From Halobacteriales archaeon QS_4_66_20 (GTDB lineage: Archaea > Halobacteriota > Halobacteria > Halobacteriales > Haloarculaceae): 64,000 nt of DNA. Of this stretch, positions 1 to 64,000 are shown piece after piece. Both the position numbers and the translations under genes were made by a program. Position 1 is the first letter of the stretch, and each line of letters opens with the position of its first letter. The stretch is taken from NCBI GenBank assembly GCA_003021015.1, contig PXRK01000067.1, forward strand, positions 1 to 64,000. The letters are read 5' to 3'. Below the pieces are notes generated by a model. That model made no database searches. It saw only the letters and a program-made list of their open reading frames with translations, and was not told the origin of the DNA.

Positions 1-394
1 ACTACAGCCTCTCAGCCTCTGACCTCTATATCTCGCACGCCGATCGTATCAATTTCCGAAAAATTCGCCAGTGTCCGTAACATCTGTATTTTCACCGGAT
101 CATAAAACAAACCGCAATACTGAATCGGGATTAAACGATATTTTTAAAATAGCGTAACGGATTCCCGACGAGCCCACTTCCGCTTTGTCCGGTATTTTCG
201 GGAGTTTCAGACCCTCTAAAGCCCGATAAGTATGTAGTTACTGAACTCGGGAAGAATTCGTTACGAGTCGTGACGAGGGTCATCGCTGGCTGTGATTCGC
301 GTTCCACGACACGGAGATGGAAGGTATAATCAATCGGCTATTGAGATGTATCGACGGGTGGTGTCACGGCGGAACGCGCGGGAGTCGAGCGCAA
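1..394. other. Gene-free leading stretch
   Basis: I see no supported coding region in the first 394 bases. The first 240 bases are clearly richer in A and T than the rest of the window and contain several stops in all frames. The stretch may hold the upstream part of a gene beyond the window edge or just promoter DNA. Confidence 0.5.
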
Positions 395-403
395 GAATTT
401 AAG
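395..403 (+). promoter_or_regulatory. Putative TATA box of the PRC-barrel gene
   Basis: An AT-rich box (ATTTAAGG) is centred about 27 nt upstream of the ATG at 428. This fits a leaderless haloarchaeal transcript starting at or one base before the start codon. Confidence 0.45.
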
Positions 404-427
404 GACCTACCCTGCGACACGTGAGAT

Positions 428-733
428 ATGGATCGCGATGTCGAACCACAGGAGATAACCAGCCTGGTCGGTCGGGAAGTGTACACGAACAACGGGGTTT
501 TCCTCGGGGAAGTCGAGGACCTGCGCTTGAACCTGGACGCAGAGAGCGTGACGGGGCTCGCACTACACCAGCTCAACCGGGAGCTGTTCGCCGGCGAGGC
601 CTCCAGTAGCCGGGGCGTGATTGTCCCGTACCGGTGGGTGCAGGCAGTCGGTGACGTCATCATCGTCAACGACCTCGTAGAGCGCATCCAGCGCCAGAAG
701 GACGGCGAGAGCGAAGAGGAAGTCACGGCCTGA
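428..733 (+). CDS. PRC-barrel domain protein
   Basis: This 101-residue acidic protein looks like a stand-alone PRC-barrel, the small beta-barrel also found in RimM and photosynthetic reaction centre H subunits. The N-terminal part (about residues 8-75) contains the typical pattern ITSLVGREVYTNNG followed by LGEVEDLRL and a VPYRWV strand. Haloarchaeal single-domain PRC proteins are common, and their role (RNA or protein binding) is not settled. The start is the ATG at 428, with a TATA-like box about 27 nt upstream. The TGA stop codon at 731-733 is also the left 3-bp duplication of a MITE-like element that begins at 734. Confidence 0.85.
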   Translation: MDRDVEPQEITSLVGREVYTNNGVFLGEVEDLRLNLDAESVTGLALHQLNRELFAGEASSSRGVIVPYRWVQAVGDVIIVNDLVERIQRQKDGESEEEVTA

Positions 734-842
734 TAGTGATTGTTGCGATTATTTTCGTGACCACGCCACAGGAACGGTTGTTTCGCGGGCTGAAAACCAC
801 GAATTGTGACGTTCCAGCGGCAGAGACTCCCAACAATCACTA
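734..842. mobile_element. MITE-like element, type A (diverged)
   Basis: A 109-bp element with terminal inverted repeats TAGTGATTGTTG / CAACAATCACTA. It is flanked by TGA at 731-733 and TGA at 843-845. The interior (GCGATTATTTTCGTGACCAC and so on) is a degenerate form of the type A elements at 32868, 43727, 45937 and 59273. It encodes nothing. Confidence 0.8.
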
Positions 843-845
843 TGA

Positions 846-870
846 TACGGTCGTGCGTGACTCTGTGCGA
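846..870. repeat. Solo end of a TACGGTCGT-type MITE
   Basis: The sequence TACGGTCGTGCGTGACTC directly follows the TGA at 843-845. It resembles the ends seen at 5207, 23176-23213 and 61900-61917. No matching second end is visible before the DHH gene stop at 878. Confidence 0.5.
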
Positions 871-877
871 GGGGGGA

Positions 878-2335
878 TCAGCTACCGTTGCCGCCGTCGC
901 TGCTTTCGACACCCATCGCTTCGAACAGCTTCTTCTTGACGGCTTCCTCGGTGAGCTCTAGCAGCGTCTCGCGGTTGTCCTTGCTGACCTCGATGCCGGT
1001 GAAGATGCCCAGCGGGATCTCGACGCTCGCGTCCGTCGAGTGGCCGGCCGTCTCGCCGATGTCGCCAAACGCGTCCGCGAGCACCTTCCCGATGTCCATC
1101 CGGATGTCCTTCGATCGTGCGGCGAGGTAGATCGTGTCGTCGGCGATGGCGAACACCGCCGTCGTCGTGATTCCTTCGAGGTTGAGGAGATGCTGAGCGG
1201 CCTGCGTGAGGGCGTCCCTGTCGTGGATGAACCCGGCGTTGGAGACGAGATGCGAGCCCTCGACCTCGCGGTTGCGGATCGCCTCTGCCAGCACGTCCAG
1301 CGTCTCCGCCGACATCGACGGCGATTCGACCTGTTCGAGCGTGTCGTGGTCGGCGAACGGGTACAGATAGGCTGCAGCGGTGAGGTCCGCGGGCGTCGTG
1401 TCGCGCTTGAAATCCAGCGTTTCCGCACGGATGCCGTACAGGAGCGCCGTCGCGACCTCCTGTTCCAGCGAGAGGTCCAGTTCCTGGATGTACTTCGTGA
1501 GGATCGTCGAGGTCGCCGAGAGGTTCGGCCGGATGTCGGTGAACGTGGCGCTGTGTTCGTGCTCGTGCTCGAAGTGGTCGATGATGACGTCGGCGCCCTC
1601 CTCGCTTTCCGGCTCGCCGCTCTTGGCGTGATCGACCAGCGCGACGGTGTCGTAGCCGGTGAGGTCGATCCCGTCGACGGAGGTGAGTTCGATCCCGAGA
1701 AGATTGACGAACGCGCGGTTCTCCTGGTGACCGATCTCGCCGTCGTAGATGATGTCGGCCTCGACGTCGCGGCTGCGGGCGATCGACTGTAGCGCCGCCG
1801 CGCTGGCGATCGAGTCCGGGTCCGGGCTCCGGTGGATCCGGATCGCCATCCGCTCCTCGGTGGTCTCGATCACGTCGGCGAGCTGTCGGGTCTTGTACTC
1901 CAGTTCGCCGGTTTCCAGTGCCCGGAGCGCGGAGTCGGCAATGACGGCCGAGGGGTTGATGACGACGTCGGCGCTCGCCTCCGTGAGCGCGTCTCCCGAG
2001 ACAGGATCGGACGCACGTGCGACGATGAACTGGTCCTCACCGTGCGAACGGAGGTTCTCGATCGCCCGGGTGTTCGCCTCTACGTCCGAAGAGAGAATGA
2101 GAATGACGTCCCTCCCGGCGACCTCCTTGGCGATCGACTCCTCCTCGATGTTGCCCTGGCGCGCGTCGAGGTCCTGATCGCGTAGCGCCCCGACGCGGCT
2201 CTCGTCCTCGTCGATGATGAGGACGTCCTTGTCCTCGGCCACGAGTTCCTCGGCGACGGCGTGGCCGACGCTCCCGCAGCCGAGGATGGCGTAGGTGGAC
2301 ATCGAGGTCATGGTGAGACCGGTTCCGGTACTCAT
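878..2335 (-). CDS. Rossmann (TrkA-N/RCK-type) plus DHH phosphoesterase fusion
   Basis: A protein of 485 residues from the ATG at 2335. Alternative starts are 2311 and 2302. The N-terminal 120 residues form a TrkA-N/RCK-type Rossmann domain with the nucleotide-binding motif GCGSVGHAVAE. The second half is a DHH-family phosphoesterase with HRSPDPDSIAS (around residue 170), a VDHAKSG segment and IIDHFEHEHE, followed by a DHHA1-like C-terminus. The architecture is archaeal and recalls RCK-coupled c-di-AMP or oligonucleotide phosphodiesterases. The substrate cannot be told from sequence. The stop lies 32 bases from the MITE fragment downstream. Confidence 0.85.
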   Translation of the reverse strand: MSTGTGLTMTSMSTYAILGCGSVGHAVAEELVAEDKDVLIIDEDESRVGALRDQDLDARQGNIEEESIAKEVAGRDVILILSSDVEANTRAIENLRSHGEDQFIVARASDPVSGDALTEASADVVINPSAVIADSALRALETGELEYKTRQLADVIETTEERMAIRIHRSPDPDSIASAAALQSIARSRDVEADIIYDGEIGHQENRAFVNLLGIELTSVDGIDLTGYDTVALVDHAKSGEPESEEGADVIIDHFEHEHEHSATFTDIRPNLSATSTILTKYIQELDLSLEQEVATALLYGIRAETLDFKRDTTPADLTAAAYLYPFADHDTLEQVESPSMSAETLDVLAEAIRNREVEGSHLVSNAGFIHDRDALTQAAQHLLNLEGITTTAVFAIADDTIYLAARSKDIRMDIGKVLADAFGDIGETAGHSTDASVEIPLGIFTGIEVSKDNRETLLELTEEAVKKKLFEAMGVESSDGGNGS

Positions 2336-2444
2336 CAGTGCCTCATGCGACGGCTTCGAGCCCCTTATAACACGACGGTCTCCCACGACACCGCCACTGC
2401 CCCGCGATTTTCCGGGCGAGAACTACACCGCAGAACCCACTCGA

Positions 2445-2481
2445 TACTGTCGGAATCTCCACGTACTCACGTCCGACAGTA
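2445..2481. mobile_element. Short 37-bp MITE-like element
   Basis: The inverted ends TACTGTCGGA / TCCGACAGTA almost abut. Flanks are CGA at 2442-2444 and TGA at 2482-2484. The same end sequence recurs at 20527 and the right half recurs at 47811-47837. Confidence 0.6.
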
Positions 2482-2545
2482 TGAGACTGCGAGTTCCTCA
2501 AAATATCAGACATCTTTATGTACCAACTCGTACATGTAACTGGTG

Positions 2546-3259
2546 ATGTCGGAGCAACCAGATGACGACGGTGATCAGGGCGGACAGGATGGACAACCAA
2601 CTGGTGGTCAGCCCCAAGGTGGACAGCCACGGGGCGGACAGCCACACGGCGGCCAGCCCCAGGGCGGACAGCCACGTGGCGGCCAGCAGCAGGGCAGACA
2701 ACCGACGGGCGGGCAACCGCAGGGACAACCGGCGACCGGTGCGGCCGGCGGTCACCCGCCTCGACAGACGGCCTCTCAAACGCTCGGGTACGAACAGCAG
2801 CAACTCGTCGAGTTCGCTCGGTTCGGGGCACTGTTGTACGGTATTACCGCTCTCGGCCTCTTTGTCACGCAGTTTTTGGTGCTATCGCTCGCCGGTAACC
2901 AGTCGACGGCGGGTGGAGCTAACTTTAGTGGATTCGGCCTGGCGGGCGAAGAACTGTTCGTCTCGGCCGTGTCGAGTTACAATCTGATACTGACGTTGAC
3001 ACCGCTCATTGCAGTCGCGATTGCGTTCTACTACTACCGGGATACGTCGGTGAGTGGTCCGAGCTACACGCCCGCTCTGGTAGCCACGGTTGCGGGTACC
3101 GCACTCGCTACGGTGGTGCTGCTTCTGTTCATGACAGTGTTCGCTCCTGAGGGTTTCGACGTGAGTTTCGGGGACGAGTTGACCGCGATCATCGGCGGGC
3201 TGATCGGGACGGCGGTTACTGCCGGACTCGTCGGATACGTGTTCGACGAGTTCCTTTGA
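2546..3259 (+). CDS. Membrane protein with GGQP-repeat N-terminus
   Basis: A 237-residue protein of unknown function from the ATG at 2546; GTG at 2543 is an in-frame alternative. Residues about 10-65 are low-complexity and built from repeated GGQPQ, GGQPR and GGQPH units, so they are probably disordered and cytoplasmic. The remainder contains about four hydrophobic segments (roughly 90-112, 140-165, 180-205 and 215-235), giving a haloarchaeal small membrane protein. The Gln/Gly-rich tail resembles those of other haloarchaeal membrane proteins but names no function. It stands alone, followed by tRNA-Lys. Confidence 0.7.
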   Translation: MSEQPDDDGDQGGQDGQPTGGQPQGGQPRGGQPHGGQPQGGQPRGGQQQGRQPTGGQPQGQPATGAAGGHPPRQTASQTLGYEQQQLVEFARFGALLYGITALGLFVTQFLVLSLAGNQSTAGGANFSGFGLAGEELFVSAVSSYNLILTLTPLIAVAIAFYYYRDTSVSGPSYTPALVATVAGTALATVVLLLFMTVFAPEGFDVSFGDELTAIIGGLIGTAVTAGLVGYVFDEFL

Positions 3260-3303
3260 CCGTGAGGTAGGGAAGACACCCGAAACCGGACCCAGAAGGA
3301 AAC

Positions 3304-3312
3304 GTATTTTAC
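3304..3312 (+). promoter_or_regulatory. Putative TATA box of tRNA-Lys
   Basis: The sequence GTATTTTAC is centred about 30 nt upstream of the 5' end of the tRNA at 3339, the normal spacing for an archaeal promoter. Confidence 0.4.
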
Positions 3313-3338
3313 CGTACTCTCACAAGCAGGAACTACCT

Positions 3339-3412
3339 GGGCCGGTAGCTCAGTCTGGCAGAGCGACGGACTCTTAATCCGTCGGTCGCGTGTTCAAATC
3401 GCGCCCGGCCCG
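3339..3412 (+). tRNA. tRNA-Lys (anticodon CTT)
   Basis: A complete cloverleaf is visible. The acceptor stem GGGCCGG pairs with CCGGCCC, the D arm contains GCTC/GAGC, the anticodon stem is ACGGA/TCCGT with loop CTCTTAA (anticodon CTT at 3373-3375), and the T arm loop is TTCAAAT. The discriminator base is G and no intron is seen. CCA is not encoded. The last 21 bases are repeated exactly at 3529-3549. Confidence 0.95.
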
Positions 3413-3528
3413 TGCAGTGAACCGCTGAGCGACGCGAAGCGGTGAACGAACTGGCAGGCACGATTTGAGCCCTGCCGGTCGCAGCCCGGGAAGCGACCGA
3501 AGGGAGCGACCCGGACCGTCCGGCTCCG

Positions 3529-3549
3529 GTTCAAATCGCGCCCGGCCCG
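3529..3549 (+). repeat. Direct repeat of the tRNA-Lys 3' end (att-like)
   Basis: This 21-bp copy is identical to 3392-3412, the T-loop and 3' acceptor strand of tRNA-Lys. It lies 137 bp downstream in the same orientation. Duplicated tRNA 3' ends are the usual scar of tyrosine-recombinase integration. The 116 bp between the copies are too short to hold a gene, so any inserted element has been lost. Confidence 0.7.
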
Positions 3550-3845
3550 CTCCTGCGACGAACAATCGTGTGGAGCGCGGCGTTTGCCGAAGGCTCTGTT
3601 CCCAAGCATCAGCAGTCAACGATCGACAAACTGGACCGGGACGTGACGGAGCCTCCGTCGTGGGATGATCCCTCGGCGTCCGTCTACCGCGGTCCTATAC
3701 GCGGATTCGGGAGTGTATTCCGCACGGCGGAACAGCTCTGCAGCCTGGCGGTTCTCGCAGGGACCTAATCCTTTAGGACGTAGGCTTATCGAACTGGGAG
3801 TTGATTGTTCAGGTAGCGACAGACCCGCTTGAGAACAGTCATCCC

Positions 3846-4172
3846 ATGACATACATCAGCTCCAACACCACGACCGGACAGGAACCGACAGACCTCACAG
3901 AGACCGAGCGCCATCGGTTGCTGGCGGCCCAGCGCCGCCGTATCGTGATTACCGTGCTATCGAACGCCGTTACGCCGATCTCGCTGGAAGACCTCGCGCT
4001 GAAGGTGGCCGAGCAGGAGGACGACGTTGAGGCGTCGGACGCGGTGGCGGTCGACCGGCTGAAGGAGTCGCTGCACCACAGACATCTTCCAATGATGGAC
4101 GACCTGTCGGTTCTGGAGTACGACGTGACCGAAACCGAGGTCACGGCCTTCGACAAAACGCTTTACTACTGA
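3846..4172 (+). CDS. Small haloarchaeal helix-turn-helix protein (DUF7344-like)
   Basis: A protein of 108 residues from the ATG at 3846; an in-frame upstream extension to 3801 is less likely. The pattern RRRIVITVLSNAVTPISLEDLALKV at about 35-60, then a VDRLKESLHHRHLPMMDDL segment, is the winged-helix layout of the DUF7344 family. These are small haloarchaeal DNA-binding proteins, often near signal or membrane genes. The target is unknown. It is transcribed away from the tRNA-Lys/att region. Confidence 0.75.
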   Translation: MTYISSNTTTGQEPTDLTETERHRLLAAQRRRIVITVLSNAVTPISLEDLALKVAEQEDDVEASDAVAVDRLKESLHHRHLPMMDDLSVLEYDVTETEVTAFDKTLYY

Positions 4173-4332
4173 TCTGGCGCGGCAACGAACGCGGTGTACT
4201 GCCGCCTGCAGGATTGGCTCGGACAGATTTGCTGGGGATCCCGCCGTTTATGCGCTCTGATACCCAATAGCACTGCAACCGGGAGCCACTGCCAGACCGG
4301 AGAGCCCCGGCGGCAGGCGGCCCGGCAGTCCG

Positions 4333-5202
4333 ATGAGCCACTTCGAACAGTCGACCAGGACCGACAACCCCCTGGCGCAGGCACTGCTGTTTCTCGTCCA
4401 CTCGAACATGCTCATCTCGACGGCGGCCACGAGCATCGCCGTTGCGACGATGGTGCTCGTGGACCTGCCGGTCCGTCCGGTCCCGCTGTTCATCGTGTTC
4501 GCCGTCACGATGTTCGTCTACTCGTTCAACCGCCTGGCCGACTTCGCGGAGGACAGGCAGAACGTCCCCGACAGGGCGGCGTTCGTCTCGCGGTACGGCA
4601 AACTGCTGCTTGCGGCCGGGATCGTCATGTACCTCGCCGCGGGCGCGTTCGTCGCGCTCCGGGGCGTGCCGGGCGCGCCCGCGCTCGCACTCCCGCTCGT
4701 GATCGCCTTGCTGTACTCGACGGTGGGCCTCAAGCGGATCCTGCTGGTGAAGAACCTGCTGGTGGGGATCGCCTGGGGGCTCATCCCGACGGGCGTCGGC
4801 GTCTACTACGGCCAGTTCCCCGACGCCGAGATCCTCTTCGTCGCCGGGTTCGTCACCGCGATCCTCACCATCGCAGCGGTCGTCTTCGACATCAAGGACA
4901 TCGAGGGCGACAGCGAGGAAGGGATCCAGACCGTCCCGATCCTGGTCGGGCCGGCCTGGACGCGGCGGCTGGCGGCGGCCGCCGCTGCGCTGCTGGGAGC
5001 GACGGTGGCCGTCGTCGTCGCCGCGGACGTACTCGATCCCATCTACGCCGTCATGACAGGCTACACGGGATACGTCGCCGGCTACTCGCTGTTCGCCACC
5101 CGGGAACGGGGGCCGCTGTTCTACGGGTTCGTCATCGACAGCGAGCAGATCTGGTTCGCGCTCGCGCTGATCGCCATCGAGTACGTCCTGCCCGCACTCT
5201 GA
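4333..5202 (+). CDS. UbiA-family prenyltransferase
   Basis: A 289-residue integral membrane protein with about eight hydrophobic segments. The two Asp-rich motifs of the UbiA superfamily are visible: NRLADFAEDRQN at about 68-79 and DIKDIEGD at about 185-192. Both bind the Mg-diphosphate of an isoprenoid donor. In haloarchaea such enzymes serve menaquinone, heme A or archaeal lipid synthesis (digeranylgeranylglyceryl phosphate synthase). The acceptor cannot be assigned here, and no quinone or lipid gene is adjacent. The stop codon lies two bases before a MITE-type end (TCA then TACGGTCGT). Confidence 0.85.
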   Translation: MSHFEQSTRTDNPLAQALLFLVHSNMLISTAATSIAVATMVLVDLPVRPVPLFIVFAVTMFVYSFNRLADFAEDRQNVPDRAAFVSRYGKLLLAAGIVMYLAAGAFVALRGVPGAPALALPLVIALLYSTVGLKRILLVKNLLVGIAWGLIPTGVGVYYGQFPDAEILFVAGFVTAILTIAAVVFDIKDIEGDSEEGIQTVPILVGPAWTRRLAAAAAALLGATVAVVVAADVLDPIYAVMTGYTGYVAGYSLFATRERGPLFYGFVIDSEQIWFALALIAIEYVLPAL

Positions 5203-5206
5203 TTCA

Positions 5207-5250
5207 TACGGTCGTTCGTGATTCGTTACCGCTGCAGTGTCACAATCGTG
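5207..5250. repeat. MITE end fragment
   Basis: TACGGTCGTTCGTGATTCGT follows a TCA triplet at 5204-5206. It matches, in reverse, the right half of the 38-bp element at 23176-23213. The rest has decayed. Confidence 0.5.
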
Positions 5251-5263
5251 CGCCACAGCCCGG

Positions 5264-5704
5264 TCAGAGCTCCTTTTCCATCTCGACGTGCGGGATGTCC
5301 GCCTCCACGAACACGTCGCTGACCGTCCGGTACCCTAGCCGGTCGTAGAACGCCTCGACTGCCGTCTGGGCGTGCAGCGTGATCTGGCGACAGCCCTGCT
5401 CGCGCGCCTCGGCCTCGAGCGCTTCCATCAGCTGGACGCCGATCCCCTCCCCTCGATACGCTTCGAGCACGGCGACGCGTTCGATCTTGCCGACCGCAGC
5501 CTGCGGCACGCGCAGTCTGGCCGTCCCGACGGGGCGCGACTCGTCGGTGTCGTAGGCGACGACGTGAGTCGCGTCTTCGTCGCGGCCGTCCATCTCCTCG
5601 GCTTCCGAGACGTCCTGTTCGTCGATGAAGACGATCCGCCTGACACGGTGGGCGTCCGCGATGGTCGCCTCGCCGGGATAGCGGCGGATCTCGTACTCGG
5701 TCAT
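5264..5704 (-). CDS. GNAT-family N-acetyltransferase
   Basis: A 146-residue GNAT acetyltransferase. The acetyl-CoA pyrophosphate loop is EAYRGEGIGVQLMEAL at about 90-105 (the R/Q-x-x-G-x-G/A motif A). It is preceded by the beta-4 strand KIERVAVL and followed by ITLHAQTAVEAFYDRLGYR, a classic motif B ending. The family resembles ElaA/YjcF-type acetyltransferases, judging by the FIDEQDVSEAEEMDGRD segment. The acetyl acceptor is unknown. It is a single gene downstream of a MITE-like element. Confidence 0.85.
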   Translation of the reverse strand: MTEYEIRRYPGEATIADAHRVRRIVFIDEQDVSEAEEMDGRDEDATHVVAYDTDESRPVGTARLRVPQAAVGKIERVAVLEAYRGEGIGVQLMEALEAEAREQGCRQITLHAQTAVEAFYDRLGYRTVSDVFVEADIPHVEMEKEL

Positions 5705-5734
5705 CCCTCGGCCGTTGGTCGTGAGATCATCTGA

Positions 5735-5842
5735 TACTGGTGGCTGTAATTCTTTTACTCGCTAGTCTCTGCTCTCTGCGGAGACAGACCCGTTCCGCCT
5801 GGATTCTCAATTCGAGTTTTCACGTACGTACAGCCACCAGTA
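5735..5842. mobile_element. MITE-like element, type C
   Basis: A 108-bp element with inverted ends TACTGGTGGCTGTA / TACAGCCACCAGTA. It is flanked by TGA at 5732-5734 and TGA at 5843-5845. Read in the opposite direction, it is nearly identical to 30134-30241; the differences cluster in the middle. Confidence 0.9.
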
Positions 5843-5848
5843 TGAGCG

Positions 5849-7333
5849 TTACTTCCCGTCCGGGCTGTAGTTTGGCGCTTCGTCAGTAATGACGACGTCG
5901 TGGGGGTGGCTCTCCTGCTGGCCCGCTGAGGAGACCCTGACGAACTCCGCGCGCTCCTTGAACTCGGGGATGGTTTCGGCGCCGACGTAGCCCATGCCGG
6001 ACTGCATGCCGCCGACGAGCTGGCGCAGCTCCGACTCCAGAGTCCCCTTGTACGGCGTCGCCGCCTCGACGCCTTCCGGGACGTAGTCCTCGTCCTCCCG
6101 TTCCTCTTTCAGGTAGCGGTCGCCGCCGCCGTCGTTCATCGCGCCGACCGATCCCATCCCGCGGTACTGCTTGTACTTCTTGCCGTTCATCGTGATGACG
6201 CGGCCCGGCGCCTCGTCGGTGCCGGCGAAGTACGAGCCGAGCATCACCGCGTCGGCCCCGGCCGCGATCGCCTTGATCGCGTCGCCGGAGTACCGGATCC
6301 CGCCGTCTGCGATGACGGGCACGTCGTGCTGAGTCACGACGTCGGCGACCTGGGAGACGGCGCTGATCTGTGGCATGCCCGCGCCAGTGACGACCCGCGT
6401 CGTACAGATCGAGCCCGGGCCGATCCCGACCTTCACGCCGTCGGCGAACTCCACGACGTCTGCGGCAGCCTCGCGGGTGCCGATGTTCCCGACGACGACG
6501 TCGGCCTCGACCTCGGCTTTGATCTCGCGAGCGCTCTCGATCACGTTGCTGTTGTGTGCGTGCGCGCAGTCGATAAAGAGTACGTCGACACCGGCGTCGT
6601 CGGCTGCCCTCGCGCGGTCGGCCTCGAACGGACCGACGGCGGCGCCGACCCGGAGGTGCCCGTCCGAATCGCGGGCCGCGCGGTCGAACTCGCGGCGCTG
6701 GAGAATGCCGGCCATCGTCATCAGGCCGACGAGACGGTTCTCGTTGTCGACGATCGGCACGCGCTCGATCTTGTGTTCGTACATCAGTTCGAGTGCCTCG
6801 CGGGGCGTGATCTCCTCGGAGGCGGTGATTACCTCGTCGGTCATCGCTTCCCGCACCTGGTCGCGCTCGCCGACCTCGAGATACGGCCGGATGTCCGTCC
6901 CGGAGATGATCCCCAGCACCGTCCCATCGTCGTCGACGACCGGCGCGCCCGAGACGCCCTCGCGGCCCATCATCTTGTCGACTTCCCGGACCGTCTGATC
7001 GGGCGCTGCTGTCACGACGTCGCGGATGATCAGTTCGTCGGCGCGCTTGACGTGCTCGACCTCGGCGACCATCCGGTCGATGTTCATGTTCCGGTGGAGC
7101 ACGCCGAGGCCGCCGTGTCTGGCCATCGCGACCGCCATGTCGCTCTCGGTGACGGTGTCCATCGCCGCCGACAGCACCGGCACTGTCAGCTGGACGTTCT
7201 TCGAGACGTGCGTCGTCGTGTCCGCCTCGTCCGGTTCCACGTCGCTCCGCTTCGGACGGAGCAGGACGTCGTCGAACGTCAGTGCCTCCGCTACCCGCAG
7301 TTTCTCAGAGAAAGGGCCCTGGTTGCTCTCCAT
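5849..7333 (-). CDS. guaB: IMP dehydrogenase
   Basis: A protein of 494 residues from the ATG at 7333; the upstream in-frame extension lacks family similarity. It oxidises IMP to XMP with NAD+, the committed step of GMP synthesis. The order is the N-terminal barrel ([15 protein letters not shown]), two CBS domains (about residues 100-220), then the barrel with the catalytic loop [17 protein letters not shown] (catalytic Cys), the phosphate-binding [12 protein letters not shown] and the flap [18 protein letters not shown]. Length and motifs are normal. The stop lies three bases from the TGA flank of a type C MITE. Confidence 0.97.
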
Positions 7334-7400
7334 GTCAAACGTGGGTCGTGCCGTCCCAAAAACGTTGCGAGATGAAACTGAACTGTTTTCCGACAGGCCC

Positions 7401-7421
7401 AAAGAGTCACAACAATCACTA
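7401..7421. repeat. Type A MITE right-end fragment
   Basis: AGTCACAACAATCACTA is the type A right end. It is followed directly by TCA at 7422-7424, which is the FKBP gene stop codon read on the minus strand. No left end is found before guaB. Confidence 0.6.
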
Positions 7422-7889
7422 TCACTCGACGTCGAGGACCTCGATCTCGAACTCCAGGGTCTCGCCCGCGAGTTCGTGGTTGAAATCCACCGTGACAGTG
7501 TCGTCGTCGAAGTCGACGACCTCGCCGGGCAGGCCGTCCTCGGTCTCGACCTCGTCGCCGACGGCGACCGGCTTCCCGAGCATGTCCTCGAACGCGTCGC
7601 GGTCGTACTCCCCGACGCGCTCGTCCGAGTACTCGCCGTAGGCCTGTTCGGGCGGGATCTGGAACAGCTCGGTGTCGCCTTCCTCCAGGCCGACGAGCGC
7701 CTCCTGGAGCCCGGGGATCACCTTGTCGTCCCCGATCTCGATGGTAAGCGGTTCGAACTGCCGTTCGGGCTCCTCGTCCGCGAGGCCGGTCTCCTCGGCC
7801 AGCGCCTCGTCGGAGGTGTCGAAGACGGTGCCGTCCGTGAGCCGTCCCACGTACTCGATCGTCACCGAGTCGCCCTCTGAGATTGGCAT
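7422..7889 (-). CDS. FKBP-type peptidyl-prolyl isomerase (SlyD-like)
   Basis: This 155-residue protein has the SlyD-type layout. A split FKBP domain (VTIEYVGRLTDGTVFDTS at the N-terminus, GLEEGDTELFQIPPEQAYGEY later) surrounds an insert-in-flap domain (about residues 75-130). It is expected to catalyse prolyl cis-trans isomerisation and act as a chaperone in the cytoplasm. The metal-binding His-rich tail of bacterial SlyD is absent, as usual in archaea. The stop codon TGA coincides with the 3-bp flank of a MITE end. Confidence 0.92.
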   Translation of the reverse strand: MPISEGDSVTIEYVGRLTDGTVFDTSDEALAEETGLADEEPERQFEPLTIEIGDDKVIPGLQEALVGLEEGDTELFQIPPEQAYGEYSDERVGEYDRDAFEDMLGKPVAVGDEVETEDGLPGEVVDFDDDTVTVDFNHELAGETLEFEIEVLDVE

Positions 7890-7994
7890 ACCCGAAACTG
7901 GGACCGCCGCACAGTTAAGCGCCGGTGGTGACCGCGTCGGGGACGCGGCCCGCCACCCTCAAGGCGGTGCCAGCCCAACCCCAGTCAACGGAGC

Positions 7995-10037
7995 ATGACC
8001 CAGGGCACACAGCCGGAAATCGAGCAGCTCGATTCCCGGACGGTCGAGCGGATCGCCGCCGGGGAGGTCGTCGAGCGGCCGGCATCCGTCGTCAAGGAAC
8101 TGGTCGAGAACAGCCTCGACGCCGACGCCGGCCGGGTCACCGTCGCCGTCGAGGCGGGCGGCACCGAGAGCATCCGCGTCACCGACGACGGCGTCGGCAT
8201 GAGCGAGGACGCCCTCAGGCGGGCCGTCGAGAAACACACCACGAGCAAGATCGGCGACATCGAGGACTTAGAGAGCGGCGTCCGCACGCTTGGGTTCCGT
8301 GGCGAGGCGCTGCACGCCGTCGGCGCTGTCTCCCGGCTGACGATCACCTCCCGCCCCCGCGGCGGCGACCGCGGCACCGAACTGACCGTCGAGGGCGGCG
8401 AAATCGCCGGCGTCTCGCCCACAGGCGCGCCGGAGGGAACCTCCGTCGAGGTCCGCGACCTGTTCTACAACGTGCCCGCACGGCGGAAATACCTCAAGCA
8501 GGAGTCGACGGAGTTCGCCCACGTCAACCGGGTCGTCACGAACTACGCCCTGGCGAACCCCGACGCCGCGGTGACGCTCGAACACGACGGCCGCGAGACG
8601 TTCTCGACGACCGGCTCCGGCGACCTCCGGGAGACAGTCCTCTCGGTGTACGGCCGCGAAGTCGCCGAGAACATGGTCGATCTGCGGGAGGCGGACCTGC
8701 CAGATGGTCCCCTCGACGGCGTTGCCGGCCTGGTCAGCGATCCGGAGACGACCCGTGCCACCCGCGAGTACCTCTCGACGTTCGTCAACGGGCGCTACGT
8801 CACGTCGGGAGCAGTCCGCGAGGCTGTCGTCGACGCCTACGGCAAACAGCTTGCAGCCGATCGCTACCCCTTTGCCGTCATCTTCCTCGACGTCGATCCC
8901 GGGACGGTCGACGTGAACGTCCACCCACGCAAGATGCGGGTAAGATACAGTAACCCGGAAGAAGTCAAGCGTCAAGTTCGCACCGCTATCGAAGACGCGC
9001 TCCGGGAAGGAGCTGTCCTTCGGTCGTCGGCCCCACGCGGTCGAAGCGCCCCCGACCAGGCGAAGATAGAACCGTCGTCGGCGTCCGACGACACCGACGG
9101 CACCGACGACCCGGCGACGGATAGCACCGCCGACGCGGGCACCGACGACGTCGATACCGACGACACGCCCGAACCCACAACCGACGCCGGGACGTCCCGA
9201 CCGTCACCCGATACTGAATCGACCCGGTCGTCGTCTTCGTCGTCACCCGTGGGTTCGACGGCAGAAGACACCCCCCCACGATCGACGTCGTCGGGGTCGA
9301 CGGCACGGTCGTCGTCGGGGTCTGATTCGCCGTCGTCTCCGTCGCCCCACCAACGCCCGTCACGGTCGCCGGGCACGAACGACGCCGACACCCAAACGAC
9401 CCTCAGCGGCGACACCGCGCACCCAACGACGGAATACGATAACTTCCCCGACCTTCGCGTCTTGGGACAACTACACGACACGTATATCGTCGCCGAAGCC
9501 GACGACGGGCTAATCCTAATCGACCAACACGCCGCCGACGAACGAATCAACTATGAACGGCTGACGGAACGCTTCGACAGCGACACGACGACTCAAGCGT
9601 TAGCCGACCCGGTCGAACTGGAGTTGACCGCCGGGGAAGCCGCCCTTTTCGACGGCTATCAAGACGCGCTTGCCCGGTTGGGCTTTCACGCGAACCGCGT
9701 CGACGACCGCACGGTGAAAATAACGACCGTTCCCGCGCTTGTCGCCGATTCCGCCGGCCCGTCGGTAATCCGCGACGTCCTGGCCGACTTAGTGACGGGG
9801 GACGAAGCGGCGGAACAGACTGTCGAAGCCGTCGCCGACGAGTTGCTCTCGGACATGGCTTGCTACCCCTCGATTACAGGGAACACGTCGTTAACTGACG
9901 GATCGGTCGTCGACCTGCTATCGACGCTTGACGACTGTGAAAACCCGTGGGCGTGCCCCCATGGTCGCCCGGTGCTAATCCATATCGATTCGGGCGAAAT
10001 TGATGACCGCTTCGAACGGGATTACCCCGGCCACTAA
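7995..10037 (+). CDS. mutL: DNA mismatch repair protein MutL
   Basis: A 680-residue MutL. The N-terminal GHKL ATPase domain has ELVENSLDADA, TDDGVGM and TLGFRGEAL (about residues 30-105). A long Ser/Thr/Asp-rich linker spans about 335-480. The C-terminal dimerisation domain carries the endonuclease motif DQHAADERINYE (DQHA-x2-E-x4-E), so it is a nicking-type MutL. No mutS is adjacent in the window. Codon use changes within the gene: GAG, CTC and CAG dominate before about 8990, and GAA, CTA and CAA are frequent after about 9050. The gene is followed by a MITE-like element. Confidence 0.95.
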   Translation: MTQGTQPEIEQLDSRTVERIAAGEVVERPASVVKELVENSLDADAGRVTVAVEAGGTESIRVTDDGVGMSEDALRRAVEKHTTSKIGDIEDLESGVRTLGFRGEALHAVGAVSRLTITSRPRGGDRGTELTVEGGEIAGVSPTGAPEGTSVEVRDLFYNVPARRKYLKQESTEFAHVNRVVTNYALANPDAAVTLEHDGRETFSTTGSGDLRETVLSVYGREVAENMVDLREADLPDGPLDGVAGLVSDPETTRATREYLSTFVNGRYVTSGAVREAVVDAYGKQLAADRYPFAVIFLDVDPGTVDVNVHPRKMRVRYSNPEEVKRQVRTAIEDALREGAVLRSSAPRGRSAPDQAKIEPSSASDDTDGTDDPATDSTADAGTDDVDTDDTPEPTTDAGTSRPSPDTESTRSSSSSSPVGSTAEDTPPRSTSSGSTARSSSGSDSPSSPSPHQRPSRSPGTNDADTQTTLSGDTAHPTTEYDNFPDLRVLGQLHDTYIVAEADDGLILIDQHAADERINYERLTERFDSDTTTQALADPVELELTAGEAALFDGYQDALARLGFHANRVDDRTVKITTVPALVADSAGPSVIRDVLADLVTGDEAAEQTVEAVADELLSDMACYPSITGNTSLTDGSVVDLLSTLDDCENPWACPHGRPVLIHIDSGEIDDRFERDYPGH

Positions 10038-10049
10038 CCATGACCGAAT

Positions 10050-10164
10050 ATATACACCCGGACGTGATTTGCCTCAGTCATCTCGACACAACTCGGGACT
10101 GTCAGGGTCGATACCCGTTGATATCGTGTCCTGACGCCTAACAAAGTCACGTCCGGGTGTATAT
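10050..10164. mobile_element. MITE-like element, type D
   Basis: An element of about 115 bp with 18-bp inverted ends ATATACACCCGGACGTGA and its complement. It lies between the mutL stop and the DUF99 stop (TCA at 10164-10166). Related fragments lie at 35741-35776 and 40283-40335. No 3-bp duplication is evident here. Confidence 0.85.
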
Positions 10165-10724
10165 CACTCCGACTCGTGTCGAAACCCGTCGGCGGCCCGG
10201 GCGGCCTGGCGGGCGACCCGCACCGGGTCGGGTCGCTCGCCTGCGGGCGTGAACGCGCGGACGACCTCCTCGGCGTCCCCGTCGTCGATCCCGACGCTAC
10301 GGACGAACACCGCGCCGTCCTCGACCGCGACCCGACGGCGGTCGGGCTGTGCCCGGTAGGTGGCGAGCCGCCGGCGCCGGGCGGCGCCGTCGAACGCCTC
10401 GCGGATGGCGTCGGCCAGCCCCGGACTCGCCTCGAACGTCACCGACAGGACGGGACGCTCGATTGCTTCGTGGAGACGCTGCAGGTCGAGGACGTTGAAC
10501 CAGGCGGGGGCGATTCCTGCGACGAAGACGTAGCTGACGTCCGGCCGGTCCAGGTCCGCAAAAAGGGAGACGATGGCGTCGGTCGCGTCAGTGCCGCCGA
10601 CCGTGCAGGTAGCGAACGCGAACCCGTCGACGACCCGGTTCGCCCGGACGACGACGCCGGCAAGCGTGCTCCGCTCTGTTCGGTACGACTCGGCGATGCC
10701 GAGGGCGCGGACCCCGGGTTTCAT
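10164..10724 (-). CDS. DUF99 family protein (endonuclease V-like fold)
   Basis: A 186-residue protein of the archaeal DUF99/UPF0215 family, related in fold to endonuclease V. Visible family features are MKPGVRALGIAESY at the N-terminus, VVVRANRVVDGFAF, the FVAGIAPAWFNVLDL segment and RPVLSVTFE. Biochemical activity is not established for the family. The stop codon overlaps the right end of the type D MITE, so mutL and this gene converge on the element. Confidence 0.9.
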   Translation of the reverse strand: MKPGVRALGIAESYRTERSTLAGVVVRANRVVDGFAFATCTVGGTDATDAIVSLFADLDRPDVSYVFVAGIAPAWFNVLDLQRLHEAIERPVLSVTFEASPGLADAIREAFDGAARRRRLATYRAQPDRRRVAVEDGAVFVRSVGIDDGDAEEVVRAFTPAGERPDPVRVARQAARAADGFRHESE

Positions 10725-10808
10725 ACTGGCAGTTGCGAGTGAGGACGGCGGCGACTACGCGCGGCCGTGCAGCCGATCCGGGGACGGTTCGCACCCGCAG
10801 CTATCGGA

Positions 10809-10988
10809 TCACGTGTTCTCTTTGATGTCCTGTAGCCTGTCGAGGAGTTCGTCGTTCGAGGCAGTGAACTCGAATTCGACGTCGCCGTCGTGCTCGTTTT
10901 CCGCTGTCGATACGCCGTCATCATCATCAAAATCAGCGTCGTAATCCTGACTTTCCTGTTCAGATTCGTCGTAGCTCCCGAACCCCAT
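10809..10988 (-). CDS. Small acidic haloarchaeal protein (DUF5786-like)
   Basis: A 59-residue acidic protein starting MGFGSYDESEQE, with the ATG at 10988. It is rich in Asp and Glu and ends DELLDRLQDIKENT. This matches the conserved small haloarchaeal DUF5786 type, whose function is unknown. A longer in-frame extension is possible, but only the short form has the family start. Confidence 0.8.
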   Translation of the reverse strand: MGFGSYDESEQESQDYDADFDDDDGVSTAENEHDGDVEFEFTASNDELLDRLQDIKENT

Positions 10989-11174
10989 ACAGGTAACAGT
11001 TACATATCCCAACGGAAAAATCACTCGGGAAATGTAAGCGATAGAACACGAGCGGCGCCGGCGGCCGTAAGCACTGTTTTCGACTGCCAGACGGCACCCG
11101 GATCTGGGTTTCCCACGCACCGGCTGTCTATGATCGGGAGTAGTTTCAAGCCCGATGCGGGCGACCGTTCGAGC

Positions 11175-11786
11175 ATGGATATCCTCACAGTCACTGCGGA
11201 CGCCGAACTGTTCACCTGCAACGCGTACCTCACACTGGGCGAGGAGCCGACGCTCGTCGACGCCGGGGCGATGGCCGGCGTCGAAGACGTCGTCGCCGAG
11301 CACACCGACGACCTCTCGAAGGTCGTACTCACCCATCAGCACTCGGATCACGTCGCCGAGCTGGACGCCGTCCTCGACCGGTTCGACACCGACTGCTACG
11401 CGTTCGGCGACCACCCGGAGCGAACCCACGAGCTATCCGACGGCGGCGATGTCGTGATCGGTGACGAGACGTGCGAGGTCGTCCACACGCCGGGTCACGC
11501 CGACGATCACGTCTCACTTGTCGGCGAGCAGTCGCTGTTCTCCGGCGACGTCGTCGTGTACAACGACGGCGCGTTCGACGACGGCAGTTTCGGCCGGACC
11601 GACTATCCCGGCCAGTCCCGCGAGCGCCTCATCGAGAGCATCCGCGACCTCCTCGACCGGATGCCCGACACCGTCGACGAGATGTACGCCGGCCACGGCG
11701 ACGTCTTCTCCGGGGACGTACGCGAGGTCGTCGAGCGCGCGCTCGACCGCGCGGAACGGCGCGCGCCGAAGTACCCCGACGAGTGA
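11175..11786 (+). CDS. Metallo-beta-lactamase fold hydrolase
   Basis: A protein of 203 residues from the ATG at 11175. The zinc motif HxHxDH is present as THQHSDHVAEL (about residues 54-64). Further ligands are HTPGHADDHVSL, SGDVVV and YAGHGDVF. This is the glyoxalase II-like branch of the superfamily. Likely thioester or ester hydrolysis; the substrate is unknown. It is convergent with the type II GAPDH gene. Confidence 0.9.
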   Translation: MDILTVTADAELFTCNAYLTLGEEPTLVDAGAMAGVEDVVAEHTDDLSKVVLTHQHSDHVAELDAVLDRFDTDCYAFGDHPERTHELSDGGDVVIGDETCEVVHTPGHADDHVSLVGEQSLFSGDVVVYNDGAFDDGSFGRTDYPGQSRERLIESIRDLLDRMPDTVDEMYAGHGDVFSGDVREVVERALDRAERRAPKYPDE

Positions 11787-11831
11787 CAGCCGATCGACGC
11801 CAGCGCCGGACGGGACGCCGAGGAGTGGCCC

Positions 11832-12866
11832 TTACCGCGACGGGCCCAGCGGCTCGACGAGGCCCATCGCCTCGTCGGTCGTCGCCATGCTCTCCTCGCG
11901 GTCGGCGGCGCCGGTCACCGCGCGGATCGCGTCGACGTTCTCCGGCACGACGTCGGATTCCTGGTGGATCGCCTGGAACAGGTAGAGGTCGTCGCCCTCC
12001 AGGGTGATCGACTCGCCCCAGACGCAGTTCTCCCAGATGTCCGCCCGCGGGCGGCCGCTGTCCTGGGCGAGCTCCTTAATCGCGCCGGCGCCGTCCAGCC
12101 CCAGCCATTCCGGCATGACGAACATCCGGCGCTCCCCCTCCAGCAGCGAGCGCACGTCGTCGGCGTCCGCAGGGGGGTCCTCGAGTGTGACGTTGACGCT
12201 GTGTACGTGCATCAGCGTCGCAGGGACCTTCAGCCCGAGCGTGTCGATGGCGAGGTCGGGGAAGATGGTGGTGACGTCCGGCCCGTGGTGGGAAGGGAGC
12301 GTGACGGGGTCGGGCAGGATGTCGTTGATCGGGCCGCGGCCGGCCTGGGCGGGGTCGCCGCCGCGGCGGACCAGCGTCGCGCGCACTTTCTCGATGCCGT
12401 AGGCCTCCCGCAGCGGGGCGATCAGCCGCGAGAGCCCCGTCGTGTTACAGGAGACGACCCGCACGAGGTCGGCGTCGGCGACGCTGTCGTAGTTCGCCCG
12501 GGCGTTGAAACTCGCGTCGACAGCGGTGGCGTCCTCGCCGCCCTGCAGGAGTGCGGGCGTGTCGTGCTCGCGGTACATCGCGGCGTTCTCGGCACCGATC
12601 CCCGACGGACAGGCATCGACGACGACGTCGCTCGCCGCCACTAGCTCCTCGGCGTCGCCGGCGAGGTCGATGCCGGCCTCGGCGAACCGGGGCTTGCGCT
12701 CGGCGACGGCCGCGTAGAGGTCGAACCCCTTCTCAACTGCTGTCGAGGCCTCGAAGTTCGGCCGGGTCTTGGCGACACCGACCAGTTCCATGTCGGGCTG
12801 TGCGCGGACTGCGTCGGCGACTCGCTTGCCGATCGTCCCGTAGCCGTTGACACCCACGTGGATCAT
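11832..12866 (-). CDS. gap: Archaeal type II glyceraldehyde-3-phosphate dehydrogenase
   Basis: A 344-residue archaeal-type (class II) GAPDH. It has the Rossmann start [17 protein letters not shown], the catalytic Cys in [13 protein letters not shown] (about 138-150) and the substrate-loop HSVNVTLE segment. It catalyses phosphorylating oxidation of glyceraldehyde-3-phosphate. In haloarchaea this isoform is generally associated with gluconeogenesis, with a separate bacterial-type GAPDH for glycolysis; that split is inferred from the family. It lies downstream of the peptide ABC operon but has its own 61-bp gap. Confidence 0.95.
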
Positions 12867-12927
12867 GTGCTCGGCTGGACGTTCGCCGGGTCGGCGCTTA
12901 TCGCTTGTGATCAGGGGTGGGGCGGGC

Positions 12928-13278
12928 CTACACGCCGAGCGCGATGGAGGTCAGCGCCGCGGCGACGACCCAGCCGGCTCCGGCCCACGAGAGGACGAAA
13001 AACGCCTGCCGTGCGCTGGCTTCGGTCCACCCGGAGCTCACGTCCAGACGCTCCTGCGTCCCCTCGATAGTGCGGCCGAGTCCGACCGCCGTCGACCACG
13101 CCGTCACGCCGAATCCCAGAATGAGCGCGCCGAGGGCGAACGCGGTGTCGGTCGCGCCTTTCGGGGACGCGACGGAGAGCAGTGCGACAGAGAGCGCGAC
13201 GCCGATGACCGCGCCGACGGCGCTCCAGCGCGCGGCGGCGACTGTCAGCCTTCGGTAGCGGCCAGGGTCGGCGGCCAT
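12928..13278 (-). CDS. Small membrane protein downstream of the peptide ABC transporter
   Basis: A 116-residue protein with about four hydrophobic segments (residues 14-36, 44-64, 88-106 and 100-116). It starts three bases after the stop of the dppC-like gene, so it is probably the last gene of that operon. No recognised domain. It may be an accessory membrane subunit or simply a co-transcribed hypothetical protein. Confidence 0.75.
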
Positions 13279-13281
13279 CGG

Positions 13282-14202
13282 TCAGTCGACCGTGTCCCGC
13301 ATCCGGGGGTCCAGCGCGTCGCGCATCCCGTCGCCGAGGAGGTTGAACCCCAGCACCGTGAGCGCGAGGAACAGCCCCGGGAAGAACGACCACCACCAGG
13401 CGCCGGAGAACAGACCGCGCTCGACCCCCTCCGAGAGCATCATCCCCCAGGACGGGTCGCCGGGGCTCGCGCCGAACCCGAGGAAGGAGAGGGCGGCGAT
13501 GTCGATGATCGCGAGACCGTAGTTCAGCGTTGACTGCACGGTGATCGGCGCGAGACAGTTCGGCAAAACGTGGCGGATCAGCAGCCGTGGATCGGTCGCA
13601 CCGAGCGCCCGCGTCGCGTCGATGTACTCGTCTTCCAGCACTTTCAGCGCCGCGCCGCGGACGACCCGCGCGAACCGCGGCGTGTACACGAGCGTCAGCG
13701 CGGCGACCGCCCGCCACAGGCCCAGGCTCTCCGGGAAGATGGTGACCAGCGCCAGCGCCAACAGCAGCGACGGGAACGACAGCAGCACGTCCATCGACCG
13801 CATGATGACGTTGTCCGCGAGGTCGCCGTAGTACGCCGCGAGCGTCCCCGCAGCGATCCCCAGCACCGTCGACGCCAGGACGGTCGCCGTCCCGAACTTC
13901 AGCGCGAACCACGCGCCGTACAGCACGCGGGGGAAGATATCCCGCGCCTGGCCGTCAGTTCCGAACCAGAACTCGCTGCTCGGCGCCTCTTGGGAGGGGT
14001 TGGTGCCGAACTTCGTGTCGACGATAGCGCCGAGGTCGTAGGTGAACCGCGCGTAGATGGCGATGATAAACATCGCCGCGATGATCGTGAGGCCGACGAC
14101 GGCGATCCGGTTCGACAGCAGCTCGTTGAGGAACGGGCTGGTCCGGATCCTGTCGACGAAGCTGCGGTCGACGTCCGTCGGCTGTTGGGTTTCCGTGCTC
14201 AT
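13282..14202 (-). CDS. dppC: ABC peptide transporter permease (DppC/OppC-like)
   Basis: A protein of 306 residues from the ATG at 14202. It has an N-terminal OppC-type membrane segment (NRIAVVGLTIIAAMFI), then the binding-protein-dependent transport domain with the EAA loop EYIDATRALGATDPRLLIRHVLPN (about 195-220). It imports peptides or a related solute (nickel and sugars are possible for this family) with DppB. The start overlaps the dppB stop by four bases (ATGA), so translation is coupled. Confidence 0.93.
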   Translation of the reverse strand: MSTETQQPTDVDRSFVDRIRTSPFLNELLSNRIAVVGLTIIAAMFIIAIYARFTYDLGAIVDTKFGTNPSQEAPSSEFWFGTDGQARDIFPRVLYGAWFALKFGTATVLASTVLGIAAGTLAAYYGDLADNVIMRSMDVLLSFPSLLLALALVTIFPESLGLWRAVAALTLVYTPRFARVVRGAALKVLEDEYIDATRALGATDPRLLIRHVLPNCLAPITVQSTLNYGLAIIDIAALSFLGFGASPGDPSWGMMLSEGVERGLFSGAWWWSFFPGLFLALTVLGFNLLGDGMRDALDPRMRDTVD

Positions 14203-15212
14203 TGTTCGATCCGTGGGTCGAGGATGGAGTAGGTGAAGTCGACGAACAGGTTCACGAGCGTGTACATGAACGCGAACACCAGGACGGTCGCCTGGACGAC
14301 CGGGTAATCGGTCTGCTCGATGGCGGTCACCAGTAGGGTGCCGATCCCGTTGATCTCGAAGACGGTTTCGGTCAGCACGGAGCCGCCGAGCAACGAGCCG
14401 AACTGGATCCCGATGATCGTGATCACGGGGATGAACGCGTTCCGGAGCCCGTGTTTCATGATCGTGATCTTCGCGCCTTGCCCTTTGGCGCGGGCGGTCC
14501 GCATGTAGTCCTGTCGGATGACCTCGAGCATCGACGACCGCATCATCCGAGAGATGAACGCCATCGAGTAGATCCCGAGGACGAGCACGGGCATGAGCAG
14601 GTGGCGGGCGGCCGATTTGAACGCCGCAAAGTTGCCCTCGAGGAGGGTATCCACGAGGATCAGCCCGGTGTGTGACTCCACGAAGTACGACGAGGAGATC
14701 CGACCGCTCGTCGGGAGGACCCCGAAGTACTGGGCGAACAGCAGGATGAGCAGCGGTCCGCTCCAGTAGATGGGGATGCTGACGCCGGCGAGCGCGCCGA
14801 CGCGGGTGAAGTGGTCGGTGAGCGTGTCCTGCTTGACGGCGCTCAGGATGCCCAGCGGGAGGCCGAACAGCAGGCCGGCGATCTGCCCGAGGATTGCAAG
14901 TTCGATCGTGATCGGGAGCCGGTCGGCGAGGATCTGGCTCACCGCGGTCCCGCGCTGGATCTTGTAGGACTGGCCGAAGTCGAGCGTGGCAGTGTCGCGG
15001 AGAAAGCGGACGTACTGCTGCCACAGCGGGTCGTTCAGCCCGAGATCAGACCGGACCTGGTCGACGAACTCCGGGCTGGCCCGCTCGCCCGCAATGGCGA
15101 CCGCGGGGTCGCCCGGCGAGAGGTGGAGAATGGCGAACACGACTGTCGTCACGCCGAACAGCACCGGGCCGAGTAACAGCAGCCGTTTTGCCACGAACCG
15201 CTTGGAGACCAT
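14199..15212 (-). CDS. dppB: ABC peptide transporter permease (DppB/OppB-like)
   Basis: A 337-residue inner-membrane permease with the N-terminal segment KRLLLLGPVLFGVTTVVFAI, followed by SPGDPAVAI. The EAA loop is EVIRQDYMRTARAKGQGAKITIMKHGLRNA (about 225-255). It is the partner of the downstream DppC, with a four-base overlap. The solute is predicted from family as oligopeptide or dipeptide. Confidence 0.93.
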   Translation of the reverse strand: MVSKRFVAKRLLLLGPVLFGVTTVVFAILHLSPGDPAVAIAGERASPEFVDQVRSDLGLNDPLWQQYVRFLRDTATLDFGQSYKIQRGTAVSQILADRLPITIELAILGQIAGLLFGLPLGILSAVKQDTLTDHFTRVGALAGVSIPIYWSGPLLILLFAQYFGVLPTSGRISSSYFVESHTGLILVDTLLEGNFAAFKSAARHLLMPVLVLGIYSMAFISRMMRSSMLEVIRQDYMRTARAKGQGAKITIMKHGLRNAFIPVITIIGIQFGSLLGGSVLTETVFEINGIGTLLVTAIEQTDYPVVQATVLVFAFMYTLVNLFVDFTYSILDPRIEQ

Positions 15213-15291
15213 CTAGGGGGGAGGCCGGCACGAATACGCAAAAGTATTTCCACTCATGGACGTGTCGATCCCGCCTCCGTGCGGTGGTCGC

Positions 15292-17025
15292 TCACTCGAC
15301 GGAGACGATGTCGAGGTGCGGCCCGCCGATCGCCGACACCGTGTAGTTGCTCACGCTGTCCCGGACGCCCCGGATCTCGTCCGCGTAGTCGATGTACACC
15401 CACGGCGCCTCCTCGTAGGCGATCTCGGCCGCCTCGTAGTAGAGGCCCTGGCGTTCGTCCTGGTCCGCGGTGCGCTGGGCCTCCTCGACGGCGCTCATGA
15501 AGTTCCCGTTGGCCCACGCGGCGCGGTTCGACGTATTGAACCCGTCGGTGTCCCAGGAGACCCAGTCCTGGCCGTCCGGCGACTCCACCTGCGGGTGCAG
15601 GAGGACGTAGTAGAAGTTGTCCGGGTCCGCGTTGTCGGTGTACCAGCCCGACAGCGACGCGTCGTGGTTGCCCTCGCCGGTGTAGGTGAGGTAGTCGGAG
15701 AACTGCCGGTCGTCGATGCTCACCTCGATGCCGAGTTCGCCGAGGTTGGTCCGGATCGTCTCGGCGGTCGGCAGCGGCGCGGGGTTGTACCCGCGGGCGT
15801 TCTGGAACGTCGTCAGTTCGAAGGAGAACCCGTCGCCGTAGCCGGCCTCCTCGAGCAGCGACTGGGCCTGGTCGAGGTCCTGGGGGTACGGGTCCAGGTC
15901 GGGGTTGTGGCCGAACAGCGCCGGCGGGCAGGGCTGGCTGGCCTGTTCGGCGATGCCCTCGTACACCTCCTGGACGATCGCCTCGGTGTCGATGGCGTAG
16001 CTGATCGCCTGGCGGACGCGTGCGTCACGGAACTCCTCGCGGCGGGACTGGTTGAACACCATGTACCCGATGTTGATTCCCTGGCCCGAGCGGACCTCGG
16101 CGCCATCGGCGTCCTCGACCAGCGAGATGGTGTCTGGGTCGAGGTTGTCGATGATCTCGAGTTCGCCCTGGGCGAGCGCCTGGGCACGCGTCGAGTTCTG
16201 ACCCCGCTCGATGAACAGCAGTTCGTCGACCTGCGGGCCGTCGCCCCAGTAGTTCTCGTTGGGCGTGAGCCGGATCCGGCCGTTCGCGTCGTCGAGCTGG
16301 TCGAGCTGGAACGAGCCGGTGCCGTTGGCGTCCGAGTCGAAGTCGAAGTCGCTCTCGATGCCGTCCTGTGGCAGCACGACCGCCGCGAACATCGCGAGGT
16401 TCCGGAGGAACGGCGCGTACGGCTGAGTCAGCGTGATGTTTAGCGTGTAGTCGCCGTCCTTCTCGACGGAGTCGATCCAGGCGCCGAGCGTGAACGGCCC
16501 GTACGCGGAGGACTCCGCGAAGTGGTACTCGTAGGAGTCGTCGACGAACCGGCGGTACGTCGCGATGAAGTCGTCGGCGGTGAACTCCGTCCCGTCGTCG
16601 AACTGTGCGCCCTCCCGGAGTTCGAGCGTCACGTCCTCGCCGTCCATCGACCAGTCCGTCGCGAGGCTCTCCGTGAGGGCCGCCTCGCCGGGCCGGAAGT
16701 CGATGAGGCCGTCGTAGATCTGGTTGGTGACCTTCGCCACCTCGCCGCTGGTCGTGTTCTGGGGATCGAGCGTCGCCGAGTGTGCGCTTCGGCCGTACCG
16801 GAGCGTGCCGCCCCCGCCCCCGTTGCCGTTTCCGTTTCCGTTTCCGTTTCCGTTTCCGTTTCCGTTGCCGTTGCCATTGCCATTGCCGTTGCCGTTGCCG
16901 TTCCCACCTCCGTCATCGTCGCCAGTACACCCGGCCATGGAGGTCGTAGCCGTCATGGCGACTGTCGCGGTACCCGCTGTCTTGAGGAAACTACGCCGTG
17001 AAACTTGGCTGTCCTTCCCAGACAT
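15292..17025 (-). CDS. dppA: ABC peptide transporter substrate-binding lipoprotein (DppA/OppA-like)
   Basis: A 577-residue SBP_bac_5-type protein. The N-terminus has the twin-arginine signal SRRSFLKTAGTATV and a lipobox MAGC (Cys near residue 33), so it is exported by Tat and lipid-anchored. A Gly-Asn repeat tether (about residues 40-72) follows, encoded by a hexanucleotide microsatellite. The mature domain contains TLDPQNTTSGEVAKVTNQIYDGL and RDARVRQAISYAID, typical of the family. It lies between the fused ATPase gene and dppB. A TATA-like box about 27 nt upstream suggests its own leaderless promoter. Confidence 0.93.
   Translation of the reverse strand: MSGKDSQVSRRSFLKTAGTATVAMTATTSMAGCTGDDDGGGNGNGNGNGNGNGNGNGNGNGNGNGNGNGGGGGTLRYGRSAHSATLDPQNTTSGEVAKVTNQIYDGLIDFRPGEAALTESLATDWSMDGEDVTLELREGAQFDDGTEFTADDFIATYRRFVDDSYEYHFAESSAYGPFTLGAWIDSVEKDGDYTLNITLTQPYAPFLRNLAMFAAVVLPQDGIESDFDFDSDANGTGSFQLDQLDDANGRIRLTPNENYWGDGPQVDELLFIERGQNSTRAQALAQGELEIIDNLDPDTISLVEDADGAEVRSGQGINIGYMVFNQSRREEFRDARVRQAISYAIDTEAIVQEVYEGIAEQASQPCPPALFGHNPDLDPYPQDLDQAQSLLEEAGYGDGFSFELTTFQNARGYNPAPLPTAETIRTNLGELGIEVSIDDRQFSDYLTYTGEGNHDASLSGWYTDNADPDNFYYVLLHPQVESPDGQDWVSWDTDGFNTSNRAAWANGNFMSAVEEAQRTADQDERQGLYYEAAEIAYEEAPWVYIDYADEIRGVRDSVSNYTVSAIGGPHLDIVSVE
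16819..16908 (-). repeat. In-frame hexanucleotide microsatellite in dppA
   Basis: About 14 near-perfect CCGTTT, CCGTTG or CCATTG hexamers run in tandem. Read on the minus strand they encode alternating Gly and Asn. Length change by six bases keeps the frame, so the tether length can vary between strains. Confidence 0.85.
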
Positions 17026-17047
17026 AGTTCAAACCGCGAAAGCGACG

Positions 17048-17057
17048 TACATAATTC
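17048..17057 (-). promoter_or_regulatory. Putative TATA box of dppA
   Basis: GAATTATGTA read on the minus strand is centred about 27 nt before the dppA start codon at 17025, which fits a leaderless start. Confidence 0.4.
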
Positions 17058-17161
17058 TACCGGACAGACAGTACGTATCTGTTTCACGAACCGAGGTTAT
17101 CGCCAGAAAGTGGCTAGTTTCATACACATTTCTTGAGTCGGGGCCCGGCGGCGGACGGGGG

Positions 17162-19897
17162 TCACTCCGAATCTGTCACGAGATGACAGGCTGCTGGATG
17201 GTCGCCGTCACCGAGTTCCGGCTCCTCCCGCTTGCAGATGCTCTCGAACGTCTCCGCGAGAACGGCTTCGGCCGCCTCCCAGTCGCCGGTTTCGAGGTGG
17301 CGGAACGACTCCTCGACTGCTTCGCGGGCCCGCCCCGACAGCGGGCCGTCGAAAAACCGGTCCCGGAGCGCGCCACGCAGGTCGCCCTCGCCCCCGTCCG
17401 CGACTGCGGCGTCAGTCGTCGCCTCCGCCACAGCCCCCTCCCGGATCGCCTCGAGGTCGATGTCGCGCGTCTCGACGCGCTGGCGGTAGAACATCACGTC
17501 CCGGTATCGCTCCTGCTCGATGTCGAGGTCCTCGGGCGGGATCACGGACGGGCACCGCGTCCGGAAGTGACAGCCCGAGGGCGGATCGATCGGCGATGGG
17601 ACGTCGCCTTTCAGGATGGTGCGATCGGCCGTGTCGGCGAGCGGATCCGGTTCCGGGATCGCCGAGAGCAGTGCCTTCGTGTAAGGGTGTTTCGGGTTGG
17701 AGAACAGCGCCCCGGTTCCGGCGATCTCGACGATTTCGCCGAGATACATCACCGCGACCCGGTCGGCGATGTGCCGGACCACGCTCAGGTCGTGGGCAAT
17801 GAACAGGTACGTCAGCCCGAACTCGTCCTGGAGGTCCTCCATGAGGTTGATGATCTGGGCCTGGACGGAGACGTCCAGCGCCGAGACGGGTTCGTCGGCG
17901 ACGATGAACTCCGGATCGACCGCGAGCGCGCGGGCGATTCCGACCCGCTGGCGCTGCCCACCGGAGAGTTCGTGGGGGTACCGGTCGTGCTGGCTCTCGT
18001 CGAGGCCGACCTCTCCGAGGAGTTCGAACACCCGCTCGCGCCGGTTGCCCGTGGCGAGCCCGTGGATCCGCAACGGTTCGGCGATGGTCTGTCCCACCGT
18101 CATCCGCGGGTCCAGGCTCGACATCGGGTCCTGGAAGATCATCTGCATGTCCTTGCGCTTCTTCCGAAGATGGGACTTCGAGAGATCGCCGAGGTCGTCG
18201 CCCGCGAACACGACGGTCCCGTCGGTCGGCGGGTCGAGGTGCAGCAGCGCGCGTCCCGCCGTCGACTTCCCGCAGCCGGACTCGCCGACGAGCCCGAGCG
18301 TCTCCCCCTCGCGGACGTCCAGACTCACGCCGTCGACGGCCCTGACGCTGGGCTCCTCGCCGGGGAACAGCCGGTCGAGGAACCCGTCCTCCTGCTCGTA
18401 GTACTTGCGCATCCCGCGGAGCTGCAGGAGGGGCTCGCCGATGGTCGCGTTCTGCCTGGCCGTCACCCCCTCGTCCCCGTACTCGTCCCTGTCGAAGTCG
18501 GGGAACAGACACTTCGAACGGTGGCTGGCGTCGTCGGTGCCCAGTTCGAGGAACGGGATCTCGTCCTCCCGACACTCCGGCTGCGCCCACGGACACCGGT
18601 CGGCGAAGTGACAGCCGTCCGGCATGTCGATGAGGTCCGGAACGTTCCCCTCGATCGGCGTCAGGCGCTTTTTTTCCTCGCTCGGGATCGACTCCAGCAG
18701 CGTGTACGTGTACGGGTGACTCGGGTTGTGGAAGATCTCCTCGACCGGTCCCTCCTCGACGATCTCCCCGCCGTACATCACGGCGACCCGGTCGCAGGTC
18801 TCCGCGACGACGCCGAGGTCGTGGGTGATCATCAGCACCGCCATCCCGAACTCGTCCTGGAGGCTGTCGATCAGGTCGAGGATCTGGGCCTGGATCGTCA
18901 CGTCCAGCGCCGTCGTCGGCTCGTCGGCGATCAGCAGGCTCGGCCGGCACGCCAGCGCGATGGCGATGAGCACTCGCTGGCGCATCCCGCCGGAGAACTC
19001 GTGGGGGTGCTCTTCGAGGCGCGTCGTCGCCTCGGGGATCCCGACCTCGGTGAGGATCTCGACGACGTCTTCCATCACCGCTTCGTCGTTCTTGCGGCCG
19101 CCGATCTTCGGGAAAATCTCGCGCACCGCGTTCAGCCACGTGTCCCGCTTGTGGCCGCCGTAGCGGTGCAGGCGCAGGGACTCGGCGACCTGCTCGCCGA
19201 CGGTCACGGCGGGGTTCAGCGACGTCATCGGGTCCTGGAAGATCATGCTCATCTCCCCGCCCCGCACCCGCCGCATCGCCTGCTCCGGGGCCGCCGTCAG
19301 GTCGATGACCCCGTCGGTGATCGTCACCTCCTCCACGTCGGCGCCATCCGTGAGCCGCCTGCGGCGCTCGTCGTTGTCGATGTAGACGAACCCGCTCGCT
19401 GCCGACTCGACGGCGTCCAGAAGGTCCTCAGCGACGGCCGTGGCCTCCGCGCCGTCGGCCAGCCGGTCGGCCGCGTCCCGGAGGGTCGGACGCAGATTCC
19501 CGGGATCGCGCATCCCGGCGAGGTCGTCGCCGATCCACCGGAGTTCCTCGGGCGCGGTCCCGACATCCACGCCGTCCCGGAGGTCGCTGGCTACCTCCCG
19601 GATCGCCTCGACCAGTTCCAGCGGGTACGGCACGACTGCGTCCTCGAAGTTGCTTGCCAGCACCGCGGCCAGCTCCCCTGATCGGAACGTCACGCGGCCG
19701 GCGGCGACCTCGCCGGGTTCGTCGACGAGGTCCATCGCCGACAGCGCCGTCACGCTCTTGCCCGAGCCGGATTCGCCTACGAGGCCGACGGTCTCTCCTT
19801 CCTCGATGGTGAGATCGATCCCGTCGACGGCCTTCACGACGCCGCGCTTGGTTTTGAACTGCGTCCGCAGGCCGGAAAGGGACAGCAGATCGGTCAC
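17162..19897 (-). CDS. dppD: Fused double ATPase of the peptide ABC transporter (DppD-DppF)
   Basis: A 911-residue protein with two ATP-binding cassettes in one chain. NBD1 has Walker A GESGSGKS at 41-48, Q-loop [11 protein letters not shown] near 219-229, then signature [12 protein letters not shown]2 has [18 protein letters not shown] and [15 protein letters not shown]. Each cassette is followed by an oligopeptide-ABC Cys-rich tail ([14 protein letters not shown] and [10 protein letters not shown]). Between Walker A and the Q-loop of NBD1 about 125 extra residues are inserted (about 75-205), acidic and mostly helical. The C-terminal 120 residues are also an extension. First gene of the operon; a TATA-like box sits 27 nt before the start. 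Confidence 0.93.
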
Positions 19898-19919
19898 TGG
19901 CGGGAGTCACAGGGCAGCG

Positions 19920-19928
19920 GACAAATAG
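19920..19928 (-). promoter_or_regulatory. Putative TATA box of the dpp operon
   Basis: GCTATTTGT on the minus strand is centred about 27 nt upstream of the ATG at 19897, consistent with a leaderless transcript for the fused ATPase gene. Confidence 0.4.
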
Positions 19929-19992
19929 CTTGCGCCCCGGAACGTCCGGCGATTGGACAACGCTTATTCGGTGCGGTGGTCACGGTCAACAC

Positions 19993-20484
19993 ATGAGCGG
20001 CAACCCACCGGGCGGCCTCCCCGAGACGGCGGAAGCCAAATCCGGCTGGCAGGCGGTGATCGACGACATGGCGGCGACTGCCGAGGCGTACCGCGAGCGC
20101 GGCTGGACGACCCTCGAACTGCATCCGGGGGACTCCGTACTCGTCGACTCGGAGTTCCGCACGGGGCTGGACGTCCTGCTGCCCGGCCCCGAGTACGAGC
20201 AGCTGGAGGCCCTCGTCGACGACGTCACGTTCACCGACGTCGACGCGTTCCGCGCCGGGAGCGGCGGGATGTTCTACCTGCTGATCGTCGAACAGAGTCC
20301 GGCCGACGACACGGCGGTGTTCGTCCCCGCGTACTACGATCCGGGCGGCTCCCAGGGCACGCTCGAGACGATCCGCGAGGACGGACAGCTCCGGCTGTTC
20401 TGCCGGCGGCTGAACGATGACTACGTCGAGTTCGTCCACGAGGAGGTCGGGCCGTTTCTCCCCGAGGTGTTCGACGACGAGTAG
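19993..20484 (+). CDS. Conserved haloarchaeal protein of unknown function
   Basis: A protein of 163 residues from the ATG at 19993. It is acidic and soluble, with no signal or membrane segment. The core TAEAYRERGWTTLELHPGDS followed by DVLLPGPEYEQLEALV and VFVPAYYDP looks like a small single-domain protein conserved in haloarchaea. I do not recognise a function. It is divergent from the dpp operon and followed by a chimeric MITE-like patch. Confidence 0.8.
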   Translation: MSGNPPGGLPETAEAKSGWQAVIDDMAATAEAYRERGWTTLELHPGDSVLVDSEFRTGLDVLLPGPEYEQLEALVDDVTFTDVDAFRAGSGGMFYLLIVEQSPADDTAVFVPAYYDPGGSQGTLETIREDGQLRLFCRRLNDDYVEFVHEEVGPFLPEVFDDE

Positions 20485-20523
20485 CGCTCGATCCACTGTG
20501 GCTCCGGGGCCTCCCAGCCCGCC

Positions 20524-20657
20524 TCATACTGTCGGACTCATACTGGTAGCTGTAATTCTTTGATTGTTGCGATTATTTTCGGCACCATGTCGCAATAGCG
20601 GCGGTTTCACGGCCCGAAACTGGCGTCTAACGAATACCCGGCGGTAAAGAGTCGCTA
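20524..20657. repeat. Chimeric MITE patch (37-bp type, type C and type A pieces)
   Basis: Reading left to right: TCA then TACTGTCGGAC (37-bp type), TCA then TACTGGTAGCTGTAATTCTT (type C left end), then GATTGTTGCGATTATTTTC and a nearly full type A interior up to GGTAAAGAGTC. The right end is lost. It looks like successive insertions followed by decay. Confidence 0.7.
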
Positions 20658-20723
20658 TCAGGCGCCAGTTCGCGAGAAACTGTGGACAAACACTTTTGAG
20701 TAGAGAATCCAAAACTCGGGTGT

Positions 20724-21851
20724 ATGATCCCCGACGTACTACTCCAGAGTGCAGGGTCGATCATCGCGGTCATTCTGTTCCTGATCGCGGTGGTGACGGC
20801 CTACCAGAGCATCGTAATCGTACGGGCATACGAGAAACGAGCGTACACGCGCTTCGGGAAGTTCCAGGGGCTGCTCGAGCCTGGCCCGAACTTCGTGCTG
20901 CCGTTCGTGACCAAGACGTACACGTTCGACATGCGGACCCAGACGCTGGACGTGCCCCGCCAGGAGGCGATCACGCGGGACAACTCGCCGGTCACGGCGG
21001 ACGCCGTCGTCTACATCAAGGTGATGGACGCCAAGAAGGCGTTCCTGGAAGTCGACGACTACAAGCGCGCCGTCTCGAATCTGGCCCAGACGACGCTGCG
21101 TGCTGTGCTGGGTGACATGGAACTGGACGACACGCTCAACAAGCGCCAGGAGATCAACGCCAAGATCCGGACGGAACTGGACGAGCCGACAGACGAGTGG
21201 GGGATCCGCGTCGAGAGCGTCGAGGTCCGCGAGGTCAACCCCTCGAAGGACGTCCAGCAGGCGATGGAGCAGCAGACGTCCGCCGAGCGCCGCCGCCGTG
21301 CGATGATCCTCGAGGCCCAGGGTGAACGCCGCAGCGCCATCGAGCAGGCCCAGGGTGACAAGCAGTCCAACATCATCCGCGCGCAGGGTGAAAAGCAGAG
21401 CCAGATCCTCGAGGCGCAGGGTGACGCCATCTCGACCGTGCTGCGGGCCAAATCCGCCGAGTCGATGGGCGAGCGCGCCGTCATCGAGCGCGGGATGGAA
21501 ACCTTAGAGGAGATCGGCAAGGGCGAGTCGACGAAGTTCGTCCTGCCCCAGGAGCTCACCTCGCTGGTGGGCCGGTACGGCAAGCATCTCCAGGGCAGCG
21601 ACGCCAAGGAGAACGGCCACGTCCTCGAAGGCCTCGACTTCGACGACGAAACCCGCCAGATGCTCGGCCTCGACGACATCGAGGAGATCCTCGGCGAACT
21701 CGACGACGAGGAGAACGTCGTCGACTTCGACGAGATGGAGGAGGAGGCCCAGGCCGTCAAGCACGGCGAGACCAGCGCCGACATCAAAGATCCCGACGAG
21801 ATCATCGACGACAGCCCCGAGGACTTCGACGTCGACACCGACAGCGCCTGA
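20724..21851 (+). CDS. SPFH/Band 7 family membrane protein (stomatin-like)
   Basis: A 375-residue protein. One N-terminal membrane segment (about 8-28) precedes an SPFH domain (YEKRAYTRFGKFQGLLEPGPNFVLPF, about 36-61; EVREVNPSKDVQQAMEQQ, about 172-190). A long Gln/Glu/Ala-rich coiled coil with repeated AQGE/AQGD units (about 195-250) and an acidic tail follow. This is the stomatin/HflK-like scaffold class that forms membrane rings. No NfeD partner is adjacent. A TTTTGAG box about 27 nt before the ATG suggests a leaderless mRNA. Confidence 0.92.
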   Translation: MIPDVLLQSAGSIIAVILFLIAVVTAYQSIVIVRAYEKRAYTRFGKFQGLLEPGPNFVLPFVTKTYTFDMRTQTLDVPRQEAITRDNSPVTADAVVYIKVMDAKKAFLEVDDYKRAVSNLAQTTLRAVLGDMELDDTLNKRQEINAKIRTELDEPTDEWGIRVESVEVREVNPSKDVQQAMEQQTSAERRRRAMILEAQGERRSAIEQAQGDKQSNIIRAQGEKQSQILEAQGDAISTVLRAKSAESMGERAVIERGMETLEEIGKGESTKFVLPQELTSLVGRYGKHLQGSDAKENGHVLEGLDFDDETRQMLGLDDIEEILGELDDEENVVDFDEMEEEAQAVKHGETSADIKDPDEIIDDSPEDFDVDTDSA

Positions 21852-21966
21852 CCCGGCCGCGCGACCGGGCGCTGGACCGCGATCATTTCTCGGCATCGCA
21901 CGAAGGTAGGGGGACGATTCGCGTCGAGCGAAGACATTTTACGTTTACCGTGTGTCCATTAGGCTG

Positions 21967-22566
21967 ATGGACGGGGATATCGACCAGTCGAAGCGGACGA
22001 CGCTTCGTCGGTTCGCCGCGCTGGGAGCGGCGAGCCCGCTGGTCCAGATCGCGGGGGCGAGCAAGAGCGAGGCCCCCGACGCCCTCGCCGGCTACCTGAC
22101 GACGACCCCGGGCGCACACTTTTCGAAGATCCGGGACGACCTCGAACTCGGGACCGGCGAGACCCAACACCACCTCCGCCGCCTCGAACGCGACGGCGCC
22201 ATCGAGAGCCACAAGGACGGCGACTACCGGCGGTTTTTCCCCGCCGACCGCTTCTCGGAGTTCGAGCAGGTGACGCTGGGCTACCTCCGGCGCGAGACCC
22301 CCCGCGGGATGCTGGTAACGCTGCTGGAGGACCCCGACGCGACCGCGAGCGAGATCGCGGCCCGCCTCGACGTCTCGCGCTCGACGGTGAGCAAGTACGC
22401 GAGCGAACTGGAGTCGGCCGGCCTGCTCTCGCGGGCGGACGGCTACGCCGTCGAGAACCCCGAGACGGTGCTGCTGTTGCTCGTCCGCTACGCCGACTCC
22501 TTCGGCGAGGGGGCCGCCAGGCTCGCGGAACGCAGCCCCGACCTGCTGGAGTACGACCCTAAATAG
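21967..22566 (+). CDS. Two-domain winged-helix transcription regulator
   Basis: A protein of 199 residues from the ATG at 21967. It has two winged helix-turn-helix domains. The first (about 42-90) contains HFSKIRDDLELGTGETQHHLRRLERDG. The second (about 108-160) contains ATASEIAARLDVSRSTVSKYASELESAGLL. Such haloarchaeal tandem-HTH proteins are predicted regulators of unknown targets. The N-terminus KRTTLRRFAALGAASPLV resembles a Tat-like signal, which is odd for a DNA-binding protein. It is the next gene after the SPFH protein, 115 bp away. Confidence 0.82.
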   Translation: MDGDIDQSKRTTLRRFAALGAASPLVQIAGASKSEAPDALAGYLTTTPGAHFSKIRDDLELGTGETQHHLRRLERDGAIESHKDGDYRRFFPADRFSEFEQVTLGYLRRETPRGMLVTLLEDPDATASEIAARLDVSRSTVSKYASELESAGLLSRADGYAVENPETVLLLLVRYADSFGEGAARLAERSPDLLEYDPK

Positions 22567-22587
22567 CGGACGTGGGAGTTCAGCTTG

Positions 22588-22626
22588 ACTTCCTCCCCGC
22601 CCTGAAGGGCGAGGCTTCCGCTGGCT
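22588..22626. repeat. IS200/IS605-type end hairpin remnant
   Basis: CTTCCTCCCCGCCCTGAAGG, then GCGAGGCTTCC, forms a stem GCCC-TGAA-GGGC. This sequence is typical of ends of haloarchaeal IS200/IS605 or IS1341-type elements and their palindrome-associated derivatives. No transposase gene is next to it. Confidence 0.5.
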
Positions 22627-22676
22627 ATCCGTCAGCGCGATGAAAATGACGAGCCTCCCGGCGGCGGGCCCGTCGA

Positions 22677-22925
22677 TCAACTGGTGACCATCCAGGTCGT
22701 GCTCGAGGAGTAGCCCCACTTCTCGACGTCGACGGTGAAATCGCCCTCGGCGATCGCCGTCATATTAGTGCCGACCTCCTTGGCGGACATCCCCAGTTCG
22801 TCCGCGATCAGGCGCGATTTGAAGTACGTCTGCTCGTCGGCGTGCTCGCGCAAGTACGCGAGGATCCGCTGCTGTTTCTCCGAGAGGTCGGGCACCTCCA
22901 CACTCACGTCCGCGGTCGTGCTCAT
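22677..22925 (-). CDS. Small winged-helix protein (DUF7123-like)
   Basis: An 82-residue protein. The sequence LSEKQQRILAYLREHADEQTYFKSRLIADELGMSAKEVGTNM (about 14-56) is a helix-turn-helix with a winged tail ending KWGYSSSTTWMVT. It belongs to a widely conserved haloarchaeal small-HTH family of unknown target. It is followed on its 3' side by the IS605-like hairpin. The 290 bp upstream contain no gene that I can support. Confidence 0.82.
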   Translation of the reverse strand: MSTTADVSVEVPDLSEKQQRILAYLREHADEQTYFKSRLIADELGMSAKEVGTNMTAIAEGDFTVDVEKWGYSSSTTWMVTS

Positions 22926-23172
22926 GTCTCCCTACAAGCGGCCGCTCCGTATAGCCCGTTTGGTACGATCGATAAATTCGGCCGTCATCTGCCGATTGCG
23001 GCGCTCGTCGATCCGCGAGTAAACACTGTGGCGGGACGCCACTGCGCGGTGCTCGGGACCGCATCGGTCCCGACATGGCAGCCTTACGGACGGGAAGCCA
23101 GCTACAGCAACAGCAGGGGAGACAGGGGATGGTACGCGAGTGAAAGCGTGTTCGCGCCATGACACAGCCGTG
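22926..23172. other. Gene-free interval
   Basis: Open frames exist on both strands but lack recognisable protein similarity or a convincing start. I see no clear feature apart from a short GGGACC/GGTCCC inverted repeat near 23056-23071. Confidence 0.4.
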
Positions 23173-23175
23173 TCA

Positions 23176-23213
23176 TACGGTACCGTATCGGTAACGAATC
23201 ACGAACGACCGTA
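23176..23213. mobile_element. 38-bp MITE-like element (TACGGT ends)
   Basis: Ends TACGGT / ACCGTA are flanked by TCA at 23173-23175 and TCA at 23214-23216. The right TCA is the stop codon (TGA) of the minus-strand TRAM gene. Confidence 0.65.
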
Positions 23214-23618
23214 TCAGATGTTCTCCGAGAGCGGTTCGCCGACGGCGAAGTTCGATTTCACCTCGGTGACCTCGATCTTGACACGCTCGCCGATCTCGGT
23301 GCCGGGGACAATGATGACGTAGCCGCGTTCGACGCGGGCGATGCCGTCGCCCTGCTTGCCGATGTCCTCGATCTCGACGTAGCGGATCTCGCCGGGTTCG
23401 ACCGGCGGCTGGGGCTCACCCGGCGCCCCCTCGCCGGACGAGGGCTCGCCCTCGAGTTCCTCGTCGTCGTCCGGGGAGATAAGCGCCACCCGGTAGCTCT
23501 TGCCCGGTTCGACGGAGCCGGTCTCGATCTCGCGTCGGGGCAGTTCGACGACGTAGTCGTCGTCCTCCGACGAGATGTCGGCAGTGAACAGACACAGGAG
23601 TTCGCTGGAGATTTCCAC
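23214..23618 (-). CDS. TRAM domain protein
   Basis: A protein of 134 residues when started at the GTG at 23618. An AGGAGG sequence lies 10 bases upstream, and haloarchaeal relatives start at this point (EISSELLCLFTADI). The C-terminal half is a TRAM domain (about 75-134): IRYVEIEDIGKQGDGIARVERGYVIIVPG, then VKIEVTEVKSNFAVG. TRAM proteins bind RNA, and single-domain archaeal forms act like RNA chaperones. An extended start at 23645 is possible. Its stop codon is the flank of a MITE-like element. Confidence 0.88.
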   Translation of the reverse strand: MEISSELLCLFTADISSEDDDYVVELPRREIETGSVEPGKSYRVALISPDDDEELEGEPSSGEGAPGEPQPPVEPGEIRYVEIEDIGKQGDGIARVERGYVIIVPGTEIGERVKIEVTEVKSNFAVGEPLSENI

Positions 23619-23747
23619 AGTAGTCAGGCCTCCTCTGGGAGTCACATCGATTGCTACCCTGAAAGTAGTTACCGTCTCGATGCGGGGGAAAGCCAGCCTG
23701 TGACCGCGCCGGTGGGTCCAGGCTCCACCCCCCGTGTCCCGATACAG

Positions 23748-24203
23748 TCACTCCTCACTCGGTCCCTGGTGCCCCGAACGCGTCGCCTGGAGCGACTCGA
23801 GTTGTTCGCGGAGCGCCTCGATGTCTGCCCGCTGCTCGTCGAGCCGTCGCTCCTGTTGCTCGATCGTCCGCGCCTGGCGCTCGACGCGCACGTTCCGGGC
23901 CTCGAGCCGGTCGGCGAGGGCCTGGATCGCCGCGATCAGGGCCCCGTCGGCGTCGCCCGCGGCGATCGTATCGGGGTCCGAGCCGACGTCGAACACCTCG
24001 TAGAACTCCTCGGCCGCAGGGCCGAGCCGCTGGCTGCCCTCGTGGGTCGCCCCCTCGGTTCGCTCGCGCCACGCCTGCACCTCCAGCAGCCGCAGCCGGT
24101 CGAGCACCTTCCCGGGGTCGACCCCCTCGACATCCTCGTGTCGCCGTCTGGACGGGAGTATCCCGAACGGCTGCGGTTCGGGCTCGTCGCTGTAATCGGT
24201 CAT
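23748..24203 (-). CDS. Short protein resembling the endosialidase (S74) intramolecular chaperone
   Basis: A 151-residue protein. The middle part, RLGPAAEEFYEVFDVGSDPD, then TIAAGDADGALIAAIQALADRL (about 58-98), matches the pattern of the S74/ICA domain at the end of phage tail spikes (the x-GPMAQDFY and ADGVALAAIQ segments). It ends with a coiled coil (about 98-145) rich in Glu, Gln and Arg. It lacks the catalytic Ser-Asp auto-cleavage region and any fibre part, so it is either a free-standing derivative or a separate family with the same trimer-forming core. I infer coiled-coil oligomerisation. Not operonic. Confidence 0.7.
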   Translation of the reverse strand: MTDYSDEPEPQPFGILPSRRRHEDVEGVDPGKVLDRLRLLEVQAWRERTEGATHEGSQRLGPAAEEFYEVFDVGSDPDTIAAGDADGALIAAIQALADRLEARNVRVERQARTIEQQERRLDEQRADIEALREQLESLQATRSGHQGPSEE

Positions 24204-24442
24204 GTCGGTTGGACCCCGCGGAACAACACGCGTCCCACCATCCTCAAACCGGTCGCTAAGTACGTAGTGTGTGGACGATCACCACACCAGATTCGGCGCC
24301 GAAATCACACCACTGCGACCGGTCGTGGGCAGGGGACGGTGACGGTCCGGACGCTGGCGGCAGTGGCGGGTCGGACCCCGACTGGCGCCGACGCGGATCG
24401 TCACAGCTAACCATCGAGGGCAGCAACGAGTAGTCCAGACCG

Positions 24443-25285
24443 ATGATCGCACTGGTCGGGATCGGCGCGGACTCGACGAACAGCGCGCCGACCCCGCGGG
24501 TGTACGATGACGGCCGGTTCGAGTACATCCCGATCCCCGAGAAGCGGGGGCCCGACGGGACGACCGAGACGAAGACGTACGGCGCCACCACGCTGCGCCA
24601 CCGCGAAGGGACGATGGCAGAGTACCTGGAGACGATCCGGCCGCGCCCCGGCGCCGAGGACCCGTCGGCGTACACCGGCGACTGCCTCGCAAAGTGGCCG
24701 CTGCACCACGACCCGAACTTCGAGGCGCTCACCTACGGCGAGACGACGAGCCGCGCGGCCTACACGAACCTGCTGACCGACCTCCGGGCGGGCGACGGCG
24801 TGGCGTTCTACACTGGGCTCCGGGACGCCGACGCCAGCTACAGACACCGCTACCTGATCGGCTACTTCACCGTCCGGGAGGTCGTCGACTGCCGGGGGAT
24901 TGCCTACGAAGGCGAGCGGGTGAGTTTCACCGACCTCCCGGCCGACGAGCAGGCGGCACTGATGGACGCACACAGCGAGAACGCCCACGCGAAACGTTTC
25001 CGGGCAACGGGCCGGCTCACCGACGGCGACGGTCTCGTGATCGTCGACGGCACGCCGCCGGGCGGGCTGCTCGACCGCGCAGTCCCGATCAGCGAGGTCA
25101 ACAGCAACGGCCATCACTACCTGACCGACGACCTGCAGGCCGCCCTGGACCCGGCGCCGGGTGGTAACCCCGACCGGAACGCCTACCTCGGCGGTGTCAA
25201 ACCCGCTCACGAACTCCGCATCTCCGTCGCCGACCTGGCGGATGTCGTCGCCGAGTGGCAGTCCCGCCAGCCTGCGGAGTCGTAG
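24443..25285 (+). CDS. Nmad3-like (nucleotide modification associated domain) protein
   Basis: A 280-residue soluble protein. The start ALVGIGADSTNSAPTPRVYD followed by DGRFEYIPIPEK resembles the Nmad3 domain first described next to DNA base-modification genes in phages and bacteria. Other conserved-looking stretches are FEALTYGE, LRAGDGVAFYTGL, RYLIGYFTV and ALMDAHSENAHAKR. No base-modification or restriction genes are adjacent here, so the role is open. Recognition rests on my memory of the N-terminal motif. Start ATG at 24443. Confidence 0.65.
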   Translation: MIALVGIGADSTNSAPTPRVYDDGRFEYIPIPEKRGPDGTTETKTYGATTLRHREGTMAEYLETIRPRPGAEDPSAYTGDCLAKWPLHHDPNFEALTYGETTSRAAYTNLLTDLRAGDGVAFYTGLRDADASYRHRYLIGYFTVREVVDCRGIAYEGERVSFTDLPADEQAALMDAHSENAHAKRFRATGRLTDGDGLVIVDGTPPGGLLDRAVPISEVNSNGHHYLTDDLQAALDPAPGGNPDRNAYLGGVKPAHELRISVADLADVVAEWQSRQPAES

Positions 25286-25418
25286 CCGGTCCGGAGAGCC
25301 GGGAGCACCCTTTTATTAGCGCCGTGGAAAGGTCCGGTATGAGCGCACACGCCGTCAGCGAAGCAGCGGCGACTACACGCGCCCCTGTCTTCGCCCCTGC
25401 GGCGGGAGGGTCGGCCTG

Positions 25419-26759
25419 ATGGTCGACCTCGTGCTCTCGACCGGCCAGCTCCTGCTGGCGCTGTTTCTGGTGGTGCTGAACGGCTTTTTCGTCGCCTCGG
25501 AGTTCGCGCTGGTGCGGATCCGTTCGACTGCGGTCGACCGCCTGGTCAAAGAGGGCCGGGCCGGGTCGGGCGCCCTGCGGCAGGCCGTGGACAACCTCGA
25601 CGACTACCTCGCGACCACGCAGCTGGGCATCACCATCGCCTCACTGGGCCTGGGATGGGTCGGCGAGCCGGCGGTCGCGGCGCTGTTCGAACCGGTGCTC
25701 GAACCGGTGTTGCCGGCCGGCACGCTCCACCTGGTCGCGTTCGCCATCGGGTTCAGCATCATCACGTTCCTGCACGTCGTGTTCGGCGAACTCGCGCCGA
25801 AGACGATCGCCATTCAGCGCGCCGAGCGGCTGTCGCTGCTGATCGCCCCGCCGATGCGGCTGTTCTACTACCTGTTCGTTCCCGGCATCATCGTCTTCAA
25901 CGGGACCGCCAACGCGTTCACGAAGCTGCTCGGCGTCGAGCCGGCCTCCGAAACCGAGGAGACGCTGGACGAGGAGGAGCTGCTGTTGATCCTGAGCCGG
26001 TCGGGCCGGCAGGGCCAGATCGACCGCGGGGAGGTCGAGATGATCGAGCAGGTGTTCGAACTCGACGACATGACCGCCCGCACCGTGTTGGTCCCGCGGC
26101 CGGACATGGTGAGCGTCCACCCCGACACCACGCTCGCGGAGCTGCGGGACCTCGTCGCCGAGGAGGGCCACACCCGCTACCCGGTGATCGACGAGGAGGA
26201 CGACATCCACGGGTTCGTCGACGTCAAGGACGTCCTGACAGCGGTCGACGCCGAGGAGGACTGGGAGTCGATGACGGCGGCCGATCTCACCCGGGACCTG
26301 ACGATCGTCCCGGAAACGGTCGCCGTCGACGAACTGCTCGGGCGGCTCCAGGAGGAACAGAACCAGATGGCGGCGGTGATCGACGAGTGGGGCGCCATGG
26401 AGGGGATCGTCACCGTCGAGGACCTGATCGAGGAGGTCGTCGGCGAGATCCACGACGAGTTCGACTCGCCGGCGGGCGAGCCCTCGATCACCCGGATCAC
26501 CGACGGGAGCTACGCCATCGACGGCGGCGTCCCGATCGCGCAGGTCAACGACGACCTCGACGCCGCGTTCGACCCCGGCGGCACCGAGACGATCGGCGGC
26601 CTCGTCCTCGACCGCCTCGGCCGCGCGCCGGAGGTCGGGGACCGCGTCGAAACCGACGGCTTCGCCATCGAAGTCACGGACGTTGACGGCACCCGCATCT
26701 CGCAGGTCATCGCCCGGCGCAGGGACGGTGAAGCGGAGACGGCCGCTGGCGAACCGTAA
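25419..26759 (+). CDS. CNNM/CorC-type membrane protein with CBS pair (hemolysin family)
   Basis: A 446-residue protein. The N-terminal DUF21/CNNM domain (about 1-200) has several membrane segments and the pattern [20 protein letters not shown], then [19 protein letters not shown] pair follows (about 215-340; [20 protein letters not shown] and [19 protein letters not shown]). A CorC_HlyC domain closes the chain. The family is linked to Mg2+ or Co2+ efflux; the older hemolysin name is not supported functionally. It is single and followed by 32-bp tandem repeats. Confidence 0.92.
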
Positions 26760-26766
26760 CCGATCA

Positions 26767-26887
26767 GGTGACGTCGCCGCGTCCGGCGTCGCGTCTCACG
26801 TGACGTCGCCGCGCTCGGCGTCGCGTCTCACGTGACGTCGCCGCGCTCGGTGTCGCGTCTTACGTGACGTCGCCGCGCTCGGTGTCG
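26767..26887. repeat. 32-bp tandem repeat at the kynureninase 3' end
   Basis: Four copies begin at 26767, 26799, 26831 and 26863. The unit reads CGTGACGTCGCCGCGCTCGG then TGTCGCGTCTTA with small variations. The last copy is the 3' coding end and stop of the kynureninase gene. The period is not a multiple of three, so additional copies lie outside the reading frame. Confidence 0.9.
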
Positions 26888-28161
26888 TACGCCTCGTAGA
26901 CCCGCTCGTCGATGAGGTCGGCCAGGAGGTCGACGAACGCGCGGACCTCGCGGAAGCCGACGTACAGCGGCGCGGGGCAGACCCGGATCACGTTCGGCTC
27001 GCGGAAGTCGACGATTGCGCCGCGGTCCCGCAGCGCCTGGCTGAGCCGGTAGGCGTCGGGGTGCTCGATCGCGACGTGGCCGCCCCGCCGCTCGGGCTCG
27101 CGGGGCGTCCCGACGGTACAGCCCCGCTCGGCGAGCCGTTCGTCGACGAGCGTCATCAGGTAGGACGTCAGTTCGAGGGAGTTCTCGCGGATCCGGTCGA
27201 TGCCGGCCTCGTGGACGAGTTCCAGCGAGCCCGCCAGCGGCGCGGTGCTGAGCATCGGGGCGGCGCTGATCTGCCAGGCGCCGGCGTCCTCGGCGGGCGT
27301 GAACGTGAGATTCAGGTCGAACTGCGTCTCCTTCTCGTGGCCCCACCAGCCCGCGAGCGCGGGGGTCGTCCCGAAGTGCCGTTCGTTGACGTACAGCCCG
27401 GCGACGGCGCCGGGCCCGGCGTTGAGGTACTTGTAGCTACACCAGACGGCGAAGTCGACGCCGTGGGCCGACAGCTCGTGGGGGACGACGCCGACGGAGT
27501 GGGCGAGGTCGAACCCCGCGAGCACGTCGCGCTCGTGGGCCGCCTCGGTGATCGCTTCGACATCGAGCAGTTGGCCGCTGCGGAACAGCACCGACGGCAT
27601 GAACACGATGCCGACGTCGCGCTCGTCCATCGCCGCGACGACGTCCTCGGTGGCGATGGTGCGGCCGTCGCGGCTTTCGACGAGGTGGAGGTGCTCGTCG
27701 GGGTCGAGCCCACGCTGGCGGAGCTGTGCCCGGATGGCGTAGTGATCAGTGGGAAAGTCGAGTTCGTTGACCAGCACGCCGCGGTCGTCGTCGGCGTCAA
27801 GCGTGTCGAGGAAGGTGCCGATCAGGGTGTGGATGTTCACCGTCGTCGTGCCGGTGACGATGCACTCCTCGCCCGCGGCGCCGAGCAGCGGCGCGAGGTC
27901 GTCGCCCAGCGATTCGCCGTAGGTGAACCACGGCGGGTCGCTCTCCGTCCACCCGCGGATGCCGTACTCGCGCCAGGCCGACAGCATCGCGTCGACGTGT
28001 TGCTCGACGGCGTCAGACACCGGCCCCAGCGAGTTGCCGTCGAGGTACAGCTCGTCGGGCAGGTGAAACCGATCCGCGAAGTCGGCGAGCGGGTCCGCCG
28101 CGTCCCGCTCGCGTGCGTACGCCTCCCCGAGGTCGTGCGTGCGTGCGAGGTCGCCGTCCAT
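26860..28161 (-). CDS. kynU: Kynureninase
   Basis: A 433-residue PLP enzyme of the aminotransferase class V fold. LYLDGNSLGPVSDAV near the N-terminus and the PLP-lysine segment WCSYKYLNAGPGAVAG (about 243-258) are diagnostic. Others are DLAHSVGVVPHEL and GWWGHEKETQF. It cleaves kynurenine or 3-hydroxykynurenine to anthranilates plus alanine. No tryptophan dioxygenase or formamidase gene is adjacent, so the pathway must be completed elsewhere. The 3' end is part of a 32-bp tandem repeat. Confidence 0.95.
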   Translation of the reverse strand: MDGDLARTHDLGEAYARERDAADPLADFADRFHLPDELYLDGNSLGPVSDAVEQHVDAMLSAWREYGIRGWTESDPPWFTYGESLGDDLAPLLGAAGEECIVTGTTTVNIHTLIGTFLDTLDADDDRGVLVNELDFPTDHYAIRAQLRQRGLDPDEHLHLVESRDGRTIATEDVVAAMDERDVGIVFMPSVLFRSGQLLDVEAITEAAHERDVLAGFDLAHSVGVVPHELSAHGVDFAVWCSYKYLNAGPGAVAGLYVNERHFGTTPALAGWWGHEKETQFDLNLTFTPAEDAGAWQISAAPMLSTAPLAGSLELVHEAGIDRIRENSLELTSYLMTLVDERLAERGCTVGTPREPERRGGHVAIEHPDAYRLSQALRDRGAIVDFREPNVIRVCPAPLYVGFREVRAFVDLLADLIDERVYEAYDTERGDVT

Positions 28162-28429
28162 ACTCTTTCATTCGAGCGCAGCCACAGGAATCTATCGACA
28201 CCCGGCGCCGCGGTGGTACGTGTATCGGTACCATGACACGCGCAATCGGGAACTATCGATCCGGCGGGAATCGGCCGTTTGTCGTCCGATCCTGACATCT
28301 CTCGCCCCAGATCGTCCGATACTCGTGTTCCTATCTGGATTCCTCGATTAACAAAACGCGACTGAATGGCCGAGATAGTGGACAATGATCGGAAGCGTTA
28401 TCCGTCTTTCCGGCGTTTGTTCACTCGCA

Positions 28430-28624
28430 ATGGCAAACGGTACGGTGGATTTCTTCCACGACACTGGCGGTTACGGTTTCATCGAGACTGAGGATGCGGA
28501 CGAGGACGTTTTCTTCCACATGGAGGACGTCGGCGGCCCGGACCTCGAAGAAGGCACAGAGATCGAATTCGACATCGAATCAGCACCGAAAGGCCCCCGC
28601 GCGACGAACGTCGTCCGCAACTGA
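28430..28624 (+). CDS. cspA: Cold-shock domain protein CspA
   Basis: A protein of 64 residues from the ATG at 28430. It has RNP-1-like GGYGFIET and RNP-2-like DVFFHMEDV, with the usual start MANGTVDFF. It binds single-stranded RNA or DNA as a chaperone. The stop codon TGA at 28622-28624 is the left flank of a type B MITE-like element. Confidence 0.96.
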   Translation: MANGTVDFFHDTGGYGFIETEDADEDVFFHMEDVGGPDLEEGTEIEFDIESAPKGPRATNVVRN

Positions 28625-28704
28625 TACTGAGTGTTGTGACTGTTTCCCGGGTCAACCGCACGACCGCGTGCAGTTGATCCCGGAACGACTCACAACAATC
28701 AGTA
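28625..28704. mobile_element. MITE-like element, type B (diverged)
   Basis: An 80-bp element with ends TACTGAGTGTTGTGA / TCACAACAATCAGTA and an inner hairpin (GGGTCAACCGCACG...CGTGCAGTTGATCCC). Flanks are TGA (28622-28624, the cspA stop) and TCA (28705-28707). It is a relative of the identical pair at 32128 and 46055. Confidence 0.85.
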
Positions 28705-28869
28705 TCAGGGCCGGGTCCACCCCGACGTCTTCTGACGACGGGACGCGACCGGTTTTTTCGGTTTTTGACGGTGCTTGCTGAGCCGGTGGCTCGCTCTGTT
28801 ACCTGTACAGCCAGGACGATGGCGTCACCGCAGAAGGAGAGCGTCCTCGCGTCCGGAGCGGCCGCGTCC

Positions 28870-30021
28870 CTACCGTTCCTCGATCGGAACGAACTCGCGG
28901 ATATCCGGGCCGACGTAGCGGCCGCGCGGCCGGATGAGGCGGTTGTCCTGCCAGTACTCCAGGACGTGCGCGACCCAGCCGCCCGAGCGGGACATCGCGA
29001 AGATGGGCGTGTACATGTCGATGGGGATGCCGAGGTTGTAGTAGACCGACCCGGAGTAGTAGTCGACGTTCGGGGCGATGCCCTTCGCGGGGAGCGCCAT
29101 CTCCTCGGTGAGGTACTCCTCGATGGTGCTGGTGTAATCGAGCCACTTCGACTCGCCGGTTTCCTCGGAGAGGTCAGCGAGTTTGGACTGGAGGATCTTC
29201 GCCCGCGGGTCCTTGACGTTGTAGACGCGGTGGCCCCAGCCGGGGATGCGCCCGCCGGCGTCGATGCGGTCTTTCACCCACTGCAGGGGGTCCTTGCTGG
29301 AGCCGTCGACCTCCTGGAGCACCTCCATGACGTCCTGGTTGGCGCCGCCGTGGAGCGGCCCCGAGAGCGCGCCGATGCCGCCGGTGACGGCGCTGTACAG
29401 GTCCGCCTGCGTCGAGGCGATCACCATCGCGGTGAACGTCGAGGCGTTCAGCCCGTGGTCGGCGTGGAGGATCAGCGCCATGTCGAACGTCTCCTCGGCG
29501 ACGCCGCCGGGCTCCTCGCCGGTCAGCATGTACAGGAAGTTGCCGGCATGCGAGAGGTCCTCGCGGGGCTCGATCGGCTCCTCGCCGCGGCGGAGCCGGT
29601 CGTAGGCGGCCAAAAGCGTCGGGATCTTGGCGACGACCCGGCGGCCCTCGCGTCGCGTCGCGTCCGCGTCCTCGACGTCCTTGTCGGGCTCGGGTTCGGC
29701 GGCCGAGAGCAACGAGACGCCGGTTCGCAGCGCCGCCATCGGCGTCTCGTCGGCCTCGGCCAGGTCGGCGAGGGTGTCCAGCACCCCCCCGGAGACGGCA
29801 CGGTCGGCCGCCATCGAGTCGGAAAACCCCGCGAGCTGCTGCTCCGTCGGAAGCTCGCCGTACCACAGCAGATGGAGCACTTCCTCGTAGCTCGCCTCTC
29901 GCGCAAGGTCCTCGATATCGTAACCCCGGTAGATCAGCTGTCCCGCGTCCCCGTCGATGTCGCTGAGCGACGACTCGGCGACGAGCACGCCTTCGAGTCC
30001 CTTGCTGAGTTGCTCGGACAT
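28870..30021 (-). CDS. citZ: Citrate synthase
   Basis: A 383-residue citrate synthase. It has the N-terminal EGVLVAESSLSDIDG and IYRGYDIEDLA, and the catalytic His and Asp segments LILHADHGLNASTFTAMV, PLHGGANQDVMEVL, IPGWGHRVYNVKDPRA and GIPIDMYTPIFAMSR. It condenses acetyl-CoA with oxaloacetate. The size and the short N-terminus fit the archaeal/Gram-positive type. A nested pair of MITE-like elements starts 41 bp upstream of the start codon, within or next to the promoter. Confidence 0.97.
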   Translation of the reverse strand: MSEQLSKGLEGVLVAESSLSDIDGDAGQLIYRGYDIEDLAREASYEEVLHLLWYGELPTEQQLAGFSDSMAADRAVSGGVLDTLADLAEADETPMAALRTGVSLLSAAEPEPDKDVEDADATRREGRRVVAKIPTLLAAYDRLRRGEEPIEPREDLSHAGNFLYMLTGEEPGGVAEETFDMALILHADHGLNASTFTAMVIASTQADLYSAVTGGIGALSGPLHGGANQDVMEVLQEVDGSSKDPLQWVKDRIDAGGRIPGWGHRVYNVKDPRAKILQSKLADLSEETGESKWLDYTSTIEEYLTEEMALPAKGIAPNVDYYSGSVYYNLGIPIDMYTPIFAMSRSGGWVAHVLEYWQDNRLIRPRGRYVGPDIREFVPIEER

Positions 30022-30061
30022 GATAGTCGAACTTCTCAGTGCTTTCGGAAAATCATTGTGA

Positions 30062-30280
30062 TACTGCCGGACGTGATTCCGTTACCACCCGGATAGCGCT
30101 CAGCAGCTGAGACAACCGAAAACCCCAGTCTGATACTGGTGGCTGTACGTACGTGAAAACTCGAATTGAGAATCCAGGCGGAACGGGTCTGTATTCTCAG
30201 AGAGCAGAAACTGGCGAGTAAAAGAATTACAGCCACCAGTATGAGCATCACTCGGAGTAACATAGTCACGTCCGGCAGTA
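30062..30280. mobile_element. Outer MITE-like element, interrupted
   Basis: The ends TACTGCCGGACGTGA / TCACGTCCGGCAGTA are flanked by TGA at 30059-30061 and TGA at 30281-30283. A complete type C element plus its 3-bp duplication (111 bp) sits inside, so the outer element was originally 108 bp. Confidence 0.88.
30134..30241. mobile_element. Inner type C MITE-like element
   Basis: A 108-bp element with ends TACTGGTGGCTGTA / TACAGCCACCAGTA and flanks TGA at 30131-30133 and 30242-30244. It is nearly identical, in inverse orientation, to 5735-5842. Confidence 0.9.
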
Positions 30281-30329
30281 TGAATCGTCCTCATTTTCCC
30301 TGCCAGGATGGCGACGGCAGGCGGGCTCG

Positions 30330-31082
30330 TCACTCGCCTTTCGGTCGGACCAGGTCGGCGAGCGTGACGATCGAGCCGAGGATCCAGCCGACGGGGAACG
30401 AGACGACGAACCAGATGATGACGTGGTGGTACGCCTGGCGCTCGAAGTTCTCCTCGAGATAGTCGATGAGGCCGAACACGCTCGGGCCCTCGTTGACGAA
30501 CCACGACGCCAGCGAGTCGCTCCGGGTGAGGATGAGGTCGGCGAGGTACGTCGAGAACAGCGCGGCGACGACCGGCGGCAGGAAGATCGCTGTGATCGCG
30601 AACGGGTAGGCGAACAGCACGGTGAGCGGCCGGCCGTCGAGCCGCCAGAACCCGTAGGACAGCGCCGAGGAGACGATCGCCACGGCGCTGGCCGCGGCAA
30701 TCGCTATCGGCCCGTTCGAGGAGAACGCCCACTGGAACTGGAAGTACACCAGCGCCGCGAGGCCACCCCACAGCACGGTGAACATCACCACGACACCGAC
30801 AACGCCCAGGCGGACCGCAGTGACGTTGATCTTCCGGGTCTGGTAGCGGAAGAAGTAGCCGAGCAACACGAGCGGGTAGACGATGCTTACGACGGGGACG
30901 CCCAGCGCCGACCAGAGCCGGTAGGAGATCACCTCGCCGGTCTTCTCGGGCTCCCACTTGCCGAGAACGGTGTCGGCGGCATCTCGCTGGCGGGGGAAGA
31001 CGAACTCCATCCACGTCTCGTGCATCACCCTGACGTCGTACTTGATCGCCTCGACCAGCGTCTGCTCGTTCCCGGCAGCCAT
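30330..31082 (-). CDS. Polytopic membrane protein of unknown function
   Basis: A 250-residue protein with about five to six membrane segments (roughly 57-78, 88-112, 125-145, 155-180 and 222-242). It begins MAAGNEQTLVEAIKYDVRVM and has a basic loop FRYQTRKIN. I do not recognise the family. It is similar in style to haloarchaeal hypothetical membrane proteins. Single gene between the nested MITE and the aldo/keto reductase. Confidence 0.75.
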   Translation of the reverse strand: MAAGNEQTLVEAIKYDVRVMHETWMEFVFPRQRDAADTVLGKWEPEKTGEVISYRLWSALGVPVVSIVYPLVLLGYFFRYQTRKINVTAVRLGVVGVVVMFTVLWGGLAALVYFQFQWAFSSNGPIAIAAASAVAIVSSALSYGFWRLDGRPLTVLFAYPFAITAIFLPPVVAALFSTYLADLILTRSDSLASWFVNEGPSVFGLIDYLEENFERQAYHHVIIWFVVSFPVGWILGSIVTLADLVRPKGE

Positions 31083-31196
31083 GGTGGCCCATTTGCCCCC
31101 CCTTAGTATATGCTTTCGTGATTGCGTCCGGCCAAAACAGTTACAGGAAACGGCGTCCCTGCGTCGATGAAGTCGCCCTCGTCGGCCACACAGCGG

Positions 31197-32024
31197 CTAC
31201 CAGCTCTCGGGCGCGAAGTCGGGATTGATTTCCCGGTTGGTCCGGCCGATGTCGTCGATCTGTGCGACGTCCCCTTCGTCGAGCGAGATTCCGAGGCTCT
31301 CGTAGTTGTCGCGGATGTGCGCCTCGCTCGTCGCCTTCGGGACCGCGGTCACACCGTTCTCGCGGAGCCAGGCGAGTGCGACCTGCGGCGCGCTCGCGTC
31401 GTGTTTCCTCGCGACTGCCTCCAGCGCCGGGTGTCCGATGACCTCGCCCCGCGCCAGCGGCGAGTACGCGACCAGTTCGAGGTCGGTTTCCTCGGCGTAC
31501 GCCCGGAGCTCCGTCTGCGGGAGGAACGGGTGCATCTCGACCTGGTTGGCGAACACCGGCGCGTCGAGCACCTCGCGCGCGCGGTCGATGTGTTCCGGTT
31601 CGAAGTTCGAGACCCCGACGTTGCGGATCAGCCCCTCGTCGTAGAGGTCGTCGAACGCCGGCAGGGTCGCCTCGGGGTCGTACTCGCCGGCCGGCCAGTG
31701 GACGTACAGCAGGTCGACGTAGTCGATGCCGAGTTTCTGCAGGCTCGCCCGCGTCGTGGAGACGACGCTGTCGGGGTCGAGGTTGGTGAACCAGATTTTC
31801 GTTGCCAGGAAAACGTCATCGCGGTCGACGTCAGCGGCGGCGATCCCCTCGCCGACGGCCGCCTCGTTGCCGTAGACCTGGGCCGTGTCGACGTGCCGGT
31901 AGCCCAGCTCCAGGGCCGTCCGCACGCTCTCTGCACACTGCTCGTGGTCGTCGTTCTGCCAGGTGCCGAGACCGAGCATCGGCATACCACTGGCTGTCGG
32001 GTCGGTCGTCGCAGGTTGCTCCAT
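31197..32024 (-). CDS. Aldo/keto reductase
   Basis: A protein of 275 residues from the ATG at 32024; the in-frame upstream extension reads through MITE-derived DNA. It has the NADP(H)-dependent (alpha/beta)8 barrel with the start MPMLGLGTWQN, Asp-Tyr region HVDTAQVYGNEAAVGEG, LYVHWPAGEYDP and RNVGVSNFEPEHI. A 2,5-diketo-gluconate reductase-like general aldehyde/ketone reductase. Substrate unknown. Confidence 0.93.
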   Translation of the reverse strand: MEQPATTDPTASGMPMLGLGTWQNDDHEQCAESVRTALELGYRHVDTAQVYGNEAAVGEGIAAADVDRDDVFLATKIWFTNLDPDSVVSTTRASLQKLGIDYVDLLYVHWPAGEYDPEATLPAFDDLYDEGLIRNVGVSNFEPEHIDRAREVLDAPVFANQVEMHPFLPQTELRAYAEETDLELVAYSPLARGEVIGHPALEAVARKHDASAPQVALAWLRENGVTAVPKATSEAHIRDNYESLGISLDEGDVAQIDDIGRTNREINPDFAPESW

Positions 32025-32060
32025 ATCCACAGGTAGGTCGCAGGACGGAAATGGATTTGG

Positions 32061-32100
32061 ACGTGAAACCGCCGCTACTGCGATGTGGGGCCGAAAACAG
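32061..32100. repeat. Type A MITE interior fragment
   Basis: ACGTGAAACCGCCGCTACTG then CGATGTGGGGCCGAAAA matches the right half of the type A interior. It lies about 40 bp upstream of the aldo/keto reductase start, where its promoter would be. Confidence 0.6.
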
Positions 32101-32127
32101 CCAGGCACGCACCGCAGTTCGCTATGA

Positions 32128-32207
32128 TAGTGATTATTGTGAGTCGTTCCGGGATCGACCGCGGTACTGCGTGCGGTCGACCCGGTAAACAGTCACAATA
32201 ATCACTA
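32128..32207. mobile_element. MITE-like element, type B
   Basis: An 80-bp element with ends TAGTGATTATTGTGA / TCACAATAATCACTA and an internal hairpin around GGGATCGACC / GGTCGACCC. Flanks are TGA at 32125-32127 and 32208-32210. It is identical to 46055-46134. Its right end supplies the TAG stop of the helix-hairpin-helix gene on the minus strand. Confidence 0.92.
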
Positions 32208-32684
32208 TGAGAGCCGGTCTTTCGCCCGGTCGATCCAGGACATCGCCTTGGACTCGCCGGTCTTGGCCGCGTCGGCGACCGTCTCCGGGTCCGCCTCCGC
32301 AAGATCGGCGACGGTCCCGATGTCGACGTCCGCCAGCCGATCGCTGTACGTCGGACCAATCCCGTTGATCACGTCGACCGGGTCCGCACCCGGACCGGCT
32401 TCCGGCTCTGACTCCGCGTCGCTCGCCTCCACTTTGTCCTCGGCCTCCGGTTCCAGCTCCGTCTCGGTCTCCGCCTCGACGCCGGACCCCGCGTCGGCAT
32501 CCACAGCAGTCTCCTCGGCCGCAGTCTCGGAACCCGTCTCCCCGCCCAGGCCGGCCTCTGACCCGGCGTCGTGGTCGGGTTCGCGCTCGATCGTGACGTC
32601 GGTCCCTCCTTCTCCGGGCGATTCCGTCTCCGCCCCGGCCGTCGAGAGGCCGAACACCTGCTTGATCTTTTGTAGGATACTCAT
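32205..32684 (-). CDS. Helix-hairpin-helix domain protein with acidic linker
   Basis: A 159-residue protein. The N-terminus MSILQKIKQVFGLS precedes a long Glu/Ala/Asp-rich low-complexity linker (about 20-100). The C-terminus has a helix-hairpin-helix motif VDVINGIGPTYSDRLADVDIG, then TVADLAEADPETVADAA (about 102-145), as in DUF4332-type or DNA-polymerase-associated domains. Predicted non-sequence-specific nucleic acid binding. The stop (TAG) lies inside a MITE end, so the natural C-terminus was altered by the insertion. Start ATG at 32684. Confidence 0.82.
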   Translation of the reverse strand: MSILQKIKQVFGLSTAGAETESPGEGGTDVTIEREPDHDAGSEAGLGGETGSETAAEETAVDADAGSGVEAETETELEPEAEDKVEASDAESEPEAGPGADPVDVINGIGPTYSDRLADVDIGTVADLAEADPETVADAAKTGESKAMSWIDRAKDRLS

Positions 32685-32867
32685 ACCTGATTATTGCAGT
32701 GGGGCCCACTTAACTGTAGGCGGCTCTCACGTCGTTCTCAGGGGTGATAGCAGTATTCTTCGGATTCTGAATAGGAGATACCGTCGTCGTATGCTGGTAT
32801 AGTCCTAATCGCTCGAATCAAAATATCGGATTATTTTGGAAATAAGGAGCGCAGTAATGTGGGAATA
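32685..32867. other. AT-rich gene-free interval
   Basis: The stretch from about 32740 to 32860 is clearly AT-richer than its neighbours. I see no convincing gene. It is bordered on the right by a type A element. Confidence 0.4.
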
Positions 32868-32976
32868 TACTGATTGTTGTGACTCGTTACCGCCGTGTAT
32901 TCCTCAGACGCCAGTTTCGGGGCGTGAAACCGCCGCTATTGCGATGTGGTGTCGAAAATAATCACAACAATCAGTA
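32868..32976. mobile_element. MITE-like element, type A
   Basis: A 109-bp element with ends TACTGATTGTTGTGA / TCACAACAATCAGTA. Its interior is the reverse of the copy at 45937 and matches those at 43727 and 59273. Flanking triplets are ATA and TAC, so no clean duplication is seen. Confidence 0.85.
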
Positions 32977-33028
32977 TACAGCGCCATTCTGTTACTGGTC
33001 TGTAGGGAACTGCGTGCCAGAGGCACGA

Positions 33029-33688
33029 TCAGACCGGCCACTGCTCCTGGGTGTAGGCCATCTCCCAGAACTGGTATTCGAGGCGCGCGCTCGTCAGGAA
33101 CGCCTCGCGCATCGCATCGTGCTCGCTGGGGTAACGCTCGCCACAGCGGTCGACGAACTCCCGCATCCAGGCGACCGCCTCGCGGAACTCGTCGCTGGTG
33201 TACTTCTCGATGAATGGCGTGTATCTGTGCTCGTCCTCGGCAAGTTCGGCCATGTGTTCGGCGATGTCGAGGTACCCCTGGCCGCAGGGGTAGATGGCGG
33301 CTGCGATCTCCGCGATGGAGCCCTCGTGGGCCGTCCGGACCAGATAGTTCGTGTACGCGACGCAGGTGGGCGCCTTCCCCACGGCCTCCAGGTCGCCCGG
33401 CGTCAGATCGTACCCCGCGGCGAACTCCCGGTGGAGGTCCATCTCGAAGTCCAGTATCTCGTGGGCGACGCCGAACAGGTGGGTCATTGTTTCCTCCTCG
33501 GTTGCCTTCGTACCCGCGATAGCGAACACCCGGGCGTAGTCGAGCAGGTAGCGGTAGTCCTGCTCCACCCAGTGCCGGAACGCGTCCCCGTCGAGCGTCC
33601 CCTCGGCGAGTTCCACCACGAATGGGTGCTCCTTCTGTGCGTCCCAGATGTCCGTTCCCTCCACGAGCAGGTCGTCGCTGAATGCCAT
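33029..33688 (-). CDS. tenA: TenA family protein (thiaminase II-like)
   Basis: A protein of 219 residues from the ATG at 33688. It has the TenA/PQQ-C helical fold with the family segments HPFVVELAEGTLDGDAFRHWVEQDYRYLLDYARVF (about 21-55), AYTNYLVRTA and AAIYPCGQGYLDIAE, which places a Cys in the active-site position. Such enzymes salvage thiamin pyrimidine by hydrolysing amino-pyrimidine. No other thi genes are adjacent, and I found no TPP riboswitch consensus upstream. Confidence 0.93.
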   Translation of the reverse strand: MAFSDDLLVEGTDIWDAQKEHPFVVELAEGTLDGDAFRHWVEQDYRYLLDYARVFAIAGTKATEEETMTHLFGVAHEILDFEMDLHREFAAGYDLTPGDLEAVGKAPTCVAYTNYLVRTAHEGSIAEIAAAIYPCGQGYLDIAEHMAELAEDEHRYTPFIEKYTSDEFREAVAWMREFVDRCGERYPSEHDAMREAFLTSARLEYQFWEMAYTQEQWPV

Positions 33689-33715
33689 GGTCGCGTGGAC
33701 GTACACACGCCTGGA

Positions 33716-33725
33716 GTATATATTT
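33716..33725 (-). promoter_or_regulatory. Putative TATA box of tenA
   Basis: AAATATATAC on the minus strand is centred about 32 nt before the tenA ATG at 33688, giving a near-leaderless transcript. Confidence 0.5.
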
Positions 33726-33815
33726 TGGTGGTACAACTGGGTAATTAACTCAACCTCACCAATCCATCGCGTTTCTACCAGCGACCCTACTGTCGCGTTT
33801 CTGCCGGCCGAGCAA

Positions 33816-34664
33816 TCAGCATCCTGGCGGACTGAAAGGGCGAGGGGCGCTCGCGGAGCCCCGACGATGCAAGCACGCGACCGCAGGGAGCGCGCGCAGC
33901 GAGTCGCGGCCCGCGAGCGCGCCGAGGGCTTTCTTCGTCGCAGCAGCAGCAGTAACGCAAGCAATTCCTAGCGAACATACACCGCGAAAAACCACCGTTT
34001 CGATTTCTAGCTCAGTCCCAGTCGATCCAGTCCAGCTCCCAGCCGCGGCGCCGGCGGGCGTCGCGTTCGGCGAACTCCCGGTCCTCGCGGCGGGTGCGGT
34101 TGCGTTCGCGACCCGGACGATCGACTGTTCGTGGGCGCCCAGTGGCATCACGAGCCGGCCGTCGTCGGCAAGCTGGTCGACGAGCGCCCGCGGGGGGTTG
34201 ACCGCCGCGGCTTCCAGCAGGATCCGGTCGTAGGGGGCGTACTCGGGGAACCCGTTCGCGCCGTCGCGGCAGTCGACCAGCACCTCGGGGTAGCCAGCCT
34301 CGGCGAGGTTCTCGCGGGCCTCGTACACCAGCCGGCGCGTGATGTCGATCGCCTGGACGTTCCGGCTGCCGACGATCTCCGCGAGGACAGCCGCCGTGTA
34401 CCCGACGCCGGCGCCGACCACGAGCACGGAGTCGTCGGGGCCTGGATCAAGCGCTTCCAGCAGGCGGGCGGCGGTGCTGGGCGCGAGCACGCGCGTGCCG
34501 AACCGCTCGAAGGGCCGATCCGCGTACGCACCCCGCTCGTCTTCGAGGAAGACGTGCCGCGGCACCTCCCGCATTGCGACCGAGATGGCCTCGCTCTCGA
34601 CACACGCCTTGCTCTCGTGTTCGAGGCTGTCGACCATGTCGTCGCGCAGGACCGCAGTGTCCAT
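33816..34664 (-). CDS. pcm: Protein-L-isoaspartate O-methyltransferase, frame-damaged C-terminus
   Basis: A PIMT/Pcm-type SAM methyltransferase from the ATG at 34664. It has VPRHVFLEDERGAYADRPF, then the SAM motif I SVLVVGAGVGYTAAVLAEIV (about 79-98) and DGANGFPEYAPYDRILLEAAAV. After LGAHEQSIVRVA (about 182-193) the reading frame diverges from family expectation. The +1 frame reads ERNRTRREDREFAERD and then RRRRGWELDWIDWD, ending at 34012, which is the expected haloarchaeal C-terminus. The open frame instead runs on in Ala-rich nonsense to 33816. A deletion with frameshift between residue 193 and the tail is inferred; activity of the catalytic core is uncertain. Confidence 0.85.
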   Translation of the reverse strand: MDTAVLRDDMVDSLEHESKACVESEAISVAMREVPRHVFLEDERGAYADRPFERFGTRVLAPSTAARLLEALDPGPDDSVLVVGAGVGYTAAVLAEIVGSRNVQAIDITRRLVYEARENLAEAGYPEVLVDCRDGANGFPEYAPYDRILLEAAAVNPPRALVDQLADDGRLVMPLGAHEQSIVRVANATAPAARTGSSPNATPAGAAAGSWTGSTGTELEIETVVFRGVCSLGIACVTAAAATKKALGALAGRDSLRALPAVACLHRRGSASAPRPFSPPGC

Positions 34665-34686
34665 ACAAAATCGTCGTGCCGAACGG

Positions 34687-34695
34687 TAATAATCT
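34687..34695 (-). promoter_or_regulatory. Putative TATA box of the pcm gene
   Basis: GATTATTAC on the minus strand is centred about 27 nt from the ATG at 34664, suggesting that transcription of the damaged gene may continue. Confidence 0.4.
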
Positions 34696-34765
34696 CCTCG
34701 CTCGTCGTCCGGTGATTTGCTTTTTGAGACGTAACGATTTTGGACGCTCGTGGCGAATCTCGGGT

Positions 34766-34972
34766 ATGTACCGACGAACGCTCAGCGTGACCGGGATGGC
34801 GTGCAACGGCTGCGAGGAGAGCGTCAAGAACAGCCTGCTGGCGCTCGGTGACGTGAACAGCGTCGAGGCCGACCACGAGACCGACACCGTCGAAGTCGTC
34901 GCGGCCGAGGCCGTCTCCGACGACGAACTCGCCGACGCCGTCCGCGACGCCGGGTACGAGGTCGAGGCGTAG
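34766..34972 (+). CDS. Heavy-metal-associated (CopZ-like) metallochaperone
   Basis: A 68-residue HMA-domain protein with the metal site GMACNGCEESV (MxCxxC at about 10-15). It has the beta-alpha-beta pattern with VNSVEADHETDTVEV and ending AVRDAGYEVEA. It binds Cu(I) or a similar metal and usually serves a P1B ATPase. No P-type ATPase or copper regulator is in the neighbourhood. The start is the ATG at 34766. Confidence 0.93.
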   Translation: MYRRTLSVTGMACNGCEESVKNSLLALGDVNSVEADHETDTVEVVAAEAVSDDELADAVRDAGYEVEA

Positions 34973-34977
34973 GACCT

Positions 34978-35682
34978 GTGACAGGGGACCCTCCCGGGGC
35001 GGCGGTGTCGCGCGATAGCGACGCCACCTCCGATTCGACCCGCAACCGCGCCCTCCTCGCCGTCGCGGCCGGCTTCGCGCTCGCAGCCGCCGTTGCCCTC
35101 CTCGCGGGCGGCGTCGCCGGCAACGCGACCGCCGGCGACCAGCCGACGGTGATCTACACCCCGCAGGAGACCTACGAGGTGTCGGCGGGCGACACGCTCG
35201 AAGTCGACGTGTTCGTCGCCAGCGACGGCGGCGTCGGTGACGTCGGCGTCGAGTCGATGACAGTCGTCACCGAGTACGACGAGTCGGTGCTGACCGCGAC
35301 GGACGTCGAAGCCGGTACCTGGCTCGAGGGCGACGAGCCGACCACCGTCGAAACCGAGACCCGGACCGACGACGATGCAGGCGAGATCGTCGTCGAGCAG
35401 TGGCGCGACCCGCCCGCCGGCGGCACGGTCGGAGACGAGCGGTACGCGACGATCACCTTCGACGTCGCCGCCGACGCCCCGACGGGTAACACGACTATCC
35501 ACTTCGCGGACTCCGACGTACGGCTGACCGACGAGTACAGCATCCCGGTGTTCAGCAACAACGCCACGGTGTCGGTCCAGGACGGTGGCGAGAGTGGAGG
35601 GGTCCCCGCGACGGCTGCCGGCGCCGCGCTTGTCGGCGTCGTCGCCCTCCTGCTCGGTGCCGTCGCGATCCGGCGTCGGTGA
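34978..35682 (+). CDS. Cohesin-like surface protein with C-terminal membrane anchor
   Basis: A 234-residue protein starting at the GTG at 34978, five bases after the CopZ-like stop. It has an N-terminal membrane segment (about 23-47), then an extracellular beta-rich domain with TYEVSAGDTLEVDVFVAS, VVTEYDESVLTATDVEAG and ATITFDVAADAPTG (about 60-185). This is the cohesin-like/dockerin-partner fold pattern found in archaeal surface proteins. A C-terminal hydrophobic helix with RRR ends the chain. Function unknown; the coupling with a metallochaperone may be incidental. Confidence 0.8.
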   Translation: MTGDPPGAAVSRDSDATSDSTRNRALLAVAAGFALAAAVALLAGGVAGNATAGDQPTVIYTPQETYEVSAGDTLEVDVFVASDGGVGDVGVESMTVVTEYDESVLTATDVEAGTWLEGDEPTTVETETRTDDDAGEIVVEQWRDPPAGGTVGDERYATITFDVAADAPTGNTTIHFADSDVRLTDEYSIPVFSNNATVSVQDGGESGGVPATAAGAALVGVVALLLGAVAIRRR

Positions 35683-35740
35683 CGATGGAGGTCAGGCGTC
35701 GATTCACGTCGGCGATCCCAGCGACGACGAACTCTACACC

Positions 35741-35776
35741 CGGACGTGACTCTGTGACACGTCAGGGCACGATTTT
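35741..35776. repeat. Type D MITE end fragment
   Basis: TACACCCGGACGTGACTCTG then TGACACGTCAGGGCACGAT matches the right end of the element at 10050-10164, read in reverse. No second end is found before the downstream gene. Confidence 0.6.
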
Positions 35777-35784
35777 GCTGCCGG

Positions 35785-36741
35785 CTAACGACGCAGTTTA
35801 GACAACAGACTCCGGACGTGCTGCTGTAGCTGCCGACGCCCCCGTTTCGACTGCAGATGGCGCCGGATCCGGTCGGCCGACTGGAAGAGCCACAGCAGCT
35901 TGTAGGCGCTCGCCAGCCGCTCGTAGTCCGCCGGGACCGACCGGTGCTGTCGGTACCCCTCCCGCAGCGCAGCCCGGAGGTCGCGGCGCTCCGCCGATGG
36001 AAACCGGAACCAGTCGATAAAGCGCATCTCGGCCCGCGCCAGCGCGTACCCCGCGGTCGTGACGTGGGCGTTGCCCCAGTCCAGGACGGCGGTGATCGCG
36101 CCGTCTTCGAACAGGAGGTTCCCCGGGAACAGGTCGCCGTGGGTGAGCACCGGCTGGCGGTCAGCCCCAGCCGAGTCGAGGCTGCGCCCAGCCAGCTGGC
36201 GAGCAAGCTCGGGGGCGTTCAGCCCTGCGTGATCGCAGATCCGGAGGGTACTGCCGGTCCGGCCGAGGCCACCCGTCCGCTCGAACTGGTGGGCTGCGTG
36301 CAGGCGAGCGAGAAACGCCCCCGTATCGTGGACGATCCCTCGCCGAACGTCCGCGTCGAGGGCGTCGAACGGCGTCGGCGGGGCGCCGTCGCGGAACTCG
36401 TAGAGTCCCCAGTAGTCGCTGGCGGGGCGGGAAGCGTCGCTGTCTGCTGATTCGCTGTCATTTGCTCGACGGAGCATTCCGGAGGCCAGCACTGCCGGAG
36501 CGGGCAGGTCCATCGTCGCGGTTACCAGCCGGAGCACCAGCGGTTCGATCACGTCGCCGGTCCGGACGCTCGGCCCGCCGAGCTTGCAGACAGCCCGCGC
36601 GGGGTCGCCGTCGAGGCCGAGCAAGTACGTCTCGGCCATACGCCCGCTCGCCGCACGCTCCCAGGAGCCGACGCCACAGCCCAGCGCCGCCTCGACGATC
36701 CGTGCGACGCGCTGTGGGATGGCCGGCGACGGTGACGACAT
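35785..36741 (-). CDS. Phosphotransferase (APH/choline kinase-like) family protein
   Basis: A protein of 318 residues from the ATG at 36741. Kinase-like fold: the catalytic Brenner motif LTHGDLFPGNLLFEDGAITAVLDWGN (about 209-234), with HGDxxxxN and the Mg-binding Asp of LDW. ETYLLGLDGDPARAVCKLGG is a Lys-containing N-lobe strand. It phosphorylates a small hydroxyl or amine substrate; drug resistance is not implied. It is divergent from the envelope cluster (36869 onward) and could act on a sugar or lipid intermediate. Confidence 0.88.
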   Translation of the reverse strand: MSSPSPAIPQRVARIVEAALGCGVGSWERAASGRMAETYLLGLDGDPARAVCKLGGPSVRTGDVIEPLVLRLVTATMDLPAPAVLASGMLRRANDSESADSDASRPASDYWGLYEFRDGAPPTPFDALDADVRRGIVHDTGAFLARLHAAHQFERTGGLGRTGSTLRICDHAGLNAPELARQLAGRSLDSAGADRQPVLTHGDLFPGNLLFEDGAITAVLDWGNAHVTTAGYALARAEMRFIDWFRFPSAERRDLRAALREGYRQHRSVPADYERLASAYKLLWLFQSADRIRRHLQSKRGRRQLQQHVRSLLSKLRR

Positions 36742-36868
36742 CGGCCGAACGCTCGGCCGTCTGCTACCTAACGGTGTCGGTCCTGGCCGGCGCGTCACGT
36801 CCGGAAACCCATCGTAGAAGCTAAACGGGCTGCTCGCAAAAGGGCTGCAACAACGACGAAGCTCAGCC

Positions 36869-37900
36869 ATGTTGCAAAAGAAGCAGATCGCGATGGGCGT
36901 GCTGCTGTGGGTGCTCGTCTTCGGCGCGTTCGTGACGCTCGCTGGCATCGGGGACTTCGTCGACCGACTCTCGCAGATCACGCCGACCGAGCTGGCGCTG
37001 ATCCTGTTCGCCGTCAGCGTGGGCGTCGTCTCGATGGGGAGCGCGCTGTACGTCATCGGCCGGAGCGTGGGGCTCGGGCTGGGACTGATCGAGTCCATCT
37101 TTCTCAACACGAGCGTCAGCCTCGCGCACAACCTCACGCCGTTCGGCCAGGCCGGCGGCGCACCGATCGGCGCGGCAATCCTCTCCCAGCGTTCGGAGGG
37201 CCACTACGAGGAGTGTCTGGCCGTGCTCTCGGCGAAGGACGCAGTCAGCTTCGTCCCCGCGATCCTGGTGTTTTTTTTCGGCGGGCTGTACATCCTGCTG
37301 TTCGAGCAGTCCGTGCCGGACGCCCTCCGGCCGCTCTTCGGCGCCTTCAGCCTGTTCGTCGTCGTGATCGTGGGGAGCGCGGTCGCCATCTACCGCTACC
37401 CCGACGCCATGCGCCGGCTGCTCGGGCGCCTCGTCGGTGCCGTGAACCGCGCCGCTGCGCGGCTCCCGTTGCTGCCGAGTCTCGAGGAGGAGGAACTGGA
37501 GGAACGCCTCGCCAACTTCACGTCGTCGTTCGGCGAACTCGCCGCCGATCGGCAGACGATCGTGATCGCGAGCGCGCTGGCGACGTCCGCGTTCGTCGCG
37601 CAGGGCAGCCTCCTGTGGCTCACGCTCGCCGCCGTCGGGATCGACATCTCGGTCGCGCTCGCGATCTTCACCGTCCAGGTGTCGTTGCTCGCCGCCGCGC
37701 TGCCGTTGCCCGGCGGTAGCGGTGGCGTCGAGGGCACGCAGGTGCTGATGCTCGTGACGATCACGGGTGCCGCCTCCGCGCCGACGATCACCGCGGTCGT
37801 GCTGAGCCGCGGGCTCGTCTTCTGGACGCCGATCGTGCTCGGCTCGATCACGCTACTCGTCCTCGGCGTGGATACCGTCGCCGAGGAGGAGATCGTGTAG
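36869..37900 (+). CDS. Lysylphosphatidylglycerol-synthase-type transmembrane protein (UPF0104/AglD-like)
   Basis: A 343-residue membrane protein with about eight hydrophobic segments. It has the family pattern LNTSVSLAHNLTPFGQAGGAPIGAAIL (about 77-104) and LPLPGGSGGVEGTQVLML (about 277-294), characteristic of the LPG_synthase_TM (UPF0104) domain. In haloarchaea, proteins of this type are fused to or near glycosyltransferases such as AglD and are thought to help lipid-linked sugar handling. First gene of an apparent plus-strand cluster with a phosphatase-superfamily gene and a GT4 glycosyltransferase. Confidence 0.9.
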   Translation: MLQKKQIAMGVLLWVLVFGAFVTLAGIGDFVDRLSQITPTELALILFAVSVGVVSMGSALYVIGRSVGLGLGLIESIFLNTSVSLAHNLTPFGQAGGAPIGAAILSQRSEGHYEECLAVLSAKDAVSFVPAILVFFFGGLYILLFEQSVPDALRPLFGAFSLFVVVIVGSAVAIYRYPDAMRRLLGRLVGAVNRAAARLPLLPSLEEEELEERLANFTSSFGELAADRQTIVIASALATSAFVAQGSLLWLTLAAVGIDISVALAIFTVQVSLLAAALPLPGGSGGVEGTQVLMLVTITGAASAPTITAVVLSRGLVFWTPIVLGSITLLVLGVDTVAEEEIV

Positions 37901-37996
37901 GGTGGCACCGAGCGCGGAGCCAACACCGGCGGCACCGTCCGCCTCCCCCAAAGAAGATCGACACGAATATTGGCCGAGGGGCGAAACGGGGGGACG

Positions 37997-38851
37997 ATGA
38001 AAGACCAGCGGTTCGTCGCATCGGAGTGGGACTACTGTCTCGTGCTCGATTCGTGCCGGTACGACGTGTTCAGCGAGGTGTACGACGAGTACCTCGACGG
38101 CACCCTGGAGAAGCGCCGGTCGCCGGCCTCCTCGACGCCGGAGTGGGCCCACCGGACGCTCCGGGGCGACCTCGACTGGGCGTACTTCTCGGGCAACCCC
38201 TTCATCAACGGGCTGGGCATCCCGCTGAACGAGCTGAAGTGGGGGGCAAGCTGCGACTACGACTGGGTCGCCGACGAGCACCTCGCGGAGGTGTTCGACG
38301 TCTGGCAGGAGGGCTGGGACGACGACCTGGGGACGGTGCCACCCGACAGCATGACCGAGGCGTTCCACGACCACCGCGACGCCGTCGAGCGCCGCGAGCG
38401 GACCGTCCTCCACTACATGCAGCCTCACGCGCCGTACCTCGGGCGCGGGGAGGGGGGGAAGCTGACGACGATCCGCGAGGGGATCAAACAGCAGGGCGAG
38501 GCCGACGAGGAGGACGGCGGCGTCCTCTCGGCGGTCGGGGACAGAGTCCGGCCGACGGTCGAGTCCGTCCTCGAGGGGAGTTCGCTCGCCATGAAGGCGG
38601 GGCTGATGCTCGAACTCGACACCGCAGAGATTCTCAGCGACGGCACCCGGCAGACCGCAATGGCGTACCACGAAGAGAACCTCCGGATCGCCCTGGAGAG
38701 CGTCGTGGACCTGCTGGCGGAGTTAGACGGGACGGTCGTCGTCACCGCCGACCACGGCGAGGCGTTCGGCGAGCAGGGCGTCTGGGAGCACCACATCGAG
38801 ACCCACATCCCGCCGCTGGTCGAGGTGCCCTGGCTCGAGGTTTCGGGGTGA
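37997..38851 (+). CDS. Alkaline phosphatase/sulfatase superfamily protein
   Basis: A protein of 284 residues from the ATG at 37997. It has the metal and nucleophile region YCLVLDSCRYDVF (about 13-25), LHYMQPHAPYLGRG and VVVTADHGEAFGEQG (about 250-264), the usual C-terminal HGE metal ligands. It lacks a signal peptide, so it may act in the cytoplasm on lipid- or glycan-linked phosphate or sulfate. This short form is often encoded beside glycosyltransferases. It lies 96 bp after the UPF0104 gene and before a repeat-encoding small ORF and the glycosyltransferase. Confidence 0.85.
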   Translation: MKDQRFVASEWDYCLVLDSCRYDVFSEVYDEYLDGTLEKRRSPASSTPEWAHRTLRGDLDWAYFSGNPFINGLGIPLNELKWGASCDYDWVADEHLAEVFDVWQEGWDDDLGTVPPDSMTEAFHDHRDAVERRERTVLHYMQPHAPYLGRGEGGKLTTIREGIKQQGEADEEDGGVLSAVGDRVRPTVESVLEGSSLAMKAGLMLELDTAEILSDGTRQTAMAYHEENLRIALESVVDLLAELDGTVVVTADHGEAFGEQGVWEHHIETHIPPLVEVPWLEVSG

Positions 38852-38891
38852 GCGCGGCTGTGAGCCGGTCCCACGCTGGTACAGAAAGGGA

Positions 38892-38901
38892 ATATTTATT
38901 A
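38892..38901 (+). promoter_or_regulatory. Putative TATA box of the 38919 ORF and glycosyltransferase
   Basis: ATATTTATTA, preceded by purine-rich GAAAGGG, is centred about 23-27 nt before the ATG at 38919. It would serve a leaderless transcript of the small ORF and the coupled glycosyltransferase. Confidence 0.45.
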
Positions 38902-38918
38902 TCGCCGGTGGAAACGAA

Positions 38919-39188
38919 ATGCTATACTTGACACGTGTTGCCGGTTCCGCCCGCGCAGTCCAGCGCAGTGGCGCCACCCGTGTGTCCACTGACAGCACTC
39001 GTGTGTCCACCGGCGGCACTCGTGTGTCCACTGGCGGCACCCGTGTTTCCGGTGGCGGCACCCGTGTGTCCCGCCGACGCCGACGTCGTCCGCTCGACAA
39101 CCAACCGTTCGACCGACGTTCGTTCGATCGACGCATGGCTGACAGATCCGCACCGCGGTTCGAGCCTCGGGAGGGAGGAGCCGCATGA
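38919..39188 (+). CDS. Small basic ORF with TRVSTGG heptad repeats
   Basis: An open frame of 89 codons whose middle (about residues 20-53) is a run of five TRVS-type heptads (TRVSTDS, TRVSTGG, TRVSTGG, TRVSGGG, TRVSRRR) followed by Arg-rich sequence. Its TGA overlaps the glycosyltransferase ATG (ATGA at 39185-39188), and a TATA-like box fits a leaderless start. Against it: very basic composition is unusual for a haloarchaeal protein, and no homology is recognised. It could instead be a 5' leader containing repeats. Coding status is uncertain. Confidence 0.35.
   Translation: MLYLTRVAGSARAVQRSGATRVSTDSTRVSTGGTRVSTGGTRVSGGGTRVSRRRRRRPLDNQPFDRRSFDRRMADRSAPRFEPREGGAA
38976..39071 (+). repeat. 21-bp tandem direct repeat
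   Basis: Copies of CGTGTGTCCACTGGCGGCAC start at 38979, 39000, 39021, 39042 and 39063, with a period of 21 bp. Being a multiple of three, the repeat keeps a single frame and encodes the TRVSTGG heptads. Confidence 0.9.
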
Positions 39189-40246
39189 ACATCGGGTTCT
39201 TTACGGACAGCTACTTCCCGGAGATCGACGGCGTAGCGTACACGATTAAGCTCTGGCGCGACCGCCTGGAGGCGGCCGGCCACAACGTCTGGACGGTGTA
39301 CCCCGACGGCGACTACGAGCCGGACGACCGGGAACTCCCGATCAGGTCGCTGCCGAACCCCTTTTACCGGGGGTACCGGATCGGGCTGTTCCGCCGGATT
39401 TCGACGCTGCCCGAGTTCGACGTCGTCCACTGCCACGGGCCGGGGCCGGTCGGCCTGCTCGGCCTCTACTACGCCCGCAAGTATGCCGTCCCGCGGGTGT
39501 ACACCCACCACACGCCGATCGAGGAGTACTTCCACCAGAGCCTGAAGTCCCAGCGGCTCGCGGACGTGCTCGGCGGCATCTACGTCCCGCTGGAGACGAA
39601 CCTGCTGGAACACTTCGACGCGGTGACGGCCTCGACTATGCGGATCAACCGCGATGTCGACTGCATCGAACTCCCGGTCGGCATCGACATGGAGTTTTTC
39701 ACGCCGCGCCAGATGCCAGTGGCCGACGGCCAGCCGCTGATCGGGTACAGCGGGCGCCTGAGCCTGGAGAAAAACGTCGGCGAGATCCTCCGGGTCGCCC
39801 GCGAGCTGTCGGCCTGCCAGTTTCTCGTCGTCGGGGAGGGGCCCCACCGCCCTGACCTGGTGGCGGGCGCCCCGTCTAACGTCACCTTCCGGACGTTCCT
39901 CTCGCGCGAGGAACTCCCCCGCTTTTACTCGGCGATCGACGCGTTCGTCACCGCCTCGACGGCCGACACGCTGGGGCTGGCGACGCTGGAGGCCAACGCC
40001 TGCGGGACGCCCGTCGCGGCCGCGGACGTGGACCCGTTCACGGAGACCATCGGCCCGAAGAACGGCGCCCGCTTCAACTACGGCGACCTGGACGAGATGG
40101 CGACTGCTGTCGAGCGGTGTCTCGACGAGTCCTGGCAGCCCCGCGAGGCCGTCGAACAGTACTCCGTCGAGCGAACGATCCAGGAACTCGAACGGCTCTA
40201 CTACAGCGTGAATCAGCGGACGGCCCCGCGAGTCGCTGCCGACTGA
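39185..40246 (+). CDS. GT4-family glycosyltransferase
   Basis: A 353-residue GT-B fold transferase. The N-terminus IGFFTDSYFPEIDGVAYTIKLW and the catalytic-site His region HCHGPGPVGLLGLYYARKYAVPRVYTHHTP (about 79-108) are followed by the UDP-binding E-x7-E region TASTADTLGLATLEANACGTPVAA (about 258-281). Close in pattern to glycolipid or sulfoquinovosyl-type transferases. Probably adds a sugar to a membrane lipid or dolichol carrier, as suggested by the UPF0104 gene upstream; this is inference. Its TGA stop at 40244-40246 is the flank of a MITE remnant. Confidence 0.92.
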   Translation: MNIGFFTDSYFPEIDGVAYTIKLWRDRLEAAGHNVWTVYPDGDYEPDDRELPIRSLPNPFYRGYRIGLFRRISTLPEFDVVHCHGPGPVGLLGLYYARKYAVPRVYTHHTPIEEYFHQSLKSQRLADVLGGIYVPLETNLLEHFDAVTASTMRINRDVDCIELPVGIDMEFFTPRQMPVADGQPLIGYSGRLSLEKNVGEILRVARELSACQFLVVGEGPHRPDLVAGAPSNVTFRTFLSREELPRFYSAIDAFVTASTADTLGLATLEANACGTPVAAADVDPFTETIGPKNGARFNYGDLDEMATAVERCLDESWQPREAVEQYSVERTIQELERLYYSVNQRTAPRVAAD

Positions 40247-40335
40247 TACTGATTTTGTGATTATTTTCCGCACCACATCGAAATATACACCCGGGCGTGA
40301 TGTGTACTCATCTCGACACAGATCGGGACACCACT
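40247..40335. repeat. Chimeric MITE remnant (types A and D)
   Basis: TACTGATTTTGTGATTATTTTC (type A left end) runs into AATATACACCCGGGCGTGA, then CATCTCGACACAGATCGGGAC (type D). It follows directly on the glycosyltransferase stop. Confidence 0.65.
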
Positions 40336-40343
40336 GTTTATCC
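40336..40343 (+). promoter_or_regulatory. Putative TATA box of the amphi-Trp gene
   Basis: GTTTATCC is centred 27 nt before the ATG at 40367, so that transcript should be leaderless. It abuts the MITE remnant. Confidence 0.45.
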
Positions 40344-40366
40344 CTGGGCATCTCCTACCCGCAGGT

Positions 40367-40654
40367 ATGCCAGAGGAACTGCTGTTCGAATCCGAGAGCG
40401 ACCAGAGCAGGGAGCAGATCGCGTCGTTTCTGCGGACCGTCGCGGACAACCTCGACGCGGGGGAGTCGATCACCCTCTCGGCCGGCGGCGACTCCGTGAC
40501 CATGGCGCCGCCAGCCCACCCGACGTTCGAGGTGAAAGCCGAGCGGGAGGGCCCGACCGACGGCCCTACGGAGCTGAGCGTCGAGTTCGAACTGGAGTGG
40601 GACGAGCACGCCGCCGACGAGGGCGGGTCGGGCGGCCAGCTCCAGATCGAGTGA
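40367..40654 (+). CDS. Amphi-Trp domain protein
   Basis: A 95-residue protein with the amphi-Trp domain pattern: EELLFESESDQSREQIASFLRTVADNLDAGESITL (about 3-37) and VEFELEWDE (about 72-80). The family is small, widespread in archaea and bacteria, and has no assigned function; it is named for an amphipathic strand and Trp. An alpha/beta hydrolase gene follows after 20 bases. Confidence 0.9.
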   Translation: MPEELLFESESDQSREQIASFLRTVADNLDAGESITLSAGGDSVTMAPPAHPTFEVKAEREGPTDGPTELSVEFELEWDEHAADEGGSGGQLQIE

Positions 40655-40673
40655 GCCGAGTGAGTCCCGACGC

Positions 40674-41576
40674 GTGATAGACGACAGTTTCAGCGGAGCT
40701 GACGCAGCGGAACCGCCAGCCGGCGGGCCGTTCGTGGAGCTGTACGACCGCGCGGTCGAGTCGCTATTGGACGTCGACGTGAGCGACGCCTGGGTCGACA
40801 CCGGTGCAGGCCGGACCCACCTGCTGACGGCCGGCGATCCGGACGCGCGACCGGTGGTGCTGTTCCAGGGGAGCACGCTCACGAACCCGGTGACGCTGTC
40901 TTGGATCCAGGCGCTCGCCGACGAGTACTGCCTCCTCGCGCCGGACACGCCGGGCCAGCCCGGCAAGAGCGCCGCCGACCCGCCGGCCGAGTACGCCGCG
41001 TGGGTGCTCGACGTGCTGGACGGCCTCGACCTCGACCGGCCAGCGACGGTCGGGATCTCTCATGGCGGCGGCCTCGTGCTGGAGGCGGCCGTCCGTGCGC
41101 CCGACCGGATCGGCCCGGCGGCGCTGGTCGTCCCCTCGGGGTTCGGGACGCCGCTGTCGCCGACCCTCGCGCGAGTGGTCGACCCGTCGCTGGGCTACCG
41201 GCTGTTCGGCGGGCGCGCGATGCTGACCGGGGCACTCGCGCCGCTTTTCACCCAGTCGGTCCGGAACGTCGACCCCGTCGTCGTCGACACCATCGGGAAG
41301 GCGCTCCGGGCGGGCGCGCTGCCGGCGGAGTTCCCCGGCCCGGACGGCCGGGACGCTCTCGCCGACTTCGATGCGCCAGCGCTGGTGATCACCGGCGAGC
41401 GCGACCCCGTGTTCCCTGGCAGACGGACCTGCCGGCGGGCGCGGCGGGACCTCCCCTCGCTGACGGACGCAGTGACGCTTCCCGGCGAGCGCCACTACCT
41501 CTCGCCGGCCGGCCAGGACCGGACGACCGAGCGGATCCGGTCGTTCCTGGCCGACCACGGCGCCGACGCGACCTGA
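40674..41576 (+). CDS. Alpha/beta hydrolase
   Basis: A 300-residue hydrolase that starts with GTG at 40674. The nucleophile elbow is VGISHGGGL (Ser near residue 126), the oxyanion part is FQGSTLTNPVTLSW, and the late catalytic Asp and His lie in ITGERDPVFPG and LPGERHYLSP. It hydrolyses an ester or similar bond; substrate unknown. It is 19 bp after the amphi-Trp gene, so the two may be co-transcribed. Confidence 0.88.
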   Translation: MIDDSFSGADAAEPPAGGPFVELYDRAVESLLDVDVSDAWVDTGAGRTHLLTAGDPDARPVVLFQGSTLTNPVTLSWIQALADEYCLLAPDTPGQPGKSAADPPAEYAAWVLDVLDGLDLDRPATVGISHGGGLVLEAAVRAPDRIGPAALVVPSGFGTPLSPTLARVVDPSLGYRLFGGRAMLTGALAPLFTQSVRNVDPVVVDTIGKALRAGALPAEFPGPDGRDALADFDAPALVITGERDPVFPGRRTCRRARRDLPSLTDAVTLPGERHYLSPAGQDRTTERIRSFLADHGADAT

Positions 41577-41639
41577 TAGACCGCCGGCGACAGCCCCCGA
41601 AGCGACGGGGTTTTGCCTGCGACCCGCGTCGATTCGGAC

Positions 41640-42245
41640 ATGCGTCAGTTCATCGTGGTGGGCCACGACGCCCCGACGACGCCCGACTTCTCGCTGGACG
41701 ACCTGCCGGGAGCGGGCCGGCTCGACCTGCTCGCGCGGTGTGTCACGAGTTCGCTGCTGCTCTCCCACGGTATCCGCGAGGACGTCCGAACGCACCTGGT
41801 GCTGGGCGACACGGTCACCGTCACCGTCGACGGGGCGACAGTCCAGCGGCTCAACCCCGACGAGCGCTCGACGGCGGCCCTCGTGCAAAACGCCCTCGAA
41901 CAGCGCGGGGAGGCGGTCGGCCACGTGGCCGTCGAGCCCTCGCCGGGCGTCTCGCTCAGGCGGCTCGGGCTCGCCGAAACGCTCGACGTGGTGGCTGGTG
42001 ACGGACAGCTCTGTGTCCTCCACGAGGACGGCACCCCTGCGCCCGACCTGGCGCCGCCGACGGACCCCGTCTTTTTGCTGTCGGATCACCGGGCGTTCAC
42101 CGACGCGGAGCTATCGCTCGCCGACGGGCACGCGGACGTGCGGGTGACGCTCGGGCCCGAGAGGCTGCACGCCGACCAGGCGATCACCGTCGCGCATAGC
42201 TGGCTCGACACCGAGGGGTTCGGTAACTTTCATGGAAGTTTGTAG
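41640..42245 (+). CDS. trmY: tRNA (pseudouridine54-N1)-methyltransferase TrmY
   Basis: A protein of 201 residues from the ATG at 41640; an in-frame TTG lies at 41613. It is a SPOUT-fold methyltransferase. The start RQFIVVGHDAPTTPDFSLDDLPGAGRLDLLARCV and the later DPVFLLSDHRAFTDAE match archaeal TrmY. It makes N1-methylpseudouridine at position 54 of archaeal tRNA. The stop leads into the FAU-1-like gene after 50 bp. Confidence 0.94.
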   Translation: MRQFIVVGHDAPTTPDFSLDDLPGAGRLDLLARCVTSSLLLSHGIREDVRTHLVLGDTVTVTVDGATVQRLNPDERSTAALVQNALEQRGEAVGHVAVEPSPGVSLRRLGLAETLDVVAGDGQLCVLHEDGTPAPDLAPPTDPVFLLSDHRAFTDAELSLADGHADVRVTLGPERLHADQAITVAHSWLDTEGFGNFHGSL

Positions 42246-42295
42246 TATTCCGTAGGGTCGGCAGAGCTTTGAGCGTCGCGGACACACCCCCGACT

Positions 42296-43672
42296 ATGAC
42301 AGTCCGGGTTCGCGGGATCTACGCGACGGCACTGACGGCGCTTCTCGAGGACGTCGTGCAGGCGTCGCCGCCGATCCGGGAGCGGTTCGAGGAGTCGTTT
42401 CCCGTCGCGCCGGCCGACGCGGCCGTCGAGACGACCGACGACCGGCAGGGCCTGGGGATCCACGGCGACGGTGCGGCAGTCGACGGGGTCGTCTCCCGCC
42501 TGGACGGCCTCGCGCTGGACACCTTCGCCTGGGACGCTGCGCTCCCGCGCGGCGCGGTGTCGGCCGGGGAGGTCGTCGATACCCTCGGGAGCGGCGCGCT
42601 GGTCGCCTGCGACGACGCCGGGAACCAGGGGTTCCTGCCGTACTCGAAGACGGCCCGCTACGTCGAGGAGGGCGACACGCTGCGGGTCCAGGTCGCGGAG
42701 CCACAGCCGCCCTGGGCTGACCGCCGGCCGGTGCTCGACACGGCGGTCGAGATTCCGGGCGCGCTCGCGACGCTCGTTCGCGGGCGCGCGCCCGAACGCG
42801 ACGGGCCGGAACTGGCAGACATCGTGCCGGCCGACCCCCCGGAGGGCTGGGGGATCGAGTGGCACCGCGACGCCGACGACGCCGATCTCGACGCGCTGGG
42901 TGCGACAATCGAACGGCTGCGCGAGCGCGCTGCCGACCTCGACGCGGCGCTCGCCGACGCCGACCCACCGGCCGACGCCGCGCCGGCGGTCTACTGGCCC
43001 GGCGAGCGCAGCGTCTACTGCTGGTTCGGCCGGGACTCGCGGTTCGCGCTCGACGGGCGCCGCCGGGCCGCGACGACCACGATGGCCGGCCATCACCGGA
43101 TCAAGGCCGCCGACGAGCGCGCCAGTTCCGGCGTCGACTTCGTGGAAGCCGTTTGTGACAGCCCCGACGAGGGCGAGTTTCCCTTCGACGCGGTCACCCG
43201 GCAGTTCGGACCTGCCGAGGGCGACTCGGTCTCGATCGGCCACGGCAAGCCTGACGGCCGGTGTTACGACCTCGGCCCCGGAGAGGTGACCGGGCGGTCG
43301 ACCAACGGTCAGGTGACCGTTCGCCGCGAACTCACCCCCGGCGGTACCTACGACGCGCTGGGCGGCGAGATCCAGCCCGGCGACGTTGCGATCACGAAGG
43401 TTAGGGAGGGGCGGTGGTGGTACCCGACGGTGTACCGCGGCGAGGACGGCGAGACCCGGGGGACGTACGTCAACGTCTGCACGCCCGTCGAGGTGTTTCC
43501 CCGAACGGTCCGGTACGTCGACCTCCACGTCGACGTGATCAAACAGCCGGACGGGACCGTCGAACGGGTCGACGCGGACGAACTCGCGGCCGCCGTGGAC
43601 GCCGGCGATATCTCTCCAGCACTCGCGGAGAAAGCCCGCGACGTCGCGACGGCCGTCGAGAACGCGCTGTAA
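42296..43672 (+). CDS. FAU-1-like RNA-binding protein / putative ribonuclease (DUF402)
   Basis: A protein of 458 residues from the ATG at 42296. The N-terminal S1/RNase E-like region (MTVRVRGIYATALTALLEDV; GNQGFLPYSKTARYVEEGDTLRVQV, about 108-132) precedes a DUF402 domain (about 370-440; GRWWYPTVYRGEDGETRGTYVN, then CTPVEVFPRTVRYVDLHVDVI). This is the archaeal FAU-1 family, which binds AU-rich RNA and has been proposed as an RNase E/G-like nuclease involved in 5S rRNA. It follows trmY. Confidence 0.9.
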   Translation: MTVRVRGIYATALTALLEDVVQASPPIRERFEESFPVAPADAAVETTDDRQGLGIHGDGAAVDGVVSRLDGLALDTFAWDAALPRGAVSAGEVVDTLGSGALVACDDAGNQGFLPYSKTARYVEEGDTLRVQVAEPQPPWADRRPVLDTAVEIPGALATLVRGRAPERDGPELADIVPADPPEGWGIEWHRDADDADLDALGATIERLRERAADLDAALADADPPADAAPAVYWPGERSVYCWFGRDSRFALDGRRRAATTTMAGHHRIKAADERASSGVDFVEAVCDSPDEGEFPFDAVTRQFGPAEGDSVSIGHGKPDGRCYDLGPGEVTGRSTNGQVTVRRELTPGGTYDALGGEIQPGDVAITKVREGRWWYPTVYRGEDGETRGTYVNVCTPVEVFPRTVRYVDLHVDVIKQPDGTVERVDADELAAAVDAGDISPALAEKARDVATAVENAL

Positions 43673-43726
43673 TCGCCTCCGCGTGCATCATCGACGCCCT
43701 GGAAAACAACTGACAGCCAGTGTTGA

Positions 43727-43833
43727 TAGTGATCGTTGTGACTCGTTGCTCGGGTATTCCTCAGACGCCAGTTTCGGGCCGTGAAACGACCGCGAATGCG
43801 ATGTGGTGGTGAAAATACTCACAACAATCAGTA
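43727..43833. mobile_element. MITE-like element, type A
   Basis: A 107-bp element with ends TAGTGATCGTTGTGA / TCACAACAATCAGTA. Left flank is TGA at 43724-43726, right flank CGA at 43834-43836. It ends 47 bp upstream of the cysS start, so it lies in the promoter region. Confidence 0.85.
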
Positions 43834-43880
43834 CGAGACAGATCACAGCGTTCAAACGATAGCGAGTGAACCTATGCACA

Positions 43881-45371
43881 ATGACGCTCCGCGTGACGAA
43901 CTCACTCACCCGCGAGCGCGAGCGCTTCGAGCCACAGGACCCCGACTCTGTCTTGCTGTACTACTGTGGCCTGACGACCTCGGATCCGGCCCATCTGGGC
44001 CACGCTCGCGGGTGGGTCCACGTCGACGTGATGCACCGGTGGCTGGAGTGGCTGGGGTACGACGTCCGCCACGTCGAGAACTTCACGGACGTCAACGAGA
44101 AGATCGTCGCCCGCGTCGGCGAGGACGGCGACACCGAGGCCGACGTCGCCGCGTCGTACGTCCGTGACATCCTCCGGGACATGCGCTCGCTGAACCTCCT
44201 GCGCGCGGAGGTGTACCCGCGCGTCTCCGAGCACGTCCCCGAGATCGTCGACCTCGTCGAGCGCCTGATCGACCGCGGCTACGCCTACGAGGCCAACGGC
44301 TCCGTCTACTTCGACGTTACCACCTTCGAGGAGTACGGCAAACTCTCGAACCAGGACCCCGACGAGATGGAACCGCAGGGCAGCGAAGACGAGCAGGCCG
44401 AGAAGCGTAACCCGGCGGACTTCGCGCTCTGGAAGGCCGGCGGCGTCGACTCCGACGAGATCGAACAGCACCAGCACGACGCCGCCGCGCCGGCCGAGCA
44501 GGCTGTCGAGACCGCCCAGACCTGGGACTCGCCGTGGGGCCGTGGCCGTCCCGGCTGGCACATCGAGTGCTCCGCGATGAGTATGACCCACCTCGACGAC
44601 ACCATCGACATCCACGTCGGGGGCCAGGACCTCGTCTTCCCTCACCACGAGAACGAGATCGCCCAGAGCGAGGCGGCCACCGGCGAGACGTTCGCCCGCT
44701 ACTGGCTGCACGTCCGCCTGCTCGACGCGCCCGACGAGGAGAAGATGTCCTCCTCGCTGGGCAACTTCGAGACGGTCGAGGAGGCAGCCGAGCGCTACGG
44801 CCCCAACGCCGTCCGGACGTTCCTGCTGTCGACGGCGTACCACAACGAGGCGACCTACAGCCCGGAGACGATGGCCGAGGCAGAGGAGCGCTGGGACCGC
44901 CTGGAGCGGGGGTACGAGCGCGCGGTCGACGCCGCCGACAGCATCGACGCCCGGACGAAAGTCGTCGACCAGTCGCTGCGGGACGCCATCCCGGCGATCC
45001 GCGAGGAGTTCGCGGCGGCGATGAACGACGACTTCAACACCCGCGAGGCGCTGTCGGCGCTGCTGGAACTGGTCAACGTCGTCAACCGCCACCTCGACGA
45101 GCACGCGGAGTACGACTACCGCGGCCTCCGCAGCGCCGTCGAGACGTTCGAGGAGTTCGGCGGCGGCGTCCTTGGCCTCCAGTTCGGCGATGCAGCCGAC
45201 GACGGCGGCGTCTCCGTTGCGGAGGAGATGGTCGAACTCGTCCTCGACCTGCGCGAGCAGGAGCGCGCGGCGGGCAACTACGAGCGCGCCGACGAACTCC
45301 GCGACGACCTCGAAGCGCTCGGCGTCGAGGTACAGGACACTGACGACGGCTACGAGTACCGCTTCGAGTAG
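43881..45371 (+). CDS. cysS: Cysteinyl-tRNA synthetase
   Basis: A protein of 496 residues from the ATG at 43881; GTG at 43866 and ATG at 43874 are alternatives (only the former is in frame). Class I synthetase: the HIGH-like box PAHLGHARGW near residue 37, zinc-ligand Cys in YYCGLTTSD, WHIECSAMS and the FPHHENE motif, and KMSSSLGN (KMSKS-like). It charges tRNA-Cys. Many archaea use the SepRS route instead; this organism has a direct CysRS. Confidence 0.96.
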   Translation: MTLRVTNSLTRERERFEPQDPDSVLLYYCGLTTSDPAHLGHARGWVHVDVMHRWLEWLGYDVRHVENFTDVNEKIVARVGEDGDTEADVAASYVRDILRDMRSLNLLRAEVYPRVSEHVPEIVDLVERLIDRGYAYEANGSVYFDVTTFEEYGKLSNQDPDEMEPQGSEDEQAEKRNPADFALWKAGGVDSDEIEQHQHDAAAPAEQAVETAQTWDSPWGRGRPGWHIECSAMSMTHLDDTIDIHVGGQDLVFPHHENEIAQSEAATGETFARYWLHVRLLDAPDEEKMSSSLGNFETVEEAAERYGPNAVRTFLLSTAYHNEATYSPETMAEAEERWDRLERGYERAVDAADSIDARTKVVDQSLRDAIPAIREEFAAAMNDDFNTREALSALLELVNVVNRHLDEHAEYDYRGLRSAVETFEEFGGGVLGLQFGDAADDGGVSVAEEMVELVLDLREQERAAGNYERADELRDDLEALGVEVQDTDDGYEYRFE

Positions 45372-45489
45372 CCAAGCGCCGAGGGCTTTTTGCGTCTGAC
45401 CAGCACTGGTCACGGTGCCAGCGGTTACTGGGAAGGATGGTTCCTCAAACGCCAGCAGTTTTTTGCCATCCGGGAGCAAGCAGGTAGAT

Positions 45490-45792
45490 ATGGGTGACTT
45501 CGACGGGCTCGATCTGCAGGCGGTCGAGGACCACCTCGACGAGGGCGACGAGCGAGGAGGTAGCAACCGCGTCGTACTCGGGGTGCTCGACGGGACGACG
45601 CCGCCCGAGGAGTGGGTCGAGGTGTTCGACTCCGGCGCGGTCCTCGTGCTGAACGTCGAGGGGGATCTGAACGAACTCGCGGCGGGCTTCGCCCGCGACA
45701 TCAAGGAAGCTGGCGGGCACATCATGCACTTCCGGGGGTTCCTGATCGTCACGCCGCCGACCGTGCAGATCGACGCCGACCGGCTGGACTGA
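45490..45792 (+). CDS. Haloarchaeal conserved protein (DUF5779-like)
   Basis: A protein of 100 residues from the ATG at 45490. The body RVVLGVLDGTTPPEEWVEVFDSGAVLVLNVEGDLNELAAGFARDIKEAGGHIMHFRGFLIVTPP is a compact alpha/beta domain widely conserved in haloarchaea under DUF5779. No function is known. It lies 118 bp after cysS. Confidence 0.85.
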   Translation: MGDFDGLDLQAVEDHLDEGDERGGSNRVVLGVLDGTTPPEEWVEVFDSGAVLVLNVEGDLNELAAGFARDIKEAGGHIMHFRGFLIVTPPTVQIDADRLD

Positions 45793-45936
45793 CCGCCGAT
45801 CAGTTCGCAGCAGCCAAGCGGCGAAGCTGATGCTGGCTCAGCGGCGTGGGAGGGAGTCACCAGCCTCGTTTCTCGACCGCGTCGATGACCGCTCGGCGTA
45901 GACACCGTCACTCGTGAATGTTGTTCCGGCCTCTCA

Positions 45937-46045
45937 TACTGATTGTTGTGATTATTTTCAGCACCACATCGCAATAGCGGCGGTTTCACGGCCCGAAACT
46001 GGCGTCTGAGGAATACCCGGCGGTAAAGAGTCACAACAATCAGTA
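45937..46045. mobile_element. MITE-like element, type A
   Basis: A 109-bp element with ends TACTGATTGTTGTGA / TCACAACAATCAGTA. Flanks are TCA at 45934-45936 and TAA at 46046-46048. The interior carries GCAATAGCGGCGGTTTCACG, the best-conserved type A core. Confidence 0.88.
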
Positions 46046-46054
46046 TAAGCCTCA

Positions 46055-46134
46055 TAGTGATTATTGTGAGTCGTTCCGGGATCGACCGCGGTACTGCGTG
46101 CGGTCGACCCGGTAAACAGTCACAATAATCACTA
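46055..46134. mobile_element. MITE-like element, type B (identical to 32128-32207)
   Basis: An 80-bp element flanked by TCA at 46052-46054 and TCA at 46135-46137. The right TCA is the stop codon of the VOC gene on the minus strand. It stands nine bases from the type A copy, so the two elements are adjacent. Confidence 0.92.
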
Positions 46135-46821
46135 TCAGCGCTCGACTAGCGACAGGTAGTGCCCGTCCCGATCGACGACGCGGACACCCTTCTCGGTCTC
46201 CTCGATCCGGCGGGCGTCGTTAGCGACGCGGTCGGCGATCGCCGCGGGGTCGTCGGCCGCGACGCCGAAGTCGACGTGGAGGCCGCCGCGGGCGTCGGCG
46301 ATGCCGAGGTGTGGCTCCCACAGCTCCAGCGCGAGCGAGCCGGTAGTCATCCGGACGCGCGTGCGCTCCTCGCCGCGGTCGACCGTTTCGAAGCCGATCG
46401 CCTCGTAGAACGGGACAGCACGGTCGAGGGACTCGACCTCCAGGACGACCTCGAAGATGCCGTCGATCCCGGGGCCGTCGACCGATGACTGGCCGAGTTC
46501 GACGCAGTTGCCGTCGGGGTCGTAGAAGTACAGCGACGCCGAGTCGCCGAACGTATGCTCGACGAGGTCGAACCGGTCGTCGAGGCGGTCGTACCACTGG
46601 TCGTACTCCGGGGCCGGGATCGAGAGTGCATAATGGGTGTGGACTCCGCCCCGCGGCACTCCGCCCGGACTCCGCAGGATCAGGTCCGGATCGCCGGCCG
46701 CGAACGCCACCTCCACCTCGTTCTCGCGGCGCACCGCCAAATCGAGAAACGCCTCATAGAACGCCTGCGACCGGTCGATATACTTCGCTTCGAGCGCGAG
46801 CCACTCGAGTGTCCCGAGCAT
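46135..46821 (-). CDS. VOC superfamily protein (glyoxalase/dioxygenase-like)
   Basis: A 228-residue protein with two VOC modules. The first (about 3-115) has YIDRSQAFYEAFLDLAV, HTHYALSIP and SLYFYDPDGNCVELGQ. The second (about 120-225) has IFEVVLEVESLDRAVPFYEAIGF and VVDRDGHYLSLVE. Metal ligands His and Glu are visible in the first. This type resembles catechol 2,3-dioxygenase or CatE-like proteins, but its substrate is unknown. The stop is the MITE flank. Confidence 0.9.
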   Translation of the reverse strand: MLGTLEWLALEAKYIDRSQAFYEAFLDLAVRRENEVEVAFAAGDPDLILRSPGGVPRGGVHTHYALSIPAPEYDQWYDRLDDRFDLVEHTFGDSASLYFYDPDGNCVELGQSSVDGPGIDGIFEVVLEVESLDRAVPFYEAIGFETVDRGEERTRVRMTTGSLALELWEPHLGIADARGGLHVDFGVAADDPAAIADRVANDARRIEETEKGVRVVDRDGHYLSLVER

Positions 46822-47132
46822 ACCCCCGCTTGGGCCCGTCGGTAAATTACTGTTTTCCGTGTAAAAACAAATACACGATCTGGTTGATGAACATGAACAA
46901 GTCCCCGATTGAGGTTACGGTCACGATACACTTCGTTCTGACTACTGACCCAACTGAACAGTACCCACTTGCCGCCTTCGCGGAACAACCTCTCTCGGGC
47001 GATGTAAGCCAGTGCTCTATGGGAGTGTACCTTGTACTGGTGTGAATGAACAGTGCTTAAATTGCGAATTAATTCAGCGGACCACAGATATATTACAGCT
47101 TAGGACGTATAACGCATTAAGCAGGGACGCCA
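46822..47132. other. Low-GC gene-poor interval
   Basis: This interval is clearly lower in GC than its surroundings. A 52-codon frame (46887-47045, starting MNMNKSPIEVTV) is present but has no recognised homology and I do not call it. Several AT-rich boxes (GATATATTAC near 47086, GTATAACG near 47108) precede the HTH gene at 47133. Confidence 0.4.
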
Positions 47133-47702
47133 ATGGATCTAACTGACACGCCAAACGATATTCGGGACGAAGATGAGGAACCGCCTGACTTCGAGGAGTG
47201 GGATGACCCGGAAGCAGTGCTGAAAGGCGGGCCGATCAGAGAACGAATGCTGGATGTAATGCTCCAAGTGCGGGAGCCAACGAAGGTCGCAGCGATTGCT
47301 AAGCGAGCTGACTGCGATACTGAAACAGCGCGGGATTACTTGGAGTGGTTCGCCGAGATGGGGATAGTCCGCGAAATCGAGGGGCGGCCGATCCAGTATG
47401 AGCGAAACGAGTCGTACCGGAAGTGGCGGCGCGTCGAGCAGATCCGTGAGGAGTACTCTGATGAGGAACTCGTGGAGACACTGAGCGAGACGATGGACAC
47501 GATCGCAGACTATCGAGAGCGGTTCGACGCTGACTCGCCTGACGATGTGTCGTTGACGGACGCCGATTCCGGGACAACAGTTGAGGAGAGGTGGGAGGCG
47601 TTGAGCGAGTGGGCCACGCTGGAACGTCGGGCGGAGTTGTTGGATGCGGCGCGGCGAGATGAGAGCACGTCGGGTGGGAGTGTCGGGCGCATCGATGCCT
47701 GA
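47133..47702 (+). CDS. Haloarchaeal HTH protein (DUF7342-like)
   Basis: A 189-residue acidic protein. GGPIRERMLDVMLQVREPTKVAAIAKRADCDTETARDYLEWF is a helix-turn-helix (about 31-73) with a wing MGIVREIEGRPIQYERNESY. A coiled region follows (VEQIREEYSDEELVETLSETM). This type commonly forms a two-gene unit with a partner whose start overlaps, and is often on mobile or accessory DNA. Codon use and GC here are lower than in flanking genes, suggesting transfer. Its partner at 47695 is truncated. Confidence 0.78.
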   Translation: MDLTDTPNDIRDEDEEPPDFEEWDDPEAVLKGGPIRERMLDVMLQVREPTKVAAIAKRADCDTETARDYLEWFAEMGIVREIEGRPIQYERNESYRKWRRVEQIREEYSDEELVETLSETMDTIADYRERFDADSPDDVSLTDADSGTTVEERWEALSEWATLERRAELLDAARRDESTSGGSVGRIDA

Positions 47703-47820
47703 TGACGAGTCTGCAGGCGAGACTGGTCCGATTGATACAGACGTATTGCGGCGGATTGTCCGCCGGTTAGGCTATTCTGCTGACCGATTCGGGAGAAAAG
47801 AACTGGATAACTCTCCACGT
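47695..47820 (+). pseudogene. Truncated partner gene of the DUF7342-like protein
   Basis: An ATG at 47695 overlaps the upstream stop by eight bases. The frame reads MPDDESAGETGPIDTDVLRR, then IVRRLGYSADRFGRKELDNS, before it runs into the 37-bp-type MITE right end (47811-47837) and the 3' end of the opposing PQQ-type gene. Only about 40 residues remain, so the gene was cut by a rearrangement or insertion. Confidence 0.6.
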
Positions 47821-47837
47821 ACTCGCGTTCGACAGTA
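47811..47837. repeat. Right-end fragment of the 37-bp MITE type
   Basis: CTCTCCACGTACTCGCGTTC then GACAGTA matches 2455-2481. TCA at 47838-47840 follows, which is the stop codon of the minus-strand dehydrogenase gene. Confidence 0.7.
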
Positions 47838-49226
47838 TCAGTTCGGGTGCAGTCGGACGAGCACGTCGTCGCGGTCGGCCGGGAACCCGCTGTCGGCCCG
47901 GCCGTCGCGGTTCGAGGTGACGGCGTAGAGGTCGCCGTTCGGTCCCTGCTCGACGTGGCGCACCCGCCCGAGTTCGTCCGCCAGCAGCCCGGTGCTCGCG
48001 GCGTGATACGCCTCGTCCATCCAGTCCGCGTCGTGGACGGTCCCGTGGTCGGCCGAGAGCCGCGACCCGTCGCGTGCGATCGTGACCGCGAGGAGTCGCT
48101 GGCTGATGAGGCCGCCCACGAGCAGGCGATTCTGCAGCGACGGGACCGCATCACCGGTGTAGAAGCAACTGCCGGAGGGCGCCCAGGACGGTGCGTCAGC
48201 GACGGGTCGCTGGTAGCCGGTCCCCTCGTAGCTATCGAACTCGCCGCTGTTGCGGGCCTCGGGCCAGCCGTAGTTGCCGCCGGGCCGGAGGACGTTCACC
48301 TCGTCGCCGCCGCCCGGACCGTGCTCGGTGATGACCGGCGTTCCGTCCGGCAGAAACGAAATCCCCTGTGGGTTCCGGTGGCCGTACGTGAACACCCGCG
48401 GATCGGCGTCCTCGCCGATGTCGGGGTTGGCTTCAGGGGCAGTCCCGTCCGGCTTCACGCGCAGAATCTTGCCGCCGAGCTCGCCCGGATCCGCGATTTT
48501 CTCGGGGTTCTCGATCCCCGGATCGCCGTCCCCGGTCGCGATCCAGAGGTAGTTCGCCGGCCCGAACGTGATGCGGCCGCCGTTGTGGTACGTATCCCCC
48601 GGGATCCCCCCGACGATCGGCCAGGACTCCTCTGTGGGGTCCTCGGCAGTCGCGTCGAACGCCACGACGCGATTGCTGCGCTCGCCGTCCATCTCGGTCG
48701 TGAAGTAGGCGTACACCAGCGGCACGTCCGGATAGTTCGGATGGACAGCGATCCCGAGCAGTCCACCTTCACCGCCCGTGACGTACCAGCTGTCCTCCTC
48801 GGAGCCCGGATCGAGCGCCTCCGCGTCGACGACCGAGTCGGGTGCCGCGACCGGTTCGTACTCGCCCTCGTTGACGGTCAGAATCCGGCCGGTGCGTTCG
48901 GTAACGAACAGTTCGCCGCTCGGCGCGAACGCCAGGTCCCATCCGATCGCGAGGTTCTCGGCGAGCACCTCGAACCCGTAGCTACCGGGCCCGGGTGCGG
49001 TTTCTGGCGCTTTCCAGTCTGGGTCGTAGCGGTCCCAGTCAGCCGTCTCGTGGTCGACGGTCACGTCGAACGGGAACCGGTCGGACGCGTCGTCGGTCGG
49101 ATCCGGCGTGGGCGACGGTGCGTCGTCCTCCTCGTTCAGGTTCGACAGACAGCCAGCGAGCGTCGAGAGCCCGAGCGCCCCGGTCGCCCGCAGCAGACGC
49201 CTGCGCGTGCTTCTGCCGGTCGTCAT
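47838..49226 (-). CDS. PQQ-dependent sugar dehydrogenase (soluble glucose/sorbosone type), lipoprotein
   Basis: A protein of 462 residues from the ATG at 49226. Tat lipoprotein signal: STRRRLLRATGALGLSTLAGC, with lipobox LAGC near residue 26. An acidic Thr/Pro tether follows. The six-bladed propeller carries GWDLAFAPSGELFVTERTGR, GGEGGLLGIAVHPNYP, DTYHNGGRITFGP, YGHRNPQGISFLPDGTPVITEHGPGGGDEVN and NYGWPE, the hallmarks of the GSDH family. It oxidises an extracellular aldose with PQQ, if PQQ is available. The stop is the flank of a MITE fragment. Confidence 0.92.
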   Translation of the reverse strand: MTTGRSTRRRLLRATGALGLSTLAGCLSNLNEEDDAPSPTPDPTDDASDRFPFDVTVDHETADWDRYDPDWKAPETAPGPGSYGFEVLAENLAIGWDLAFAPSGELFVTERTGRILTVNEGEYEPVAAPDSVVDAEALDPGSEEDSWYVTGGEGGLLGIAVHPNYPDVPLVYAYFTTEMDGERSNRVVAFDATAEDPTEESWPIVGGIPGDTYHNGGRITFGPANYLWIATGDGDPGIENPEKIADPGELGGKILRVKPDGTAPEANPDIGEDADPRVFTYGHRNPQGISFLPDGTPVITEHGPGGGDEVNVLRPGGNYGWPEARNSGEFDSYEGTGYQRPVADAPSWAPSGSCFYTGDAVPSLQNRLLVGGLISQRLLAVTIARDGSRLSADHGTVHDADWMDEAYHAASTGLLADELGRVRHVEQGPNGDLYAVTSNRDGRADSGFPADRDDVLVRLHPN

Positions 49227-49332
49227 GTCCGCGAGTCGTGGGCTGATAGTGAAGTGTCTTCGGATCGGACCGTCGGCGATTCTCCCCCGGAAGCCGGTTA
49301 AACCGGAGGGACTCCTGGTCACCGACTGGCCG

Positions 49333-50139
49333 TCACGCGCGGTCAGTCACCCCCGTATCAGGGGGCGAACTATCACTGCCGACGCTCTTGGCAATGTCGT
49401 CGAGGGACTTCATCTCGAAAACGAAGTGATTCGCCGGGATCGCCTCGACGAGGGGCTCGTGGTCGGGCAACGGCTCGTGCTGGTCGGCGGTACCGTCGTT
49501 GTCGTGGAGGTGACAGACCCGGATCCTCTCGCCGAACGCCGCGACGAACGCCTTCCAGTCCTCGCCGTTCACGTTCGCGTGGCCGACATCCAGCGTGACG
49601 CCGAGGTACTTCGGGGTCACGTCGACGGTCTCCAGGACCGACGCGAGGTCCGCCGGCGTCGTGGTGTAGCGCAGCCTGTCCTCGTCGATGGGCTGGTTCT
49701 CCAGACACAGCGGCACCCCCAGCACCTGGGCGTACTCGGCACACTCGGCGAGCGACAGCCGGGCGTTCGCCCGCGCTTGCTCGCGAACCCACTCTGGGTA
49801 GCGCTTTGGGACCGACCCGCCGTGGACGACAACCGCCTCGGCCCCGGCGTCGGCGGCGTCGTCGATCGTCCGCTTGACGCGCTCGACGGAGTGCTGGCGG
49901 ACCACCTCGTCGTAGCTGCCGAGGTTCCAGTCACGGAACGGTGCGTGGTAGGTGACGCTGACGCCGTGGCGGTCGGACAGTTCCCGGATCCCCTCGGGGT
50001 CGGGCGTGTCGGGGTGGCCGGCGAGGTACTCGCGTTTGAGTTCGACGTGGTCCAGCCCGAGATCGGTGACATAGCGCATGAACTCCGCGACGGTCGCCCC
50101 GAAGCGGATGTCCATCGCCGCGCCGACGCTTTCGGTCAT
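49333..50139 (-). CDS. TIM-barrel sugar isomerase/endonuclease IV-like protein of the phn operon
   Basis: A protein of 268 residues from the ATG at 50139. A xylose isomerase-like TIM barrel (AP endonuclease family 2). The metal ligands are all present: LENQPID, LDVGHANVNG, VCHLHDNDG and FVFEMKSL, besides GAEAVVVHGGSVP. The start overlaps the phnM stop by four bases (ATGA), so it is the last gene of the C-P lyase operon. Reaction unknown. No phnP is found in the window, so hydrolysis of ribose cyclic phosphate or isomerisation of a ribose phosphate is a reasonable guess. Confidence 0.85.
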   Translation of the reverse strand: MTESVGAAMDIRFGATVAEFMRYVTDLGLDHVELKREYLAGHPDTPDPEGIRELSDRHGVSVTYHAPFRDWNLGSYDEVVRQHSVERVKRTIDDAADAGAEAVVVHGGSVPKRYPEWVREQARANARLSLAECAEYAQVLGVPLCLENQPIDEDRLRYTTTPADLASVLETVDVTPKYLGVTLDVGHANVNGEDWKAFVAAFGERIRVCHLHDNDGTADQHEPLPDHEPLVEAIPANHFVFEMKSLDDIAKSVGSDSSPPDTGVTDRA

Positions 50140-51299
50140 CGCGGCCCTCCGTCGGCGCGGTACACCGGCTTCCCCGCCACGAGTGCGCGGGCGACTGTTG
50201 GCGTCGGCTCCCGGTCGATGACGAGCAAGTCCGCCCGCGCGCCGGCCTCGATGCGGCCCCGATCCTCGAACCCTACGGCGTCGGCGGGCGCGGCGCTGAC
50301 CCGTTTGACTCGCTCGGGCAAGGGTTCCCCGGTGTCGACGAACGCGCTCGCCAGCAGCGACGGTGGGTGGTAGTCGGCCACGAGGGCGTCGACGACGCCA
50401 GCGTCGATCGCGTCGGCCGTCGAGAGGTTGCCCCACTGGCTCCCGCCGCGGACGAGGTTCGGCGCGCCCATCGCCGTCGTCATGCCGACCTCGGCGGCCC
50501 GTTCGGCCGTCGCCAGCGTGATGGGGTACTCCGTGATGTCGACGCCCGCGTTGGCGAGCCGTTCGACCTCTGCCGGGTGTTCGTCGTCGTGGGAAGCTGT
50601 CACCGCGCCGGCGTCGTGGGCCGCTTCGACGACCCGGTCGACGCGCTCGCGCAGCGTCGCCATCGGGATGTCGGTGCGCTGCTCGATCATCTCCTCTGCC
50701 TCCTCGATCGTGCGGTCGGTCGCGTTCTCGTAGTACCGCTTGAACGCCTCGATGTCCTGGAACTGCCCCTTGCCGGGGATGTGACTCATCACCGAGACGA
50801 TGTCGGCGTCGCCGGTGCCGACCGCCTCAATCACCGCGTCGACGCAGCGTTGCTGGGTGACTTCACAGCGGGCGTGTAGCCGGTGATCCGCGAGCAGGTT
50901 GTCGGCGCCGGTGATGGCCGCCGTCAGCGTCGCGCCGAGTTCCGGCGAGCGATCCGCCTCTTCGTCGAGTTCGAAAGAGACGGCGTGGAACTTCGTCGTG
51001 ATACCCGCCGAGATGTTCGCGCGGTCGGCCGAAGCGAGCGCCATCGGCATCCCGATGCGCTCGCCCGAGCGAGGGTGGAGGTGATCCTCGATGTCGTCGC
51101 CGTGGAGGTCGAGCAGGCCGGGCAGCACGAAGCGGCCGTCGGCGTCGATGATGGTGTCTGCATCGGTGTCGACGCTTCCGACCGAGACGATCCGGTCGCC
51201 CTCGACGCGGACGCCACCGTCGAGGACGGCCTCGGGCGTGACGACGCGCCCGCCGACGACGGCGACGCTTTCCGCGGCGGCCTGTGCGGCCGAACTCAT
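50136..51299 (-). CDS. phnM: PhnM, RPnTP diphosphohydrolase
   Basis: A 387-residue amidohydrolase-fold enzyme. It removes pyrophosphate from alpha-D-ribose 1-methylphosphonate 5-triphosphate in C-P lyase. Visible motifs are LPGLLDLHGDDIEDHLHPRSG (about 51-71), MPMALASADRANISAGITTKFHAVSF, SVMSHIPGKGQFQ and TASHDDEHPAEVERL. The start overlaps the phnL stop by four bases; the end overlaps the TIM-barrel gene by four bases. Confidence 0.95.
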   Translation of the reverse strand: MSSAAQAAAESVAVVGGRVVTPEAVLDGGVRVEGDRIVSVGSVDTDADTIIDADGRFVLPGLLDLHGDDIEDHLHPRSGERIGMPMALASADRANISAGITTKFHAVSFELDEEADRSPELGATLTAAITGADNLLADHRLHARCEVTQQRCVDAVIEAVGTGDADIVSVMSHIPGKGQFQDIEAFKRYYENATDRTIEEAEEMIEQRTDIPMATLRERVDRVVEAAHDAGAVTASHDDEHPAEVERLANAGVDITEYPITLATAERAAEVGMTTAMGAPNLVRGGSQWGNLSTADAIDAGVVDALVADYHPPSLLASAFVDTGEPLPERVKRVSAAPADAVGFEDRGRIEAGARADLLVIDREPTPTVARALVAGKPVYRADGGPR

Positions 51300-52033
51300 C
51301 CGACAACCACCTCCCTGTCGTAGTCGTCGACCGGGACGACCCGCTGTAGGCGGCCATCTTCCAGGACGAGGACGCGGTCGGCGACGGCCTCGACCACGTC
51401 CGCGTCGTGGAAGACGCCGATGATCGTCGTCTCGGACCCGAGAGACGTCGACAGGAGATCGATAGCAGCCTGGCGCGTCTCGGGATCGAGCGCGCTGGTC
51501 GGTTCGTCCAGCAGCAGCAGCTCCGGCTGGGGCGCCAGCGCCTGCGCGAGGTTCACCCGCTGGCGCTCGCCGCCGGAGAACGTCGCCGGGTACGCCCGCC
51601 AGAGCGCCTCGGGCACCGACAGCGCCGCCAGCAGCTCGCGGGCGGTCCCGCGGGCGTCCTCGCGGTCGAGCCCCTGCTCGACCAGCGGCCGGGCCACCAC
51701 GTCGACCGCGGGCACCCGCGGAATCTCGTCGAGGAACTGCGAGGTGTAGCCGATTGCGTCCCCGCGGAGGTCGATGACCGTCCGGTCGGGACAGGATGCC
51801 AGGTCGACGTCGCCGTCAGGGCCGTGGTAGACGACCGCGCCCGAACTGGGGTCGTAGGTACGATAGAGGCATTTCAACAGCGACGACTTGCCGCTGCCGG
51901 ACTCGCCGACGACGGCGAGAAACTCGCCCTCCCGGACGGCGAACGATACGTTTTCGAGCCCGACGACCTGGGTGTCGCCGAGCACGTGCATGTCGAAGGT
52001 CTTCGAGAGACCGTCGACGGACAGGACTGTCAT
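51296..52033 (-). CDS. phnL: PhnL, C-P lyase ABC-type ATPase
   Basis: A 245-residue ATP-binding cassette. Walker [18 protein letters not shown] (about 38-54), signature FSGGERQRVNLAQAL and Walker B LLLDEPTSALDPETR. As in other C-P lyase systems it is not a transporter ATPase but works with PhnGHI to attach phosphonate to ribose. Four-base overlaps tie it to phnK and phnM. Confidence 0.94.
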   Translation of the reverse strand: MTVLSVDGLSKTFDMHVLGDTQVVGLENVSFAVREGEFLAVVGESGSGKSSLLKCLYRTYDPSSGAVVYHGPDGDVDLASCPDRTVIDLRGDAIGYTSQFLDEIPRVPAVDVVARPLVEQGLDREDARGTARELLAALSVPEALWRAYPATFSGGERQRVNLAQALAPQPELLLLDEPTSALDPETRQAAIDLLSTSLGSETTIIGVFHDADVVEAVADRVLVLEDGRLQRVVPVDDYDREVVVG

Positions 52034-52860
52034 ATGACTGAGTTGATAAGGGTCTGTGTGTACTCGTGGTGCGGGTCTTCCATGACGCGGTCGGTGAGCC
52101 CGGACTCGACGACCCGGCCGTGGCGCATCACCAGCGTCCGGTCGGCGAGCAGCCGGACGACGCTCAGGTCGTGTGAGACGACGATGGCGGCGACGCCCGC
52201 CTCGCGCTGGACGCGCCGGAACGTGTCCAGCACTCGGGCCTGGACGCTCACGTCGAGCCCGGCCGTGGGCTCGTCGAGCACGACGAGGTCGGGGTCGGTC
52301 GCCAGCGCGCGGGCGATCTGGACGCGGCGCTGCATCCCTCCGGAGTAGGTGCTCGTCGGGTCGTCCATCCGCGCGACCGGGATCTCCGTCGCCTCGAACA
52401 GCTCCCGGACGCGCTCGCGGACGTCCTCGTAGGATCGCCAGCCCGCCGAGAGCAGCTGCTCCGCGACGTTGCCGCCGCCCGTGAACTCCAGGGTCAGCCC
52501 GTCGCGGATGTGCTGATGGACCAGTGCAATCTCGCCTGTCCGGAGGTCGTGGCGCGTCTCGTAGTCTACGTCCAGCAAGTTCCCGTCGTGACCTGCGTAG
52601 CGGACCTCGCCGGCAGTCGTGGCGTCATCGTCGCGTTCGAGTGCGAGCAGTTCCGCCAGGCTGGACTTCCCGGAGCCGGACTCGCCGACCACGCCCAGCA
52701 CCTCCCCGGCCTCGACGCTGAGATCGGCGTCGGCGCAGGCAACGACGCTCCCGCAGTGGGGACACTGGTTCGTCCCCTCGCGGTCGCCGGTCGACTCGAG
52801 ACAGCGGGGACAGCCGGGGCCGTACCGCACCGCCAGGCCGCTGGCTTCCAGCAGCGTCAC
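52030..52860 (-). CDS. phnK: PhnK, C-P lyase ABC-type ATPase with Cys4 insert
   Basis: A 276-residue cassette related to DppF. It has Walker [18 protein letters not shown] (about 56-72), signature YSGGMQRRVQIARAL and Walker B LVVLDEPTAGLDV. Before Walker A is an insert with two CxxC pairs (CPRC at 17-20, CPHC at 33-36), a probable zinc ribbon. In E. coli PhnK this region is short, to my knowledge. PhnK docks on the PhnGHIJ core and remodels PhnJ. Coupled by four-base overlaps with phnJ and phnL. Confidence 0.93.
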   Translation of the reverse strand: MTLLEASGLAVRYGPGCPRCLESTGDREGTNQCPHCGSVVACADADLSVEAGEVLGVVGESGSGKSSLAELLALERDDDATTAGEVRYAGHDGNLLDVDYETRHDLRTGEIALVHQHIRDGLTLEFTGGGNVAEQLLSAGWRSYEDVRERVRELFEATEIPVARMDDPTSTYSGGMQRRVQIARALATDPDLVVLDEPTAGLDVSVQARVLDTFRRVQREAGVAAIVVSHDLSVVRLLADRTLVMRHGRVVESGLTDRVMEDPHHEYTQTLINSVI

Positions 52861-53975
52861 TGGCCGGTCCCTCCCTGGTCAGCCGCGGATCCGGTATCGT
52901 CGTCCGCGGCCGCGTCGGGCGTGCCCGGCCCCCAGTCGACTCCCTCGCGGTCGAGGTGGTGGTCCTTCGACAGCTCCGGGTGCTCGCGGCGCTTCTCGCA
53001 GAAGCTCGTATCGTTGCAGGCGTAGCGGGTCTCGAAGGCGTCCGCTCCTCGGTCGGTGGCCTCCTCGGAAACCTCCACGAGGTAGGTGTCGGTCGATCCG
53101 CAGGCGTGACAGGCCTGGTCGGGGAAGCGCTCGACCGTGAACTCCCGGTCGGTGAACGCCAGCGGCTCGACCGCAGTGTGTGGCGGGACGGCGTAGATGC
53201 GCGCCTCGCGGCCCGCAGCCAGGATCGTGAGGTGGTCCGCGTCGTCGAGTTTCGGCACGTCCCACCGCGGGATCGGCGAGGGATCCATCAGGTAGCGCCC
53301 GGCGACCATGGTCGGGTACCGGGCAGCGATGTTGATCTCGCCGTACTCGACGACATTCTCGTAGAGGTGGACCCACATCTTCCCGTAATTTGCGTGAGCG
53401 TGCCGGCGACGGTTGGCCGCATCAGAGGGATCGACGTTCCGCAGCGGGTCGGTGATCGGTACCTGCAACACCAGGCGCTGGTCGTCGGTCAGCACCTCCT
53501 CCGGGATGCGGTGGCGGCTCTGGATCAGGTCCGCCCCGGTGGTGTCGGTCGTCGTCGTCACGTCGGCGGTGTTGTCCGCCAGCCGCCGGATGTTAGCGGC
53601 GTTGACGCTCCCGTCCGCACCCTGGTCGATCACCTTGAACGTGTCCCCGGGGCCGAGCAACGACAGCGACGCCTGGATGCCGCCGGTCCCCCATCCGCGA
53701 GCCAGCGGCATCGGCCGGGAGGCGTACGGTACCTGGTGGCCCGGGATGGCAACCGCCTTCAGCATCGCACGCCGGACCTCGCGTTTGGTGTGTTCGTCGA
53801 GGTAGGCGTAGTTGTACCCTCTCAGGCCGTCGTCTTCCAGCGATGCGAGCGCAGCGTCGACGGACGCTGTCGGGACGGGTGTCCCGCCGTCTGCGGTGTC
53901 GGTGGCGGTCGGTGTCCCGCCGTCAGTCGTGCCTTCGCCGGGCGCCCCCTCGTCAGCGGCAGGCTGCTCAGTCAT
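52857..53975 (-). CDS. phnJ: PhnJ, C-P lyase radical-SAM enzyme
   Basis: A protein of 372 residues from the ATG at 53975. It carries out the C-P bond cleavage. The N-terminal 50 residues are a Thr/Gly/Asp-rich extension. Then comes GYNYAYLDEHTKREVRRAML, IPGHQVPYASRPMPLARGWG, then TGGIQASLSLLG. The Fe-S and catalytic Cys residues are Cys289, Cys292, Cys320 and Cys326 (CHAC...CNDTSFC), with the same arrangement as E. coli PhnJ. It overlaps phnI by eight bases and phnK by four. Confidence 0.95.
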   Translation of the reverse strand: MTEQPAADEGAPGEGTTDGGTPTATDTADGGTPVPTASVDAALASLEDDGLRGYNYAYLDEHTKREVRRAMLKAVAIPGHQVPYASRPMPLARGWGTGGIQASLSLLGPGDTFKVIDQGADGSVNAANIRRLADNTADVTTTTDTTGADLIQSRHRIPEEVLTDDQRLVLQVPITDPLRNVDPSDAANRRRHAHANYGKMWVHLYENVVEYGEINIAARYPTMVAGRYLMDPSPIPRWDVPKLDDADHLTILAAGREARIYAVPPHTAVEPLAFTDREFTVERFPDQACHACGSTDTYLVEVSEEATDRGADAFETRYACNDTSFCEKRREHPELSKDHHLDREGVDWGPGTPDAAADDDTGSAADQGGTGQ

Positions 53976-55098
53976 CGTCACTCGCCTCCGCGACTGCCGA
54001 GTCTGCGGGCTGGTCGTCCGCAACTCGGCCGTCGTCGCTCAGTCCCTGCCGTTCCCTGATCGCGCGGATACGGTCCAGAATCGACTGGAAGGTGACGTAG
54101 TGTGGCAGCTTGAGGTGCTCGATGAAGCCAAAGGAGTCCATCCCGTCGACCGTATCGAGGACGAACTCGGCGCGCTCGGCCGGTTCGGCCTCGCTGTCGA
54201 GCTGGATCGAGGCGTCGAGGACGGTCATCCCGATGGCCTTGCGCTCGTTGCGGCCGAACGTCAGCCCGTAGCCGAACGCGAACTGGGGGTCCGCCCGCTT
54301 CTCGTAGACGGGGACGACGGCCTCCGACTCGGTGATCTCGGTGTGAGTGACGGTCACGTCCTCACCGGTGTAGGGGTGCTCGATCCGGACCGGCAGGCGG
54401 CCGACGCGAACCTCCGCCAGCGTCGGGTGAACCTGCCCATAGCCCCGCAGCGCGGAGTAGCCAAGCGCGGTCACCGCGCCGGTCTCGCCGCGGGCCAGTT
54501 CCTGGAGCACCTCGTCGCGCTCGGGCGGGTGCGTGACCGACTCCCGAGTCGTGTCGTTGGGCTCGTCGCGCTCTGGTTCCTCGGGCTCGTGCAACAGCCC
54601 TTCCGACCGGAGCAGTTCCGTGACAGTGGTCAGCCGCTCGGGGTCGCCCTCGTCGTCGAGATCCCACTCGGCGGTGGGATCCCCTGGCTCGCCCTCCAGC
54701 AGGTCGAAATCCAGCAGTCGCTGGGTGTAGTCCTTCGTCGCGCCGAGGATCTGTCCGCCGGGGACGTCCTTGAACGCCGGCGAGACGCGCCTGCTGGCGA
54801 TCATCTCCCCCGGATCGACTGTGGCCGTCGCATCGAATCGCTCCAGCGTCGACCGATAGGCACGCAGCAAAAACGCCGCCTCGACTGTGTCGCCCTGGGC
54901 CTGCTTGACCGCCAGCGCGGCCAGCCGCGGGGCGTAGAGGCCGCCCTCGCTCATCGCCTGCCCGGTGAGTCGCCCGAGCTGTCCCTCGATCTGGTCGACG
55001 CCGAGGGCGTCAACGTTGTCGTCGACGCGCTGTTTTTCGAACAACTGCTCGGCGCGCTCGATGATCTCCTCGCCGGCAGTCACCGCGACGTACCCCAT
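53968..55098 (-). CDS. phnI: PhnI, C-P lyase subunit
   Basis: A 376-residue PhnI. It starts MGYVAVTAGEEIIERAEQLFE, then DQIEGQLGRLTGQAMSEGGLYAPRLAALAVKQAQGD (about 34-70) and ALGYSALRGYGQVHPTLAEVRVG. Nucleosidase-like role: with PhnG, H and L it attaches phosphonate to ATP ribose and releases adenine. The stop overlaps phnJ; the start abuts phnH exactly. Confidence 0.95.
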   Translation of the reverse strand: MGYVAVTAGEEIIERAEQLFEKQRVDDNVDALGVDQIEGQLGRLTGQAMSEGGLYAPRLAALAVKQAQGDTVEAAFLLRAYRSTLERFDATATVDPGEMIASRRVSPAFKDVPGGQILGATKDYTQRLLDFDLLEGEPGDPTAEWDLDDEGDPERLTTVTELLRSEGLLHEPEEPERDEPNDTTRESVTHPPERDEVLQELARGETGAVTALGYSALRGYGQVHPTLAEVRVGRLPVRIEHPYTGEDVTVTHTEITESEAVVPVYEKRADPQFAFGYGLTFGRNERKAIGMTVLDASIQLDSEAEPAERAEFVLDTVDGMDSFGFIEHLKLPHYVTFQSILDRIRAIRERQGLSDDGRVADDQPADSAVAEASDDD

Positions 55099-55644
55099 TC
55101 AGGCCACCTCCACCGTCGCCGACCGCGGGAGTGTAGCCACGCGGTCCTCGGTTGCGAACACGGCGTCGACGCCGCGTGGGTAGCCCGACCCTGCCGCCGC
55201 GAGCGCGGTCAGTTCCGCCTCGGGCAGGCCCACCGACAGCGTCGCCGTCCCGTCGACGCCGGGCCCCGAGAGTGTCAGCGTCGTCCCGTTGCCCCCGCCG
55301 GCGGCGAGGGCGTCAACGCGGTAGACGACGGTCGCCCCGTCGCTCGGTTCGGTCAGTGATCCGCGTTCACAGTCCCGCACGTCCCAGCCCGTGTGCTCGC
55401 GGGCGTGGACGACGTCTGCCACCGCGTGCGGGGCATGGTCGAGTCGGCCCTGGGCGGCCAGTGCGTCCCGCAGCGTCTCGTCGTCGGTCGAAAGCGTCAC
55501 CTCGTGGTCGAGAAGTGTCGCCACGACGGCGTGGTCCGCGGGCGCCGGTACGTCGTGGACGGTGCCGGGCCGGCTCATCGCCGCCAGGAGACTGTCGAAC
55601 GTTCGGCGGGTGTCGTGGACGGGGTCGATGCCGAGGGCTCTCAC
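55099..55644 (-). CDS. phnH: PhnH, C-P lyase subunit
   Basis: A 181-residue PhnH that starts with GTG at 55644, overlapping the phnG stop by three bases (GTGA). Family patterns: DTRRTFDSLLAAMSRPGTV (about 10-28), ATLLDHEVTLSTDD, and the C-terminal GPGVDGTATLSVGLP. It forms the core complex with PhnG, I and J. Confidence 0.93.
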   Translation of the reverse strand: MRALGIDPVHDTRRTFDSLLAAMSRPGTVHDVPAPADHAVVATLLDHEVTLSTDDETLRDALAAQGRLDHAPHAVADVVHAREHTGWDVRDCERGSLTEPSDGATVVYRVDALAAGGGNGTTLTLSGPGVDGTATLSVGLPEAELTALAAAGSGYPRGVDAVFATEDRVATLPRSATVEVA

Positions 55645-56084
55645 TCCTGGCCCTCCATCGTCTCGAACTCCACAGCGGTGTGTTTGCTCTCGGCCCAGTC
55701 CCGGCGTCGCTGCTCTCGCTGGCGGGCATCCACGTCTTCGAGGGCGGCGACGATTTCTGGCGTCTCCGCGTGACCCGCGGCGACGGCGGCGTCGACGATG
55801 GCTCCCGAGAGTGCCGCGCGTTCGGCCTTGCCCGGTAGCATCGCGAACCCGCGCGTCCCGTCGAGGTCGACCTCTGCGGGCGTCACCACCACCTCGCCGA
55901 GGTTGAACGGGCGGCGTTCGACCGGGTCGCGCACCTGCTGCAACAGCAGTTGCGGCCGCGGCTCCTGGCGGACCGACAGCGGCGGATCGTCAGCGAGTAC
56001 GTTGTTGGCAAACCGGGCGAGCGTCCCCTCCTCACAGGCGGCGATTAGCTCGAACCGGTCGGACCTGTCGTGTGGATCAACCAT
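55641..56084 (-). CDS. phnG: PhnG, C-P lyase subunit
   Basis: A protein of 147 residues from the ATG at 56084. It has PRPQLLLQQVRDPVERRPFNLGEVVVTPAEVDLDGTRGFAMLPG (about 43-86), the defining PhnG region with the conserved GEV and GxAM segments. First gene of the minus-strand C-P lyase operon. A TATA-like box lies about 33 nt upstream, so the message should be nearly leaderless. Confidence 0.93.
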   Translation of the reverse strand: MVDPHDRSDRFELIAACEEGTLARFANNVLADDPPLSVRQEPRPQLLLQQVRDPVERRPFNLGEVVVTPAEVDLDGTRGFAMLPGKAERAALSGAIVDAAVAAGHAETPEIVAALEDVDARQREQRRRDWAESKHTAVEFETMEGQE

Positions 56085-56310
56085 GCGCTCGGTCGAAACA
56101 CGCCCAAACAACCGCATAAGGATTCTCTCGGTACTCTCTGATGCTCGCTCGCTGTGAGGGTTCGTTCCCCGTCCTGTGAGATAGCGTCTGGACGAGTCTG
56201 GACTGAAAGATCGGGGATGGGTATCGACATGGGACGGTCGACACCCACGACGGACGCTTTGGACTCTATACAGGCAATCGTTATTCAACCTGTTTGCCAG
56301 TTCCGAACTG
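56085..56310. promoter_or_regulatory. Divergent phnG/phnD control region
   Basis: A 226-bp gap between the phnG and phnD starts. On the minus strand CTTATGCGG (56112-56120) is a TATA-like box for phnG. On the plus strand CTCTATACA (56264-56272) is one for phnD. In between lies an imperfect inverted repeat at 56219-56246 that could bind a phosphate-response regulator. Confidence 0.5.
56219..56246. promoter_or_regulatory. Inverted repeat, possible operator in the phn control region
   Basis: GGGTATCGAC is separated by eight bases from GTCGACACCC. The 10-base arms pair with one mismatch. It sits 18 bp upstream of the phnD TATA-like box. No regulator gene is adjacent, so the factor is unknown. 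Confidence 0.4.
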
Positions 56311-57345
56311 ATGTCCGACGACAAGGGTGACTACGCCCCAGGGGTATCGACACGACAGCACAGTCCTGACTCGGGACTGGTCGGGCGACGGAAGTTCATT
56401 GTCGGGGGGGCTGTGACGGCTGCCAGCGTGGGGCTCGCAGGCTGTGGCGGCGTGCTCGGCGGCGGCGGCGGGTCCGACGAGGTCGAAACCATCACGATGC
56501 TGCTCACACCGGGCACACCGGCCGACGCCCGGCAGCGGTACAAACCAGTGCAGAACCTGCTGAACGGCGAGGTCGACGGCGTCGACGTCAAGATGGAGGT
56601 TCCGCAGGATTACTCGGCGATCCGTCCCGCCCTGAAGAGCGAGCAGGCGGAGATCGGGATGGACGACGTAACGCTGCTCTCGAACCCGGATCTCATGGAC
56701 GTTTACGGGACGACTGTGACGGGTGGGTCGGCGTTTTACTTCTCGTTGATGCTCGTCCCGCCGGAGTCGGAGATCGACGAACGGACCGACGTCAAAGGCA
56801 AGACGTGGGCGTTTGCCGACCGGCTCTCGACCAGCGGCTCCATCTTCGCGCTGTACACGCTCCAGCAAGCCGGGCTCGACATCGGCGATGCGCCGAAGGG
56901 TGATGCCGAGGACTTCGACGGGAGCTGGACCGACCACGACCAGGCGCTGCAGCGACTCGCCAACGGGGATGCCGACGGCGCTACCACCTGGGGGGGCAAC
57001 GGGATCCCGCACCTCCCGGAGGGCACTGACGTGCCCCAGCGCGTCGAGGAGAAGAGTTCGTTCCTGGATACGATGGGCAGCGAGACGCCGCAGTTCAAGG
57101 CGATCTGGTGGTCGTTCCCGATCCCGAAACAGCCGATGTACGCCCGTAGTTCCTGGGAGTCCGAGAAGAAAAGCGAGATCGGCGAGGTGCTACTGAACTC
57201 CACGAAGGACAAGATCACGGAGTACTACCCGGAGGAGTACAACGAGGAGAAACTGCCCTTCACGACGTTGACCGACACGTCACTGGAGGACTACGAGCCG
57301 GTCAGAAAGCGCATGAACGCCGTCGGCATCGAGTTCGACGCATAA
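56311..57345 (+). CDS. phnD: PhnD-like phosphonate/phosphate-binding lipoprotein
   Basis: A 344-residue substrate-binding protein. Twin-arginine-type signal GRRKFIVGGAVTAASVGLAGC with lipobox LAGC near residue 48, so Tat-exported and lipid-anchored. Mature part: MLLTPGTPADARQRYKPVQNLL and DRLSTSGSIFALYTLQQAG, the PhnD/phosphonate-ABC family pattern. It captures phosphonate outside the cell for PhnE/PhnC. The ATPase gene follows after 15 bases. Confidence 0.93.
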   Translation: MSDDKGDYAPGVSTRQHSPDSGLVGRRKFIVGGAVTAASVGLAGCGGVLGGGGGSDEVETITMLLTPGTPADARQRYKPVQNLLNGEVDGVDVKMEVPQDYSAIRPALKSEQAEIGMDDVTLLSNPDLMDVYGTTVTGGSAFYFSLMLVPPESEIDERTDVKGKTWAFADRLSTSGSIFALYTLQQAGLDIGDAPKGDAEDFDGSWTDHDQALQRLANGDADGATTWGGNGIPHLPEGTDVPQRVEEKSSFLDTMGSETPQFKAIWWSFPIPKQPMYARSSWESEKKSEIGEVLLNSTKDKITEYYPEEYNEEKLPFTTLTDTSLEDYEPVRKRMNAVGIEFDA

Positions 57346-57360
57346 CTGCATGTATTTCCA

Positions 57361-58170
57361 ATGAGTACACTGACAATCGAGAACCTCTCGAAACAGTACG
57401 GTGACGTGACCGCCCTCGAGGACGTGTCCTTCGAGATCGAGGACGAGTTCGTCGTCCTGCTGGGTGAATCGGGCGCTGGCAAGTCGACGCTATTGCGGTG
57501 TGTCAACGGGCTGACCGAGCCGACGAGCGGCACCATCTCGCTGGGCGGCGAGCCGATCAGCGACTCCCAGGCGGACATCGGGATGATCTTCCAGCAGCAC
57601 AACCTCGTCGACGGCGTATCGGCGTATCTCAACGCGCTCACGGGATCGCTCAACCGGGTGTCGATGCTCCGGAGCCTCCTCCAGTGGCAGTCCCGGGCTG
57701 ACAAGCTCAGTGCGCTGGAGGCGCTTGAGACCGTCGGGCTGCTCGAAGAGAGCCAACAGGGGGTCTCGCAGATGTCCGGCGGCCAGCAGCAGCGCGTCGG
57801 CATCGCACGGGCACTCGTGCAGGATCCGCGGCTGCTGCTGGCGGACGAGCCAGTCGCCAGCCTGGATCCGTCCAGCGCCGAGACGGTAATGGGGTACCTC
57901 CGCAAGGCCGCCGAGGAACACGACGTGACCGCACTGGTCAGCCTCCACCAGGTCAACATCGCCGCCCACTTCGGCGACCGCTTCATCGGGCTGCGCGACG
58001 GGCAGAAGCTGTTCGACGTCGAACGCGAGGAGCTCTCGCCGGAACTGATCGACGACCTCTACGGGAGCGTCGAGACGGTCGCGCTCGCGAAGCCGGAGGA
58101 GATTGCCGGGGCGGGTCCCGGCGAGCTCGACGGCGTGCCGGGAGAGATCGAACAGGAGATCGAAGCGTGA
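57361..58170 (+). CDS. phnC: PhnC-like phosphonate ABC transporter ATPase
   Basis: A 269-residue ATPase. Walker A VLLGESGAGKSTLLRCVNGL (about 31-50), Q-loop GMIFQQHNLV, signature [15 protein letters not shown] and Walker B LLLADEPVASLDP. The motif FQQHNL is typical of PhnC. It energises uptake with PhnE and PhnD. The stop overlaps the phnE GTG start by four bases. Confidence 0.95.
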   Translation: MSTLTIENLSKQYGDVTALEDVSFEIEDEFVVLLGESGAGKSTLLRCVNGLTEPTSGTISLGGEPISDSQADIGMIFQQHNLVDGVSAYLNALTGSLNRVSMLRSLLQWQSRADKLSALEALETVGLLEESQQGVSQMSGGQQQRVGIARALVQDPRLLLADEPVASLDPSSAETVMGYLRKAAEEHDVTALVSLHQVNIAAHFGDRFIGLRDGQKLFDVEREELSPELIDDLYGSVETVALAKPEEIAGAGPGELDGVPGEIEQEIEA

Positions 58171-59198
58171 GTACGCCACCGTCGAAGGGGGACTCCCTCG
58201 CGGCGTACTTCGGCTACGCCGAGATCGGTGACTCCCCCGCCGAACGGAAGCTCCAGGAGATGAAGCGCCGCAAAACGCGGCGGCGACTCTGGACACTGGC
58301 CGGAGTGATCGCCACCGGGACGCTCTTTTATGCGAGCCTGCTCCTCATCGAGTTCAACGTCGCGGAACTGATCGGCCAGCTCGACCAGTTCTACGAGGCG
58401 CTGCTTGAGTACTTCCCGCCGACGACGTACTTCGGGATCCCGTTCGTCGACGTGGGCGCGTACGTCGACTTCATGATCGCGGAGAACCTGATCCTCACCG
58501 TCGAGAACGGGCAGATCGTCTGGGGTGCGATGTTCGTGACGATGGCCGTCGCCTTCGCCGGCACGGTGCTGGGGTTGCCCCTGGCGCTGTTTTTCGGCGT
58601 CATGTCCAGCGAGCGCGTCATCCCCTACCCGTTCAACTTCGTCTTCCGGGCGACGATGAGCCTGATCCGCGCGATCCCGGGGCTCGTGTGGTTTCTGATC
58701 CTGATCCCGCTGGCGGGCGTCACGCCGTTTACCGGTGCGCTGGCGATCATGGTCGACACGACCGGCTACCTCGGGCGGCTGTTCACCGACGAACTTGAAG
58801 AGATCGAGGACGGTCCTATCGAGGGGATCCGCTCGACCGGCGCCAGCCGCTCGCAGGTCGTCTCCTTCGGCATGCTGAGCCAGGTGTTCCGGCAGTTCAT
58901 CGCCTGGATCGCCTTCGACCTCGAACATAACGTCCGGGCAGCAATCGGGCTGGGCATCATCGGCGCCGGCGGCCTCGGGCTGGAGCTGTACATCCAGCGC
59001 CAGACGTTCCACTACACCGAGATGATGGCCTGCATCATCCTGATCTTCCTGCTTGCGGGCTCGGTCGAGCTGATCAGCCAGCGGGTCCGGTCGGCGCTGC
59101 GCGATGACGACACTGTCGAAAAGTCCGGCGTCCTCGAAGCGTTCGTCAACGCTCCCCGGAACATCCTTGCCTCCACGATGGGCCGCCGCGGGCGATGA
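58167..59198 (+). CDS. phnE: PhnE-like phosphonate ABC transporter permease
   Basis: A 343-residue permease starting with GTG at 58167 (overlap with phnC). About six membrane segments lie at roughly 40-65, 118-145, 155-180, 190-210, 245-265 and 283-305. The EAA loop is GPIEGIRSTGASRSQVVSFGML (about 213-234). One permease gene suggests a homodimer. It closes the plus-strand transporter unit phnD-phnC-phnE. Confidence 0.94.
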   Translation: MSTPPSKGDSLAAYFGYAEIGDSPAERKLQEMKRRKTRRRLWTLAGVIATGTLFYASLLLIEFNVAELIGQLDQFYEALLEYFPPTTYFGIPFVDVGAYVDFMIAENLILTVENGQIVWGAMFVTMAVAFAGTVLGLPLALFFGVMSSERVIPYPFNFVFRATMSLIRAIPGLVWFLILIPLAGVTPFTGALAIMVDTTGYLGRLFTDELEEIEDGPIEGIRSTGASRSQVVSFGMLSQVFRQFIAWIAFDLEHNVRAAIGLGIIGAGGLGLELYIQRQTFHYTEMMACIILIFLLAGSVELISQRVRSALRDDDTVEKSGVLEAFVNAPRNILASTMGRRGR

Positions 59199-59272
59199 CC
59201 TGCTACGAGGCGTACGGGCCGGACCGGACGTGAACGCTCGGGCCGGACCCGACGCTGCACGACCCCGTCTGA

Positions 59273-59380
59273 TAGTGATTGTTGTGACTCGTTACCTCGG
59301 GTATTCGCCAGACGCCAGTTTCGGGCCGTGAAACCGCCGCTACTGCGATGTAGTGCCGAACATACTCACAACAATCACTA
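59273..59380. mobile_element. MITE-like element, type A
   Basis: A 108-bp element with ends TAGTGATTGTTGTGA / TCACAACAATCACTA. It is flanked by TGA at 59270-59272 and TGA at 59381-59383. It lies between phnE and the Nudix gene, in a gap that holds no gene. Confidence 0.88.
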
Positions 59381-59465
59381 TGAATCACCGAAAGCGAATC
59401 CTTCCATAATCAATTCACAGTAACACAGCCACAACAACTACTAACACCCACAGAAAAGCGAGTAC

Positions 59466-60047
59466 ATGGACCTGCTGGCGCTGTTAGACGAACTCCGGAT
59501 CATCGGCCAAAACGGCAAAAAGTACGCCGATGACCCCTACGACGAGGAGCGGTACGAGCGGATCCTCGAACTCACCGCCGAGTGGTACGGCCACGCCCTC
59601 GACCTGCCGCCGGCGGAGGTCCGCGACCGGTTCGCCGAGGAACTCGGCCACGTCACACCGAAGCTCGGCGGCGATGCCGCCGTCTTCGACGACGAGGGCC
59701 GCCTGCTCGTCCAGCGGAGAGCCGATGACGGGACGTGGGGGCTTCCGGGCGGCTTCGTCAATCCCAACGAATCCCCCCGCGAGACTGCAGTCAGGGAGAC
59801 CCGCGAGGAGACCGGGCTGGTCGTCGAGCCCGAGGAGCTGATCGGCGTCTACACCCGCAAACCCGGCGAGTGCGGCCCGCACTCGCTCGTCGTCCACGTG
59901 TATCGCTGCACCAGGGTCCGCGGAGAACTCGAGACATCACCGGAGACGGAGGCAGTCGAGTACCGCCCTGTGGCTGCGGTCGACGACTGGCACCGGAACC
60001 ACGGGTCTATGGCGCGGGACGCGGTCGAGCACCGGGCGGATCGCTGA
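59466..60047 (+). CDS. Nudix hydrolase with N-terminal extra domain
   Basis: A 193-residue protein. The N-terminal 60 residues (LLALLDELRIIGQNGKKYADDPYDEERYERILELTAEWYG) match the Nudix_hydro_N helical domain. The Nudix box is GGFVNPNESPRETAVRETREETGLVV (about 96-121), matching GX5EX7REUXEEXGU. Likely hydrolyses an ADP-linked or nucleoside diphosphate substrate. The stop TGA at 60045-60047 is the flank of a MITE remnant. Confidence 0.93.
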   Translation: MDLLALLDELRIIGQNGKKYADDPYDEERYERILELTAEWYGHALDLPPAEVRDRFAEELGHVTPKLGGDAAVFDDEGRLLVQRRADDGTWGLPGGFVNPNESPRETAVRETREETGLVVEPEELIGVYTRKPGECGPHSLVVHVYRCTRVRGELETSPETEAVEYRPVAAVDDWHRNHGSMARDAVEHRADR

Positions 60048-60142
60048 TAGTGATTGTTGCGAGTCTTTACCGCTGAAACGTCCGTTCCGCTACGCCGTGC
60101 CTGCGCCGGACACTGGACGGAGTCACGTCTGGCTGTATCTCA
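60048..60142. repeat. Chimeric MITE remnant
   Basis: TAGTGATTGTTGCGAGTCTTTACC is a type A left end; the interior is foreign, and the right side ends GAGTCACGTCTGGCTGTAT, which recalls a type D end. It follows immediately on the Nudix stop. Confidence 0.5.
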
Positions 60143-60168
60143 GCCTCCCGGAGTCCACCTAACACCGC

Positions 60169-60588
60169 TCACCCGTCGCCGAGCCACGGCGTCTCATCGC
60201 CTTGGCCGCTGGTCTTGTAGGTGCCCTGGGCAGTGGCGACCGGGTCCCCGTCCTCGTTTGCGACGTCGACCTGCACCATCGAGAGGCTGGAGCCGTGCCT
60301 GATCACGTCGGCGGTCGCGTACAGGTCCGACGTCGCCGGCGCGAGGTAGTCCATCCGCATGTCGACGGTCGGCGAGACGTCCATCGACAGCGAGATGACC
60401 GCCGCGCCGCCGGCGGTGTCGGCCAGCGCGTACGTCACGCCGCCGTGCATGACCTCCCCGTGCTCGTTCGAGCGCAGCGACTCGTCGTAGCCGAGACGGG
60501 CCTCTGCGTGGCCGTCGCTCGCTTCCGTCACCTCGATCCCGAGCAGTTCGACGAACGGCGTCCGGTTGAACAGGTCGACGATGTCCAT
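60169..60588 (-). CDS. PaaI-type hotdog-fold thioesterase
   Basis: A protein of 139 residues from the ATG at 60588. Hotdog fold: FVELLGIEVTEASDGHAEARL, then EHGEVMHGGVTYALADTAGG (about 43-62), the HGG motif and Asp of PaaI-like thioesterases, and VDMRMDYLAPA. It hydrolyses a medium acyl-CoA or aryl-CoA. The downstream neighbour is a thiolase, so the two may share fatty acid or aromatic acyl-CoA turnover; they are separated by 102 bp. Confidence 0.9.
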   Translation of the reverse strand: MDIVDLFNRTPFVELLGIEVTEASDGHAEARLGYDESLRSNEHGEVMHGGVTYALADTAGGAAVISLSMDVSPTVDMRMDYLAPATSDLYATADVIRHGSSLSMVQVDVANEDGDPVATAQGTYKTSGQGDETPWLGDG

Positions 60589-60690
60589 GCACCGGGCAGG
60601 GGACACAGCGACAAAAAGCTCAAGGAACGGGCACCAACGGGCCGGGCGTGGATCCGGCGTCCCCGCTCGATGGAGCGGTCGGACTGGCGG

Positions 60691-61830
60691 TCAGGGCAGG
60701 TGGAGTTCGATGGCCGCGCCCTGACCGAAGCCGACGCACTCGGTCGCGAGGCCGAGGTCGGCGCCGCGGCGGTTCATCTCGTGGGCGAGTGTCACGGGCA
60801 GGCGCGCGCCGCTTGCGCCCAGCGGGTGGCCGAGCGCGATGGCGCCGCCGTTGACGTTGAAGATGTCGTCGTCGAAGCCGAGTTCGCGCTGGGAGTACAG
60901 CGCCTGGCTGGCGAACGCCTCGTTCAGTTCGACGAGGTCGTAGTCGTCGAGTTCGCGGTCGGTCCGCTCCACGAGGCCGCGGGTCGCGGGCACGGGGCCG
61001 ATCCCCATGACTGTCGGGTCGACGCCCTCGACGTTGTGGTTGCCGACCTCGGCCAGCACGTCGAAGCCGTGGTCGTCGGCAAACTCGCGGCTGGTGAGCA
61101 GCAGGCCCGAGGCGCCGTCGGAGATCTGGGAGGCGTTGCCGGGCGTCACGGTGCCGTCGGATTTGAACACGGTGGGGAGCTGTGACAGTTTCTCCAGCGA
61201 GGTGTCGTAGCGGATCCCCTCGTCTTTCTCGACGACGCCGTCGTCGGTTTCGATCGGGACGATCTCCTCGGCGAAGTGACCCGCATCGGTGGCTTCGGCG
61301 GCGCGGTCGTGGCTCCGGAGCGCGTACTCGTCCTGTTCCTCGCGGGAGACGCCGTGGGTGTCGGCGACCTTCTCGGCGGTCATCCCCATCTGGAGGTGGG
61401 CGATGTTGTAGTGGTCGTTCAGCCGCGAGTGGACGTTGTGAGTGTTCTCCCCCATCGGAACACGGCTCATCGACTCCATACCGCCGGCGATGAGGCAGTC
61501 GCGCTGGCCGGCGGCGATGGCGTCGGCAGCGCGCATCACGGCCTCCGCCGAGGAGGCACACCAGCGGTTGATCGTCGTCGCCGGCGTCTCCTCGCCCAGC
61601 TCTGACAGCAAGGCGATGACGCGGGCGACGTTGTTGCCCTGCTCGCCGCGCTGCTGGGCGCAGCCCCACAGCAGGTCGTCGACGTCCGCACCCGTGAGCC
61701 CGGTCCGGTCGAGCATCTCGTCGATCAGCGGGATCGAGAGATCCTCGCTTCGCACGTCGGCGAAGACGCTGTCCTCTTTGCCCTGTGGCGACCGCACTGC
61801 CTCAACGATGACTGGCGTGTTCGGTGTCAT
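60691..61830 (-). CDS. Acetyl-CoA C-acyltransferase (thiolase)
   Basis: A 379-residue thiolase. N-terminal nucleophile [18 protein letters not shown] (Cys near residue 90), [19 protein letters not shown] (His) and the C-terminal catalytic region [17 protein letters not shown] (Cys). It performs thiolytic cleavage of beta-ketoacyl-CoA or acetoacetyl-CoA synthesis. Normal size for the family (AtoB/FadA). Confidence 0.95.
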
Positions 61831-61861
61831 TACACCCTATTCGCCGCTGCTCCTGTTAAAG

Positions 61862-61917
61862 CCAGTGAAACCACCGTTTTTGCGACCCGATGCTGAAAAC
61901 ACTCACGCACGACCGTA
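61862..61917. repeat. MITE right-end fragment
   Basis: CCAGTGAAACCACCGTTTTT (type A interior) and then ACTCACGCACGACCGTA, followed by TCA at 61918-61920. It lies between the thiolase start and the phosphoesterase stop. Confidence 0.5.
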
Positions 61918-61973
61918 TCAGGTGAGGATTCCCCCGGCGAGCGGCGCGGTGAGGCGCGCCGCAGCACGCGGCG

Positions 61974-62666
61974 CTACAGCTGCTGGCGGAACTCGCCCAG
62001 CGGCGGGAACCACAACGTCTCGTCGTCGGCCTCGTCGCGCACGGCAGGCGCGAGCGCGTCGGCGTCCCGGACCAGCGGGGACATGAAATCCGCGGCGCCC
62101 ATCCTGTTGACTTCGACGCCGGCGAGCAGGCGGTTGAACGCCGGGAGCATCACCAGGTCGGCGCCGTCGTGGACGCCGTTGCCGGCGAGATAGCAGGGGT
62201 GGCGCTGCCCCTCGATGTCGATCGTCGGGTGGTCGTGGCCGACGACATACCGGTCGGCGTCCGCCTCGGGGGTGACGTGGCCGTGACAGATCACCGTGTC
62301 GCCGACGCGGTACTCCGGGGTCGTCGGCCCGTTCCAGACGACGTCGAGCATCGTGTCGTGGTTGCCGGGCGTGACGACGATCCGCGCCCCGGCGTCGCGC
62401 GCGACCGCCCGCAGACCGGAGAGCGTGTCCTCGACCAGGACGGGGACGGTGTCGAACGAGTGCAGCAGGTCGCCCGCGACGACGACCTCGGCCGGGTCGA
62501 AGCGGGCACACAACGCCTCGAAGCGCTCGACCATGTCCTCGCCCTCGCCGACCGGCAGATCGACGGTCGAGGCCGCGCCGCGGCCGACGTGGAGATCCGC
62601 CAGGATCAGTGTGTCGTCGAGCATGGCCGCACGGTCGCGCAGTCGCAAGTCCGCGAGCGCCTCCAT
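61974..62666 (-). CDS. Calcineurin-like metallophosphoesterase
   Basis: A protein of 230 residues from the ATG at 62666. Metal ligands: ILADLHVGRG (about 21-30), VVVAGDLLHSF, VTPGNHDTM, ICHGHVTPEADADRYVVGHDHP. This matches a SbcD/Mre11-like small phosphoesterase of the archaeal TIGR00024 type, often next to a helicase (Lhr). No helicase is adjacent here. The substrate is unknown. The upstream neighbour is the divergent M20 gene. Confidence 0.9.
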   Translation of the reverse strand: MEALADLRLRDRAAMLDDTLILADLHVGRGAASTVDLPVGEGEDMVERFEALCARFDPAEVVVAGDLLHSFDTVPVLVEDTLSGLRAVARDAGARIVVTPGNHDTMLDVVWNGPTTPEYRVGDTVICHGHVTPEADADRYVVGHDHPTIDIEGQRHPCYLAGNGVHDGADLVMLPAFNRLLAGVEVNRMGAADFMSPLVRDADALAPAVRDEADDETLWFPPLGEFRQQL

Positions 62667-62790
62667 ACCGGTGCCTCGGGGCGGACGGCCAAAGGGCTGC
62701 CGACAGCGCGGCCGCGCCGCCCGTTGTGACCGGACTCGCGTGCGTGCCAGAAACGGGGGAGTTTTGCCCCTCGCACCGTTCGGGGTAGCC

Positions 62791-64000
62791 ATGGACGCTA
62801 CCCACTACGAAGACTGGCTGCGGTCGCTGCGGCGGGAGTTCCACCAGCGACCCGAACCCGCCTGGCGGGAGTTCTGGACGACCGCGCGGATCGTCGAGGA
62901 ACTGGAGGCGCTCGGGGTCGACGACATCGCCGTCGGGCCCGAGATCCTCGTCGGCGAGGACCGCCTGGGCCTGCCAGAGGACGGGGAGTTCGAGGAGTGG
63001 CTCGACCGTGCCCGGGACCTGGGCGTCGACGAGGACCTTCTCGATCGGTTGGCGGGCGGCTACACCGGCGCGATCGCCACTGTCGAACGCGGCGAGGGGC
63101 CGACGATCGCACTCCGCGTCGACATCGACGGCCTCCCGCGCGCGGAGGCGACCGACGAGAGCCACGTCCCCGTCGCCGAAGGGTTCGAGTCGCAAAACGA
63201 TGGTCACATGCACGCCTGCGGCCACGACGCCCACATCACGTTCGGGCTGGGTGTCATCAGAGCGATCCAGGACAGCGACTTCGCGGGGACGCTGAAAGTG
63301 CTCTTCCAGCCCGCCGAGGAGGTCGTCGGCGGCGCGAAGGCGGTGGCGACCAGCGGCCACCTCGACGACGTCGACGCGCTGCTGGCGGTGCACGTTGGCC
63401 TCGATCACCCGACGGGCGAGGTCGTGGCGGGCGTCGACGGGTTCCTCGCGGTGTCGCACGTCGACGCCCGGTTCTCGGGCGAGGCGGCCCACGCCGGCGG
63501 GAAACCCAGCGCCGGGCGCAACGCTGTCCAGGCGATGGCGACCGCGATCCAGAACCTCTATGCGATCCCGCGCCACGAGGACGGCGCGACGCGGATCAAC
63601 GCCGGCCGCGTCGGCGGCGGCAACGCCTCGAACATCATCGCCGAGGACGCGTTCATCGTCGGCGAAGTCCGCGGCGAAACGACGGAACTGAAAGAGTACA
63701 TGAAGGAGGAGGCCCACCGGGTCATCCGCAACGCCGCCGAGATGCACGACTGCGAGATCGAGATCTCGGGCGGGAGCGAGGCACCGAGCGCGGAGAGCGA
63801 CGAGGCGGTCGTCGAGCACGTCGCACGCGTCGCCAGCGACAACGACCGCGTGACGTCGCTGCTCCGCCGGGACGACCTGGGCGGCAGCGAGGACGCCACC
63901 TACCTGATGCGGCGGGTCCAGGAGCGCGGCGGGGTCGCCGGCTACGTCGCGGTCGGGACCGACCACCCCGGCGGCCACCACACCGCGACGTTCGACGTCG
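62791..64000 (+). CDS. M20-family amidohydrolase (AbgB-like), truncated by window edge
   Basis: An ATG at 62791 opens a frame to the window end without a stop. About 403 residues are seen. Zinc-dependent M20D peptidase/amidohydrolase: LRVDIDGLPRAE, MHACGHDAHITFGLGV (about 141-156), LFQPAEEVVGGAKA and HAGGKPSAGRNAVQAMATA. It probably hydrolyses N-acyl amino acids or p-aminobenzoyl-glutamate. The C-terminus lies outside the window. Confidence 0.9.
   Translation, partial: MDATHYEDWLRSLRREFHQRPEPAWREFWTTARIVEELEALGVDDIAVGPEILVGEDRLGLPEDGEFEEWLDRARDLGVDEDLLDRLAGGYTGAIATVERGEGPTIALRVDIDGLPRAEATDESHVPVAEGFESQNDGHMHACGHDAHITFGLGVIRAIQDSDFAGTLKVLFQPAEEVVGGAKAVATSGHLDDVDALLAVHVGLDHPTGEVVAGVDGFLAVSHVDARFSGEAAHAGGKPSAGRNAVQAMATAIQNLYAIPRHEDGATRINAGRVGGGNASNIIAEDAFIVGEVRGETTELKEYMKEEAHRVIRNAAEMHDCEIEISGGSEAPSAESDEAVVEHVARVASDNDRVTSLLRRDDLGGSEDATYLMRRVQERGGVAGYVAVGTDHPGGHHTATFDV

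Follow-up and report, generated by a model that had tools for sequence, protein, structure and literature searches.

A TIM-barrel gene lying directly behind phnM in haloarchaeal C-P lyase operons is proposed to replace phnP: its product would hydrolyze 5-phosphoribosyl 1,2-cyclic phosphate, probably to ribose 1,5-bisphosphate, a reading to which we give a probability of roughly 0.6. By the same estimate, the protein belongs to the endonuclease IV/CbiR branch of AP_endonuc_2 and acts as a phosphodiesterase that depends on metal. It falls outside the curated PhnP, CbiR and endonuclease IV families. Its function is most likely that of PhnP, carried out by a site of the endonuclease IV type, and it would be a non-orthologous substitute within an established pathway. 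The first-pass annotation of this DNA had offered either a PhnP-type step or an isomerase role; the former is kept, as it fits the operon linkage, the missing PhnP and PhnN and the phosphodiesterase-type site, and the latter is abandoned.

The absence of phnN, phnO and phnP from haloarchaeal operons was known already. A review describes the C-P lyase operons of H. walsbyi and Natronomonas moolapensis as lacking all three genes, and archaeal phosphonate use as being without published data (PMC10574752). New here is a named candidate that is invariably present and probably coupled in translation to phnM, which narrows the archaeal phosphonate gap to a single-enzyme question; the literature search found no paper naming this gene as a pathway member, or naming any PhnP replacement in haloarchaea. 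If correct, the assignment would extend the known reactions of a large superfamily in which most members carry default names. It would also link phosphonate catabolism with the ribose 1,5-bisphosphate pathway of haloarchaea (PMC9700705) and make it easier to judge which archaea of hypersaline habitats are able to liberate methane from methylphosphonate.

Layout of the phn locus

The window, i.e. the whole 64,000-nt stretch of DNA analyzed, belongs to contig C67 of a haloarchaeal genome of 2.89 Mb in 86 contigs (89% complete). The features of the locus are as follows.

49333..50139, minus strand: TIM-barrel gene, proposed 5-phosphoribosyl 1,2-cyclic phosphate phosphodiesterase (AP_endonuc_2, nine endonuclease IV ligands, phnJ co-occurrence)
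50136..50139, minus strand: ATGA, shared by the phnM stop and the TIM-barrel start (from the sequence)
50136..51299, minus strand: phnM, ribose 1-methylphosphonate 5-triphosphate diphosphatase (NF011990, 427 bits, cut-off 233)
51296..52033, minus strand: phnL (best family TIGR02324, 242 bits, slightly below the cut-off of 256)
52030..52860, minus strand: phnK (best family TIGR02323, 210 bits, below the cut-off of 303)
52857..53978, minus strand: phnJ, C-P lyase, start codon provisional (PF06007, 427 bits)
53968..55098, minus strand: phnI (PF05861, 448 bits)
55099..55644, minus strand: phnH (TIGR03292, 142 bits, cut-off 91.5)
55641..56114, minus strand: phnG, start codon provisional (TIGR03293, 109 bits, cut-off 89)
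56311..57345, plus strand: phnD, phosphonate-binding protein, divergent (PF12974, 107 bits)
57361..58170, plus strand: phnC, transporter ATPase (ABC_tran; position between phnD and phnE, kept in relatives)
58167..59198, plus strand: phnE, transporter permease (TIGR01097, 232 bits, cut-off 217)

The minus-strand order is thus phnG-H-I-J-K-L-M followed by the TIM-barrel gene, with phnD-C-E divergent on the plus strand. The TIM-barrel reading frame runs from an ATG at 50139 to a stop that ends at 49333 and encodes 268 aa. Its junction with phnM reads GCGATGACC, in which ATGA forms the four-base overlap. The earlier wording of a gene "fused translationally" to the operon needs correcting: the two genes overlap and are probably coupled in translation, with no gene fusion. 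The PhnJ translation retains the C-terminal cysteines expected for the iron-sulfur site, so there is no hint of a dead lyase.

On the far side of the TIM-barrel gene, the window carries a PQQ-type sugar dehydrogenase gene (47838-49322). On the transporter side, a NUDIX-type ORF (59199-59465) lies 3' of phnE. At this position most haloarchaeal loci instead encode a TIGR03308 hexapeptide transferase, a phosphonate-linked family (e.g. L040:16052-16717, and about 30 other phn loci).

Co-occurrence with phnJ

A survey of archaeal phn operons, suggested by the first-pass annotation, tied the gene closely to C-P lyase. The sample comprised 392 genomes spread over the class, 38 with phnJ and 354 without; for the 37 phnJ genomes other than the source, up to 20 kb around phnJ was taken. 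Protein search found an ortholog in all 38 phnJ genomes and in none of the 354 others (Fisher p about 1e-53, a figure that ignores the relatedness of the genomes). The phn-linked orthologs are about 57-80% identical to the window protein. In every operon of the survey that is complete on its contig, the gene lies directly 3' of phnM. Of 32 junctions measured, 29 keep the four-base overlap, two overlap by 1 base and one has a 49-base gap. The remaining operons are truncated at a contig end or broken; they include a genome in which phnM and the TIM-barrel gene sit together on a contig other than that of phnJ (G300) and one in which the TIM-barrel gene is split over two contigs (G347). Separately, G314 (L067/L122) has a shortened phnJ whose profile match covers residues 2-192 only; its operon looks broken, and a partial TIM-barrel gene lies about 10 kb further on.

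Other samples gave the same arrangement. When GTDB species genomes were scanned independently for patterns derived from the protein, 31 loci came back, all haloarchaeal and all directly behind phnM, including Haloquadratum walsbyi J07HQW2, Haloarcula, Natrinema and Halorhabdus. The gene is present in 10 of 10 haloarchaeal plasmid records with phnJ; a search at E 1e-5 gave no phn-linked homolog in about 205 other plasmid records that show similarity to phnJ. The TIM-barrel proteins diverge in step with the PhnM proteins (Mantel r 0.88 between the two sets of distances). One long-branched sequence, L102, comes from a phnJ-negative genome, and the tree gives it no placement. Perfect co-occurrence, kept order and kept overlap support the TIM-barrel gene as part of the C-P lyase operon.

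Absence of PhnP, PhnN and DUF1045/RcsF

The first-pass annotation had noticed that the window lacks phnP and phnN, and the same holds far more widely. Both profiles stay below cut-off throughout the window and the remaining contigs of the source genome (2.89 Mb, 89% complete), which leaves no PhnP over the TIGR03307 cut-off elsewhere in that assembly. Across the survey, PhnP (TIGR03307; best score 66 bits vs 272) and PhnN (TIGR02322) exceed their cut-offs in none of the 38 phnJ genomes, and E. coli PhnP has no match within the phn loci. In bacterial operons without phnP, a 2H-phosphodiesterase of the DUF1045/RcsF type occurs (PMC10574752); this protein and the PHP-type PhnPP are unrelated phosphoesterases that replace PhnP there (PMC10574752, PMC8774927), and both differ from the TIM-barrel protein. 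DUF1045/RcsF was rejected as the haloarchaeal stand-in, with no member over cut-off in any of the 38 genomes.

Protein family, fold and metal site

The protein belongs to AP_endonuc_2 (PF01261, the xylose isomerase-like TIM barrel), scoring 124.5 bits against a Pfam gathering cut-off of 31.1. Databases annotate it as "sugar phosphate isomerase/epimerase" and nothing further. It stays below the cut-off of every curated phosphodiesterase family, which counts against the proposed role. The best of the curated families is CbiR (NF041277; 71 bits, cut-off 105), against which one member from each of the two other haloarchaeal groups reaches 88 and 97 bits, and the second best is endonuclease IV (TIGR00587, 20 bits vs 129.65; NF002198, 41.8 bits vs 244). 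Superfamily and TIGR03307 score both place it outside PhnP.

The structure prediction that had been recommended gave a confident barrel (AlphaFold2, pLDDT 95.3). The closest solved structure, by sequence and by fold, is MJ1311 of Methanocaldococcus jannaschii (3wqo; TM 0.80, about 28% identity), in which the ligand residues are conserved over the stretch that aligns. Its title, D-tagatose 3-epimerase-like, counts against the phosphodiesterase reading. The literature search found no paper on MJ1311, and we know of no phn operon to which it belongs.

The earlier claim of a complete metal-binding set can be made more specific than the xylose isomerase/endonuclease IV superfamily: all nine endonuclease IV ligands are present (H65, H106, E147, D184, H187, H210, D219, H221 and E242). 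None of them varies among the 67 haloarchaeal sequences aligned with the protein, and they make up 9 of the 16 invariant positions. A profile alignment pairs them with the ligands of M. tuberculosis endonuclease IV, E242 lying beyond the aligned part displayed; it also settles Nfo H69, which is off by a few residues in plain MAFFT. This ligand set supports a metal site of the phosphodiesterase type. Endonuclease IV (Nfo) hydrolyzes phosphodiesters with such a site, although it is only about 15% identical to the TIM-barrel protein and acts in DNA repair rather than from a phosphonate-use operon. CbiR, likewise an AP_endonuc_2 member, catalyzes metal-dependent phosphodiester hydrolysis at a ribose hydroxyl (PMC7733943). 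Its role is in cobamide remodeling, whereas the neighbors of the TIM-barrel gene are phn genes throughout, with no cobamide-gene linkage.

Beyond the ligands, the phn-linked proteins share R12, R69, W71, N72, S75, R113, Y114, Q149, P150 and R157. At three of these positions (W71, S75 and P150), every non-phn relative checked has another residue. The shared residues are candidate specificity determinants.

Proposed reaction

In E. coli, the product of PhnJ is 5-phosphoribosyl 1,2-cyclic phosphate. The haloarchaeal reaction that we infer, in its substrate, product, regiochemistry, metal and product fate, would start from the same compound left by PhnJ. A multi-metal site, probably containing Zn and held by the nine ligands, would activate a water molecule and cleave a single ester bond in the cyclic phosphate; the arginines R12, R69, R113 and R157, invariant in the phn-linked proteins, would hold the phosphates. 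Cleavage is expected at the P-O2 bond, because endonuclease IV and CbiR both leave a secondary ribose hydroxyl free, and by this analogy the product would be ribose 1,5-bisphosphate, the same as that of PhnP. CbiR converts AdoCbl to AdoCbi-P and alpha-ribazole, freeing the secondary ribose hydroxyl (PMC7733943). In the literature searched, there is no report of a cyclic phosphodiesterase activity of this kind for the AP_endonuc_2 superfamily.

E. coli PhnP is the nearest functional parallel. It too is encoded in the phn operon 3' of phnM, with the same proposed reaction and the same place in the pathway. PhnP is a metallo-beta-lactamase, however, and the TIM-barrel protein has no sequence similarity to it.

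Fate of the product

Without PhnN, the next step for ribose 1,5-bisphosphate would be conversion to ribulose 1,5-bisphosphate wherever a ribose-1,5-bisphosphate isomerase is encoded. The canonical isomerase is over cut-off in 19 of the 38 phnJ genomes, including the source genome (TIGR00511; C65:48682-49581, 462 bits). In haloarchaea, this enzyme feeds the non-carboxylating pentose bisphosphate pathway (PMC9700705). The route through type III Rubisco put forward in the first-pass annotation was rejected: no Rubisco was found in the source genome (89% complete), and only 12 of the 38 phnJ genomes have one.

The other conceivable fate is dephosphorylation, e.g. by a HAD phosphatase encoded behind the TIM-barrel gene in about half of the genomes. 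Such a gene follows directly in 18 of 38 genomes (e.g. L048:5286-5957, and 17 further phn operons), overlaps by 8 bases the TIM-barrel ortholog LDB05_RS22080 (WP_226008012.1) in Natrinema salinisoli, and is missing from this position in the window. It belongs to HAD-IA, and its best, weak matches are phosphoglycolate phosphatases. A HAD ortholog occurs in 13 of 19 genomes without the isomerase and in 7 of 19 with it (Fisher p 0.10), a difference confounded by relatedness, and HAD as a stand-in for the missing isomerase is not established. Neither isomerase nor HAD ortholog is present in 6 of the 38 genomes; the fate of the product is therefore unaccounted for there, which counts against the PhnP replacement.

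A fuller scheme, somewhat short of even odds, is that haloarchaea end C-P lyase catabolism with an endonuclease IV-type TIM-barrel cyclic phosphodiesterase, with HAD optional, and that ribose 1,5-bisphosphate goes to the pentose bisphosphate pathway and not to PRPP.

Relatives outside phn operons and the choice of substrate

The next group of homologs (22 sequences, 42-57% identity, clade support 100/99) comes from other genomes or loci, none of them phn-linked. A clade of these relatives (L098-L120, e.g. L108; also Halostagnicola larsenii NZ_CP007059.1, locus L199) occurs in genomes without phnJ. Its genes recur next to genes for an ECF transporter and for a phosphatase of the 2-phosphosulfolactate type (PF04029), a neighborhood that looks like an uncharacterized haloarchaeal uptake or salvage cluster. 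A phosphodiesterase with a phosphomonoester product would explain a phosphatase partner in phn and non-phn settings alike.

More distant homologs (L123, L124, L125, L127, L128 and L129; about 30-35%) adjoin genes for CDP-glycerol glycerophosphotransferase, GDPD and a nucleotidyltransferase-HAD fusion, and three of these loci also adjoin ATP synthase-type genes. They may represent a haloarchaeal glycerol-phosphate polymer cluster. Homologs on Thermus thermophilus plasmids (L205 and L206) are part of an operon that also encodes a sugar-type ABC transporter, a carbohydrate kinase and an SDR protein; L205 has, in addition, a gene for a glycerophosphodiester phosphodiesterase nearby.

The varied neighbors of these related proteins suggest that the family probably has several phosphodiester substrates. 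They lend some weight to a phosphoesterase of the same pathway with another substrate or outcome: it might act on a phosphonate mono- or diester before C-P lyase or on a side product, or it might cut the cyclic phosphate at both of its ester bonds and yield ribose 5-phosphate, an outcome described for PhnPP. Ligand and operon evidence would be the same for such an enzyme, and it would agree with the relatives whose neighbors are transporter and phosphatase genes or else genes of the glycerophosphodiester and CDP-glycerol type. The gene is, however, coupled to phnM and not to transporter genes, it is present even where the HAD gene is not, and hydrolysis of the cyclic phosphate is the step for which the PhnP, PhnN and DUF1045/RcsF searches gave no other candidate. 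We regard this version as rather unlikely.

Isomerase and accessory roles

The superfamily name and the annotation would favor a sugar-phosphate isomerase or epimerase, acting for instance on ribose 1,5-bisphosphate as the first-pass annotation had considered, many of the fold matches are ketose 3-epimerases, and many epimerases rank above endonuclease IV by fold. The fold alone, however, does not part hydrolases from epimerases; the ligands do. Sugar isomerases and epimerases would be expected to have a small E/D/H/E site without extra ligands, yet H65, H106, D219 and H221 are invariant here, and all or most of these four are absent from the enzymes compared. The first two histidines are missing from D-tagatose 3-epimerases in the profile alignment; H106 and the D219/H221 pair are missing from UlaE, YcjR and Hyi. 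Moreover, the protein is not matched by TIGR00511, and a hydrolase for the cyclic phosphate would still be required. The isomerase reading is disfavored because its ligand set is wrong and the canonical isomerase coexists in half of the phnJ genomes, the source genome among them; its chance is slight.

Enzymes encoded elsewhere also bear on the PhnP replacement. Every genome searched encodes metallo-beta-lactamases that resemble PhnP weakly, and a distant PhnP may be among them, which counts against the proposal. Twenty phnJ-negative relatives, however, give equally weak matches of up to 68 bits. These proteins are generic, being equally frequent and similar with and without phnJ, and are therefore no candidates on present evidence. 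A regulatory or accessory role for the TIM-barrel protein, with one of these metallo-beta-lactamases or a PHP enzyme opening the cyclic phosphate, is improbable on the same comparison, and an invariant nine-ligand active site would be unexpected in a non-catalytic protein.

Other phosphoesterase genes at bacterial phn operons

Two bacterial plasmids carry different phosphoesterase-type genes at their phn operons. On plasmid p1 of Arthrobacter sulfonylureivorans, where no phnP is annotated nearby, an inositol monophosphatase-family gene (L207:12567-13367) follows phnM with a 4-base overlap and is possibly another PhnP substitute. On pTthSNM1-1b of Thermus thermophilus, whose phn operon has neither phnP nor phnN annotated, a TIGR00282-family metallophosphoesterase gene (L204:14074-14868) adjoins the operon on the opposite strand.
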